Under the pieces are notes generated by a model. That model was given only the letters and a program-made list of their open reading frames with translations, did not search any database and was not told where the DNA came from. From assembly GCA_021234155.1 (NCBI GenBank), contig JAJEKV010000075.1, positions 1,054,001-1,118,000 of the forward strand: a DNA stretch of 64,000 nt. The letters run 5' to 3'. This document shows, piece after piece, positions 1 to 64,000 of the stretch. Position 1 is the stretch's first letter, and each line of letters begins with the position of its first letter. Position numbers and translations under genes: made by a program. The stretch is from Isoetes taiwanensis. Taxonomy: Eukaryota; Streptophyta; Lycopodiopsida; Isoetales; Isoetaceae.

Positions 1-325
1 CCTTAGTAGCCAACAAGTATTGTTGGGTCTTCTTCCAACTAATTGGCCTCGTGTTAAGAAGGTCGCCTTCAACATTTGTAGAGCTATCATTTGTTGGGTA
101 ATCTGGAAGAGAAGGAACCAGGTCATCTTTCATGGGAAGTTCTCTACTGCTCAATCTTTGCTCCAAGAAGTCAAGTCTAGGCTATATAATCAATTTCAAG
201 TCTCTAACTTACCAGGTGAGGAGAAGGATAGGATTTGGGGGGATTATTTCCACCTCATCTAATCCTTCCCTGTGTATTTTCTTCTTTACATAATATAAAT
301 TCTTGACGTCCCTCAAAAAAAAAAA
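1..325 (+). mobile_element. LINE 3' end: zinc-binding RT tail and poly-A
   Basis: The reading frame at 20-262 gives the Trp-rich end of a plant L1-type LINE ORF2: the string WVIWKRRNQVIFHGK is the usual pattern just after the zf-RVT zinc-binding domain. A short 3' UTR follows and ends in a run of 11 A at 315-325, the normal end of a LINE insertion. The reverse transcriptase lies outside the window to the left. The identification rests on the family motif and the poly-A; whether the element is full length cannot be judged. Confidence 0.7.
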
Positions 326-1095
326 CAATATCCAGCATTGATATTCAAATTTTTTACCCCTTTATTTATTTCTTACTGTTGAGATAGCTCATGCAACATG
401 ATTTGTACTCAAATGCTCAGAATGTACAGTGAAGACAAGTCAATGGAATTTTAAAATGCTCAAATTGTTATCATATGTAATATTTTTGCATGATAACGAC
501 TTATTATCCTTGTGTCTTTATCCATGCATCTTTGGAGGTGCAGGCTTGGAAGTTGAATGTAAGAATAGGTTGCTTGCATTTTAGAGTTACAGATTTACCA
601 AGGTACTTGGTGCTCGTATAATCCCAAAACATACCAGGGACTATGACATCTGGTCTATCTCCATACAACTCCTTGAAGTATATTTGTATCTCCATACAAA
701 TATTAGCTAAGCTATGTAATTCATCTTCATAGCTGTATGCTACTTTGGCATATGGCCATTAGGGATTCATCATACGTTTTAGCATGAACCATGTCTATGT
801 GAAAGATCTTCAAAGATATGTCTTTATCTTCTCTTTTTTCACACTCCATTATCTCCCAAGAAGTCCATAGACAGCAGCTCATGAGAATCGGTTACATATA
901 AGTTCATTCATAAAAAGCAATGATGTAGTGGCCAAACATGTAGGGAGGCAAAACATGTAGCAGGTTGCGAAACATCTAAGGACTACTTCACAGAATATAG
1001 GAGCCAAACGATGCAGCTCTGTCAAGGACCCTGCAAGTTTTATGATGAATTTGTTCTCGGTTATGAAAGGAAGAAAACTGAGTTATAAGAGTTGA
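326..1095. other. Intergenic, no gene seen
   Basis: AT-rich sequence with only short frames on either strand. I see no motif, repeat or splice pattern that supports a gene. Confidence 0.5.
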
Positions 1096-1119
1096 CTATG
1101 AAGTAACCCAACTGCTCAC

Positions 1120-1437
1120 CTGGACATAGTTAAGCTCTTGGTATCCTCTGCTTGCAAACTCATCCAGCAATGGTACAAGGTCGCTAGTAATTATATCCAC
1201 ATACTTGTCAACAAGTTGTAGCAGTCCCCTTAAAAGGAAAAAATCAAGGCCTATGCTTGCACTAATTCCAGGCCTTTGTACCTTCACAGCAACTATTTGA
1301 CCTGTTGATTTTAAGCGTGCCTTGTAGACTTGGCCAAGGCTTGCAGCTGCTATTGGTGATGGTGTGATTGCAGAAAAGATAGCTTCCATAGGCATGCTTA
1401 GTTCACGTTCAATACATGTAAATGCATCAACATTCAA
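1120..1437 (-). pseudogene. ABC1/UbiB-type atypical kinase, one exon (ABC1K family)
   Basis: The translation contains PIAAASLGQVYKARL followed by VAVKVQRPG. This is the Ala-rich loop that replaces the Gly-rich loop in ABC1/ADCK/UbiB kinases, followed by the VAVK lysine. The rest (IGLDFFLLRG..., DEFASRGYQELNYVQ) matches plastid-type plant ABC1K proteins, which act on prenyl-lipid and quinone metabolism in plastoglobules or mitochondria. The exon ends after CAG at 1120, directly followed by a good donor (GTGAGC). The 5' side is damaged: a 20-35 bp unit of the coding sequence is repeated upstream (1399-1503) and introduces stops. No other kinase exon is recognisable nearby. Probably an isolated or broken exon; an intact gene with long introns is not excluded. 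Confidence 0.6.
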
Positions 1438-1503
1438 TACATGTAAATGCTTAGTTCACGTTCAATACATGTAAATGCATCACGTTCAATACATGTAAAT
1501 GCA
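1399..1503. repeat. Short tandem duplication at the ABC1K exon edge
   Basis: The unit containing TTCAATACATGTAAATGCAT occurs four times in about 105 bp, in slightly different spacing. The innermost copy is the codons for DAFTCIERE of the kinase exon, so coding sequence was copied outward into the preceding sequence and the reading frame is lost there. Confidence 0.75.
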
Positions 1504-1953
1504 TAAAGCAAGCAAGAAATAACAAGGTACATTTAAGCATTTAATAGGTTACTTCTACTTTGATACAGAAATAAGATCTGTTACCATTGTTCACAATAAT
1601 TTTGATTATAATAGAATGGTAATATATGTCATTACATCCACTGGAAAAGCTGATCATTGTACCACGAATTTAGGCAAGCCCAAGCAATTATAAACAAGGT
1701 TAACAAGAAAAAAATGCAATATTTATGCATGATGACCACTTACTCATCCCTGTTTTCACACAGCAGTTTCCATGACCCTGATACACCCAGATACAATCAC
1801 TTGAAGCATTCCCCAGGCTTTTACATGTTATGAGTGCATTTGGGTAAGAAATAACATGTCAAATGTAGGAAGCATACATAAAAAACTCTTGTTAGAAACC
1901 CATATTAAATCGAATCATGCTTTCAATTTATTAAATAAGAAAGACATAAGAGT
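1504..1953. other. Intergenic, no gene seen
   Basis: AT-rich, no supported frame on either strand; separates the kinase exon from the 3' end of the next gene. Confidence 0.4.
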
Positions 1954-3190
1954 TTATCCGTCACAAATCGATATTACATTTGGAGAAATACATTCTCTTG
2001 ATTTTATCATTTCCTCCCTACGCTTTCCTATCAGAATTCCGTTAAGAATGAATCTAAAATGATCCAACTCATCCTCAACTTCCAAGAGACTTCTAATATC
2101 AAAAAGTGACCATTCGCTTTCCACTGAAAAGACCTTGTATAGTTGTGCATCCTTCTGCAAATGAATCTGCACCAACTCTGAATGTGTCCCATCATTTTCA
2201 TCTTGTTCTTGCGGTATCCACTTCCAAGTACTTCCCTCAAGGACATATCTCCATCTTCGGAACTTAAATGTCATGTACAATGTTTGCCTCCTAAGGCAAT
2301 ACCTGAATCTCACAGTCTTACAATCAAGTCTGCACTCAATTACTTCTGCGCCCCTGTCATGTACTTTGGCCTGCCACCTACGAGGAACAACACTTTCAAT
2401 GTAATCCTCTGGACTGTCAAGAATTATGAACATTTTTGAAGTTTTCTTGACTGTTTTGACCATTCTAAAGATAGAAGTAAACATGCCAATGGACAAATTT
2501 AACTTCACATGAGCACAAATTCCACCTCTCTCCTTTAAAGAGCTTTGCACTTCTATCCAAAGCTTTCTTTGAAGTAGCAAAATATCAGAAGCATCTCTTG
2601 GAGCAAAATCAAGCTTTGCAAAACTGGGCAAAGTAATTTCAGTGATTTTCTTGAGCTTTGGAAAGTATATATGCTTGTAAAACCATATCCAATTCTCTCG
2701 TAGATGAATTGGTGTCTCTCCCTCAAATAATAGGGAACCAATCTCATAATGGAAGGCTTGGAAGATACTTGTAATGCAATCTGGAGATACTGTATCTTCC
2801 TGATCAGATAAGCATAACCCTGGAAATTAAGGAAAAGATTATCAACAAGTACAAGTATAGAAGAGATGGTACATCATAATAGAGCAAAGAAATGGACTTA
2901 CAATTAGCTTGCAATTCAGGGAACGTTCTTCTCTTAGAAATGGCTTCTTTTGCCATGTCAGTAGGACTATAGAGATGTAGCACCTTTATTTCGACTCCTC
3001 CTCTTCTTTGTTGAAGATCTAGCACCTTTCCCTTCCAATGACAAGTAATATCATTTTGACGAGCCCTCTTCACACGATGAGGACCTTTAGTCGAAGGTTG
3101 CATTGTAATGAACGAGCCTATAGAAATTACAAAACCATCAGCTCCTTCCCTTTCAAGTGTGATAGAAGATAATCTTCCATTGAAAGCCAT
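1954..3190 (-). CDS. Unrecognised two-exon plant gene, 384 residues
   Basis: Two frames join cleanly on the minus strand. Exon 1 runs from ATG at 3190 to 2902 and ends at a GTAAGT donor. A pyrimidine-rich tract and TTTCCAG precede exon 2, which runs from 2819 to the stop at 1954. The 82-bp intron splits a TGG codon and keeps the frame, giving 384 residues. I recognise no domain; there is no signal peptide, and the protein is rich in basic and aromatic residues. Local strings such as KRRTFPELQANW and DCITSIFQAFHYEIGSLLFEGE are useful for searching. A broken relative lies at 59420-59880 on the same strand, with the same exon/intron break, so this is a dispersed gene family rather than chance ORFs. 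The start at 3190 is the first ATG in frame; a 'start' a few codons earlier uses TTG and is unlikely. Confidence 0.65.
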
Positions 3191-4150
3191 CTGCAAAAGT
3201 TACAAGAGGTGAGTTCCAACCAAAATTTTAGAAGAAACAAGACTCATCGGTAAGTGAATATAAGCTATACCTATGCGCTTGAATGGGGATTGCTATATTT
3301 CGTGCAATTGCCCAGCGTCCAGCAATTCGGAAGGATAGGTTCTATGCATCTCTCTTTTCGAATTTCTCGTGGGAATCTTTCGACGGGGGAAAATTCGAGC
3401 ATTAAAATTAGTTTTGTTTTATTATGGCGAGTTGGTTATTGATTCAATGCAAAAGTCCAAAAAAAAGGGGGCAGCCTAGAGAACTCGGGCAAACCCTTAA
3501 CCAATAGTACTATGCCATGTGGAAAAGATTGAAGAAAATGCCAACTGTACCTGTCAAGGCCTTCAATCTTATTGGTTGCGTATTTTCTTGTCATCAAACC
3601 TATATAGACCTTTTAATACCCCATAAGTTTTCTAATGCAAGAGCTCATTTGGACTTTTCTATCAACAGTTATGCTAGAAAATGTGATCCAGTGAGTTAGT
3701 TATAACTGTTTTGCTGACTGGATTACCAATACTGTTTTCTGATTGGTAGTTCATATAGCTTAGTCAGCAGTTCTTAGAAGGCCCTTTTATGATCTCAAAA
3801 AATCCCTAATGATTATTGCTGCCTTGGGGTAAGGAAAGTTTCTTAGTATACATTCCATAACAAGCATTGGCAGATAAGGATGGCAAATGTGCAAACATCA
3901 ACAATGGATATGAAGTTGTATAATTGAATGCTTACCCAAGATGTGGTTTACATATGAGTCTGTATCCAGGATCATAAGTCCATGCATAATGCCCGCATAT
4001 TGTTTGTTATTATATGTAGCACAATAACAGGACGTTCTAGAGGGATTTGATATGGATATAAAAATTACAATTCATGTAACCATAGACCATATATTCCTAG
4101 AACAATTGAATGGGTTATAAAAAAAAAACATAGATTTAAGATAAAAAAAA
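3191..4150. other. Intergenic, no gene seen
   Basis: Only short frames. At 4008-4028 a 20-bp stretch resembles the left end of the repeat found at 24140 and 39824 (ATATGTAGCACAATAACAGG), possibly a small remnant of that element. Confidence 0.35.
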
Positions 4151-4154
4151 TAAT

Positions 4155-4335
4155 CACATTAGCTCACTGAGTATATTGGTTAGTCTTATTAGGACATTGA
4201 ATTATTTTGGTAGTGGTTCGAGCCCCCGTATTTCATATTCTAAAACCTTAGGCAAAGCCGTATAGAGGTTCGATATTCCCTCAAAACCTTAGGCGAACTC
4301 GTATTTCATATTTCAAAATCATAGGCGCCTTCAAT
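4155..4335 (+). mobile_element. tRNA-derived SINE-like sequence
   Basis: TAGCTCACTGAGT (A-box-like) is followed about 45 bp later by GGTTCGAGCCCCC (B-box-like), the spacing and order of an internal RNA polymerase III promoter in tRNA-derived SINEs. Downstream there are two related blocks with CAAAACCTTAGGC and CGTATTTCATATT. It lies immediately outside the Helitron terminus at 4348. No clover-leaf tRNA fold is evident, so it is not a functional tRNA gene. Confidence 0.4.
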
Positions 4336-4347
4336 CATAAATGACCA

Positions 4348-4377
4348 CTAGAAACGTGTGCCCGGCGATGCCGGGCA
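4348..4377 (-). other. Helitron 3' terminal hairpin and CTAG end
   Basis: On the minus strand TGCCCGGC, a 3-nt loop and GCCGGGCA form a perfect 8-bp stem (4377-4359). Seven bases later the element ends with CTAG at 4351-4348, and the next host base is T. Stem plus CTRR plus T is the diagnostic Helitron 3' structure. A near-identical end is present on the plus strand at 16393-16422. Confidence 0.85.
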
Positions 4378-4595
4378 TTAGTCGTGGACGTGTGTTGGCA
4401 TTTATGTGCGTTAGTCATTGTCGTGTCGCGAAGGTGCGCAATGCACTTAAGGCAATATATGTTTAGGTGCAATAGACACATATTGAAAGGAAACAAACTT
4501 TACCTTTAAAGTGTAAACATAATATGAAGTTCATAAACAAAAATAAATACAAATACAAAATATTTTTGGCGCAAATAGAGGTTATGTCCCTCGGC

Positions 4596-5164
4596 TCAAT
4601 GGATCCACATCATGAAGAACCTGTCCCAAACAACTCTAGGAACGTCTGTTGGCTCAATGTGAAGCTCATTTGCGAAGCTGATAGGTATAGAAACTCCTCC
4701 CGTCGTACCTATGGTGGCGAACATGAATGTGTAAACATGCTCTGATACCATGTCCCACACGCGTGACTCAGGTCTACCAACAACAATGTTATACTTGGTT
4801 AGAAACTCGGGAAGCTCATAGTCACCAACTGCATCATGTGGGATCGATGCCCAGGCCTTGAACCGTCTCCCATCGCAAACGCCAATGTGTGTGATGCCTC
4901 CTGACCTGAAGCAAGTTCCCTTGCATGTGTACTTCGAGGGGAACTTTTTTTACTCTAACACAGCAACGCGCCAACGGGTGTTATCAACAACCGCATAACT
5001 CCCTACAATAATAAGATATCATTCCAAAGTAAGATAAAAGAAAATTGTTATTGTTAGAACTAACAAATCTTACACTCACCATCCCTACGATGCACGTGAA
5101 CTATCGCCCTTGGCTTAGGATTTCCAAGTTCCCGAGGTACGAAGGGTGTGTAGGGCTTCATCAT
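4596..5164 (-). pseudogene. Unknown two-exon ORF between helicase and Helitron end
   Basis: Exon 1 starts at ATG 5164 and ends near 5081 at GTGAGT. A 78-bp intron ends in TTGTAG, and exon 2 starts at 5002. The frame continues (SYAVVDNTRWRVAVLE), meets one TAA, and stays open in the same frame to a stop at 4598, including IPHDAVGDYELPEFL and KYNIVVGRPESRVWDMVSEH. I do not recognise the protein. Its place, on the same strand between the helicase and the 3' terminus, is where plant Helitrons carry accessory or captured genes. One in-frame stop marks it as decayed or as a recently killed gene. Confidence 0.45.
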
Positions 5165-5286
5165 CTGCACAAATTCTGAAGGTCAATAAGTGCCAAAGAA
5201 ACATGAGAGTCTTTGAGAAGAAACACATATATACATGCACTATATGGTTGTCAAAGCTTTAGTCGAAGACATGACACTTACCTCCA

Positions 5287-5721
5287 TCACAAAGCATCTG
5301 TATAAACGACATTCCTTGTAAACCTTGAAATTGTATTGGCATCTTCTTGAGGCATGGATGGTGGGTCCTTGATAGCGACCCGAATTCCTTGTCGGTTTTG
5401 TACCCTTGAGAATGCCACATATAATTGTCCATGCGTAAAGACAGGCTTTGGAAGATATAACCCCTGGCCCTGAGACTTGTTTATCGTCATGGCAAAGGCC
5501 GGCCGCAAAGGGAATTGAACCCTTTCAAACTGAAAAGGCAACCCTGAATCATTAGGCACAATTGGAATGCGAGATAGAAGAACCGTGTTACCAACATGGG
5601 TTCCAGTTACTATCTCGGCCTCAATGACACGTCTTCCTAGCTTTCGTATAATCAATCGTGTTCCATTGCACAAGCCCTTCTTGAATGACGTAGACCTCAA
5701 CAACATGACAATCATTCCCAC
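5287..5721 (-). pseudogene. Helitron helicase, C-terminal PIF1-type part
   Basis: The frame shows the C-terminal half of a PIF1/SF1B helicase: CNGTRLIIRKL, a FAMTINKSQGQ motif, and HGQLYVAFSRVQNRQGI, the last helicase motif. In Helitrons this domain unwinds DNA during rolling-circle transposition. The Walker A and B part that should precede it is missing: only about 8 bp separate this frame from the Rep-derived frame at 5730, so several hundred codons were deleted. A dead fragment. Confidence 0.8.
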
Positions 5722-5729
5722 CTTCAGAT

Positions 5730-6940
5730 TTAGCTCGTGGGGCGGTACACCACTTGCTCGTTAGGAAGGTGAACTGCCAATCGCACAACATGAGGATTTT
5801 GTTCTTGCAGTCCAAACTTGAACAACCGCCATGCGCCCTCAGAGGCAGAATAGTATTTGGCATTGACATATTGCTGGACTTCGTCATGGTCATCACTTAT
5901 AGCGCTCGTCGTGGTGACACTCTCTCCAGAACCCTGTCCTAAGTTCACTGATATCATGTCTGGGCCTTTGTAAATATACTTGTATAGATATTTGACTCCT
6001 TTAATATGAGCACATATCTCAACATTGATATGGCATCTAAAATAGCACGACAACCATGGATTGTAAGGTACAACCCATCTATTGTCCATGTTCATGCCAT
6101 TTCGATAGACGCCCCATCATTTCTACGCCTATACAAAGTGGGTACCGTTGTTAATCATGGTCTCGCTCCGAGAATTGCTTTGGGTACCCCTTACCGCAAA
6201 CTCCATCAACCATATATGGGGCATTGGGATATGTAGGGCCACAGGGCCCATGCATCATCTGACGTGTCACCACATCATACAGCTCAGGATTGGACTCCTT
6301 ATCTGGAATCTCTGCAGAAATCAATTTATCTATATCCTCGACTGTCACTGGCTTGTCCTCCTGAAACAATATGTTAAGGAGATGCACATGAGGAAGCCCC
6401 TCTTACAAACTCAATGACATGAATCCTAGCAGAAATGCGGCCAAATATGCCATGGTGCGACACGATCTCTAACAACTCCTTCAACTTTAAGTGGAAGACA
6501 CGGGCTACTAAATCAGGTCTGTCGGAAGGATCTTGGCCATTTATGAGCTCCCTGGTAATTTCTGGCCACTTTGGGTTGGCAGTCATAGTGATGAACAAAC
6601 CCGGTCGGCCTAGCTCACGAACAATTGCCATCGCATCTTGGTAAAGTTGAGTCATGTAACGTGTGCTCCCAAGAAATGTTGCTGGTAGAATGACACGTCG
6701 CCCAATGGAATTTCCATCGTGCCCAGTGGAATCCACAATACCACTATACAGCTCACTACGTAGTTGAGCCTGATTTAGTTGTACCCACCCCAACCTTGTC
6801 TGCCACATCTTAGCAAACATGTCACAGATGTACTCATGGAACAATCTCCCTGCGATATGCAATGGTCCATCCATGCCACTGCATACCTGTAGATGATATT
6901 TATAGAACTGCAAGATAGTTACGCCCTTTGGTTTGTTCAC
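5730..6940 (-). pseudogene. Helitron Rep (HUH nuclease) domain, frameshifted
   Basis: Three frames in order make up a Helitron_like_N/Rep region. The first (6940-6374) has FITMTANPKWPEI and DRPDLVARVFHLKLKELL. The second (6387-6151) has the residues after the HUH motif, with PYMVDGVCGKGYPKQF. The third (6095-5730) has DNRWVVPYNPWL, ICAHIKGVKYLYKYIYKGPD and YVNAKYYSASEGAWRLF. The HUH signature GLPHVH is encoded near 6385 but out of frame with the first segment, so a 1-base loss sits just before the catalytic motif. Rep nicks and joins DNA ends for rolling-circle transposition; this copy cannot make it. Confidence 0.8.
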
Positions 6941-6952
6941 ATTTGGATCCCC

Positions 6953-8215
6953 TCAGATGCCAACCATCAGTTCCATAGGGAAAGAGGAGTGCAAAGTGTA
7001 TAGAGCATCGTATGATGAATGTAGCGAGTCAATATGCCTGATTCCTCCTTCTTTAGAATGTACTACAATGTCTCTGAGGTTGTCTTCTGGGCCAGAGTCA
7101 ATTGGCATTAATATTGCTATCTCATTTGCAGTCGGGGAACTATATTGTCGCCTACGTGGATCCCGTAGGTTTGCACTTGGTATCCGAAGACGCATGTCAA
7201 TAGCTGGATTTGCTCGCATGACCTCAGCAGCTGAGAGAAATATACGAACGAAAGGGTTTATATCTGCCGTCATGTGTTGAAGGCATGCCATTGTATCACG
7301 CCGTGTACCTCCACTGAATGATGTACGACGATCCAGCTGCATTTCATCCCCATCCATGATATATATTTGTGCAAAACACGGGCTATCGTCCTGGCTATCA
7401 GGCAGCAACGTTCCCATCATGTGACACATCCGGCCATTGACTCTGAAAGTGTATGCACCTCCAATAGAGTTTGCCAAGGAGGCATCGAGTTTGACAGCCA
7501 ATGAAGCAAATGCAAGGGCGTTGTTATATTTTCTAATACCCGACCGGAAGTCCTTTCCAATCTCATCCGTCCGTGTATAAAGATCCATGAGAGTTGGTGG
7601 GGGGGCTGGAAAGGGTGGCAATGAAACCTTCCCATTAGAGCAACAAAATGTGTCAAGTTCATCCTTCCACAACAAAGCCCCACAGTCCTTGCATTTTTTG
7701 CTCATCCTCCCCGCATCACAATACTGTGGAGTTGCGTCACTCCAAGCTATTTTCCAAAATCCAACCCTTCTCCTTATTATTACCTCGGTTGGTGGCGGGT
7801 CCCCATCATTATCTTGTGCTGCCTCTAAACGCCTTAAGTTCATCCTCCTCATGCTAACGCGTGCACCGATGCTACTTGGCTCTTCATGCGGCACACTTGC
7901 AGAAGAATTTAGATGCAATACTGCTTCCACTGCATCACCCTCCACAACAATACTGTCACTCTGCATCGAGGCAATGGTGGCATGCTGTACGTCCCTAAGT
8001 TCAGAGCATTCACCCGATGCTGCTCCAATATTATCTCCATTAATTGCATCCCCACACTCATCTGTCAAACACGAAGCTATTGGTGTGCTCCTGGGCGTTA
8101 AGATGACGTTCGCAAATTCTCTAGCTAATGCTCTAGCCTTGGCCATACGTCTTCGATTCTTACGCCGTATCTTCTCCTCCATAGTCTCTCCTTGCTCAGG
8201 TGTTTGATAGGTCAA
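6953..8215 (-). pseudogene. Helitron RepHel N-terminal region
   Basis: A 420-codon open frame upstream of Rep. It has the family's usual N-terminal layout: a basic start, a zinc-binding-like CKDCGALLW...CCSNGKV stretch, then LPPFPAPPPTLMDLY, RKYNNALAFASL, GAYTFRVNGRMCHMMGTLLP and FAQIYIMDGDEMQLDRR. These are conserved in plant Helitron helicase-like proteins ahead of the Rep domain. The frame is long and unbroken, so decay of the element is concentrated in Rep and helicase. Confidence 0.75.
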
Positions 8216-8239
8216 ATTTTGTCGTATAACATCTGGGGT

Positions 8240-8638
8240 TTATCCAAGGTTCATTGAAGTGCCCCACATAGTTACGTCACGTGGTAAACCCCCAGCACGT
8301 TCATCATCTCCAATCTCACTTGGCAACAAACTAATGGCACCCGTACTTGTCGATGCATCAATTGATAAACACTCATTCAATTCATGTTGCAAGCTTCTGA
8401 CAATACTTTCATAGGTAGTTCCATCTCCCTTGCACGCACGATCATTCACAACATCATCTTCTCCCTTTCCACGCGCTTGTGCCCTCCATGTTAACTTACG
8501 TTTGCGAGCCAGGCGCCTCTTTCTAGCTGGCTTTGATTCTTGTTCTGGTGTGACATTCATATCCTTGCCAATCGTTCTAGGACTCATGCCTTTTGATGTC
8601 ACCATAACCTGATTATGAACATAAGCATATGGATCCAA
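8240..8638 (-). CDS. Basic ORF upstream of the Helitron protein
   Basis: A 132-codon frame with a run of Arg/Lys (KPARKRRLARKRKLTWRA) and an acidic, Ser-rich second half. It lies 24 bp upstream of the 6953-8215 frame and resembles its basic N-terminal style, so it may be the true N terminus of the Helitron protein separated by a stop or intron. No domain recognised. Confidence 0.3.
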   Translation of the reverse strand: MDPYAYVHNQVMVTSKGMSPRTIGKDMNVTPEQESKPARKRRLARKRKLTWRAQARGKGEDDVVNDRACKGDGTTYESIVRSLQHELNECLSIDASTSTGAISLLPSEIGDDERAGGLPRDVTMWGTSMNLG

Positions 8639-8792
8639 TGGGGAGTTTATTAAAAGGCTTACAACAACATCCTAAGTGTGCTCAACATGTGCTCAACTCG
8701 CCAGAACCCTGACGGAAGGCGCGGAAGGGAGGGCAGAATCCGAGGTGCAGAAGCCATATCCGGCGGATAGCGTTTGTGTAGCAGGCTGATAA

Positions 8793-8926
8793 TGGGGCTG
8801 GATGACCCACCATTTACAGGCAGCAGCCAGTTTTTAGCAGTCATCAGCATATGCTAGGTATATGCCAGCATATACTTGAATATGCCCACATACCCACATA
8901 AACGAGGGTTTGCCCCCCTAGGGGCA
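8793..8926. repeat. 134-bp dispersed repeat, copy 1
   Basis: Nearly identical to 11367-11500, same orientation, same 134-bp length. Starts TGGGGCTGGATGA and ends GGGGCA. Its right end holds TGCCCCCCTAGGGGCA, a short hairpin. The interior is rich in CATATGC-like words. No coding content. Confidence 0.8.
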
Positions 8927-8939
8927 ACCCAAAAATTGC

Positions 8940-10280
8940 GGCTTGAAAGCATATGGAAAGTCTAGATTGCCAATTGTTTTTTATGGTGCTGAATGTCTAA
9001 TGAAGAAAAAAGAGTCTCCACTAAAAATTAAAGATCACTTAGCATCATGTGAAATTACTCTCACTGTGAAGTGTGAAAGCTCATTGTTGCAACAAAATAT
9101 AAAATCTCAACAATTATATTGAAGCCGAGCAAACTAAAATATTGTACTTGAAAACTCAAAAGTAGCACATGCAGTTGACTCCGTTGACCTTTTGAAGCCA
9201 CACTAATATCCCATCAGCAAATTTGAGAATCGTCTGATCCACTTAAGAGGTGGCCCTTTTTGAAAGGGCTCAAAGAAAGACCATAACCCTCATTCTTATG
9301 GCGACTGTTGTGAAACTAATAGTGCATAAATGCTAAAATGTATCAGTATCTTTAACATGCTACAATGTTCTTTCAAATTTATTGAATCTCTTCATATATC
9401 TGAGCATGGCAAACATGGTTATTTCCTCACCGTCTTACCTTTTGTCAAACTCATTGAACTTGCATGCGTCCAAGATCTTGGCAGAATATAATCCCTTGAT
9501 TGAGAGACAAAGATGAGCAAAAAAACATCAATTTTAAAAAGTACAATAATCTTGCGTTTATTTTTCATCACAATCTCCAGTACATTCATGAAATGGGCAT
9601 GTAAATGCCTTGTCTCCAGTGGAAAAACCATTTAAAAAATACTAACAATGGCATTTAAAACAAATAGCTCATGAGACATCATGATATGCACACGCTTAAA
9701 ATTTATAGGACTTTGCATTGCAGGTTTCGATCAGCTAAACCTTAAAAGGTGTGCGAGTAATCTGTCTCCATAGCCTCTAGGAAAAATAGATGGATCTCTG
9801 TCCTTTCTAAAGTAGCATGTGCATCGCCAAACACAACTTTTGCTTTAGTTATATCCTTCCTCAAAATCAAGCTTGCAATTCAAAGTTCTCGCAAATTCTA
9901 TTAAAGATATGTACTTACCTCCCAAACTTTATCGAAAAAATGGAATGTTTGCACATTCATTTGTAAAAAAAACCCATTTAACAATAGCAACGTTTGAAAC
10001 TACTCCAACCCCATTATTGCTATTGCGATCATCTACGCATTTTGCCGAAGCTTGCAACCATTTCAATGACAGTTAATTGAAGTGAGTGGTGCGGTGCAAT
10101 TTTTAAAAAGAAGCAACCACAAATCAAAACAAAGAACAAGGCAAACTATGGCCCTAAGCACAAACTAGCCCATCTGCCTTCCAAAGCTAACTAGCATCTA
10201 TCTCTGAATGCGACTAGCATCTATCTCTGAATGCTAGCTTCCCATCAAATATAACCTAACACAAGCTACAATCGTTTCTC
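8940..10280. other. No gene seen
   Basis: AT-rich; a 23-24 bp direct duplication (ACTAGCATCTATCTCTGAAT) lies at about 10185-10230. The 5' end of the Helitron at 4348-8640 probably lies somewhere here but I could not fix it. Confidence 0.35.
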
Positions 10281-10289
10281 ACACCTGTG

Positions 10290-10650
10290 GTTAACAAATG
10301 AATGCAACTTGGCGAAAAAGTCCGTAGGTCAAATTGGAAAGATGTTTTGTCCACTCCGGCGGTTGCAACCACAAAATCATTGAAAGGATTTAAGGCCAAG
10401 CAATTAATCTGCAGTCAATGACCAAAGAAATGAGATTAACAAGCCAGAAAACATGCCTGGATAATTAAAGGATACCGGTAACATGACATCATACCTCGAT
10501 ATGTGTGCAATGACATGCAAAAGCTTTTCACAATCTTGCATGTCCTCAAGTTTCGGATGACTAGATTGCCATCATTTCCAACTGATCCAAAAGGCCAAAT
10601 GAGCCATCATCTCCAACCGATCCAAAAGGCCAAATGATTCTCCCGCCCTT
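10290..10650 (-). pseudogene. MSI1/RbAp48-like WD40 gene fragment
   Basis: On the minus strand one exon-like piece reads FGSVGNDGNLVIRNLRT and ends in GAG|GTAT at 10495. The next begins after CTGCAG at 10408 and reads INCLALNPFNDFVVATAGVDKT and then FDLRTF. These are consecutive WD40 blades of the MSI1/p48 histone-binding family (typical pattern: FGSVGDD..L.IWDLRT, then E.NCLAFNPF.E.V.ATGS.DKT..LFDLR). The 86-bp intron is kept, so this came from genomic DNA, not a retrocopy. A frameshift separates the first blade from the exon end, and a 34-bp tandem duplication (10570-10640) disrupts the first blade. Only two blades are present: a fragment. Confidence 0.65.
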
Positions 10651-11362
10651 TAAATGTACTAGCTAACTTGCATTTATTTATAATTTTGAGTACGAGAATA
10701 GAATGGGCGGAAAAATCCAATCACAGATTAAGCAGACCAACATAGGTCGTTGAGGAGGGAAGAACAAATGACACGAAGCGGCCAGATTTATGTCGCAAAA
10801 GGGGATATCCACAAAATTAGTAACAGGATAACTAGTAGAAAGGAGCCCAACATGGAACACCGATTGTTACCCCCAGCCTATACATTATCTATATTCCACC
10901 AAACCAACAAAACCTTAATCAGAATGCCCGAGAGCTGCATAAGAGCCCCATAAGATGCATATCCTTTGATAGTAGTACCATAAGAAACGATGCAGTGATA
11001 AGAACTGACTTCTCTGGAGAAGACAGAAATTCCCAGGAACCCCAAACCAGCCTATCCACAGGAGCAAGAAGAATGATCGATTCCAAGCCTGGGCAACACG
11101 ATGGATCCATAGCCACGATGCTCCACAGTCACACATCATGCATAATAAAGAAATTTAGGCATCTAGAGCTTCGTCTTTTCAATAAACAGGGGGTACACTT
11201 AGATCAAACTGAGCAGAGCTTAGCCATCGCCCGGAATACAGTGCATCCTTCTAACTGTGCTCTCTAGTCTGCGATATTAACTGGAAAAGGAAAAGAGAAG
11301 TGTTAGATTATGCAAAGAATCCAAGAGTGAGCTCCAAATCTACCTCCGCTGCTTCCTCCATC
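10651..11362. other. No recognised gene
   Basis: Overlapping short frames on both strands near 10915-11270, none with a recognised domain. Could be intron or flank of the WD40 gene fragment. Confidence 0.3.
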
Positions 11363-11366
11363 GTAA

Positions 11367-11500
11367 TGGGGCTGGATGACCGAGCATTTACAGGCAGCCG
11401 CCAGTTTTTAGCAGTCATCAGCATATGCTAGGTATATGCCAGCATATACTTGAATATGCCCACATACCCACATAAACGAGGGTTTGCCCCCCTAGGGGCA
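11367..11500. repeat. 134-bp dispersed repeat, copy 2
   Basis: Direct copy of 8793-8926 with a handful of substitutions; right end again TGCCCCCCTAGGGGCA. The TG...CA ends and equal lengths resemble short LTRs 2.44 kb apart, but I find no primer site, polypurine tract or target duplication that would prove it. Confidence 0.8.
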
Positions 11501-11559
11501 CCCAAAAATGTCGATACTATAGATATTTCTTAAGGCCAAAATATTTTTTTTTTTAAGTT

Positions 11560-12290
11560 TTGACATAAGGCCTTCAGCTGCATTCCTTATAATGTAGTAT
11601 ATAGATGTCTAAAAAGTAGTAGCAGTGACACTCAATAATTGTTGCTGGAAGGTTATGGCATCCTATCATTCATTAATGCGACACTTTCCTTTTCATTCTA
11701 AGCTCAATATAATGTATTTGCAATTGGAAGTTGTAGACAATGATGGAGGAGTCTTATTACTTGGGCCAGAAACCATATCTAGGACAACAATTTCAAAAAT
11801 ACCAACAAGTAATAATGCATTTAGAATCTTCATTTTAAAACTAAAAAACGTCGTGATAGGTAATCGTGATATGAGTTTTGCATATAAATATGTTTGTTGA
11901 CACATGATCAAGAGAAACAATTTTCCATGAAGACTCATTCAAGTTCCATCATGTATGTTTATGAAAGACTTGCTATCGCTTTGTTGTTTGAAAAAAAAAA
12001 GGTGATCCATATTCCAAAATATGACGAAGACACGGGCTATATCTCTGGTACTTTGGAACTATAGTGCCTAATCCAACAGATAACATTGTCACCTACTTAT
12101 ACAACAAGTATGTTTGTCATAGCCAACTTTAGATGTTGTCAGCTTTAAGCACATAGTTGTAACTTGATGATGGAGAATGCCGGGTCAAAAGGATTGGCCG
12201 AAAAGGCAATGCCTTCAACAATGAAGAGAATTGTGTCTTTATATGGTTAGTTTCTGTATAGCTTTTGAAGATTAGTTTTAAGTTAAAATT
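11560..12290 (+). repeat. Diverged repeat, partner of 17560-18290
   Basis: Recurring words in the same order link this stretch to 17560-18290: CAGTGACACT, GTGATAGGTA.C.TGATAT, TTGTTGACA.ATGAT, CCATCATGTATG.TTAT, AAAGACTTGCT and AGAGAATTGTGTCTTTATAT. I judge the similarity at very roughly three quarters by eye. No coding content. Confidence 0.6.
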
Positions 12291-13116
12291 AATTAAAAGA
12301 TTTATTTTATGTTTTAATGACCATTTTCTAGATAGTTGACTATTGATGTAATAAATATTTAATTAATTTTCAACAATTGTATTATTTACTTTATCAATAT
12401 TAAACTATCTAATATGATTAAATTATAAACTTTATTATTTAAATTATTTCAACTTTAAAGGTCCTCTAAATATTTTGGAGAGATAACATTTTAATACTAA
12501 ATAGTTTTTTATGATATATGTATATTTAAAAACTCTTAAAACATAATAAATAGTAGTATATAACTGATCATATACAAAGCTTAATAGTTAAAAAGATTGG
12601 AGTTCTATTATTTTGTAACAACATTATAATAATAATATTTTAACTATTTTTTTAACTTTGACACGCATCAAGATACATATTAATCTAGATTATATATAAG
12701 TTTAATAGTTATCTTCTTTTTTAAAATGAGAGAGCTTTGAAATTTGTGCCGGGAACGCTGTTGTGCAGACGCATGCGGCGTTCCCTTGGAGTTTGCGGCT
12801 CCTCTTGCAGGATGCAAGTTGCCGGCTTTGAATGCGGATTTGAAATGAAATCAAGCACACACCTCGATCACCTCCACGAAATCTTTCCAGGGTTCCTAGG
12901 GTTCCTACGATTCTTCCCTCCATCAGCTACCAATTTTTCCTGTGCGCCTCACTCCTCCTCACAGCTATGAATTTTTCCCTTGATCTGAGTAGTGTCGATG
13001 ATTGACAAGGGTGAGATATTATTTTTGAAAGCTTGGAATACTTACAGTGATGCATGATATATTCTTAGAACTCTTTTCTTTTGCAGGATTGCAGCTTCAA
13101 GATTCGCTTCTAAGGA

Positions 13117-13402
13117 ATGTTTGAATCTGTAAAACGAGCTCCAAGGTCCAGGTTTATGGTCTTGCTTTGTAAATTCATTGCAAAGGAACAGGGAGATCCG
13201 GAAACTTACTGTGCAGTCCATTATCCTATCATAGTGTGTTCCTCCTACTGTATGTTCCTCCTATTATCATTTCAAACGGTTAGTCATTACCTCTTTTTCA
13301 AATTCGATGCAGGAACAGGAAGAAGAGGCATCTTAGCGAGCATCCCATCTTCCCAGCCCATCTTAGGCTGTCATTTGTGTCCTTTGAGTAAGGACGATTT
13401 CT
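13117..13402 (+). other. Exon-like segments of an unrecognised gene
   Basis: An open segment starts at ATG 13117 (MFESVKRAPRSRF...GDPETYCAVHYPII) and runs to about 13233. After TCGATGCAG a second exon-like block runs from 13313 to a donor at 13389 (GTAAGG) or 13403 (GTAAGT). A leader-like region rich in CCTAGGGTTCC lies at 12890-12960. I could not find a splice choice that keeps one frame across both blocks, so this may be a decayed captured gene. Function unknown. Confidence 0.35.
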
Positions 13403-14062
13403 GTAAGTATGATTTCGTAGGTCTACAAAATGTGATTTTGTCATTTATTGGCATTTCTGCAAGACGTGATCATTCTAGAACCATCAAAGTTTGATTCTTA
13501 GAAAACAAAATATTCTGTTAAGATTTCAGAAATCGTACTTTTCTCAGTTGTATTTGCTACCCTTGAGATACTTCTTTGGTTGCAGTTCCCTGAGGCATGA
13601 AGCTCAGAGTTTCCTTTGGAAGCAAGAATGAATCTTAGGTTATAATTTCCCTCACTGTTCTCTGAAACAGCTGCTTGGACATAGTTATCCTGACAGATCA
13701 CAATTTCTACAAATGTCTTCTATACAGAAAAAGAAAGTTGATTTCTCCTGCTAAGGTGCTAAAAACAAGACTTTTAAGGAAGATTATGCTTCATCCTATA
13801 GTTCCTAGGGAGACATAATAACTGGTAGAAGAATCTGAACTGAAGCACGAAACTTTGTAGTCTTCTTACATCTAAGAACAAAATTGAGCACCATCCTATT
13901 TCTCTGCCACATAAGACCAAGTTGCAAAAAAATTTGTTTCCCTAGAAATGTTATTTCTACATTTGCCTTTAGTTTATAGTTAGTTTATAGTTCTGAATTG
14001 TGATATCTTTATTGCACTAATTTGTTTTATGTGTGATTCTCAATTTATTTGCATTTCTGCAG

Positions 14063-14817
14063 GACTTGTGACCATTCTAGAATCATCAAGGTTCGTCAAG
14101 TTGAACCATCTTCAATCAACAGAAGGTAAGCAAGAATTCAAACGTTATGTCCAGACTTTGATTCTTAGAAAACAAGAGTTAAGTCTGATTCTGTAAGTCG
14201 GCAATCACGTATTTGTGTCCAGATTTGTCTATGAAACATATACTGCATTGTTCAAGTTTGCTATAGTACATAATTTCTAAACACGTTATTTCTCTATTTC
14301 TCTTTAGTTGACGGTTCTAATTTGCAGGTATCTTTATTGCATTAATTTATTTTATGTATGATTCTTATTTATTTGCATTTTTGCAGGAATTGTGACCACT
14401 CTATAACCATCAAGGTTCCTCAAGTTGAATCATCTCCAAGCAGCAGAAGGTATCTTTGTGGGCTTGATAATAATATTTTGGATGCATAATTCCTAGAAAT
14501 TGCTTTGTAATATCTTAAAATAAGTGCATAACAGCGTTCCGGGCGTTGTCTGCAACAAAAGAAGAGGATCTTTCAGTCGGGGTTTGGTGGTTCTGCTTTG
14601 CTTTGTCTAATCTACTTTTGATTGAACATGCTGAATCTAGGATTAACCTGCATCATTGGAAAACGAATCCAAAGCTTTGATTATGAATTAAAATTAGAGA
14701 TTCTCTAATCTATAAAAATGGATCAAAAGGGCACCCTTTATGTTGGCACTTATCTTTTTACATTCTAATACTTTTTGTTTGCAGTTCTCAAGCTCATGCT
14801 GGAATAATTGAAGAAAG
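14063..14817 (+). other. Duplicated 63-bp exon and following exon
   Basis: Exon C (14063-14125) and exon D (14387-14449) are both 63 bp. Each is preceded by ATTTGCATTTyTGCAG and followed by GTAAGC or GTATCT. They translate alike (TCDHSRIIKVRQVEPSS versus NCDHSITIKVPQVESSP) in the same phase. Exon E (14785-14817) follows in phase (SSQAHAGIIEE). A third, more decayed copy with the same acceptor lies at 13451-13500 and ends in a stop. Preserved length, phase and amino-acid similarity argue for a real coding exon that was duplicated with its introns. Protein not recognised. Confidence 0.5.
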
Positions 14818-15636
14818 GTTGAGATCTCCTATATACTGCTCTTCCTATTTGTTCATCTTATTTAATCTATCTGTGGCCCTACTATAAGGTAAAGAAAATC
14901 TGGATTTTACATGCCTTAATATGATCAGCTATTGCAACATCACACATGTTTATATTACAACGTATGAAGGGCAAATCTGGAGTTCTATCATATTGCATTA
15001 TCAATATAAAGAAACATTCAGGTATTGCAGCATTTTATGCTATTAGAAGAGCATTTTCTATCACTATATATGGATAATGAGGTTATGGTATTATGAATGT
15101 TCTTTCTGAGCATGGACTCAACAGGGAACTGTCGCATGGTATTTTAGGGATTCTCAACAGTCAAACAACAAATAAAAGATGGAAAGTGATATAAGTGTTT
15201 CGGTGCTGCTTGAACACTTTTGGTTCTTTATCTGCTTGCATCCAAGTTAACCTCCAAAAATTTAATGAAGCCTGCTTTCTTATATCAAATGAAGCCTTTT
15301 GCCCAGCGATGAAGTTGCTATTACCAACTACAGAGGGATTTCAAGTATGCATGTCGAATTAATATGAGTTTTCTAGAAGCTTCCTTATGATGCCTTAGGC
15401 GAGGAGGTATTTTTGCAGTCCCATATACAGACTATTCCAAAAATTTGTTACTCTTTTATTTCGAAGTTGCAATGCCAAGTTATGAAACTGTGGTTACTTT
15501 ACAAAAATTTTGAGCATTGTGATGTAGCATGTTCTAGAATATTGTCTTATTTGGGTAAAATGTTAATTCAGGCCATCTTGGTATTCCGAGGTGCACAATT
15601 AAAGAGTCACCGGCAATACTGCAACATGTACAAGCC

Positions 15637-15812
15637 TTGACCCCATCTTCATTGTGATTGAAAGCAGTTTTTTTGTGAAGCACAATAATGATAAAGTGCG
15701 TGCCTATCTTCTTGCTGCCTATTAGATAAGAGTGTATTTCTCCACCCCTATCTTCATTGCGAATGAAAGCAGTTTTTTTGTGAAGCACAATAATGATAAA
15801 GTAGGTGCAAGG
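15637..15812. repeat. Direct repeat, about 65 bp, period about 101 bp
   Basis: The block CCCC(T)ATCTTCATTG...GAAAGCAGTTTTTTTGTGAAGCAC occurs at about 15641 and again at about 15747 with few changes. Confidence 0.7.
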
Positions 15813-16020
15813 AACGATGTTGATAACAAATTCCTTTTTTATATCCGTCCTTACAACATTGGCTAATGCAAAATTTATTGTCAAACTTTGGTATAACCTC
15901 TATTGAAAGTGTATATATTACAACATAAATGAAATGGTACGTGAGTATGAAACTTAATGAGTGGAATGCCATTTGAAATGCAATTTGACACATTGAAACA
16001 CCGCTACCTATCATTGAAGC

Positions 16021-16140
16021 AACATACTAACACACATACATTCACGTTGAATGTGAATTATGCCACCATTTTAGTTAACATACTAACACACATACATTCA
16101 TGCTGAATGTGAATTATGCCACTGTTTTGGTTAACACACA
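16021..16140. repeat. Tandem duplication, 56-bp unit
   Basis: AACATACTAACACACATACA begins two adjacent, nearly identical units (about 16021 and 16077), just upstream of the candidate Helitron 3' end. Confidence 0.75.
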
Positions 16141-16392
16141 AATAAAAATGGTCGACTCCATGAAACAATTATAAAAGTTTTTGGTCGAGCTTTTGTAGAA
16201 CTTAATAATTTCTTTAGTGAGTAACATTTAGAGCGTATACCAAGTCTGTGTACCTACATATGTTTGGGGTTGCCACATGTAGACGAGCTCCAACCTCTAA
16301 ACCTTAAACTCCACACTTGGTATTTCAGTACATCTATGGATATGATAAGATTTATACCCCTTTAATCCACCCATTCCACACGTCATGACTAA

Positions 16393-16422
16393 TGCCCGAC
16401 ATTGCCGGGCACACGTTCCTAG
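16393..16422 (+). other. Helitron 3' terminal hairpin and CTAG end
   Basis: TGCCCGAC, loop ATT, GCCGGGCA form an 8-bp stem with one A.C mismatch. The sequence then runs CACGTTCCTAG with the final G at 16422, followed by host T. It matches the end at 4348-4377 base for base over most of its length, so both belong to one Helitron family. Confidence 0.8.
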
Positions 16423-16429
16423 TTATTTA

Positions 16430-17470
16430 GTAATTGTTTTACTTTGTCAAACCATGTTCATGAGTATCTTAAATTTTATTTCTAAATTATTATTTTAAAC
16501 TGATTATATATAATTCAATACATGATTTGTTATGGTGTATACCACAATTCGTAAATTGTCAAATCATCATAACAATATTAATTCAATTGCTTATCAAACT
16601 ATTATCATTTATTTATATAAATTTTTTTTTGCCAACTTTTAAATTTATTAAATAACTAGAAATGCAAAAAATTTATATTTTAAAATGTTCTATATGAAAA
16701 ATTCAATTCATTAGTATAGAAATCAAATTTACGCTCCGATAACCATCATACTTTTAATTTAAAACTATACTTATAAAACTTTTAAAATTAAGAAGAGTTA
16801 AGAAAATACATATAATCTCTGTAAAATTGATTAACTAAATTTAAATAGGTTTAAATTCTATTAAATATCTTATCTTGTTGTCAACAGATGTAGGTGAAGA
16901 AAGATCACTATACTTCATGCAATACACATGCTGTATGTAGCTAGATTTTAAATAACTAGAAATGCAAAATTTATATCTTAAAATATTGTATATGAAAAAT
17001 TTAATTCTAAATAGATTGAAGTGAAAATTAGTGTAGGATTTAAAATTACACTTTGATAATCATATAATCAAATTAAGAGGAGTTAAAAAAAATATATATA
17101 TAATCTCTATATCAACAATTATTCTAGATCAATGGCCTTCCAATCCTTGGATTGGCTATGTCTAGATAATTTTAGAAGCATAAATTTATCACTAGCATTA
17201 GCATTATCTTCTTTTATTCTTGGTAGCCTTTTAATATTTGGTTATTGTATTTGGTGATGGGGCCTAGTCCCCAGGTTTTACATGGGCTGTTGCCCTTGCA
17301 TGTGCCGTCCCATAACCCGTTGGGTTCCCGTGGACGTAAAAATTCTTATCTTATCTTATCTTATCTATAAAGTCGATTTATTATATTTGAATAAGTCTAA
17401 ATTTTGTTAAATATCTCATCTTATTGTCAATAGATGGAGATGAAGGAAAATTAGTATGTTTTATGCAATA
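16430..17470. repeat. AT-rich region with internal duplication
   Basis: The block AAATAACTAGAAATGCAAAA...TATGAAAAATT at 16652 recurs at 16949. The following block (TCTATTAAATATCTTATCTTGTTGTCAACAGATG...ATGCAATACACATGCT) at 16857 recurs at about 17396. A LINE tail (17113-17365) interrupts the second copy. Non-coding. Confidence 0.6.
17113..17365 (+). mobile_element. ORF1-ending LINE family, 3' end, copy 1
   Basis: Same sequence as 61813-62065 in the opposite orientation. It begins with the last codons of the ORF1-like protein seen there (IILDQWPSNPW, stop at TAG near 17157), then about 180 bp of 3' UTR (GGGCCTAGTCCCCAGG...GTTGGGTTCCCGTGGACG) and a (TTATC)n tail at 17345-17365. TCTATA stands on both sides and may be the target duplication; the neighbouring uninterrupted duplicate at 16815 gives the empty-site sequence. 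A 5'-truncated insertion. Confidence 0.65.
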
Positions 17471-18206
17471 CACATGCTAATTGCGAGCTCTTTGGCTTGA
17501 AGATATGGTGCTCAGATAGTTATAAAAGGTGTCGATTCTACATGTATTTCTTGGGGTCAGAACAATTTTTCTTAGGTTTTCGTATGAGGGTTTCAGCTGC
17601 ATTTCTTTTAACATATGATGACAACCCATATAATCTAGTATTTTGGTATTCAAGAAATAGTACAGTGACACTAAACCATTGTTTGACATGGTTTGGATCA
17701 GGAGCTATTGAAATAGGTAAGACAATGATTTTAAAAATATCAGAAAGTAACAGATTGTGATAGGTAGCCATGATATAGGTTTGCATAGGGATAGACTTGT
17801 TGACATATGATTGACAAGAACAATTTTCAATGTAAACGTGTTCAACTCCATCATGTATGCTTATTAAAGACTTGCTCTTTCTTCGCTGGTTGAAAAAAAC
17901 ACAGGTGACAAGAAGTCGTTTTGCTTCCTTGTTCTAGAGTATAATGAAGATGTCCATGATGTTTTTTCTAGATTCAAATTCGATTTTGAATATGGATTTA
18001 GTGAAGGGACAGTTTGGAAATTACAATATATTTCACTTGTCTAATGGTTATTAGCATTCAAACATTCGACATGTGAAAAATAATGGTATATGTGCTCCTG
18101 ATGGGTTTTGCATTATTTTTGAATGCTTTGACAATGTGATGGGTTTTTTGAAGTACAAGAGACTGTATCTCTTATGTCAACTATAACTGTATACTTGGGG
18201 ACAAGC

Positions 18207-18520
<314 letters not shown>

Positions 18521-20522
18521 AAGTGAAGTGTATTATTTCGCCCCAGAGACCATCGTGTCTATTAGACGCTAAGAAAACACAATTCATAGTCAAAAACAAA
18601 TTCATGTGACAAGCCCTCATCATCATCATCTCTCTATCCTCTCCTTCCTCCATCACATCCTTGTTAGCTTTTAGTATCGCCTCTGCGCATTTGCAACATA
18701 TCTAGCAAAAAACTAGCAACTCTTGTTGCTTTGTAGCTCAAAGAACATTAGGAGATTAGGTACATCTACATCAAACTGTCCCGAGCTTGATAAGTCAAGG
18801 CATCTCAAAATTGCGTGTTCCTCATCTTCGACCTCATTTGACCCACGCACCACCGCATACTCTATATTCACGAGCAATCGCGTACCATCTCCCAACCTCC
18901 ACCTCAAGGTGGTGTGCACTCATTCTCATCCTGCATATAGCGTGCCTTTTTTTTATGGAAATATTTTCATTTAGATAGCCCATTTCACGCAACAGAGGAT
19001 TCATAGACTCTCTATAATGCATCATCTTCGTGCCTGGCCTGTGCCATACCCTGTTCATCACTGTTTCGCTCACCCATTCCTTAATCCTGCCTTTATTACT
19101 CCCCTAGATTTTCAATGCTAAGCCCCACTTCTTCACCATACCATCCCATCCCCATACCACCCTTTTTCAAACGACTCCTTTTGTGCCAATCGTGGGTAAG
19201 TGTCTTCATCTTGATTGCCTAACTTGCTCAAATATGTAAGAAATTGGCATAAGGCTTCACATTCCAGAGGAAGCATTCCGCATTCTGCCAGCATTACTTC
19301 ATATGGAGTTTGTACCTTTACGCCTAGCTCTGCATGTAGAAATTTCTTTTGCACTTTCTCTATTTTCTGCCATTGGTCTTGAGGCAACCCTGGCCCCCAC
19401 ACCTCACATCCATATAGAACCACTGCCTGTACTAGTGTTTTGAAAAGCATCCTCTTCAAGCTGAACTTCCATATGTTTGCTTTTGCACATTTCCTCTCGC
19501 ATTGCAAAAAGGCTTTGAGCCCGCCGCTTATCCTTTGCTCCAATCGTCGATTCCACCTAAAGTGTTTGTCCACGATTAAGCCCGGTACTTATAGGACGCC
19601 GAGATCTCAACCACGCCGCCCTTATAAGTGAACTCATAGTTCTTGTCTAGCGTTGTTCCAAATATCACCACTTTGGTCTTGCTCAAGTTTACATGTAAAC
19701 CCTTGGCATCACAAAAAGAAGCCAACACATCTAGGTGCTTTTGCATCCCTTCCTTACTTCGTGCAATCAAAGACAATATCATCAAATAGAGCAAAGAAAT
19801 GAATAACATATCCAGCAAGTGAGGTGCCACCATCGCCTAGACTGGCAACCCATTCTTCCAGTTCATCAATAAATATCCCAAATAAAGTTGGAGATAGTGG
19901 GCAACCCTGCTTAACTCCTATATTACTGTCCACTTTCTCTCTACACTCATTCACATAAGGGAAAGAAAGTTGCACCCATACCTTTTCATATAGCATTTTC
20001 ACCGCATCTCTATATGCATCAGGCACATTTATTCTTTCCAGTCTGACCCACAAATTATCCCTGCACACTGTGTCAAATGCTTTGGTACAATCTATAAATG
20101 CAAAATAAAAGTGGCTTTCTTTTTCCCTTGATTGCGTCTATCATAGCTCTGAAAAGTGACTAAGTGGTCGATGGTAGACTTTCGAGGCCTAAAACCTGCC
20201 TGCCCCTTAGCCCTAACATCATGCTGCTCAGTCCATGTACTGATTTTGGATTCTACTATGGTGGCATAAAGCTTCGCAAAAAGATTGCAAACCATGATCA
20301 TTCTGTAATTATTGGGGTCAGTTTTGTCACCTGCCTTATGAATTGGTATCACCCTGTTCATTTGCCACGTATCAGGAAACCCATCCCTAGTAACAGCATT
20401 TAGTAGATGTACTAGTGCATCCACCATTTGTGGCCCAGCCCATTTAAGTAGCTCCGCCACCAAACCAAGGGAGTCTGGCGCCTTTCTATTTGCCAATTTT
20501 TTGTAGCCCTCCCGCACATCCC

Positions 20523-20524
<2 letters not shown>
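18521..20524 (-). mobile_element. Broken LINE between AG arrays: RT and C-terminal part
   Basis: On the minus strand the frames follow the order of a LINE ORF2 from just before RT to the C terminus. First comes KLANRKAPDSLGLVAELLKWAG with PNNYRMIMVCNLFAKLYA and KGQAGFRPRKSTIDHL. Then IGVKQGCPLSPTLFGIFIDE; an altered catalytic region (HFFALFDDIVF where FADD is expected); SKTKVVIFG; and LVQAVVLYGCEVWGPG. Near 18720-19070 there is a final Cys/His block (EDEEHAILRC). At least four frame breaks. The 5' end abuts the second AG array and no endonuclease is present, so it is 5'-truncated. Confidence 0.8.

Positions 20525-20606
<82 letters not shown>
20525..20606. repeat. (AG)n microsatellite, second array
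   Basis: About 41 AG units between the truncated 5' end of the LINE and segment A copy 2. Confidence 0.95.
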
Positions 20607-21640
<1,034 letters not shown>

Positions 21641-21641
21641 T

Positions 21642-22530
21642 ATGAACCTTTTTGACCGAGAGCACGAGGAGGAAGATGACATGTCGGCAGAAACCATTAA
21701 TAGGAGATTGGTGCAAATGTGCAATCAGATGGAACAACCAGTGCCATGGGCCACGCCGCTCATGCGTGGCCAAGAGTGTGGACTGATGCCACCTCTACCA
21801 CCTCAGGAACCAGATCATGTAGCTCAACTGGAACAAGAAGAAATTTGAGTGAAAAAGAAAGAGAAGAAGCAGAAGATTCCCAAGCGCTTCTAGCTCCAGC
21901 CCAACCGACAGTATGGACAGCGGATCACACAACAGTTCAAGAAGTAGATCAGACACTTCACAGGGCAGGAACAGGAACTATAGGGCAGGGGATTACCAGA
22001 AGAAAGTCGATAGTGCCATGAGCAACGTATGAAAAACCCGAAAATTAGGGCAATTCTCCAGGAAGGACAGGTCAGGAATGGAGGGTAGAGCATGGTTGAA
22101 TGAAATGGAAGAGTTTGGAACTCATTGGGATGAAGGATAAGGACATAGAAAAAGTGGCAACAACAAATTTGATTGACCCAGCACGAATTGGTAGAAAGGG
22201 TATGCCAAGTCGAACAAGAACAATTGCAGATTCAAAACCTTCAGTAAGGCTTTCCGCAAGCATTATGTCCCAAGATCGCACACAAGCAGACAAATACAGT
22301 AGTTCTATAAGCTGGACTAAGGGAACCTATTAGTGGCCTAATATACAGAGGACTTTATGAGGCTAAGACTAAATGTTCCAAGGATCATGGACAGGCAGGA
22401 TATGGACAGTTATATTGAGGGGTTGAACAACAACATTAAGAGATTGATCTGGGCCATCAACCCGAAAACAGTTGGGGAGGCCAAGGACAAAGCACTAAGC
22501 TTGAAGAAATCATCGCCGACCCCGGGGATG
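21642..22530 (+). pseudogene. Decayed Ty3/gypsy-type gag
   Basis: Reading across three frames gives an acidic start (LFDREHEEEDDMSAETINRR), a Ser/Arg-rich stretch, then gag-like text: GMEGRAWLNEMEEFGTHWDE, FSKAFRKHYVPRS and the terminal part RIMDRQDMDSYIEGLNNNI. The pattern of a capsid core followed by a YIEGL-type helix is that of plant gypsy gag. Several stops and frameshifts; no protease or pol follows, because the sequence changes at 22527 to a UFSP2-like gene fragment. Confidence 0.5.
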
Positions 22531-23655
22531 GACTTGTGAAGCTAGACATTGATCTGTTATGCTTTGAACATTGTGTCTTCTATTTTACAATCTATAACAT
22601 CCAAGATAATACCCTCCCTTTGCCAACACTTAAGAATTATGGCGAAGACTCTTAAGCCTCAGATAACAAGCTATGAATGCCTTTATGCATTTGCCTTCCT
22701 CGGATACTAATTAAGGTGTCTGCATCAGCTTCACGCGTTTCATTTCTGTCCTTGGATTGTTGCATCATGTTACTATCTTCTACAACTCTTCACTATGGTG
22801 AAGCGGAGGCTGGACTTTTTAAGTATTTGTTTCTCATATCATATCAAAACTGTGGTTGTTGCACAGAAATATCTCGTTTATTAAGACCCTTAAAAGGGCT
22901 CCTTCGACATGTTTGATAATGGAAACAAGGAAACGGTTGCATCATAGACTGGAGATGCCAATGGACTGTCCACTTCTTCGCATTGCCAATTCTTTGATAT
23001 TCCACAATCGAGACACGAAGTTAAGCCCTTTTGATGGTAAAATGGACATAGAAGTTCTACCTCTGGGACAGCTAATGATATAGACGTATTCTTCTTCTAA
23101 ATACAGGAAGCAAACATTTGGTTGATGTTCATGTTGGCATCTCTATGTCAGTAGGTCTATTATATGTACGTAGTTGTTGAAAGAACACAAAAGTGGTTTG
23201 TTAACGTTGTTGCTTTGCCAATCAATGGAGGGGAAATAAGCACAATACAAGGATCCTACGAATATTATCATTATCTTCAGAATAGATGTGATGATAATGT
23301 ATACTACTATTGGTTCTAAAAGTTTGTGGTATATTATTGAGAATATATATGATTTTACTAGGGTTGGGGTTATGCATACAGATCATTGCAGACTGTTGTA
23401 TCTTGATTCAAACTTCAAAACCATACAGATCTACCCGTGCCTTCACATCGGTAATTGCATGCTGTTTTTACTAATTGATTTAGGCATTTCTACTGGTCAT
23501 TTAAGTTCACATTGCATGGTTTGTTTTATAGTGAGATTCAATAAATTCTTGTTGACGTTGGAGATAAGGAAGCCTCGTTTGTCAGCTCGCAAGAATGGAT
23601 TGGTGCAATTGAGCTCAATTTTGCCCATGACAAGCTTCTTGTCATATGCATAATT
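22527..23655 (+). pseudogene. UFM1-specific protease (UFSP2-like) gene fragment
   Basis: Successive exon-like blocks on the plus strand match plant UFSP2. KLDIDLLCFEH is at 22540; METRKRLHHRLEMP...PLLRIANSL at 22918-23010; LVDVHVGI near 23120; QGSYEYYHYLQNRCDD at 23240-23290; [27 protein letters not shown] from about 23533, after a TTTATAG acceptor. UFSP2 is the cysteine protease that matures UFM1 and removes it from targets. The block with the catalytic Cys (normally GWGCAYRSLQT right after the DD) is replaced by unrelated sequence, stops are present, and the C-terminal His region is not seen. The first 360 bp recur at 63640-64000. Confidence 0.65.
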
Positions 23656-24138
23656 GTTTAATTGACTTCATTTTGATTATTTATTTCCTTGAAGTGCCAT
23701 TACTATGCATGCTAGAAAGAGCTTTATCCAGGATTTTTAGAATTATAAGAAATTTATCGCATTGGGGTTGTTCACGGTGAGTCCCATGTACATGTACAGG
23801 GAAAGTTAGATCTAGTCTTTGATCTAACCCATTAATATGCAGCTAACCCATTATCTTTGCTTCCTTATGAGCTGGCCTTAAAGAAAATACTTAGTTTTGC
23901 TATAAAACAATTCTAAGCGCTCTTTGGTTGAGTTCGTGGATTTACGAGAATAATGGCGAGGTGAAACTATTTTTGTTGACTTCTTTCTTTAGGAAGCAGT
24001 TGCAGCACCTCATCTGAAGCACAGTTTTCATGGAGTATGTGCATCTGAATGCAATTCTAAGAAATTGTCTTGGACTGCCTGGCTTTATGAATAGCTTGGA
24101 TATGGACCACAAAATGTAACTCAAGAAACTCCAATGAT
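23656..24138. other. No gene recognised
   Basis: Possible introns or 3' flank of the UFSP2-like fragment; no further UFSP2 motif seen. Confidence 0.35.
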
Positions 24139-25294
24139 AATATGTAGCATAATAACAGGGGGTTTCTTTTGTGTTTTTGTACGATATTTACTAAGGTTTT
24201 TCTATGATTTTGTTGCTGTATTCAACTAGGTGTACTAAATAGTATTTCTAGAGTGCTCCATTTTTTAGCCGTTGATTTTTGATGAGAGATAGAATTGTAT
24301 GGCCGTGATTAAATTTATCTATCTGTCACACAGGATGCACCACAATGCTTTTTGATATTTAGGGTTTCTATTGGCCTCCGCTTTCTATCTTTGCGGGTAT
24401 TTACAAGAGAAGGCTCCAGTTTAAATGGCTGGCATTGTTGTTAAGGGAAACAAGATTGAACATGCCGCTGCTGGCTATACAAATTCTCGTGATGGAAAAC
24501 AAGTGGCTGTAATTTTTGGGAAATGTGAGACCCCCTTTCACCACCGCATGATGAGCTTTGAATGGTGGCGGCGTTAGATTGACGGAATTTTGATTTGACA
24601 ATCCTAAAGCTCCGCTTGTAGCTTTTTTCTTTGGAAGGATGTGGGTATGCTACAGCCGAGACTATAATGTTAAAATATATTTCTCTATTTGTGTATAAAT
24701 TAGGTTCGGCAGGGGATAGAACTTTTTCTTTTCATAAACTCCAAAGGCCCCATTCCTAAGAGAGCTTGGCCAAGATTTCTTGTTTACGAGAATCCCCGCT
24801 CTACAAACACAAAATCGAACTAGTTTTTCTCTGTTTTGCTTCAAAATCCACTTTTTAAGCTTCAAGCAGAGACAACCGCACCATTTGTCGATCAAGAAAA
24901 CAGGGGATAAAACATGCTTTTGATGACTGGCGATAGATGGTCAAGAAGATTGGGCAAAAGGCACGAAGCAAGCTTTTTGCAGCTTTTAGGTTTTCTAAAT
25001 CTTCAAGGAGCCACTATCGCTAGATTTCGACTGCTCAGCCTTTATAAGAAAGGCAGTTTGGTCTTTTTCCGCTGCATGTTGGATCTAATGGTAAAGAATG
25101 CGTAAATGGAGGCTCTCCTTTCCTGATTCAATATGCCAGCCCCTGAGGCATAACTCTATAAACAATTGCATTTTCTCGCTTTGGACTTCTGGATGACACT
25201 TATGATGTAATGAAAATGTTGCAGGTTTAGGTGTCGCCTTCAATCACGGCACCAGGGTTCTCGGGCCTGCTCCCGAATCACGACAACAGGTTCA

Positions 25295-25411
25295 ATGCCG
25301 CCTATTGAGCTCTCGGCAATAAAGCTGTTTGGGATATTAGAAAACCGTCATCCAATGACAGAAATTGGTTGGACAATAATGAATGCAGGATTGGTCCAAT
25401 TTGAACAATGA
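25295..25411 (+). pseudogene. Short protein-like remnant, unrecognised
   Basis: A 38-codon frame starting MPPIELSAIKLFGILENR and continuing HPMTEIGWTIMNAGLVQFEQ has the composition of a real globular protein and lies in the variable interior of the element. Further down, EEVVDANLESDSLASHLDGW (about 25770-25840) is another protein-like piece, faintly like a receptor-kinase C terminus. Neither is assigned. Confidence 0.25.
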
Positions 25412-26506
25412 CTAGAATTTACTTTTAGATGTTTGGTCATGCCAAAGTGTGGCTTGTCGAGGAGTTAGCATGGAACAGGGGCCATTGATCCGAGTTTGCT
25501 AGGAACTCCCGGGCGAAATTAAGTACGCCCTATGTACAAAGATCATATAATTCATGGGCCATTTGGCTCGGAAGGTGGAAGTAGGAGTCTATTGGTGCAG
25601 GGGATTTTGACTTGCCTGACCGGAGTGCTTGGGGGCCCCCTGGAGGATTATTCATAGTGTATTTTTGTACATAAAATAAATACATAATTGTTAACTTGGC
25701 TGGTCTTCTTCTTCTTTCGATGGGCAATATAGGTTGTTCAGAAGTGATTGCTAACTAATCTGGCCCGCTGTGGAAGAGGTTGTGGATGCAAATTTGGAAT
25801 CAGATAGCTTAGCTAGTCATTTAGATGGTTGGGATGAGGTATGGTAAAAGATTTTGAAGTCAGTTGATGAGGAGAGTTTGCAGCTGCTTCTATTTTGTCT
25901 AGTAAAAGATTTAAGTGGAGCACAGACTTGTATGGATTTGTTTTTAATCGTCAAAGGAAGGATGGGAGGCTAAATTGTGGAGGATGTGATGAAAATGGAA
26001 ACTTACATTTAGAAGGGCTTTTTCTAGCTCAGCTGCTGCAAATGCAACTCAGGGATTGCTACAGTTGCATATTGGTAAACACAGCATGTTTGGTACTTGA
26101 TTTGCATGAGTGCCATAGCTTTATGTGTTTTAGTGAATATCATATACAATCAGCTTGCTTGCCATCTTACTAAACTGTTCTTCTGCTTTTGGCGCTTTTT
26201 TGAGATCTGGTTTTTTGAGTTTTATCTCATCATTTCCAAAAACTAGGATTTATAAAACAGCAAAGAGCAAGGGTTTGAGAATTCGTCCATTATTGCAGAG
26301 GTGGGAATAACCCGGTTTGTATTCTCTTCACTCCATCTCTTATTTCGTTGTTTAGAGCAGCATCACAGATGTTCTCTACATATACTATATTGGTTATGAA
26401 TGCTTGCCATGGCATTTGAGTTTTTTATTATTCATCCTGAGTTCTTTATTCATTGGTATGATATGACGACTTTTACATTTTCTCTTATTTTTTCTCCCTT
26501 TTGTTA

Positions 26507-27009
26507 GGGCCCGAAGGGCCCAAAAAAAATTTTCATATAACAACCAACATATCATATGACTACCATTAACATTAATTAACACAAACCATTACATTTAACA
26601 ATTTTAAATTAAAACCCCCTTGAAACCCCCTTTGGTTTGGGTGCATATTCACACGGGGGGTGACGTAGGGCAGCGAGAGCACCCGTAAAATCATGTTACA
26701 CATGTACAAAATTAACACCATATGGTACATTGCCTCAAATCTTATAGTATTTCGCAAATTGTGTTATACAGTATATCAAAACTTGTACAGGCATACCCCA
26801 CAAACGAGGATCTCTATGTACGGTCTAGATCGAGGAATAAAGGGCATTTATGCTTATCCAACAGCTCTCGATGCCCGGAGTCACCCCCCGTGTGAATATG
26901 CACCCAAACCAAAGGGGGTTTCAAGGGGGTTTTAATTTAAAATTGTTAAATGTAATGGTTTGTGTTAATTAATGTTAATGGTAGTCATATGATATGTTGG
27001 TTGTTATAT
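26507..27009. repeat. Perfect 130-bp inverted repeat (fold-back)
   Basis: Arms 26535-26664 and 26880-27009 are exact reverse complements over 130 bp as read by eye, with a 215-bp spacer. Outside the left arm is the small palindrome GGGCCCGAAGGGCCC (26507-26521). A transcript would fold into a long perfect hairpin. Related sequence at 42154-42500 has the left arm and spacer only. Confidence 0.9.
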
Positions 27010-27010
27010 G

Positions 27011-29988
27011 TTGGTTGTTGGTTGGTTGGATCAGATAATAATAACGAGCTATAGCAAATTTGGAAGAAAGCTTAGCACAACAACTAGCAACATGTTTTAT
27101 CCTCGTGGGAGCATAATTAATTCTGAAATGGATGACTATAAGTAACATTTGATAATAATGATTCCAAGGCTTGGCAATTGTTCTTCAACAAAGGCGTCAT
27201 CTTTCGTCAGGTATAGGAGGCGATGGCGTTATGTCAATCTTTGTCGTCATCACAAACAACAGATCTACATAGCTCCCCAAAACTGATCTAACATAATTCT
27301 TCCAAACTGCAGCTCCCCAAAATTGGTCTGCTCTAAAATTGGCCGCCCTGTTGCCCAAAATTCCACTATAGAATTCCGCCTAGGATAATAGGATATTCTT
27401 TTGATATTAATATTAATGGAAGATATTAGGTGTTTGAAAAAATTGCATGCACAGTATCACTCAGTATTTGACAAGGTCGGATTGGATAAATTTGACAAGG
27501 TGCTGCCACCTTGTGGCAGCATGTAAGAGCAACTTCACAAGAAAACACAAAAAGATCAAAACACATTTGCAAGACATTTCCATTTGGAGCTCATTGTTTA
27601 GGTATGAAGACAAATCTTTACATCAAAGTTGAAGACCAATGGATAACATTCAAAGAAGCATTCAAGTAGCAAAAGGAAGCAAGACTTGAGTCAAAGGTTG
27701 GAAAAGAAGTCAAAAAGAGAAGACCCCTAGTCAAAGATTGGAAGACCCCCAAAGAAGTATGTTGTCTTACCACCTTTTGAGATTTTCACACTATCTTAGA
27801 GATATTGGCTCAAGAAGACATTGTTCACATCCATACTCATTCTTCATACCCATCCCTCATCTCATTCATCATATTTTCATGGCTCAAAGTCTTTTTCCCT
27901 AGGGCAAAATCTCACACACCACATATTCCATACATATGCACCATGAACATCACACACACACATCATGTTCCATTACCATGCACTTGACAAGTCATTAGAA
28001 GCGCACTCTCTCTCTAAAAAAAAGGAAAAAGAAAGAGGAGAGAAGCTCCACAAGTCTACTACATCACCAATTCAAGGCCAAAGCATGGGTCAAAGATCAA
28101 ATCCCAAAGGCCTAAGTTGACTAGTCGAAAAAAATCAATATCTAGTGCCACCTCACCTTCAAAGATCATGCACACATCATCCACATCATCACCAACTCAC
28201 CTAACATGTGTCACCCACACCTTGTTACACTTCATCGAGATTTTACCTAGGAAAAATTTCTTTGACACCTTGCCTTCCACCTCACCATGCCACATCATCA
28301 GCATTTGCCAAGTCATCACCCATATGCCACATGTCCTTGTACACCATGGAAAAAAGGCCCAAAAATGAAGTTGCTTATTTTCAAAATTTGTTTTTTCCAT
28401 CTGAAAGCCCATGAAAAATCATGCAAAATGGTGGTCAAAGATTCTCATTTTGACCACATCTAGCCCTAGTTATATTGGTTCTTGGGATGCGTGCCCTACC
28501 CTAGTTGTGCTAACATTTGGCTTAAATTACCCCCAAAAATCCATGTCATGTCCCTGCCAACCATGTTCGGCCACGTGGAAATCCGCCGAGCTCATTTTTC
28601 GTCAAATGCCTGTGGGGTATTTCTATTTTCGTGAAGAACCCTAAAATCATGGCAAGATCCGAAATCAGCCCAACCAACCGGGTAAATCATGATTAAACCG
28701 GGCCGGATTTAGCCCTTTGATGCCAAGAATCTACTTCTAAGAATGGTTAAAACTCATTTATTACTGTCAGACAAGAGCAAGGCCACGCTAAAGGGGATTA
28801 TTCGAAAAAGGGGACTTCATTTTGAGGAAGAAATCATGATTACAACACCACAACCGACTGACTTACAGATCAAGAAGGTATTTACAGGCAAAAGAGGCAA
28901 AAACCGATCCGCCTTATCAAGAACCGACCAGAAATTGTCAAATTTAAGAGATCAGTGAGGTTTCAGAAGATTTTCGAGCACCCTAGTGCCTTGAGTGATC
29001 TAATCCAGCATGCTACTTTTGGGAATGACCTCTACTTGCCCTGTACTGCCTCCTTGTGTCAGATTTCTTGAAGATCTGGTGCAATAAAGTCCTTTTTATG
29101 ATTTGAAGATATGTATTACCTTTGCTTCTTTCATTATATGAATTTCTCCGTATCAAATCACTGGGAAATTCTCTCATTGTAATCCTTGAAGGCTCCTTTG
29201 AATGAAAATTTGAAGTTGGTGTAGATTGTGTCTTGCTTTTTTCCTGAAGATCGAATCTTGCTGGTTCTACTTGTGCTGTAGCAGTGCTTGAATCTCAACA
29301 ACAAGAGCCACTGTGGTTTGTATAAGTTCTTTCAACTAAAATCCCAATCTAGAGTGCTTATTCAATATTGCATTGTTAGGTCAGTGACAAATTCCTCAAA
29401 AAAACAAAAAAGGTCTAGTCAAATAGCATTTTACACTAGGTTTCTTTCATCTAATGCATACTCACATCTCTTGTAAGCCAACTCCTTCATTTAAAAGCTA
29501 AAAAGTCGTGTTAGGCCACAATCCAAAGCCTGTTCTTTGATTCTGTTACAGACTGTCACAAAAAATCTATAAAAATGGCATTTGTGTACATCAATGCATA
29601 CTTTCTGTTGTTTCTACATGATGCACGTGTTCTTTAGGTTAGGTTGAAGGTGTCAAAGAAAGAAATCCCAAAAAATTCCTCATAAATTCTCATCTGCAAA
29701 TTTTAGCTCTCTGCCAGGGTTATTGACCAAAAATTGACTCGGTCAGGAAGCCATTATTCACCTAGCTCTGGTCAAGCATTTGCCTCTGACCTTTGCAAGC
29801 ATCTTCTGGATTCCCTTGAGCATCAATTGTAGTTGTTCCCAACAAAAACCAATCATCCAACTTCATTTGGCAAACAGTTTTTGGCAAATAGTTTTTTCTT
29901 GTTCAGGGACAGACTGTTCACAAGCTAGTTTGAGCTGATTTGTGCAGGGATTTGGCCACAGATTGGTTGCCTTAAGCAACTGGAGGTT
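27011..29988 (+). other. Gene-free; probable left part of the gypsy element
   Basis: No supported ORF. The copia element inserted exactly at 29988/43291, so 29988 was once joined to the leader of the gypsy gag at 43374. The gypsy 5' LTR and leader should therefore lie here. I could not fix LTR ends because no matching 3' LTR is recognisable after 49105. Confidence 0.4.
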
Positions 29989-30088
29989 TGTTAGAAAAAT
30001 AGAGACCCTTGTGATTATTATTCTTAGATCAATCAAATATTCAACTTAGAGTCATAGAAGACAAGGTCATAATATAGCTTCAATATAA

Positions 30089-33000
30089 GGGTAAAAGCAT
30101 GCTACGGTGTACCACTTTTGGAACCCTCAAAAGTACCTACACTGGGTACTTTTAAAACTGGTACTTTCTGTTTTCTCTTTCCATTAAAATCAATCGAAAA
30201 TTTTTGAATTGAAGGTCAATAACATGTCAATATATATCAATCAATCAATCAATATATATTGATCATGCCATTTTTTGGGACCCTCAGGTCCATATGGCAA
30301 ACAGTACATTTACATTTACATTTTAGGCGCCAATATGGCACATAAATCATCAAAATATAAATAATCCAGAATTTTCAAGCAGTGTCATGTGATCATATAA
30401 GAGTATGATGTCTGATCTTTCCTTAAAGATAGTCTTCAGATATGATCCCAGCTTGGCCGGTTGCAACTGGAATAAGTCTTGAAGATTATCGGCAGTGATG
30501 GCAAAAGCTTCACGGATATGCTCATAAGATGGACAAAAGAGCAAAGCATGGGCCTCGGCCCTCAATTTGTGGTTCTCACAAGCAGCAGGGACATAGCGGT
30601 CTTTTTCGCCCAATCCTTGCCATCCGCCGCTTTCTATGGCAAGGTGATGGGATGAGAGTCGCTCGGAGATGGTTTTTCTTAAATTAGATGCCGATCCATT
30701 CCCGTGTATGGCTGCTCACCATAGGTGTCAAGATTGTTAATTTCCTTTACAGAGAAGTCCGCTTTGACACTAGTATCACAATCCATCCGAGCTTTGCAAC
30801 CGCTTTTGGCATACAAATGCTTGCAATTCATCCCATTTGTGAGGCCACCGCCGGGCATTATATCCCATTTTCCCCATTTGATTAATGCATTATACCATCC
30901 GCTCATTTTCTCTTGAGGGTGCATAAGTGCTAGAAGCGGGGAGGCGTTCGAGTCAAGATTAGAGATCCCGTCCAAGTAATGTAGCGTTTGACGAGGCGCA
31001 TCAATCTCGATTGGGACTAGTCCCGCTTCGCCAAGAGCATATTATATGGTGTTTGGGCCTTTACTCCCAATTCCTCCAGGAGGAATTTTTTGTATTCTTT
31101 CCAAATTGGCCCACCTGATCTTGCCAATCCAGTGCCTGTGGATGGGCAGCCATAGAGCATTACCGGGTTTAACTAGAACACCAAAAAGCAAAATTGCGAA
31201 ATGCCAACCTTCTAGGTTATTTTGTTCACATACTTGGAGCATGCCAAATAATGCTTTCAGCCCACCTAATGCTCTCCTTGATGCTGCGGTGACCATTTAT
31301 AGTTGGAAGACATTTCAATCCCTAAATATTTATACCGAAAGTGACAAATTTTCCAAAGCAACACCTCCAACCGAGAAATCAGCATGGGAGCCAAACCAAA
31401 GACCATGATTTTAGATTTGGAATGGTTGATAGACATACCTTTATGCTTGCAAAAGCGCCAAAGACATCTAGATGTGATCGCAGACCCAATTGTGTTTTGG
31501 AGATGAGTACAATATCATCAAAAAAAAAGCAGCAACTTCACTACATGGTCATATAAATCAGCACCAATTCCACTACGGTCATTGAGCCAAGATTCTACTT
31601 CATCAATGAACAGCCCAAAGAGTGCCGGGTGAGCAGGGCAGCCTTGTTTAACCCCTATGGTGCTGGAAATCATGGTATCGAGCGTAAAGGGAACGAGAGT
31701 TCCACCAATACCTTATGATATAGGCAAGCAACTGCTTCTTTGAGAGCATGAGGGACCCCAATTGCATCCATCCTGTCTTGAAGCTTGCCTCGATCAACAC
31801 GATCGAATGCCTTTGCAAGGTCCATGAATGCGAGGTATAGTTTGTTCCCCCGCCCCTTAGCATTTTCTGTGAGCACCCGGAGTGTCACTAAGTGATCAAT
31901 AGTAGAGTAACCAGATCTGAAACCAGCTTGGCCTGTTGCAATAACATCTGCATCTTTGGCCCAATCCACTAGCTTTTGCTCAATCAAAGAGGCAAAAGTT
32001 TTAGCCATAATATTACCAACTAGAATTGTCCCAGAAGTTATGTATGTCCCCGCTTATCGCCACATTTATACACTGGGACAGCTCTACTAACATACCAGGT
32101 ATCTGGAAGTCTGCCATGCTTGAGCACCAGGTTAAAGATGTGAGTGAGTTTTTCTAGGAGCAACTCACCTCCCCATTTGCATAATTCAGCCACCATCCCT
32201 AGATTATCTGGGGACTTACCATTTTTCATGCGAGACAAGGCTTCTTGCACATCTGATGGAGTAAAAATAGACTCGATTCTGTGGTAGTTACGTGTCATGG
32301 CTCTTTGAGTCGGAAATGTGTAGAGGCCATTTAGCCAAGAAAATCATCTCTTCTCGCAGCAAAATTAGGACATGGAGAAGGGCTTTTGGTGATGTTCCAA
32401 AGGCCTTCGCTCATCTATCACCCTGTTGGTTAAGTCTTGTTCATGCTTGCGCCGCCATTCATTCTTTTTACCTCGGAAGCTTTTTATAACATTTGCCGGG
32501 CTTGCTGATTATCACCGCCATACCTAGGGCCTGCTTAGCAAGCATGCATTCTTTGTCAAACCACTTTTGATTTTGACGCTTTCTTTTCCGGGCTTAGTAG
32601 TCCCAAAGACTTCGCTTGTTTGCCGCCAAAGATGTTTTTAACCAAAACCCGGTTATAATCAAATGCATCCGCTGGCCAATCGTACATGCTCAAGTCTACT
32701 TGTTAAGGCATCCGTGATATGCACCTCGCATATTTGTAATTGATTTTGATGCTACCGAGGCTTCAAAATCAGCGTAGGGAGCATGTGGTTTATTCACTTT
32801 GAAAGCTATCTTTGAGGGGTGCATGGTCTGAAATAAGTTGCTTCTTAAGAACCCTAAGTCATGGAGCATTGTACAAGTGGGATTACCCAGCAGGAGATCA
32901 ACAACAGAGTCTGCCCAAGCTATTGAAAAGCATGTGTAATTCGAGAGTCCGGAAAGATTTGGATGCCATTGAAGACAATCCATTGTAATGCTCCACATAG

Positions 33001-34627
33001 CTGCAAAGACATGATTTCCCATAGCATTGCTAGTGTGGTCACTAGATATCCGCTTCCAAGGATGCTCGAGTCCAAGGTATTCATGTAGCCAAAGCTCATT
33101 TTTCGCTTTGAAACAAGGGGCCTGTCTCTGTACCCAATCTTGCATTGAAATCCCCTGCCACATAGACCGATCCTTTTGTCCGGTATTTTATAATATCCTT
33201 GGCAAGATGCAAAGCAATGGATCATGAGGATCTAAATCTGGGTGCCGTATACTTTTGCGTGTTTCGGGATCTAAGGGGCAAAGTAGACACAAGCAATATA
33301 GAGGGGCTTTTGTCCATTAATCCGTATCCACAAGTATTGCTTAAAGGGGCAGGTCCAGACAATTTCCACCGAAGCCAAACAGAAGAGCGAACGTAGCACG
33401 CCAATCCTCCCCACCTCTCCGCATGATCCTTTTTATTGTGTAGCGTGGCAAGCTTGGTGAAGTCAAAGATATCAACTAGCGGTCTCATGTCATATTCCCA
33501 TGTTTCCAAGAAAATCGAATGTCATGTTGCTTTGGAGCAGTTTGTGCAAGTTAGAAATTTGGATTCGTTAGCACCGTGGATGTTCCATACTAAGAGTCCG
33601 AGGGTCCCAAGCTTCCTATGCTCGCTTTTCTCTCGACAATAACCTTGTTTCCAAGGATATATCGCGCCTTTCCATCAGCCCCTGTGTCTCTTTACTTCAT
33701 CTAGCAACACTTTTCTATCTTTCTCCATTGTTGTTGAGTTAGATCTTCATTTAACCATATGTTTGTATCCCTTTAGATTTCCTTTGTGTTGCATTGCTCG
33801 GTTTATGTAATTCTCAGTACTTTCGAATTTGACAATGACAGGTCTATGGCGCCCTTCAACTTTCCTACCAACCCCTGCGTGATTGATTCCGTGTTCATGG
33901 AGGAAGAGCTTGTTCTTAAATACGCCATTGATAGTCTCGGATAAATTTTCATCCTTTGTTTCTTCAATGCCGATATTTTGATATTGTTAGCTCTATGTTG
34001 TCTATCCTCCAAATCTAATACTCATTCCCGCCTTTGTCGAAAAAAGATCTCGAGACTTTAGCTTCAATTTGGGTAACAAAATCCCGAGGTTGCTTAGCAA
34101 ATGTAATTCTGTCTAAATCACTCTTGAGCCTAATGATCTCTCGAGGCATCTTGTGCTCTTGCTATTTCCGTAGCTTGATTTTTTTGCTTGTAGTCGTCGG
34201 TTGGTCTCCCCGCAGTCATTCTTCTCGTTCTACTAATTCGACACCAAGCTTTTACCTCGGCTATTTCCTCGCATCGGGAGCTTCATTTGTTCATGGAGTA
34301 GCTCGATATCATCCTGTTGGAGGTTCCCCTTGCCAGGGGTTCCGGTGCCCTTCCGTTTCCCTCCCATCGGGAGGGCCTGCTACGAAAAAGGGCCTTGTGC
34401 CGAAAATGGAGGCGCCTAAAACCTGCGCAATAGGGATCTGCGCATCCTCTATAGTACTAGAGGATAACAATACTATTAGAGACTAATATAAATGAATTAA
34501 CTCTCAAACTTATTATTTATTGCAGCATTTATGCAAGTTCCCAGTACCCAGTGCTGGGTACTTTTCTGGGTAGTTTCGCACTCCCTAAAAAGTACTTTAG
34601 ATGGTACACCCTAGCATGCTTTCACCC
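30089..34627. mobile_element. 4.54-kb TIR element in the copia LTR, TSD ATAA
   Basis: Left end GGGTAAAAGCATGCTACGGT and right end (reverse complement) GGGTGAAAGCATGCTAGGGT pair as terminal inverted repeats of 25 bp with two mismatches. Inside them both sides carry AGTACC...ACTGGGTAC. ATAA at 30085-30088 is repeated at 34628-34631, and the other LTR shows the empty site with one ATAA. No DNA transposase ORF is visible; the interior is a broken LINE. A 4-bp duplication does not fit hAT, CACTA, Mutator or PIF/Harbinger; Sola-type elements have 4 bp, but I cannot assign it. Confidence 0.85.
30300..34480 (-). mobile_element. Broken L1-type LINE inside the TIR element
   Basis: Minus-strand order: ORF1-like piece at 34012-33803 (EDRQHRANNIKIS, the L1 ORF1/transposase-22 start); AP-endonuclease-like pieces at 33509-32696 (WGGLACYVRSSVWLRW); RT at 32298-31640 (KNGKSPDNLGMVAELCKWGG, ATGQAGFRSGYSTIDHL, FMDLAKAFDRVDRG); C-terminal part 31296-30350 ending in a Cys/His block (CENHKLRAEAHALLFC). 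A CAATC/ATTG microsatellite near 30235-30262 may be its 3' tail. Many frameshifts and stops: it was long dead, although it sits inside an LTR that is only slightly diverged from its partner. Confidence 0.75.
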
Positions 34628-35196
34628 ATAACTTCAATAAAACCTTATAAGCGTCGGGCTACTGTAGCAAAGGTCTGAAGAACTAAATGAACAGTAAACT
34701 CAATAATACAATCGAACTTCTCCACCTTTAATTGCCTCCTCAACTCAACATTCGGCCCACAATTCCATCGTATATGCAATGCTTATCTGCAGGGTTATTT
34801 ACAGTGTGCTCACTCGACCGATCCGGCGTCGGTTTAGCTTGATCCGATCAATTTTAGACTGTCAACTTTCCTTCTATGTATTCGCCCATCACCTCTTGCT
34901 TATTCTTCGATCATATTATCACCTTCACTTTAATAATAACATTAATATTTCAACCATTGGAACCTAATTTATAAGTCCCCTTTAACGTAACCATTGCCTT
35001 TCACTTTAACTTGGTCCTGGGTCTCTTTGCATCTTTGCATTATGATCTTAACCATGAAGAGCTGTTCATGCCCTATATCTTGCACTGTGCAGATACTTGG
35101 TGATGACTTATGTGACTATCCAGCATAATGCACTTGCCTCTTTCTCTGAACAGATACATAAGCATGCAGGAATATGTGATGACTAATGATCACATT

Positions 35197-38100
35197 CTAA
35201 CATGCCTCCTTCATCATATATTCCTGTACATTTAAGCTGTCTCTGAAATAAGTGAACTTCCCTTCAACTAAGGCTTTAGTAAAGATGTCTGCAACCTGAT
35301 CATTAGTGTTGATGTACCTCATTTCAATATATTCTTTAGCTGCCAAATCCCTGATAAAGTGCATATTTAACTCAATGTGCTTGGTCCTCTCGTGCTCAAC
35401 TGGATTTTTAACAATGGCTATGCAACTTTGGCTATCAGTCAGAATGATTGTTGGATTAACTTGAGTGCACTTCATCTCTTCAAGCAGTTTTCTAAGCCAA
35501 ATTACTTCCCTTGCCACTAAAGATGCTGCAGCATATTCAGCCTCAGCAGAGGACATAGCTACTGCATTTTGTTTTTTGCATTTCCAGCTAATTACTCCTC
35601 CTCCTAAATAAATTACAAACCCTGATGTGGATCTTCTTGCACTTAGGTCACCTCCCCAGTCTGCATCACTGTATGCAAGAAGATTGAGATCACTAGAATT
35701 AAACATAATACCATGATTTTTTGTGCCCTTAAGATATCTTAATACTCTCTTGGCTGCCAACCAGTGACTTTGACTGGGATTATGGTTTCTTCTACTTAGA
35801 ATGTTCACTATATAAGCAATGTCCGGCCTAGTATTATTTGCAAGGTACAGCAGACATCCTACTAGTGATCTATAAGGGACCTTCTCCATCTCTTCTTTCT
35901 CATATTCTGATAATTCCTGCTCAGCAGTTAATTGGTGACCTGGTACTACAGGGGTTTTAGCAATATTTGCTTCATCTAGGTTAAACCTTTTAAGCATATT
36001 ATCAATATGCCTGCTTTGCTTTAGTTTCAACATCTTCTTTTTTCTATCTCTTTCAACTTCGATTCCCAGGAACTGTTTAAGCTCTCCCAAGTCTGACATT
36101 TGATATCTATGCTTCAGCAGATTTTTGCAATGATTCAAGCATTCCATGCTGCTAGCAGCCATGATACAATCATCAACATACAGGGCTATTATGCAATAAG
36201 CATTGGCATACTGATATTTATACATGTTTCCATCATTCTTAAACTTTTCAAAGCCTTGCTCTCTTAGAAAATTATCAATGCAGAGGTACCATTCCCTTGG
36301 TGACTGTTTCAATCCATAAACTGCCCTGTTTAATTTCCATACCTTATTGATTCCAACTTCAAAACCTGGGGCTTGCCTCATATAGATGTCTTCTTCCAAT
36401 TTAGCATTCAAGAAGGCTGTTTTTACATCCATGTGATGTAATTCCAAGTCTAAGGCATTAGCTAAACTCACTAAGAGTCTTAAACTAGTGAGCTTAACAA
36501 TAGGGGAGTAAATCTCATCATAATCAATTCCTTTTTTCTGTGTAAACCCTTGTGCCACAAGCCTTGCCTTGAACTTTTTACTTCCATCTGCATTATTCTT
36601 CACCTTAAACAACCATTTGCTTCCAATAACATTATGATCAGCAGGGTAATCTACTATAACATAGGTCTGAGTTTGTTTGAAAGATTATAACTCATCTTTC
36701 ATTGCAGCTATCCATTTGTCCTTGTCTCCACAAACAAGAGCGTCCTCAAATCTTTGAGGAGTTTCTACATCTTCCATTATTGCCAAAATCTGATCATTTA
36801 CATCACTTGCTTTTTCCAGTTTCAGTTCTTCCATATTCATTGCTGTCAATTCTGGCCTCTTCAATTCATTTTTCAATTTGAGTCTTTCTTCTTTTCATGA
36901 TCTGCTCATTCTGCTCATGATCCCCTTCCTCATACTCAATTACTGGTCTTTGGTTTGCTGTATTCTCGTGTCTCATGTCATTGTCCTCAGTGATCTGCTC
37001 ATTATCACCATTGGACTCTAAATCAACATCAAAAGTTACTCTTTTGGAACCTTGCACACCATTCACATTTTCTTCTTTTTTTCTTAACCTGTCTTTGTAA
37101 AGAGTCTCCTCATCAAATATCACATCCCTGCTAATAATGATCTGTTTTGTACTTGGAACAAAAAGTCTATAGCCTTTTGATTCACTATCATACCCTACAA
37201 GATAGCCAATTTCAGATTTGTTGTCTAGTTTCTTCCTTAGCTCTGATGGGATATGTGAGTATGCTAAACAACCATAGGCCCTGAGCCAGCTAAAGTCTAT
37301 TTTTCCCTTTGAATTAGACCAAAGGAGCTGAGGTACATTACCTTTTAAGGCAGCAGAAGGCAATTTGTTTTGTATCATAATAGCTGTTTTGAGAGCTTCT
37401 TCCCAGAGATAGTTTGGCAAGCCACTATGCTTGATCATAGCTCTGACTGCATCCATTATGGTCCTATTCTTCCTCTCTGCAACTCCATTCTGCTGAGGAC
37501 TGTACCTGCATGTAAGTTGCCTTTTGATACCATTAGCAATGCAAAAAAGTTTGAATTTGGTTGACAAATATTCCCCTCCTCGATCTGACCTTATACACTT
37601 TACTTTTAGGCCTGTTTCTCTTTCCACCTCTGATACATAGTGTTTCAAAGCAGTCAAAGCCTGAGATTTCCTTTCAAGACAATAGCTTCTACACATTCTA
37701 CTATAATCATCAATAAAAGTTATGAAGTATCTCTTGTTAGATCTGCCTCTCACATTTAGTGGACCACACAAATCAGTGTGGATCAGTTCCAAAGCTTGGC
37801 TTGCTCTCTTTTTAGTTTTCTTGAAAGGTAGCCTATTTAATTTCTCCAACATGCATCCTTCACATATGAATTTTTCTGTTTGCAAGTTTGCACAATCAAT
37901 CCAGCCTTGCTTAGCTAGAACTTTGAGATTATTGCAGTTTGTATGTCCCAACCTATTGTGCCACAATTCAGTTTGAGACATACTAGCAGAATTCACACTA
38001 TCATAACAATGATTTTCCATTTGGAATAAATTACCACATCTTTTTGCAAAAAACTTCAATTCATTGTCAAGGTAGATTCTACATCCTTTTGAGTCAAAAT

Positions 38101-38809
38101 TGACTCTATATCCTAAGTCAACAAGCTGACTTACAGAAATTAAATTCTTGACTATGCAAGGTACACATAAAACATTCTCAACATCTACTATTTTTCCTTC
38201 CAAATCCAGCAACTGTAACAGGCCTTTTCCTTCTATTTGTAACAACTCTCCACTTCCAACTTCAATATTTTTTGAGCTTGCTTTGGAAACGTTCTTGAGC
38301 AAGGTGGATGAATGCACTACTGATCTTTCAGCTCCACTATCAACTACAAGAGCATCAGAGGTTTTCTTAGACTCTATTTTCTCATCTAAAATAGATAATG
38401 CAAGTTTTACCACATTTTCATCTTCACTTTCTGATTTTTCCCTTTCATTATGCTCTCGAGCCATGTGTATTCCTGCTGACCTTCTGCCTCCTCTTCCCCT
38501 GTTTGTGTTTCTTCCAGCTCCACTTTCCTTTCCCTTACCTCTGCCTCTGCCATACTCCTTTGGTGTTGCACATTTAGATGCTATGTGACCCTTGCCTCCA
38601 CAATGATAGCAGACCAGCTCATTTTTAAGCTTAGGACATTCTCCCTTAAAGTGGCCAGATTCGTGGCAATAAAAACAACTTCCCTTTGGTTGTTTAGCTT
38701 TGTTAGCTGTATACAAAATCTCACTTGCATGACCTTCTTCTTGTGCAATTTTTCTCTGCTCAAATTCTGTTCTTAGCACATTTTCTGCATCCTCTCTGTT
38801 CTTACTCAT
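35197..38809 (-). pseudogene. Copia Gag-Pol: zinc knuckles, protease, integrase, RT, RNase H
   Basis: In order: two CCHC knuckles (CFYCHESGHFKGEC, CYHCGGKGHIASKC), protease VVDSGAERSV, the GAG-pre-integrase zinc block (LWHNRLGH ... CEGC), and an integrase with D (LIHTDLCGP), D (IRSDRGGEY) and E (QQNGVAERKNR). Then come RT with KARLVAQGFTQ, VKTAFLNAKL and the catalytic YVDD, and RNase H with SDADWGGD, SSAEAEYAA and TDSQS. Two lesions are visible: a 1-base frameshift near 36880, and a single in-frame TAA at 36685-36687 after AAMKDEL. Otherwise the frame is open, which fits the young LTRs. Catalytic residues are all kept. Confidence 0.93.
35203..35225 (-). promoter_or_regulatory. Polypurine tract of the copia element
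   Basis: GATGAAGGAGGCA lies directly upstream of the 3' LTR on the minus strand, the position of the primer for plus-strand synthesis. Confidence 0.6.
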
Positions 38810-38836
38810 ATTTCTAATAAAGAGAGCTAGATTTTG

Positions 38837-39385
38837 GTTTTTTTTTTTGAAGAACTATGTCAGCAATATATTAAAAGAATGGTAATGTTACAAAGCAAGT
38901 GAGGAGGAAGGAGAACTGCCCCAAAGAGACAGTGATACCTCGACACTCCACAACAACTGCAACTCTACTGCTGTACAAACTGGCCATCACCATCTACCAC
39001 ACCCAAGAAGTCCCGCCAAATGGAAAACTTCCGCTCTACTAATCCCGGGAACACCAAAAAGCTTTGAAATAGCTTGTACCTGAGTCGAGGAATCAGAGAG
39101 GCTGCAGGCTGCTGAATCCCCTGAAAGATCCACAACCGCCGCCGCTTCCAAATCAACCACACCAACCAAGCCACGCACAGATGCAAGGCTTGCTGCCGTA
39201 CGAGCGGCCAAGCACCAGGATATACATGAAGCAGCAATTGTTGGCTATTCAATCTCACCTGAAACAGAGCCCTGACCCAATCCCAGGCAACCTGCAAGTG
39301 AGGGCATAAAACCAGACAATGCTCCACAGTCTCACGATGAAGGCCACAACAAGGGCAAAGAGGGCTCACACCCGGCCCCTGCTCC
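38837..39385 (-). mobile_element. 5'-truncated LINE tail in copia gag
   Basis: The frame 39369-38965 reads CPCCGLHRETVEHCLVLCPHL (zinc knuckle of zf-RVT) and LHLCVAWLVWLIWKRRRLWIF, the end of an L1-type ORF2. The 3' UTR ends in an A-run on the minus strand (T-run near 38838-38850). CTAGC occurs at both junctions and may be a short target duplication. The open frame without stops suggests a recent insertion. Confidence 0.8.
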
Positions 39386-39387
39386 TG

Positions 39388-39822
39388 CTAGGTCAGCTAT
39401 TATATTATCGAATTTATTGAAAAATTCTGATACATCTCCCTCTTCTTGAAGTTTCAGACCTCTCAACTCATTTTCAAGCAAATCTATTTGGGATGAAGTT
39501 TTCTGTTCATAATGCAATAACAGAAAAGACCACATTTCCTTTGGAGACTTATTTCTAAGTTTGAGTCTAATTGTTGGACTCACCTTGCAAGTTATGATTC
39601 CTTGGGTTTCCTTCACTTTGGCATTCACAGACCTTCCTGCTGCACTTGGACCAGCTGTCTCCCTTGCATTTGTTTCACCTGATCCTTCACCTGCATCATT
39701 AGCTCCAGCATTAACAGACCTCTCTGATACAGACCTCTGTGCACTTCTGACAATCCCCATGCTTTCAACAGCTCCTTCAGGATCAACAAGATCCCATAAA
39801 TCCTCTACTTCCAGCACATGCT
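39388..39822 (-). pseudogene. Copia gag, middle part
   Basis: The frame gives KHVLEVEDLWDLVDPEG, then a low-complexity Ala/Gly/Glu insert, then LRNKSPKEMWSFLLLHYEQK and SEFFNKFDNIIADLA. This is the UBN2/gag-polypeptide pattern of copia elements. It is cut on both sides: towards the N terminus by the insertion 39823-42503, and towards the C terminus by a LINE tail at 38837-39385. Some gag sequence after DNIIADLA seems to be lost. Confidence 0.75.
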
Positions 39823-40445
39823 TAATATGTAGCATAATAACAGGGGGTTTTCTTTGTGTTTTTGTACGCTTTTCACAAAGGTTTTCTTAAGATTTCATGG
39901 CGTATTCGAATGGATGTACTAATGCGTATATCTAGAGTGCACCATTTCTTAGTCGTTGGATTTAGCTTTTTTTTTTCAATAGTTCAACATCCAAGGGCTC
40001 ACAACAAAAGCCCTCTTTTTATTTTAGGGCGTGAACATGCAAGCCTTCCGGATAGTGGCAGGAAACAAGGCTTGCAAATCCTTTTTCCCTGTGGGAGCCA
40101 TGGCAATCATCGGGCTATTCCAGTTAGAATTCCAGGAACAGAATGTTTTTGCTCTAAAATTTTGATGACCACGATGTAGCATCTCCTCTTCAGCTCTCGA
40201 TCATATGATTTAGCATCTCCTCTCGATGCTGGCTTCAAGGCGGCCACGATTTCATATGTCCTCTTCATTTCTCGATGATGGCTAAATATGGCGGGCTAGG
40301 CAGCTATGGCTATGGCATGTGGAAGCCTCAGAACAGCAGAGGCATGAAGTATTGAAGCTACATATTTTAGGATTCGCTGGTCGTAGTTTAGGGCTCGCTG
40401 GTTGCTTGTTGTTGCTAGATGTTAGTGTGCCCCGGTTGGACCAAA

Positions 40446-41015
40446 TCAAAGACCTGTTGCTGGTTGCTGGTTGTTGCAGTGGTAACTAGGGCCGGGTCCA
40501 GCCAAGCTGAAATTCCAAGGGGGGATGACAGTGGTGTTGGCGGTGCCTGCAAGCCTGATCTTGAGCTCAAAATTAGCCATCGAATTCTCCACATCCCGCG
40601 ACCGCATTATACAAAGACTCCACTTACGCGGCAATTTGCGGTTTTCAAACCATCCGAGCATCCTGCGGTAAGATCGACAATCTCAGGGTCGCGCTTGCAT
40701 GAGTGCGGAATTATTCCTGTGAATTCTGAACAATCCCCTTGCATGGTGGCTTGGGCGCCCATCATCTCCCATATTATTTCAAATCCTTGCCAGTTCCACC
40801 CCAGCTTCCATCCCGGAGCTTGTATGTGCCTGTACTGCTGGTAGTCGATTAGTCTCACCATAGCCTGCATCACAACCGATTTCTCGTTTATTTCTCAGAA
40901 CTTTAACCAATTTCTATAGCAGAACGAAGATCTCCAGCTTGCCTTGTATCCATCAGTTGTCCAACTCATTATATCCCATGTCACAGTGATATTTCCTGTT
41001 GCGAAATCCATCTAG
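40446..41015 (-). pseudogene. COBRA-like (COBL) gene fragment
   Basis: Three consecutive pieces match plant COBRA-family proteins, GPI-anchored cell-wall proteins that guide cellulose deposition. TGNITVTWDIMSWTTDGYK is at about 41010-40945. QQYRHIQAPGWKLGWNW with MMGAQATMQGDCSEF and CKRDPEIVDL is at 40850-40670. FELKIRLAGTANTT and NFSLAGPGPSYHC are at 40570-40480. The family pattern is TGNI...WDVMSWTPDGYVA, QQYRHI..PGW.LGW.W, GAQ.TEQGDCS, NF.L.GPGPGYTC. An intron-like gap after GYK shows a genomic rather than mRNA origin. A frameshift near 40640 and missing ends make it a fragment. Confidence 0.85.
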
Positions 41016-42153
41016 GCTATGCTGAAGCACGGATTTTGTAGGTGTATCAGAGCATTAAAGCATGAAATAGGTTAGCCCCCCATTTGTTTCTGTCTTTCTT
41101 TCTTTCTTGCAAAGAGTTCTACGATTCACACAGACGGAGGAACGTAGAAGAAAGATCCCTCTTTGGCCATGGTTTTATTTGAAGCTCTGAATTTCCATTC
41201 CCAAGCTAAATCGTCAACTGGCTGATGTGCATTCAGAAATTACTTGGCCTAATTCATTGGCTCATTTGCAGGTTTCCCACTAACAGTCTGCACCAGTAAC
41301 TGATGGGAACTCAATTGCAGCCCCTTGCGCTCGTCATTCACTAGGTTAGCTTAGCTTTATCGAGAGCGTTATCTTCCTTTTTTTTCTTTCGTGTTGATAT
41401 CTTGTAAAAGCTTGCTTCTTTCCTTTCTCCATAATTATTGCAGCCAGAAACCCGAATTAGAAGCAGAAGCATAACTCCATTGCTTCGTAATGCAGATAGA
41501 AGCATTGATTGCAGTTGGTGACTGTAAACCAGAGCACCTATTCAGTTTCATGACTGGGCATGAACAAAATTTGGCATGATTTATAAACACGGCAGCCCCT
41601 TTTTATAGGTTGTGGCACAGAATTGCAGCCGTATTGCATTTGAGCTTCTAAAATTTGAAGCTTTGTTGTTGAAAGCAAATGCAAGAAATGTGCATTTCTG
41701 TTTTTTGTTATTCTTGAACTATCATTCCTTTGCTTGTAAATTGCGTGGCTTTATATTGGCCTTTGCACAATGTAGCCTCTATAAGATTTAATGCTCCATT
41801 CTCCATTTTATTTAGAAGCACTATAAATTGAGTCATTTATGTACCAATGATCGAATGGGTTTATTGCTTGATGTTACTCGAAGTTCTTTGTCTATGGTGT
41901 TCTTTGCAGTTAGATTCACATGTCACATCCTGCAATGTGAGTGGCTTGGGTTGTCCAAGGTGTTCTCATGGCTTGCATAACAAAATATTCCCTCTTTTTA
42001 ATTCCATGGTACATGTTTCTAGATTGCTACATATAGTTGCAGGAGTTAGACTGCTATACATTGTTGCAACACAGATTATTTCATGCTTCTAGAAAGAAGA
42101 TCATAGGAGTTTTGCATGTTTTTGCATATTTTTACGTACGTTTGTTTTTTTTA

Positions 42154-42503
42154 GGGCCCGAAGGGCCCAAAATTTTTTTTAGTATAACAACCAACACATA
42201 ATTATCATTAACATTAATTAACACAACCATTGGGTCCAACACATTTAAATTAAAATCCCCCTTAAACCCCCTTTGGTTTGGGTGCATATTCACACGGGGG
42301 ACGTGTGAGGGCAAATGAGCCAGCCCTTATAATTATATTTTGCACGTACAAAATCAACACCATATAGTATTTTGCTTGAAATCTTATAGTATTTTGCATA
42401 TCTTGTTATACAGTATAGCAATTTTTGTACTTGCATACCCCACAAACGAGGAACTTTACGTACGGTGTAGATTAAGGAATAAGGGGTGGATATGCCTATC
42501 CTT
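42154..42503 (+). repeat. Fold-back family member without its right arm
   Basis: Begins with the same palindrome GGGCCCGAAGGGCCC (42154-42168) and follows 26507-26880 through the arm (...GGTTTGGGTGCATATTCACA) and the spacer (CATACCCCACAAACGAGGA), with many substitutions. The second arm is absent. Confidence 0.8.
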
Positions 42504-42578
42504 CCATATCTGGAATCCTGGACCTCCCTGATACACCTCTACTGTAGCAAGCAAACTTGCTCCAAATCTGCTAGACAT
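42504..42578 (-). pseudogene. Copia gag, N-terminal codons
   Basis: ATG at 42578, 29 bases after the primer site, opens MSSRFGASLLATVEVYQGG and continues PGFQIWKD, the usual copia gag start ending in a Trp-Lys motif. The frame then runs into the inserted element. Removing 39829-42503 with one copy of ATATG would rejoin it to KHVLEVEDLW in frame. Confidence 0.7.
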
Positions 42579-42606
42579 TGCAACAAATTTTATCTGCAAT
42601 CAACCT

Positions 42607-42619
42607 GCTCTGATACCAA
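42607..42619 (-). promoter_or_regulatory. Primer-binding site, tRNA-iMet type
   Basis: Immediately after the 5' LTR (one spacer base) the minus strand reads TGGTATCAGAGC, the standard plant LTR-retrotransposon site that pairs with the 3' end of initiator tRNA-Met and primes minus-strand DNA synthesis. Confidence 0.95.
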
Positions 42620-43290
42620 TGTTAGAAAACTAGAGACCCTTGTGATTATTATTCTTAGATCAATCAAATATTCAACTTAGAGTCATAGAAGACAAGGTCA
42701 TAATATAGCTTCAATATAACTTCAATAAAACCTTATAAACGTCGGGCTACTGTAGCAAAGGTCTGAAGAACTAAATGAACAGTAAACTCAATAATACAAT
42801 CGAACTTCTCCACCTTTAATTGCCTCCTCAACTCAACATTCGGCCCACAATTCCATCGTATATGCAATGCTTATCTGCGGGGTTATTTACAGTGTGCTCA
42901 CTCGACCGATCCGGCGTCGGTTTAGCTTGATCCGATCAATTTTAGACTGTCAACTTTCCTTCTATGTATTCGCCCATCACCTCTTGCTTATTCTTCGATC
43001 ATATTATCACCTTCACTTTAATAATAACATTAATATTTCAACCATTGGAACCTAATTTATAAGTCCCCTTTAACGTAACCATTGCCTTTCACTTTAACTT
43101 GGTCCTGGGTTTCTTTGCATCTTTGCATTATGATCTTAACCATGAAGAGCTGTTCATGCCCTATATCTTGCACTGTGCAGATACTTGGTGATGACTTATG
43201 TGACTATCCAGCATAATGCACTTGCCTCTTTCTCTGAACAGATACATAAGCATGCAGGAATATGTGATGACTAATGATCACATTCTAACA
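42620..43290 (-). repeat. Copia 5' LTR, intact, 671 bp
   Basis: Starts TTCTAACA-side at 43290 and ends at 42620 on the minus strand with terminal TGTTAG/CTAACA. By eye it differs from the other LTR at only about four positions. Confidence 0.95.
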
Positions 43291-43373
43291 AGGTTCTCAA
43301 CCACTAAGTTGAAGGTTAGCCAGGTACATCTTCAACATCTTGGAGGTTCTACCGAGATCACATCACCTGGATC

Positions 43374-44591
43374 TTGGAACTCATGGCTCCTAGGAGAATT
43401 GTTGATGCTGCTGAACATACTGAGCCACCAGAAAATCCTGAATCCTCATCAATACCACATGTCACACTGCAAAATGGTTTAGGCATGCCTTGCACATATT
43501 TTGAGCTGAATATTCCTACTCCTGTCCCCACTTTTGATCCAAGCATCAATGCCAATAACTTTCTGAAGACCTTTGAAGAATATTATCAAGAGTGTGGTTA
43601 CAAGAAAGGGAGTAAGTTTGCTGAATTTAAGAAATGCTTTAAGAATGAGGAAGTTAGAGCTTGGTTAGAGTATGTGATCAGTGATGGTGATAACATTTGG
43701 GAGGAAATTGTCAAGAAATTCTTAGCCAGGTTTGGTAAGCTCCTTGAGCCACAAGATTTAGTCTTTGAGCTGCAGAACTTTCACATCAAAAATGGTGAAA
43801 CAATTCATCAATATGTTGAAAGGTTTAATTGTTATCTTACCAAGTGCCAAGTGCACAAGGTACCTAACCACACCTTACATTTGGTTGCCTCTTTTATCAG
43901 GGGATTAAGCAGCAGACCTCGAGTTTACAAAAAAATGCTGAAGCTGCAGAGGCAAGAAGGTTTTGACACCATACACAAAGCTTTCACCAGATCCATTGAA
44001 GCCTCTGAAATGTTAGCCTACCTCCCTGATGACCTGCAAACTTCAAATGACCTTTTTTTTCCTGATTATGATCAAGAGTACATAGGATCTGCCCCTGTGC
44101 CTGTCTATGCCATTCAAAAGGAGAAAAAAAAAACTAAGACTGATGATGCAAACTGTTCTGAGTCAGACATGAGAGCAGATCTCAACAAAGTCACTGAGGC
44201 CTTGGCTGAGGTAACCAAACAACTCATGGAAATGAAGGCCAGCCAACCAGAAAGGAGAGTTTACCCAGCCTGTGCTCACTGCACTAGAAACACCCATTCT
44301 TCAGATTATTGCTGGTATAGGACATGCCTAAAATGTGGTAAGAAAGGGCATTATGGTAAGGAATGTCCTCTTTGTACCTTCTGCAAAGATATAGGACACT
44401 ATGAAGATAAATGTAGTGTTAAAGAATATTTTGCTAGGCAAGAAAAGGCTAAGTCTAGTGAGCCAAGTGCATCTGTTAAGTTTTTGCAGGATGAAAGATG
44501 TTTTCCAAGACCCGAGCCTAGTGCTTCCATCAGGTATCTGCAGGAAGAAAGCAATTCATTGCACCTTGAGGGTGAAAGCTTTCAAAGATAA
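43374..44591 (+). CDS. Gypsy Gag with two zinc knuckles
   Basis: 405 codons, uninterrupted. The capsid-like core carries the retrotransposon-gag pattern (FLKTFEEYYQECG, WLEYVISDGDNIWEEIVKKF, LQNFHIKNGETIHQYVERF, FIRGLSSRPRVYKKML). A spacer and two Cys/His knuckles follow (CLKCGKKGHYGKEC, CTFCKDIGHYEDKC), for RNA packaging. The ORF ends 9 bp before the protease frame. The start at ATG 43374 is the first in frame after the leader. Confidence 0.85.
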   Translation: MELMAPRRIVDAAEHTEPPENPESSSIPHVTLQNGLGMPCTYFELNIPTPVPTFDPSINANNFLKTFEEYYQECGYKKGSKFAEFKKCFKNEEVRAWLEYVISDGDNIWEEIVKKFLARFGKLLEPQDLVFELQNFHIKNGETIHQYVERFNCYLTKCQVHKVPNHTLHLVASFIRGLSSRPRVYKKMLKLQRQEGFDTIHKAFTRSIEASEMLAYLPDDLQTSNDLFFPDYDQEYIGSAPVPVYAIQKEKKKTKTDDANCSESDMRADLNKVTEALAEVTKQLMEMKASQPERRVYPACAHCTRNTHSSDYCWYRTCLKCGKKGHYGKECPLCTFCKDIGHYEDKCSVKEYFARQEKAKSSEPSASVKFLQDERCFPRPEPSASIRYLQEESNSLHLEGESFQR

Positions 44592-44600
44592 GAGGAGATC

Positions 44601-45119
44601 ATGGCTGTACACACTAGGGGAGCCCTAAATGCCAAAGGCAAAGAAGCAAAGTTTGAGTCTCATGGACTGGAAGTGCAGAAACTAAAGCAAGTTGATAATC
44701 AGGTTGTACCTCCTCCTCCTCACCAAAGATTTCCTAAAAAGGATAGTGATGAGTTTGAATATCTACTAAAAAATGCCAAAGTTAGTGTAGATCTGTTGAC
44801 TTTGCTAAGAATTGCTCCTTCTTATAGAGAAAAAGTTGTAGATATGTCTAAAGAAGAGCAGGTAAACCTCACCAGAGAAGAGCAAGTTCTTTTTACTAAT
44901 CATATAGCTGAGCAAATGCTAAGACTTGAAGAACATGATCCTGGTGCCTTCACCTGCACAGCAAAAGTTGGTAATCAGATCCTAAACAAGGTGTTGTTAG
45001 ATGGGGGATCACCTTTGAATGTCATGCCACATCATATTATGAAACTAAGTGGATTGGAGGTGGACAAAAAGGCCCCTATGATCCTAAAATCCTTCTCCAA
45101 CTCAAGAATCAACCTGTAG
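44601..45119 (+). pseudogene. Gypsy protease region, N-terminal part
   Basis: A separate frame after gag holds the aspartic protease motif VLLDGGSPLNVMP (DGGS for the usual D[ST]G). A 1-base frameshift near 45095 ends it early: in the next frame the text continues as LKNQPVGMV, and after the solo LTR is skipped it runs straight into SDVAIDIEGIKVA at 46750. Confidence 0.8.
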
Positions 45120-45130
45120 GCATGGTGAGT

Positions 45131-46745
45131 TGTGACGTTCCAGCACAGAATACGGTCCCAGGACGTATACTGTACTACCTCGTCACGCGTACACGCCACC
45201 CCGACTGACGTGCACGCCGACGTGTAGCCAGGCTAGTAGCTCCTAGGGGGCAACTTGCTAGGTATGTGCATTTCTTATTAATGTGCACATGCAGGTGCAC
45301 ACATTTCCATGTGGGCACATTTAGGTGCACACATTTCCATGTGGGCACATTTGGGTGCACACATTTCCATGTGGGCACATTTTGCCACCTAACTATTAAA
45401 GGCAAGTGGGCCCATTCCCAATTATCCCACATGCCTAAAGGGGATAATTGGAAACCCTAGCCTAACCCCTTGCCTATTTAAGTAGGAGAACCCTAACTTG
45501 CCCATTTTTCGTTTCTAGGGTTTTAGAGCTCTGTTTTGGCTGCCCCAGGGGTCAAAACTGCCTTCCAGACTCTGTCTGAGCGAATTGCCCCATTAGTTTC
45601 CCTTGATTCGAGCAGGTTAGCAGGATGGTTGAGCTCAGGTCAGGAGGAGGAACTCAAGGATCAGGTATTTAGGCAATTTAATAGCTTAAACCATCTTCCA
45701 GTCATAGAATTAGTAGGTTTAGCCTATTAAATTGCCCATAGCAGCCCTCTAGATCTCAAGATACCAGACTCTAACTAAAGAACCTAACTCTATGATATAG
45801 ATTAGATCTTGTTCTTTAGTTCTTCTGTGATGTATATGGATGATGTATCTCTATGAACTCCTTGTATTGGGAAGGGGGGTAGAGACCTAAAGCTTGGTAG
45901 TATATGCTCTTAGATTAGCCTCTCTAGCACACTATAGATTCGGCCTGTGCACAAGAACCACACCTGGTTGTGGGTGAAGGGGCCAGACTGGCTAAGAAGG
46001 AGGTTCATGTCCTGACTCTTGAACGATCCCTCTGGTGTGTAAGGTCTACCGGGGATCATTGTGACTAGGTCTAATGGCTTACCACTGAGTGCGGGTAACG
46101 ACACCCGTGAAGTGGTGTACACTTTCCAGTGGGTTCAGTTGAATACGGGCAGTGGCCCTCTAGTCACCTTGAGTCAGCATGTAGATCTCTGGAGGGAGTG
46201 ATCCCTACCTGCCCCATCAGAACTGGGGAGATGCAACCCAGGAATAGCCCCTTTGGCTATGCATCCGGCGGGCTACAGTCAGGTCCCAACACTTTTCAGC
46301 CTACTCTGCAAAGTGTGCACAGGAGGGGCGGATGGAGTGGACAACCCTAAGCCACGTTCTTATGCCAGCCAAATCCATTGCCATGAATTCTGTCTGCAAT
46401 GAACTCTGGAGACCCAAGTCGTCAGTCATCCCCTTCGAGTTTGAGCCTTGGGTAGGATTTCCCATATGTATTGTGCTGATCTTTGTCTATGCAGATATGT
46501 GGAGAACCATCCTTCGTGATGGTCATATGATGTTGATGTATGTACTACTGACATATATGTTTACGCTTCCGCAGCTAGGTAGGCCCTGAGGGAGACAGGG
46601 TAAAGGACCCCTTCATTCTTCCCACTGGAACTCTTCAAGGTTGCAATGATACGTGGAGGGCCCTATATTAGCATGGAGCTGGTATGGGGGATGAACTCCT
46701 GTTTGTATACGGTGAGTGCACCGTATATGAGTAGGGGACGTCACA
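45131..46745. mobile_element. Solo LTR, 1615 bp, TSD TGAGT
   Basis: Starts TGTGACGTTCC and ends GGGGACGTCACA, so the ends form a short inverted repeat with TG...CA. TGAGT at 45126-45130 is repeated exactly at 46746-46750. Removing the segment with one TGAGT rejoins the gypsy protease. There is no internal coding region: this is what remains after recombination between two LTRs. CCTATTTAAG near 45473 is a possible TATA box. Orientation uncertain, probably plus. Confidence 0.9.
45294..45383. repeat. Three 30-bp tandem repeats in the solo LTR
   Basis: GGTGCACACATTTCCATGTG begins three exact-length units at 45294, 45324 and 45354. They lie upstream of the possible TATA box, where LTR enhancers often sit. 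Confidence 0.9.
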
Positions 46746-46749
46746 TGAG

Positions 46750-48661
46750 TGATGTAGCAATTGATATTGAAGGAATCAAGGTAGCTGCTAACTTTGTTGT
46801 GGTGGCATTTGAGGGAGCTAATGAAAGGTCAGAAATTTATGACTTATTATTAGGTAGAAGATGGCTATTAACTGTGGATGCAAGGCCAGTTTGGTCAAGA
46901 GGAGAATGTACTATCTCGGATGGCAGAAGGACTGTTACACTTTCCAACAAACTAGGTGAGTATGAGTCTTACCACTTCATTCAAGAGAAGATGTTGATTC
47001 CCAGGCAGATTGGAGAATATTTTATTGAGACTAGAGGAGGAAATACACTCTGCAACCTACAAGTAGATCTTGTAAAAGAAAATCTGCCCTTGGAGATGCA
47101 CAAAAGTATGCCAAAGGAAGTGAGTGCATACATGTGGTTTGATGGGGGTGTATCTAAAAGACTAAGCATTGCTTCATCTGCTGCAATCATAAAAGACAAA
47201 AACAACAGATTGCTGGCCAAGGTAGGGAGGATCTATCAGAATCTAACTTCAAACATGGCAGAATATAAGGCACTAATTGCAGGTCTTCAAGAAGCAAACT
47301 ATTTAGGTGTTACTAACCTTGTTATCTTTGGAGATTCACAACTCATATGCAGGCAGATTGAAGGGCAATATCAGACAAAACATGAAGAAATGATAAAACT
47401 CAAAGATCAAACATTGGAGGCACTAGAAAAGTTCACAACCTGGGAGTTGCAACACATACCTAGAGAGCTTAACTCTGAAGCAGATTCCCTATGCAGAGAT
47501 GTACTTCTGGAGCATCTAGCTGAAGGAGCCATCAAGGAGGAAGATCTGGAGGATGAGGAGCTTCAGCAACTGTATCCAATCTTGGTAATCAATGCAAGCT
47601 CTGAAAAAGAGGTAAGGGAAATCAAGGTGAAAAAAAACAATGAAGATAGGGTTTTATATGTAGGAGACATGTTCAAAGAAGAGGAAAAGGAAGCATTTGT
47701 AAGTTTTTTTGACACTTGGAATGATGCTTTTGCTTGGGATTATAAGGAATGTGAGTTTGAGATTAAGATAAAAGAAAAATCAAAACCAGTTGTGCGAAAA
47801 CTTAGAAGAATTAACAGTTCTTTGTTAGATCTCATTAGGAAAGAACTCTTCAAAATGAAAGATGCTGGAGTCATTAAGGAAATAATTATCCCTGACTGGC
47901 TATCTTGCATTGTACCTGTTGAGAAAAAGAACAAAACCATTAGGATATGTATTGATTACAGGGATTTGAACAAAGCAACAATTAAGGACTGCTATCCTTT
48001 GCCTTTTCTTGAGAAAGTGTTGCAGGCAGTAGCAGGAAAGGAGGTTTATTCATTCTTGGATGGCTTCTCAGGTTTTAACCAAATCAGTATCAAAGAAGAA
48101 GATCAAGCCAAGACATCTTTTGTCACACCTTGGGGGACTTTTGCCATGAAGAGGATGCCCTTTGGGCTCATGCATGCATCTGCCACATTTCAAAGAGCAA
48201 TGGATACCATTTTCAAGGATATGGCTCCTAATTTGTTCAGAGTTTATTTGGATGATCTTTGTGTCAATACTAAGCTAGAAGATCACATGACTTATCTCAC
48301 ACAACTCTGTTCTTTGTGCAGAAAAGGGGGCGTGAGCCTAAACCCAAGGAAATGCATCTTCTTTTGCTCAAAAGGGGATCTACTTGGACATGAGGTCTCA
48401 GATCAAGGGATTCAGGTGGCAGAAAGCAAAATCAAAGCTCTTAGGAACTTAGCACCACCCAAGACTATCAGACAAGTTAAAAGCTTTCTAGGCATGACAA
48501 GTTTCTTGAGGATGTATGTGCCACATTTCTCTCACACAGTTCATCCCATTACAAATTTGACAAAAGGGAAGAAGTTCACAAAAAAAGAGAGCAAGTTCAT
48601 ACCTATAGAGTGGATAGAGGTATGCCAAGCTTCCTTTGAGGCAATTATTGAGGCAATATGA
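46750..48661 (+). CDS. Gypsy Pol: protease end, RNase H, reverse transcriptase
   Basis: The open frame starts in the solo LTR (ATG 46646), but true gypsy codons begin at 46750. With residues numbered from ATG 46646: protease end DLLLGRRWLL (66-75); a complete type-I RNase H with FDGG (D166), NMAEYKAL (E206), FGDSQLI (D230) and NSEADSL (D280); then RT with RICIDYRDLNKAT, FLDGFSGFNQI, PFGLMHASATFQ and the catalytic YLDD (534-537). The RNase H resembles the archaeal/cellular-like domain found as a second RNase H in some plant gypsy elements, where I would expect it after the RT unit. Here it stands before RT. Stop at 48659. Confidence 0.88.
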
Positions 48662-48670
48662 AAATCAACC

Positions 48671-49105
48671 TTGCTTAAGCCACCAAACATGTCTGAGCCA
48701 TTCCAAGCCTACCTAAGTGTGACCAAAAAGGCTGTAGGACTTGCTTTAATGCAGGGAGACAACATTGTGACTTTTTCTAGCAAAATATGGTCTGATACTG
48801 AGATGAGGTATGCTAGACTTGAGAAGAGTGCAGCAGCTTTGATGTATTTATTTGACAAACAGAGACACCTGGTCCAAAATGGCAAGACTCAAGTGTACAT
48901 GAGGCAAAATCCACTGCCCCTACTCTTTGCAAAGAAACCTCAAAAAGCCAAACTATGCAGGTGGGCTTGCAGAGTGCAAGATTATGATATAGACATTCAG
49001 GTAACTCATAAATCTAAGGATCCTAGCTCTTATCTTACTGATGTTTTGTTTAAGCATGAAGATTTAGAGGATCTAGACAGCACTCACAAGGATCTAAGGA
49101 TCTAG
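48671..49105 (+). pseudogene. Gypsy RT-associated RNase H
   Basis: After a stop at 48661 the RT-type RNase H continues in another frame: LALMQGDNIVTFSSKIWS, MRYARLEKSAAALMYLFDKQRHL and KLCRWACRVQDYDIDI. These match the RNase H normally fused to gypsy RT. The usual N-terminal catalytic Asp (DAS) is altered here (QAYLSVTKKAVG). Ends at 49105 without integrase. Confidence 0.8.
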
Positions 49106-49252
49106 CCGCCGCGATAAATTTCTTGTAGAGGTAAATGTGTTCGCAAGTAGCGTTCTAGACCCCGCTCAAACGTCCTTGGCCGTTGCGACGAATTTCTTGT
49201 AGAGGTAAATGTGTTCGCAAGTAGCGTTGTAGACCCCGTTCAAGCGTGGGTT
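49105..49252. repeat. Tandem duplication, 74-bp unit
   Basis: GCCG..GCGA..AATTTCTTGTAGAGGTAAATGTGTTCGCAAGTAGCG... occurs at 49105 and 49179 with few changes. It begins exactly where gypsy coding ends and may mark the breakpoint or an unrelated insertion. Confidence 0.85.
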
Positions 49253-49369
49253 GATCTGACTTTTGTAGTGTGCAGCGTTTTAGCAGTTCCAAAGCCAGCT
49301 TGCCGAGGTACTGCTTCAGGTGATTGTGATCCTCCTCGGTTTATACATGTATGCACCTGTGCTCCTGCA

Positions 49370-49600
49370 CATTCTATCTGGAAAGCCAATTAACTCGCTT
49401 CTCCTTCCAGCTGGCTTTGAGGCAATGCAGACATATGGCTATGATAAAGGCTAGCTTTGGGAGGCGAATATCGCCCATATTGACTAACTTCTGAAAGTAT
49501 ACCTGGAGAGCCAATTAGCTACCATTTCCATCCAGTGGGCTCTGAGGCACTGGGGACCCATGGCCATGGTAAAAGCGAGGTTTAGAAGGCGAGGTTTAGA
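49370..49600. repeat. Diverged tandem duplication, about 122-bp period
   Basis: CTGGAAAGCCAATTAACTCG... near 49378 and CTGGAGAGCCAATTAGCTAC... near 49502 start two related blocks that both end in a GGCGA-rich stretch. Non-coding. Confidence 0.6.
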
Positions 49601-49609
49601 AGGTGAGTG

Positions 49610-50618
49610 AAGGTATCAGAAACTTGATTCTGCTTGTTGGCTTGAATTTAGCAAAGTACAAAGACAATGGTGAGGAAGCCCCACCAATTTATGTTATTAT
49701 CTATAACAGTTGTTGGTACATCTCTTAAGATTTAACATATTTGATTTTATTTTCCTTTACTTTCTTTGTTGCTCTGTCAAAAGTTTACAACAATTATGGA
49801 ATCCAACAAATTAGATCAAGACTTAGCCACAATACAAGCAATGTTCCCATCTAAGCAATACAAGCAATGTTCAACGCCCTATATGAAATTAACCATCGTA
49901 TGCTATTGAAGGTAACATTAGCATACAAGGCCTAGATCATTTTGTCTTGTAGAATAGAATAGAATAGAATAGAGCGGCACACTAGTTAAAGTTACTAGTG
50001 GAGCAAATAATAGTTAAAGATGTTCTCATGTTCTAGTATTTGAATTTAGTTTGAAGAACAACTAGTTATAATACCTCAAAAGTTTTTTGAATTTTGAATT
50101 TCAAGATGAATTCTGAGCCCTCACATTTTTTATTCTGATTTTGCCCTTACATTGCATTTTTTTATCGCATTTGAGACCATAGCACATTCCTGGGAAAGGC
50201 TTGCTTATAGGCATATAAAAAATAAGTAGGAAATATCAGTTTTAGCTAATAAGTACAATGCCTGCACCAGTCTTGGCTACATGCCACATGGCTATTCTTC
50301 GTATTCTTGGGAATGATTATTATAAGCATTGTCGTCAATCTTATTGTCCATGCGTTCCTTGTATGTTTGCAATTTGCCTCAAGGTGCTTAAACTTCCAAC
50401 AAAGATAACCTGACATATTTAGTGTTTACTACACAATGGGACATGTATTATGGATGTGCAAATTCGGAAGCTATTCTTTTCTTCTTTCCCATAAAGGCAA
50501 ACTGTAGTAAAATATTATTCAGTTGGTATTGGGAGGCATAGGATTGTGAGGCATAGTCCGCTATTCGAATATTCAATAATGAATTTGAAGACACTGAAGT
50601 AGGTCCACAGCAAAGCTT
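49610..50618. other. Upstream region of the PPR gene, no gene seen
   Basis: AT-rich; a short (AGAAT)n tract lies at about 49951-49975. No promoter element is clear enough to call. Confidence 0.4.
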
Positions 50619-53168
50619 ATGTCGCAATTTCTTACAGTCTATCAGTCGTGCAGTCAGTATCAAGTCCCTGTATGTGCTTCTATTCCGATTATCAACGAAA
50701 AACTTGACGACGGTAGAAACAGAAATTTGTTTTCTAATGACGAAAGCCAAGTTTTGGAAACGGCACTGGTTAAACTGGGGAAGAAAGCAGTTAAAACCCA
50801 ATATTTGACTCTCGCTTCTTTATTAAGAAGATGCGGCGATATGAAGAATTTGTCTGAGGGAAAACGAGTACACGATTACATCAAAGAAATGGGGCTTGAA
50901 GGAGATACATTTATCGGAAACCATCTTATGGACATGTATAGAAAATGTGGGAATTTGCCAATGGCATGGACGGTATTTGATTCAATGCCTAACAAAGATG
51001 TTGCTTCATGGACAAGCATTATTGGGGTTTATGCACAACATGGAGAATTTAAGTTGGCACTCAGATTGTTTTGCCAAATGCGTGACCAGGGTGTCCAGTT
51101 GGACAAAATTACGTTAGTTTCCATTCTCAGTGTCTGCCAAGATCCAACTGCTTTGGCTGATGGAAAGCTCATCCATGCCCTTATTCTAGATAATGGATTT
51201 GAGGGTGACTTAGTTACTGGTAATGCACTTGTCAACATGTATGCGAATTGCCAAACTTTATTAAATGCGTGGTTAGTATTTCAGAGCATTCCACAAAGAG
51301 ACGTGATTTCATGGACTATTATAGCTGCAGGCTACCTTGATCAGGGGCAAAGCAGAGTGGCTCTTTATGTTTTGAAAGAAATGCACAACGAAGGGGTGAT
51401 GCCGGACATGATCACTTTTATAACTATCCTTAACACATGTGCCACTGATGCTAAGCTAGCAGAAGGAAAAATGATCCATGCATATCTAATCTGTGGCAAC
51501 TTCAAGCCAGATGTTGTCATTCACACTGCCTTAATGAACATGTATGGGAAATGCGGGAGTCCACAGGATGCATACGCATTATTCCAGCATATACATTTGC
51601 AGAATGTGGTTTCTTATAATACAATGATCTCTGTGTATGCTGGTTACGGGCTGGAGAAGGAAGCAATTGAACTTTATCAAGCAATGTACGACCAGGGATT
51701 GAAGCCAAGCAAGATCACATTCATCACTACCCTCAAAGCATGCTCTGGCTTAATGTCCTTGGCAAGTGGCAAGTTTGTTCATGCTTGTATCATAATTGAT
51801 GCATTTGATTTAGATCTCGTGCTAGAAAATGCGCTTATTAATACGTATGGAAAGTGTGGCTGCATAGTTAGTGCATATGGTGTTTTTGTCAAAATGCAGC
51901 AGCAAGATGTCATTTCATGGAGCACATTGATTTTTGTTTATGATCTTCTTGGGAAGAGCAAAGAGACCCTTGGTCTCTTTCAACAAATGCATATGGAAGG
52001 TATAATGCCGAACAAGTTTACCTTTGTCAGCCTTCTTTGTGCATGCTCCAACTTGGAAAATCTAGGAGAGGGCAAACGTATACATGCTTGTGTTATAGCA
52101 TATAGATTTCAGGAAGATGTGGTTGTGGAGTCTTCCCTTGTAGATCTTTATGGAAAATGTGGGGATTTGGAAAGTGCTTGCAGATGTTTTGTAAGGATCA
52201 CAAAACCAAATGTGATTTCATGCACAGCAGTGCTTGCAGCATATGTCCATATTGGATATGGAGAGGAGGCGTTTCATATCTTTAAACAGATGAGTATAGT
52301 ATATGTAAAAGCAAATCAAATCACATATATGAAAATTTTAAGTTCCTTTTCTAGTGTAACACTTTCCATTGGCAAGATGATTCATGCTCATGCCTTACAA
52401 AATAGGCTCGAGCTAATTGCTGCTATTGGAAATTGCCTTCTAAATATGTACGGTAGATCTGGGAGTTTAGAGGATGCCTGTAAAACTTTTGTCAGAATGT
52501 ATAATTCTGATTCAGTGTCATGGAATGCTATGATTGCAACCTTTTCTCAGCATGGCCATGCCAAGGCTGCCCTCATTCTTTTTTGGAAAATGTACAAGGA
52601 AGGTATGATGCCCAATAGAGTAGCATTTGTTAGTGTGTTTGATGCATGCACCACACTCTACTTATTGATAGAAGGCATGTTAGTGCATTCCCTTATCATA
52701 GACAGTGAAGTAGAATCAGATATTATGGTGCAAACATCACTTGTCACAATGTACAGTAAATGTGGATGTCTGCATTATGCATCTCGAGTGTTTGAGAGAA
52801 TGCATGAGAGGAATTTGGCAGCATACAATGCCATGCTTGCAGCTTGCTCTCAACATGGTGATCACAACAAATCTATTAGCTTATTTCAGCAAATGCGTCA
52901 AGACGGTGTTGAGCCAGATGACATCACTTTTGTTAGTTTTTTTTCGGCATGTAGTCACATGGGACTTATAGATAAGTGCTTTCACTTTATTACTTCCCTA
53001 TGCCAAGATCATGGCATCATTCCAACGCCAGAGCATTATGGTTCTATACTTGGGCATCCAGGGTTTCTTGATGAGGCAGTGGATTTTATTCAGATGCTTC
53101 CTGGTGAATCTGATTCACTACTTTGGATGACCTTGCTGGGTGGTTGTAAAACACAGGGTAAAGTTTAA
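50619..53168 (+). CDS. PLS-class pentatricopeptide repeat protein, truncated E domain
   Basis: 849 codons with no intron. From about residue 60 to 800 the protein is a continuous series of PPR triplets (P, L, S motifs), e.g. NHLMDMYRKCGNLPMAWTVF, DVASWTSIIGVYAQHGEFKLA, KITLVSILSVC.DPTALADGKLIHA, repeated about seven times. PLS proteins bind organellar RNA, one base per repeat, mostly as C-to-U editing factors; the DYW domain is the deaminase. Here the C terminus reads PTPEHYGSILGHPGFLDEAVDFI and LLWMTLLGGCKTQGKV, then TAA. It stops within the E1 motif, with a few residues missing after HYGS, and has no E2, E+ or DYW. It would need a partner deaminase, or is a truncated allele. No clear targeting sequence is visible in the first 30 residues. 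Start at 50619 is the first ATG in frame. Confidence 0.88.
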   Translation: MSQFLTVYQSCSQYQVPVCASIPIINEKLDDGRNRNLFSNDESQVLETALVKLGKKAVKTQYLTLASLLRRCGDMKNLSEGKRVHDYIKEMGLEGDTFIGNHLMDMYRKCGNLPMAWTVFDSMPNKDVASWTSIIGVYAQHGEFKLALRLFCQMRDQGVQLDKITLVSILSVCQDPTALADGKLIHALILDNGFEGDLVTGNALVNMYANCQTLLNAWLVFQSIPQRDVISWTIIAAGYLDQGQSRVALYVLKEMHNEGVMPDMITFITILNTCATDAKLAEGKMIHAYLICGNFKPDVVIHTALMNMYGKCGSPQDAYALFQHIHLQNVVSYNTMISVYAGYGLEKEAIELYQAMYDQGLKPSKITFITTLKACSGLMSLASGKFVHACIIIDAFDLDLVLENALINTYGKCGCIVSAYGVFVKMQQQDVISWSTLIFVYDLLGKSKETLGLFQQMHMEGIMPNKFTFVSLLCACSNLENLGEGKRIHACVIAYRFQEDVVVESSLVDLYGKCGDLESACRCFVRITKPNVISCTAVLAAYVHIGYGEEAFHIFKQMSIVYVKANQITYMKILSSFSSVTLSIGKMIHAHALQNRLELIAAIGNCLLNMYGRSGSLEDACKTFVRMYNSDSVSWNAMIATFSQHGHAKAALILFWKMYKEGMMPNRVAFVSVFDACTTLYLLIEGMLVHSLIIDSEVESDIMVQTSLVTMYSKCGCLHYASRVFERMHERNLAAYNAMLAACSQHGDHNKSISLFQQMRQDGVEPDDITFVSFFSACSHMGLIDKCFHFITSLCQDHGIIPTPEHYGSILGHPGFLDEAVDFIQMLPGESDSLLWMTLLGGCKTQGKV

Positions 53169-55710
53169 ACGAATGGGAGTTACAGATTTATGCCATGCCT
53201 CAAAAAGCAACAATTGGCAAATGAACCACTTTGTTCATGAATTTCTGGCAGTTTTCCCCGATGTTAAACTGGATAGATTGATTTGCTGACATAGTGACAT
53301 CTAGTATGAGCAATCTCTATGCATTGTTGATGTTCAAAAATATTATATGCATATGTTTGCGCACTGAGGTTGGAGGTAAATCCAGGCTTGTGCCACTGTG
53401 CTGTTAACCTTCCAGGTATTTGTGGAGGATAGATGAGTGCCGATTTAGGTACATCAGTTGATATTCTCAAGGAATTTGGATAATGTTAGAGTCAGGGAGG
53501 AGAGAGACCAGCTGATGCTTGGGAGGTTGCAAAAACACGACAGATTTATTTAAGCTCGAAATGCATAATGCAGACACCCATGGTGATCACAACAAATCTA
53601 TTAATCAAGCTGCAAGCATCCAAACAAAAATATGGGCATCATAATGATCCTTCGTTTATGAACAATTTCATGCTGCCATTTTAGTCGATATACTTGAGTG
53701 TTACAATCCAATTTTGTTATATTGGAAACTCTCTAACATGTTTTTGCCCCCGCTTAGATTTCTTTGGGTCCGAACTTGTTACATTGGGGGCACTGCTAAT
53801 ATCTAATCTTTGTGTGAATTTTAACTACTCTTAGATGGGTGCAGGCATCAACGACATCAGATTCCCATAGTTAAGTTCGTTTCCCCATGGTGGTTGGTGG
53901 GGTTTGAGCCTTGTAAAGGAACAACCCAGTTTTAAATTCGTTTTTTGGGTTTGGGAGGGGAAAGTGAAGTCTTAAGGGTCTAAATTTTATTTTGTAGGAA
54001 TATACTGGATTGATGGCTAGGATTGTATAGGCTTGTGGGTGAAATCAGAGTATGGTTCTTTGGAGGGCACATGTGTTGTGATTGAGGGGGCATTAATGCA
54101 CTTCTTTTTTGCAATATGGTAGAGATCGATCCATATGATATGACATGTTGTGACTTAATTATTGTGAAGCTTTGCTGGAAGAGGCCCCACATTGCAAGGC
54201 TGCTTCTTAAGAAAGTTCAGAAAGATGCAGGAAAGAAACAATGGGTATAGGATGGAAGTTGTGGGAGACCTTTGTTATTTAGCCCCCTTCCCTCCACGTA
54301 TACAGAATATAACACATCAGGGGTAATTAGTCTTTGACTCACAAACGCTTTTGCTAGACAGATTCAACTAGAGTCCCACTGATTCAACTAGAAACACACC
54401 CATTCAGACAAGAAAACACATGAATCTACAGACCAGAAATCCATCAGCCAGAAACCCACCTGGGGAGGTAATAATGAGGCTACACAATTTTGGTTTCACG
54501 TTGTTCCGTTGTTGGGTTGCTTATGGTGTTTGACATTATTCGAATGGAGTAAAATGCTTGGACTCGAGTTCGTATCCTCCCTTGGTTTGTAATAAGCTAA
54601 CTAAGCACCATTTTGCTCTGTTGGCTGTTTGGAAATTGCAGTAAGATGAAGGGTCTGACTGGAAATTGCGATGATATCTTTTCTTCTATATGGAACCTTC
54701 TTTTTTTTTGTTTTGAAGGTTTGTGGTGGTTGGGGGGTGGGGGAGGAGACATAAGATATATTATATTACAAGTAAGGAATTGCATGATATAAAAAAATGG
54801 AAGGTATTGGATCTCTTACCAAAAAAGTAGTGGTTAGTGACCACCTACAAACTCCTCCATAAAAGGGTATTTAAAATTTAAAGTTAAAGTCTAAATAAAA
54901 TGATAATAAGATCACATAGATCACAATTAATAATCAAGTTTAAGCTTTAAATAGCAACACAGAAGTTTGATTAAAAACAAAAAAACCAGATTGTTGCAAG
55001 TTTAAGCTTTAAATGGCAACACAAAAGTTTGATTAAAAACAAAAAACCAGATTGTTGCGAGCTTCTAGCCGCCGGCCCGAACCGATCAGTAAACGTTGTA
55101 TCAATAATAATACGTTGAAAAAAAGGGCAATTTCAAAGCTCAGAGTCCGAGAATGTCGAAAATGAATAACCTTCAAATATCCTATGTATTTTCTATGAAA
55201 AAATACCCTCCCCATAAATTTCCTACGTATTTTCCATGAAAAATAGACCCTCCCCATGTATACCTAATGGACACATATCCAATGGACCCTCCCCCTTTCT
55301 AATGAGCTATGTAAAGAGTAATGCCTAATGCACATGTAAATAGCAACATATGCACCTATAATGCACATTATAACCTACGAGAGCCTATTAGACCTATGCA
55401 TTAAATCTATTAATATGCATTAGACCTATATATTAATATGTACTTGTCCCCATTTTGTGTCTTGACCTTCAAAATGGGTTAAACAAGGTGTAAATTATAT
55501 CATGATCTTCGTAAAGTTAAATTTTTTTACTTAGAATAAGAATATATGCCTAGAAAACGTGCACCATGGCAACGTAATGTTTAACGTGTGAACATAGTAG
55601 CACACACATGAAAAGAGGAAATTGGGGACACGTCAAAATATAATCCTATATTATTAGCATTTATTTTACACTTTCTTTTTCAACGTATTATTGCCCTTTT
55701 TTTACTCTGA
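53169..55710. other. Gene-free region with small tandem repeats
   Basis: No ORF with a motif. A 62-64 bp unit (AGTTTAAGCTTTAAATxGCAACAC...) is tandemly duplicated at about 54938-55062. A smaller CCCTCCCCAT-ending unit is duplicated at about 55180-55258 and partly near 55290. Confidence 0.5.
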
Positions 55711-55712
55711 GC

Positions 55713-56360
55713 TGCCTTTTTCGACTCGCGAGTCGAGAAAGGCCCTCAAACTTGCATTTTTCGCTCAAGCCTTTTTCTCAACTCGCGAAGTCGAAAGAAC
55801 CTTTAACCCCTAAAACTGCGTTTTGGCTTTGAATCGCCTTTCTCGACTCATGAAGTCGAAAAGGCCTTCGATCCCTAAAACCTGCGTTTTCGGCTTTTGA
55901 ATCGCCTTTCTCGACTCGCGAGTCGAAAAGGCCTTCCGATCCCTAAAACCTGCATTTTTCGATTTTGAGTCCTTTCTCGACTCGCGAGTCGAGAAAGGCC
56001 TTCCCGACCCCTAAAACCTCGCGTTTTTAAACTTTGAGCTTCCTTTCTCGATTGCGGAGTCGAAAGGCCTTCCCGACCCCCCAAACTCCGTTTTCGGCTT
56101 AGAAAGGCCTTCTGATCCCTAAAGCCTGCGTTTTTCGCTTTGAGCTGCCTTTCTCGACTCGCGAGTCGAGAAAGGCCTTCTGATCCCTAAAGCTGCGTTT
56201 CTAAGCTTTTCGCTACCGCCTTTCTCGACTCGCGAGTCGAGAAAGGCCTTCCCACCCCTAAAACTGCGTTTTTTCGCTTTGTTTTTTTCTCGACTCGCGA
56301 GTCGAGAAAGGCCTTCTGACCTGTGTTTTTTCCTATGAGCTGCCTTTCTCGACAAAGGCT
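55713..56360. repeat. CpG-rich palindromic minisatellite, about ten units
   Basis: Roughly 60-75 bp units, each centred on TCGACTCGCGAGTCGA, which extends in the best units to a 30-bp perfect palindrome from GCCTTTC to GAAAGGC. The links read CCTTCyGAyCCCTAAAACCTGCGTTTTTCG. Centres lie near 55726, 55795, 55845, 55918, 55984, 56054, 56162, 56231 and 56297, with a partial last unit near 56350. Units 2, 3 and 6 have degenerate palindromes; units 5, 7 and 8 are perfect over 28-30 bp. The frames read through it (SRLASREK...) are by-products. Confidence 0.9.
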
Positions 56361-56459
56361 CTCATGCCTGTATTTTCCAAAAATGGCCCTAAGAACTGTG
56401 TTTTATTTTATTTTTTTTGCATGTAGCATCACTTGACTAATTTGATTTTGTCTCTTGCA

Positions 56460-56608
56460 GTCCTTATCTCGACCAGATAGTACATGCTTGGGAGCAATGA
56501 AAAGATCAGTTCATTGAAGAAAGGTGCCAAGAAGAGGGTGGTGACATCAGTTGGACATACAAGCACGTGGCCCATAAAGGAACTCCTCATACAAATTTCT
56601 ATCGTCTG
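56460..56608 (+). other. Exon-like block after the minisatellite, unrecognised
   Basis: TTGTCTCTTGCAG precedes, and CGTCT|GTAAGT follows, a 149-bp block whose frame reads PYLDQIVHAWEQ, a TGA, then KDQFIEERCQEEGGDISWTY and HKGTPHTNFYR. One stop; no domain recognised. Confidence 0.3.
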
Positions 56609-56983
56609 TAAGTTGCTCCGTGACTAGGAGAGAGCTCCACGCGCCCTTTGCACTAGGTGGTTCATGTGTGAAGAGGGTGTAATCATTGTGCCCATACGAC
56701 CACTATGGTCTCTTCACCCATTGTAATATATATTGTAATGAGCCCATTTATAAATATAAGGTATCTCAAAACTAGTATTTTTGGGTGATTAAGTAAACAA
56801 TTTGCTTAATTTTTGTTGGAATTTGTGATCTCTTGTTTACCCACCGAGCCAAAATGTTCAACTAAGAATCTTTTTCAACTAGAACTTTGGTTTCAATCTG
56901 TAATGAAATTCCGATGTTTGAGTTGCATTGTTCTTGTTCTCGACTCGCTATCCAAGATAACTGGAAGAAAGCTTGGATGCACA

Positions 56984-57464
56984 CTAACAGACAAAAATTC
57001 GAATTATGGACAGTTTTCGGGTCGGGGTGCTCCTTTTTGTGTAAAATAACAGGGTTCCAAAAAAAAGTGGGAATGGAATGAGTCCCACTTTAATACGACT
57101 TAAATCCAGTACACCATCGAGAGTGATAATGAAGAAGGCTTCTCTGATGTGCTCAAACATGATCCTATCAAGCTCATTTGGGCCGTAGGGTAGTGGACTC
57201 AAAGCAGAGAAGGATGGTCATCCCGAGCCCATTCTAGAATATGCAGTTTCTCTTCAAAATACTTCTTGATTTCTTGACTGGAGACCTAGATATCCTTGTC
57301 CCGCAAGATTCGCTCCAAAGTTTTACACCGAATGACTTTTCATTTAACCTAATGTAGACACTCGATTGCGTCATGTTAACATTGCAGAAGAAAGAAACCT
57401 TGTGTGCATGCCCTCTTGGAGGTGCTTCTTCACCAAATAATCTGTCCATGTCAACATCCCGCAT
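56984..57464 (-). mobile_element. LINE fragment, probable endonuclease-RT linker
   Basis: Minus-strand pieces VSSQEIKKYFEEKLHILEW and YGPNELDRIMFEHIREAF look like the linker between endonuclease and RT in L1-type ORF2. They lie downstream of the C-terminal end of the LINE at 57542-59418, so they belong to a second copy or to a rearranged one. Confidence 0.35.
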
Positions 57465-57541
57465 TAAGATTCAGAGTAAAAAATTGGAACAGACTTGTAA
57501 ATATTTAACTCGGTCCCATAGGTGGTCATACTTTTTCCCTT

Positions 57542-59418
57542 TCAACAATCTATGGGCCACTCAAACAAATGAATTTGAAAAGAAGTTTTGAGCTCATGCA
57601 GTGTTGGAATGTTGCTGGAGATATCAACCCCATTCTTATGCTGCCAAATTGACCAGTAGCATAGAATTTTGACAGTCTCAAGAAAGGGAGAGGTCGGATT
57701 TAAAAAAGAAAGCAAATCCTCCTCTCTCTGACAGGCAATATCCAAGAAATGTCTGATTCATAACCAAAAAGGTCGAAGCTTGGGGCAGATAAAGATATGG
57801 TTAGATGGCTCAGATCTTCCACATCCCAAAGGGTAGGGGTCAGAAAGCTGAATATTATGCTTGGCCAAGTATGCATTGATTTTGAGGCTCTACTTGAGGA
57901 GGGGCCATCTAAGCACTATGATTTGATTAGCACAACTGCAATTTCCATCCAGCCTTGATAGATGAAATGGCCAACTCTTCTGGGCGCAACCAAACAACAG
58001 ACACTTTGAGAAGAGGTTTCCCAATAAGTAAAGAATAAAGTGTCGAGACTTTATAACCTTTACCATTGCACTTCCAATTGGAGGTTTGTGAGCTTGGAGG
58101 GCCAAGATTCCTGGACATAAGATTAATGCTCCAAAGAAAGAGAAGTGGCCTGTCGGGCAGTATCAACATCCAAAGTTCTGAAATTGCCCATGGTGTGGAG
58201 ATTGACTTGATGCCATACTTTATATTTAATTGGGTGCTTAAGGGCTAAGAAACCATCATCCTTGTCAACTAAATCCTGATGCTAGAAGAATCCAAAGCTG
58301 TCAGAGCTTTGATTCCAAGGTGATGTTTTAAAGCAGCAAAAATCTTGATTTCAGGCTTGGATAATTCTGCTCATGATTTGGGAGGTACCAAGGGCATTGT
58401 CTAACTGATAGAAAGCAGAGTTCGAAAGATTATGTGGCAAAGAAGGAGCTCCTATCAGAGAGGTGGAGTTAACCCAATATTTAACAAGTTGAAGAGCAGG
58501 AGAAGGGGCCTCAGTGAAAACCAATTTTGCAGCAAGTGCCTGGGCTTAGGTAAAGAGGTCTTTATAGCTCAAACCTCCTCCTCTTTAGGGGGAGTGAGAT
58601 TCTCCCAAGACACCATTCCAGATCCCAGCCAGATGAAGTCTCGTATAGCTATTTTGAAGGACTTGTATGACTTTTTGTCTGCTATGATAAAAGAGGAAAA
58701 GAAAATGTGGCTGCTAGCAATGACACTATTGATTATCTCTATTTTTCCTGTCAGAGTGAAAGATTTAGTGCAAAGCTGAATCTTTCTCTTTAACTTGTTG
58801 ACAATGGGTTTCCTGGGCATGTTTAAAGCTCATGTTTAAAGCCAAGGGCAGTCTAAGCATTCTGGTGGCAGTATTGTGCCCTATTACTTTAATCCCGCAA
58901 ATATCTATTTTACTGGAATCTATGACAATGGTATATTTATCCCTGTTTAATTGAACCCCTGAGGCTTTCCAAATGTCTACATTGCTGAGAGAAAAATGTT
59001 GATGATGATGCCATCATCTTTCAAGAAGACAAAGGTATTATCGGCATACTGCATGATTGAAAACACTGTATCTTCTATTAACTAATGGATGAGACCTCTA
59101 CTTTGCAAGGTAAGGGTGGCTTTAGTAACCAGTTTTGTCACAATTAAGAAAATATATGGAGCTAAAGAGCATCCTTGCCTCATGCATCTTTTACATTCAA
59201 GAAATTTCGATGGAGCTCCATTAACTAGAACAACAGAGCAACTTGTGTCATTAAAGACAAACACTTTTTGAGTGACCTTACTTGAAAATCCAATATCCTC
59301 CATGACTCTGTATAAGAGTCACGGTCAATAGTATCAAAGGCACGCTTGAAATCTAGTTTTAAGAGCATACAACCCTGGTTTGTTTGTAAAGCATAAATAG
59401 CTTCGGATGAGGAACACA
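57542..59418 (-). mobile_element. 5'-truncated, broken L1-type LINE
   Basis: Minus-strand RT pieces in order: SSSEAIYALQTNQGCMLLKLDFKRAFDTIDRD, MRQGCSLAPYIFLIV, the region of the YADN box near 59040, IVNKLKRKIQLCTKSFTLTGKIEIINSVIASSH, FIWLGSG, and the zf-RVT tail ILCYWSIWQHKNGVDIS at about 57650. At least four frame breaks. The 5' junction at about 59418 interrupts a broken gene copy (59420-59880). Confidence 0.75.
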
Positions 59419-59419
59419 A

Positions 59420-59880
59420 TAATAAGTGGAAAAACCATATCCCAATCTTTCTGAGTTACACTATTATCTGACCTTCAAAGAACAAAGAACTGATATCATA
59501 GTGGAAATATTGGAACATGCTTGTTATAGCTCGATGGCTCCAGATCCTGCACATCGAAAATACGAAGCCCTTAGATCAAAAACAATATTAAATAAATAAT
59601 AGAAATTCACCGTAAAGAAAGGAAAGACAGTAAATTGACCCACAATTAGCCTGGAGCTCAAGAAACGTTCGACGTTGTCTGATCTTGTCTTTTTCCATAA
59701 CAAATCGTGTATAGACATGTTTAACCCGGACATAAAATTTCTTTTACTCTCAAATTCGACGATTATGGCCCTCCAATGTGCATCATTTGACCTAGAATGA
59801 AGTTTCCAATAAAGACATTGAAGCAGCCTTAATCAAATTCAATTGAAATTGAACTAATTGCCATCTGAAAGCAAGAAAAA
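59420..59880 (-). pseudogene. Broken copy of the unknown gene at 1954-3190
   Basis: MAISSISIEFD...FNVFIGNF near 59860-59790 corresponds to the N terminus of the 1954-3190 protein (LSSITLEREGADGFVISIGSF). MEKDKIRQRRTFLELQANC at about 59690-59645 corresponds to SKRRTFPELQANW at the exon 1 end. After an intron, RAITSMFQYFHYDISSLFFEG at about 59535-59470 corresponds to DCITSIFQAFHYEIGSLLFEG at the exon 2 start. Stops and frameshifts are present, and the rest of exon 2 is replaced by a LINE at 59418. Confidence 0.7.
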
Positions 59881-60244
59881 AAGGGGCTAGAGAGTTGAGC
59901 TGTGGCGAAGGGAGGTGCACCTATTTTCTTCGTTTTTCTACGTTTTTTGTTTGAAGTACTTTCTTGGTCAAAATTGGTCAAAGAATTCAAATTTTGCTTT
60001 CTCTGATCCCAATTCTCTCTGAATTGTTTGCTGGCCTGGTAGAGGCTAGCAATTCTTTCTCTGGATTTCTCTTGCTCTGGATTTCTCTTGCTCAAAATAG
60101 CCTAGTTGAGTGGTGAGCTTAGCCTTGTGAACGTATCACAAGTACACAATATGGGATGGTTAACCGTGATATCACTTCAATATGCCCTTCATTATCATCA
60201 ATCCCAATTCCTTGTATTAACATGGCAACCGAGCCGATGATATC

Positions 60245-61072
60245 TTATCGGTTCAATGAGAAATTGTGTAAACCATGCATCCAGTACCACAATAAGGTTA
60301 AGCTTGCAATGTGGACGCTCCTAATTCTCCGAGCCAAGTGGAGGTCCTTGAGCATCACGTGACTCATAGGTTGCCCTCTTCGAACAATTGAACAAGCTCG
60401 GCTTCTTGTAAGTATCAGACTATCCATGACCTCCCGAAGAAGACGTTTAAAAGGCGCTCTAGATCAGGGGATTAGTGCACTGTTGGAAGTGCTTAATCTC
60501 ATGAAATACTCGTGCGTGCCTGGAGTTGGCCCATGGTGGACCCTCTTTGGTGGTTCTGGCCGAGGTGGAGGGGGCTTGTGTTGGTTCTTCGAGCTTCCAC
60601 CCTTCAAGAACTTCTAGAAGTTTTGCTTACAATACCAATTATTGTAGTGCGTCCACCTCCGGAAGTATTCTTGGTAGCCCTTCTTCTTCTTTTCAAACTC
60701 AAGGTCTTGCTTGAGTTTGAAGGCTCTTTCTCCTACCTGTTGTTTCTTGGTTACCTTCGGTGGCTTGGGCCACTTTGGGTATGGTGTTCTTGTGTCGGGG
60801 TTTGAGGTCTCTCTGACTTCTCCTTCGAGCCCCCTCCTCTTCTCCTCCTTCCTCGACATCTCGCGACGAGGCTTTTCGATTCTGACTGTTCCCCTTGGCC
60901 TGCCTTGATCCCTCTTGGATCTTTCATCCCGCTGCCTCGCCTCCTGCTCTCGCTCCTTCCTCTTCCTGGCTGCTCTCTTCTCCTTCCACTTTAAAGAGTT
61001 AATTAAGGAATAAACTATTGGAATAGGGTCTAATTGTCTTGCACGTGGATGGAATCCGTGAAGACTGCACAA
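60245..61072 (-). pseudogene. Decayed basic ORF, about 276 codons, two stops
   Basis: One frame runs from 61072 to 60245 with two in-frame stops (about 60614 and 60462). The N-terminal part is highly charged (KWKEKRAARKRKEREQEARQ), then has PKWPKPPKVTKKQQ, YFRRWTHYNNWYC and a Pro-rich HKPPPPRPEPPKR stretch. The composition suggests a nucleic-acid binding or gag-like protein, but no family motif is visible. Not assigned. Confidence 0.4.
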
Positions 61073-61812
61073 ATTGCTTAGTATAGAATTGTAATAGTAA
61101 GGAAATGCATTTCTTTGAATGGTTGTAATGTAACTAAATAGTATGAATTAAAATATAAGGATTACTAATTCTAAAATGGTAGAGAACATGACAGATTGAC
61201 CTCTGAGATGGCTCTCAAGTAGATCTTGCTTGACACGAGTAAAGGAGTATATGAGCATCTGGATAGCTAATTGGTAAGTTGAACATGAAGCTCAAGCATT
61301 GTGCCATCTGGGTTATTTTGGCTCCTAGAGATGGAGCTATGGTTCAAGTTCATGTGGAAAGGATTATATGCAGTTGCAGACATCAGGTTATATTAATTTT
61401 TAAGTTGGAAGTGCTGGATTTTGAGATTTTTCATTAGTTGCATGAATAATTCTCTTTGCTAAAGGAATTACAATGCGAATGAGATAGTTGATGGCATAAT
61501 ATGCAATCTTGCTAGTACAAAAATTGCCTTTCTAGCTACGAACAAAGATCCTCCAAAAAGCTTTTGGCCAGCGTAAGTAGCAAGTCATAGTGAGAGTGGT
61601 CATATTTCAAGTTTGATGAGTGATTCAACATTCATGACACCAAGAGAATATGGTGTAAGTGTCTAGCACTTCTTTCTCTTTTCCTAATATATGTTGTAAC
61701 ATTTTTGAACGACTCTTATTGAATTAGTGATAAATGTGCTATTGCTTGAGAAGCAATTAGGTTTGACGTACGTGTGTTGTTGCTTGAGAAATAATTAGTT
61801 TTAGCTTACAAT
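61073..61812. other. No gene seen
   Basis: AT-rich, short frames only. Confidence 0.4.
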
Positions 61813-62412
61813 AATAAGATAAGATAAGATAAGAAATTTTTACGTCCACGGGAACCCAACGGGTTATGGGACGGCACATGCAAGGGCAACAGCCCATCTA
61901 AAACCTGGGGACTAGGCCCCATCACCAAACACAATAACCAAATATTAAAAGGCTACCAAGAATAAGATAAGATAATGCTAATGCTAGTGGTAAATTTATG
62001 CTTCTAAAATTATCTAGACATAGCCAGTCCAAGGATTGGAAGGCCATTGATCTAGAATAATTGCTGCGCCTCCCCTGTACACTGCCCATTTCTTTTGCAG
62101 GCAGGCTGCCCTCACCTTGCAGAGCTCCTCCTTACGGTTACACAATTGAAGAGGGGAGAGGTCCTCCTGTACTGAGAAACTAGTCCCTCTGAGATGGTTT
62201 CCATGCTGAAGAACATGTAAGCGGCTAAGAGTGTCTTGAAACCGAACCAAAAGATGGCGAGGACGATCAGGTCTTGCCGCTCCCACCTTAGTAGCGGAGA
62301 CAACTCCACCAGCCTTCACATGCATGACATCAATGAAAAAATGTAAAGCAGCATCCATATCAGAAAGGGCATCATCTTCTGCCTCTGCAACCCCTATAAT
62401 ACGCAAGTTCAA
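61813..62412 (-). mobile_element. ORF1-ending LINE family, copy 2 with ORF1-like protein
   Basis: The 132-codon minus frame (62412-62014) reads LRIIGVAEAEDD, PRHLLVRFQDTLSRLHVLQHG and GTSFSVQEDLSPLQL, the layout of L1 ORF1 proteins (RRM-like core then C-terminal domain), which coat LINE RNA. It ends at GYV* (62014), continues into the same 3' UTR as 17113-17365, and ends in a (TTATC)n tail on the minus strand at 61833-61813. No ORF2 lies between ORF1 and the tail. 5'-truncated at about 62412. Confidence 0.65.
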
Positions 62413-62469
62413 TAATGCATCTTAAAAACCATACATCTATATCCTCTCCAATGATTATAGGCAAGCATG

Positions 62470-63189
62470 GCATGGGAATATTTTAACGCTACATATGCTA
62501 GGCATTTTAATGTAATGCATGTCCTCTTCTCATATGACAAATTAAATAACTATTTTGTGCTAAGTAAGTATACTTTGAAACATCTTTGTAAGACCCAAAC
62601 GAAAATGAGAAATAAGAAGAGAAGTATTACAAGACGTTCCTTCCATGTTGCCACTCAACAGACTAGTTGTCTTACAATTGCAGCCGTATATGGACTGCCT
62701 TAGTAGAAACCAGTGACAGTGAAGTGGTCTAGTTTTTCCATGGAGATTTTAACACATCAGAATATTTTTTTAAGCTTTTAATGTTTGCAAATTCCAGTAC
62801 CACTTGATATAGAAATCCCATCAATCCGAGACATCGGATCGCCATTCTAGAATAGGACGAGCATGCATGTCTTGCATGCATGCGGGCGGCGCATGCCCAT
62901 TATGGTTGGGAGTTCGCTATTTTAGGCGCGTTTCTGCATCCACGTCTCATCGGCACTTCCTCTTCTCTCTCAGCAGTACCTCTTTCTCTCTGAACCCACC
63001 CTCCCCCCCTTCTTTGTTTATTATATTTGTCGCGTGGCACGCGCGTAATCAGCCCCACCACCCTGGGAGGTTTGTTTTGTTTCGTTTTTGTGGTGTTGGT
63101 GATGTGCAGGTACAGGTTGGCGAGCGGCATCTGTTTCGACTTCTCCATTCATAGGTTTTGGGAGCGATTTCTCTGCCTTGCGTTTGTCT
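62470..63189. other. No recognised gene
   Basis: Frames on both strands around 62867-63390 overlap one another and show no domain. The GC rise and CT-rich tracts at 62950-63020 look like a 5' untranslated region. Confidence 0.35.
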
Positions 63190-63193
63190 AAGC

Positions 63194-63280
63194 CCCTTGC
63201 CGAAGGTTTATCACTAGGGTTTTTCCTCGAAAACCCGAAAGGGCGGGGTTTTTTAATCCCGGTGATAAGCTTTCGGCAGG
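63194..63280. repeat. Imperfect inverted repeat, about 19-bp arms
   Basis: CCTTGCCGAAGGTTTATCAC (about 63197-63216) pairs with GTGATAAGCTTTCGGCAGG (about 63262-63280) with about two mismatches and one bulge; the loop is about 45 nt. Could fold as a stem-loop RNA. Confidence 0.6.
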
Positions 63281-63629
63281 TACACCAGTCGCACATCTGT
63301 TAGCATTGTATTTTGGGGTCCAAATGATATAATTGGATTTTCCCTTTATTTTTCGTGGGTAGTTCGCATGTGTGCGGCTACCCACTATCCACCATTGTAG
63401 AAAATCTGCTGAGATGAATGAGAAGCCTATCTATCTATGGGCGCTTTGTTGGTTTCATGCAAGTCCCATTCTAGAATGCTAATGACGCAGTTAAAATATG
63501 CGGATCATGTACCTGCCCCCATTTTGAAGTATATTCCAGGTAAACATTCATGATTGAAGAGAGTGTGATCAGAAAATCACGTCACATTACTTCTAATTGC
63601 TAAAGGTTTCCTTCCTTGTGTAGCACAAG

Positions 63630-64000
63630 GAACAGATCTTGGACTTGTGAAGCTAGACATTGATCTGTTATGCTTTGAACATTGTGTCTTCTATTTTATA
63701 ATCTATAACATCCAAGATAATACCCTCCCTTTGCCGACACTTAAGAATTATGGCGAATATTCTTAAGCCTCAGGTAACAAGCTATAAATGCCTTTATGCA
63801 TTTGCCTTCCTCGGATACTAATTAAGGTGTCTGCATCAGCTTCACGCGTTTCATTTCTGTCCTTGAATTGTTGCATCCTGTTACTGTCTTCTACAACTCT
63901 TCGCTATGGTGAAGCGGAGGCTGGACTTTGTAAGTATTTGTTTCTCATATCATATCGAAACTGTGGTTGTTGGACAAAAATATCTCATTTATTAAGACCC
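63630..64000 (+). pseudogene. UFSP2-like gene, second copy (runs off the window)
   Basis: From 63644 on, nearly identical to 22530-22890 (a few substitutions). The frame is open further to the left here: AQGTDLGLVKLDIDLLCFEH, so this copy keeps codons that in copy 1 were replaced by gypsy gag sequence. It continues beyond the window, so I cannot say whether it is an intact gene; the shared part contains TAA after KNYGE in the conceptual frame, which could be an intron. Confidence 0.5.

Follow-up and report, generated by a model that had tools for sequence, protein, structure and literature searches.

It is still an open question how rolling-circle transposons terminate transfer and come to capture genes, and it bears on a window of 64,000 nucleotides from Isoetes taiwanensis in which two stretches, here called copies A and B, were predicted to share their ends but to differ in their interiors. 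What kind of mobile element do they represent? A BLASTN comparison of 24001-27200 against 39701-42700 bore out the shared ends: the left ends (24138-24278 versus 39823-39963) are 82.4% identical over 142 columns and the right ends (26499-26844 versus 42146-42486) 81.2% identical over 351 columns, all in the same orientation, and the interiors gave no match at E 1e-3. An Rfam search over 24000-42600 returned no match.

The boundaries of both copies (Table 1) were set from empty sites, each to within a few bases. Comparison of A with five paralogues lacking the element indicated a loss of 3-5 target bases, and the empty site of B, present in five copia-type copies, a loss of 4-10; target duplication was absent at both sites. 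On the right, A continues beyond the part shared with B: 26864-27010 proved to be a hairpin arm, followed by short repeated additions that carry the element to 27026. The right end of B stops past the loop, and arm 2 is absent.

Table 1. Positions in the window of copies A and B and of their component features
Feature	Position	Strand	Basis
Copy A, whole element between junctions	24141..27026	+	Left end; five element-free paralogues
Conserved left end of A, starting TATGTAGCATAATAACAGGGGG	24141..24278	+	BLASTN; junctions
GGGCCC-GAA-GGGCCC palindrome preceding arm 1 of A	26507..26521	+	
Hairpin arm 1 of A	26534..26680	+	Inverted repeat, 97.3% over 147 bp; fold
Loop of A, with loop-proximal mismatch stretch at its edges	26681..26863	+	Self-comparison; fold
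Hairpin arm 2 of A, repeating arm 1 in inverse orientation	26864..27010	-	Self-comparison; arm test
Copy B, whole element	39826..42501	+	Empty site in five copia-type copies; BLASTN
Conserved left end of B	39826..39963	+	BLASTN; junctions
COBRA-like coding pieces in B	40446..40894	-	Pfam PF04833
Intron-like insert in COBRA piece of B, 78 bp	40865..40942	-	Exon limits by eye
GGGCCC-GAA-GGGCCC palindrome preceding arm 1 of B	42154..42168	+	
Arm 1 and loop of B	42183..42501	+	BLASTN; empty site

COBRA-like exons with an intron had been proposed for one of the interiors. COBRA pieces were located in the second copy, on its minus strand, where PF04833 matched at 40610-40894 (E 3.8e-27) and again at 40446-40679 (E 2e-5), the latter match scoring 25 bits against a curated cut-off of 27. 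The 78-bp insert contains an in-frame stop, and its retention argues for capture as DNA. Three ORFs scanned in copy A gave no Pfam match; in other copies, pieces of zf-TRAF, ANTH and EF-hand domains lie on the inner side of one end. A supposed poly(A) polymerase gene piece in locus L086 (1-945), noticed by eye only, was set aside. The family thereby shuffles exons in a plant lineage where the process has been little studied.

Genome-wide, with 3 mismatches allowed, a 27-mer from the left end was found at 15,276 places and its backward control at none, and many different sequences lie downstream of one and the same left end. Pairing of the two ends was counted among the 100 places listed first for either motif (92 loops used, from C1-C146): an exact loop motif lay within 6 kb downstream of 30 of the 100 exact left ends, the other 70 having none within that distance, against 4 pairs upstream. 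Two of the 30 pairs, spaced 4.4 and 4.6 kb, are doubtful; the wider, on C122, had been considered as an autonomous copy and was found on direct reading to contain two right ends. A pair of 6.2 kb on C22 was another such candidate. Among copies whose two ends could be paired, these counts rule out the chance neighbouring of two unrelated repeats, the outcome that would have spoken against the original prediction, and since the ends are linked downstream across the genome, their match in A and B is not fortuitous. Shared ends around different interiors, captured gene pieces, genome-wide linkage of the ends and empty sites together support the proposal that A and B belong to a family of gene-capturing, non-autonomous transposons.

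The left end is joined to the host with precision. The host base at position -1 was A in 44 of 44 distinct left junctions, the other positions not being fixed, and the element starts with TATG at the junctions read, where neither a poly(A) nor a simple tail was present. At six of the seven usable junctions, those having an element-free homologue, the host sequence continues with A; the exception is L031, and the junction in L090 is CA|T rather than AA.

The right end is the unusual part of the element, and one that the original prediction had not seen: a seemingly self-copied, invertible hairpin. In copy A its arms are about 147 bp long and 97.3% identical, with a folding energy of -188.2 kcal/mol versus a mean of -53.4 over 100 shuffles. 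Outer arms were more similar to the inner arm of their own copy (identity 0.979) than to the arms of other copies (0.929), a value reached in 0 of 20,000 permutations, although the copies entering this test are related. The own inner arm was the best match, or tied for it, in 18 of 20 copies, and 20 of 60 departures in arm 1 had no counterpart in arm 2. Copies inside a subfamily are nearly identical. The point at which the outer arm stops differs from copy to copy, with 16 of 30 stops at 90-109 bases out from the anchor, and about half of the ends read stop near the place opposite the GGGCCC-GAA-GGGCCC palindrome. Roughly one listed pair in three had an inverted loop (9 of 30 and 6 of 18, in two overlapping lists), and the inversion was read directly in L019, L029, L032, L093 and L094. 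The mismatch stretch is retained beside the loop; in L094 the loop is turned and the mismatch stretch is not. Since L019, L029 and L032 continue into other interiors, arm 2 might have been taken for a second element lying tail to tail, but the order in which palindrome, mismatch stretch and loop follow one another rules this out in favor of an inverted loop. It looks as if the hairpin copies itself, sometimes turned around, although the agreement between arms could also reflect gene conversion between them. An arm copied from an arm, a stop point and a loop orientation seem to preserve, at the 3' end, a record of the most recent round of its synthesis, and with thousands of copies in the family this step becomes readable from genome sequence.

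The ends were compared with those of known classes, and they lie outside the TC...CTRR and TG...CA rules, as had been noted and as far as tested. The canonical Helitron termini, 5' TC and 3' CTRR, are absent, the left end being TATG and the right ends variable. Insertion between A and T without change to the target was not observed: the next host base is mostly A, and bases were lost at both resolved sites, whereas canonical Helitrons lose none. Where canonical Helitrons have a short hairpin, 10-12 bases before the 3' terminus, copy A has the long arms described above. LTR retrotransposons have direct terminal repeats and a target duplication; here the left and right ends did not match each other in a self-comparison of the window, and no duplication was seen at the two resolved sites. 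Helitron-type Rep genes are abundant in the genome. The ends were absent from nine Helitron loci examined with limited flanks (about 7-8 kb on each side in one of them), and no Helitron carrying them was found in L069-L077, L084 and L085; short matches, such as one of 15 bases in L085 (E 0.011), appeared chance-like and were set aside after that stretch had been read. Because the canonical termini are absent and an autonomous partner was not found among the loci examined, we do not claim membership of the Helitrons.

We consider it probable that this high-copy, non-autonomous, gene-capturing family transposes in a Helitron-like, rolling-circle manner, moving in single-stranded form. The left end would be the 5' end, which an HUH-type Rep enzyme cuts and joins to a host A. 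The freed strand would then fold back at its 3' end, where the last bases prime synthesis on arm 1 until the polymerase halts or slips close to the palindrome; host repair would join the loose 3' end to the target. The loop may be turned by opening and recopying of the hairpin or by exchange within the stem. Agrobacterium T-DNA likewise has a protected 5' end that is joined precisely, while joining at its 3' end is loose and entails small losses from the target, and parvoviruses possess a self-priming 3' hairpin with flip and flop forms and a mismatch bubble; these likenesses are analogies of mechanism, and we do not claim homology.

The same features can be accommodated by other schemes. The element could be a retroposon read backwards, its minus-strand RNA primed at the 3' end (the left end) by host ...AA and its cDNA, on reaching the RNA 5' end, folding back and copying itself to give a variable right end. 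A precise left end at host AA with a variable opposite end would suit target-primed reverse transcription with 5' variation, and the snap-back of cDNA ends is well known. The COBRA piece would be sense in such an RNA and yet keeps its intron-like insert, the left end carries no poly(A) or simple tail, and two sites lack a target duplication, so that we judge this scheme unlikely. An element of the cut-and-paste type (Pack-MULE-like or foldback) whose ends have degenerated is far less probable still. Gene pieces between conserved ends and a long inverted repeat recall such elements, but Pack-MULEs carry a long terminal inverted repeat at each end and have a 9-bp target duplication; here the long inverted repeat is at one end only, no significant inverted repeat joins the left end to arm 1 in A and B, and the two resolved sites show no duplication.

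A rolling-hairpin system unrelated to Helitrons, in which a Rep-type nick near the hairpin base lets the hairpin be opened and recopied, and so inverted, in each round, is as doubtful as the backward retroposon. Parvovirus hairpins are opened, recopied and inverted in this way, and their telomeres keep a mismatch stretch beside the loop; here, too, the loop occurs in both orientations, the arms track each other and a mismatch stretch persists beside the loop. However, the hairpin is at one end only, the loop could also be inverted by exchange between inverted-repeat arms, and in L094 loop and mismatch stretch were not turned together. Slightly less doubtful, though still tentative, is a new kind of eukaryotic transposon of the rolling-hairpin type, with a self-priming, flip-flop 3' telomere that, like that of parvoviruses, preserves its mismatch stretch and with a 5' end joined precisely by a Rep-type enzyme. 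It would be one that shuffles gene pieces and whose left end has come to lie at about 15,000 sites of a lycophyte genome; if the hairpin terminates a replication intermediate, the family would connect plant transposons to the rolling-hairpin mode of replication.

That the elements form a new class, as had been suggested, is not established, since several of their features recur in Helraiser. According to the Helraiser study (PMC4778049), the left end of that element is joined precisely to A, and its right end becomes loose once the 3' hairpin or the end itself is removed. The precise left end at host A, the lack of target duplication and gene capture are thus shared with Helraiser, and the loose 3' ends with short overlaps are shared with its derivatives lacking the 3' hairpin or right end. 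The present family differs from Helraiser in having no 5' TC or 3' CTRR, in losing target bases, and in a 3' hairpin that has about 150 bp per arm rather than 19 bp, follows its own template and occurs in both orientations. Such a self-copied hairpin end is not described in the literature searched, which took in few subscription papers, and we do not claim that it is unpublished. Replitrons are likewise short and are said to occur in lycophytes, but the target duplications of 2-8 bp and the short direct repeats at the termini given for them (PMC10741241) were not seen here, the duplication being absent at the two resolved sites.

According to two reports (PMC5148889, PMC4067079), Helitron2, Helentron and HINE elements have non-canonical ends, hairpins and no target duplication, like the present family, and they prefer AA/TT sites, a preference that the family may share; some FoHeli hairpins have a GAA loop. 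They differ in the position of the inverted repeat, about 350 bases from the 3' end here versus 20-60 in those elements. Target bases are lost here, and a partner with Rep, helicase and these ends was not found among the nine loci. The inverted repeats between the left end and arm 1 are weak in A and B (20 of 27 bases, equalled in 117-303 of 2,000 shuffles). A related sequence at window position 4009 does not match in its inverted repeat, and ARAGORN found no tRNA in a head suspected by eye of being tRNA-like near that position. The related end in L031 has a stronger inverted repeat, with 0 and 2 of 2,000 shuffles as good.

Copies A and B, two members of one transposon family in the window, align with each other only at their ends, which lie in the same orientation. 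Comparison with homologous sequences lacking the element fixed their limits (see table) and revealed no target duplication at either site. At copy A, five element-free paralogues, one of them the second copy of a same-contig duplication, showed that GAT-AAAAA-TGGATC had become GATAA-[element]-TGGATC with the loss of 3 to 5 A, the A run itself varying from 4 to 5 among the paralogues. At copy B, five copies without the element indicated that CTT-AAT-GGAG-TCC-TTCC had become CTT-[element]-TTCC; 4 to 10 bases were lost, and each side shows an overlap of 3 bases. Copy B interrupts the gag of a young copia-type element; since the repeats of this host are 99.5% identical over 575 bp, copy B is itself a young insertion. 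The two parts of the duplication are 95.8% identical. About 38.6 kb further along the same contig (G000:C1084:1119686-1119886 in the genome assembly) lies a 98% match to the right flank of copy A, and the element is absent there.

Window coordinates of the two element copies and associated sequences
Feature	Position	Strand	Remark
Copy A	24141-27026		limits from empty-site comparison
Copy B	39826-42501		limits from empty-site comparison
Copia-type element	34628-43290	minus	host of copy B
Repeats of copia-type element	34628-35202 and 42716-43290		
Copia gag match	39335-39886		PF14223
Same-contig duplication	22529-22889 and 63640-64000		
Diverged sequence	4009-4300		left-end motif

The ends of the family are abundant in the genome (1,658,258,908 bases, 1,110 contigs). 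Counted as places rather than as proven elements, a 27-mer of the left end allowing up to 3 mismatches occurred 7,673 + 7,603 times, a 26-mer of the loop end 2,620 + 2,596 times and the start motif of arm 2 3,120 + 3,132 times, with no genome-wide match to the backward control motifs of any of the three. Of the 100 exact left ends that head the listing, 30 were followed by an exact loop motif at no more than 6 kb, compared with 4 such pairs on the upstream side; two of the 30 pairs are doubtful (C57, 4.4 kb; C122, 4.6 kb), and C122 contains two right ends.

The base preceding ATAT... at the left end was A in 44 of 44 distinct junctions, a count slightly biased toward A by a second search motif that began TAATATG; no other position was fixed in 30. 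A homologous stretch lacking the element was found for 7 of 43 junctions, and the next host base was A in six, with L031 as an exception and L028 continuing with A in four of its six homologues. On the basis of these junction counts and element-free homologues, the first bases of the element are TATG, and the host base before them is A, in most cases as part of AA. By eye, L090 carries a related left end in the opposite orientation at CA|T. At five loci (L020, L021, L028, L031 and L064) two copies stand tail to head, the left end of one immediately following the right end of the other or falling within it. The diverged sequence in the window carries the same left-end motif (TATGTAGCACAATAACAGG...), is related to the stretches that come after the right ends in L022, L030 and L031, and may represent a separate family sharing this terminus; tRNA-box-like stretches were noticed in it by eye, and ARAGORN found no tRNA there.

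The right end consists of arm 1, a loop and arm 2, an inverted copy of arm 1. In copy A the arms, 97.3% identical over 147 bp, enclose a loop of about 180 bases, and the hairpin strand has a folding energy of -188.2 kcal/mol, whereas 100 shuffled versions average -53.4; copy B has arm 1 and the loop and then stops at TATCC. Across 30 right ends (L010-L038 and copy A), 16 stopped at 90-109 bases outward of the anchor, close to the site opposite the palindrome GGGCCC-GAA-GGGCCC that precedes arm 1, five stopped earlier or were interrupted, two were broken off by the parser or a small insertion (L013, L015) and seven had no anchor. Several carried short repeated additions. An extra GTGTGAATATG closes the right ends of L025, L027 and L034, as would result if the growing strand had slipped backward along its template.

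Arm 2 was closer to its own arm 1 (identity 0.979) than to the arms of other copies (0.929) in the 20 of 31 right ends used (nine lacked an anchor and two were shortened), a value reached in none of 20,000 permutations; the own arm was best or tied in 18 of the 20. Where arm 1 departs from the majority, the copy's own arm 2 carries the change too in 40 of 60 cases and lacks it in 20; as the copies are related, these cases are not independent of each other. In many displayed copies a mismatch stretch (GTA against GGA) adjoins the loop, where own-arm agreement (0.493) was no higher than that with others (0.494) in a test that included arms cut short.

The loop can also be turned. It lay on the left-end strand in 21 paired cases and on the opposite strand in nine, and the arm 2 start, in an overlapping list, was divided 12 to 6. 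Distances from left end to loop were 1,261-1,537 bases in 15 of the 21 uninverted and 1,156-1,256 bases in six of the nine inverted cases, as expected if the loop turned in place. Reading of the sequences showed the mismatch stretch turned with the loop in L019, L029, L032 and L093 and unturned in L094; the stem can thus offer different points for inversion. The 3 of 30 inverted among L009-L038 are an unfair rate, as the search motif picks up uninverted copies preferentially.

By its termini the family is not a canonical Helitron. Like the Helitron Helraiser once its 3' hairpin or its right end has been deleted (PMC4778049), it has one end joined precisely behind a host A, an imprecise end opposite and no target duplication. 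Because the truncated Helraiser behaves alike, we read the left end as the 5' end in a transfer of rolling-circle type; the right end would be a free 3' end, folded back and extended along arm 1. The copying relation of the arms, the variable stops, the inversions and the junctions are shown by the copies; the enzyme, strand and order of steps in the transfer we infer. Helitron2/Helentron is a possible assignment: the AA/TT preference, hairpins and absence of target duplication fit, and the inverted repeats are weak in A and B. Unlike Replitron and Pack-MULE, copies A and B have no target duplication. No Helitron-type partner with the family's ends was found in the few loci inspected. Helitron-type Rep genes are plentiful in the genome (1,813 first-look candidates; all 150 scored and listed exceeded the Pfam cut-off), and the word Helitron is absent from the main text of the genome paper.

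Interiors were compared over about 1.5 kb each, part of which is flank in short or inverted copies, in 38 left-end loci, 30 right-end loci and both window copies; the loci were picked by highest match score, not at random, and some places are counted twice, the window copies being loci too and some copies entering via both ends. At least 450 bp of common sequence defined seven groups (20, 10, 6, 6, 2, 2 and 2), with 22 others unique. A Pfam scan of 20 translated pieces gave a match in seven and none in 13. Two of the seven are the COBRA pieces of copy B, the second below the curated cut-off, and both element ends enclose them. Three further pieces are likely to be inside the element, one end being seen per locus: zf-TRAF (L065) and ANTH (L064) are 1.0-1.6 kb in from a left end, no right end intervening, and EF-hand (L012) is inward of a right end. 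The zf-RVT match in L032 was rejected as a captured piece, since the inverted loop of that copy places it outside the element, and the gag match, which belongs to the copia host of copy B, was discounted too. An intron-like insert of 78 bp, containing a stop codon and having an AG acceptor, has been retained in the COBRA piece (exon limits by eye), which suggests that the piece was captured as DNA.
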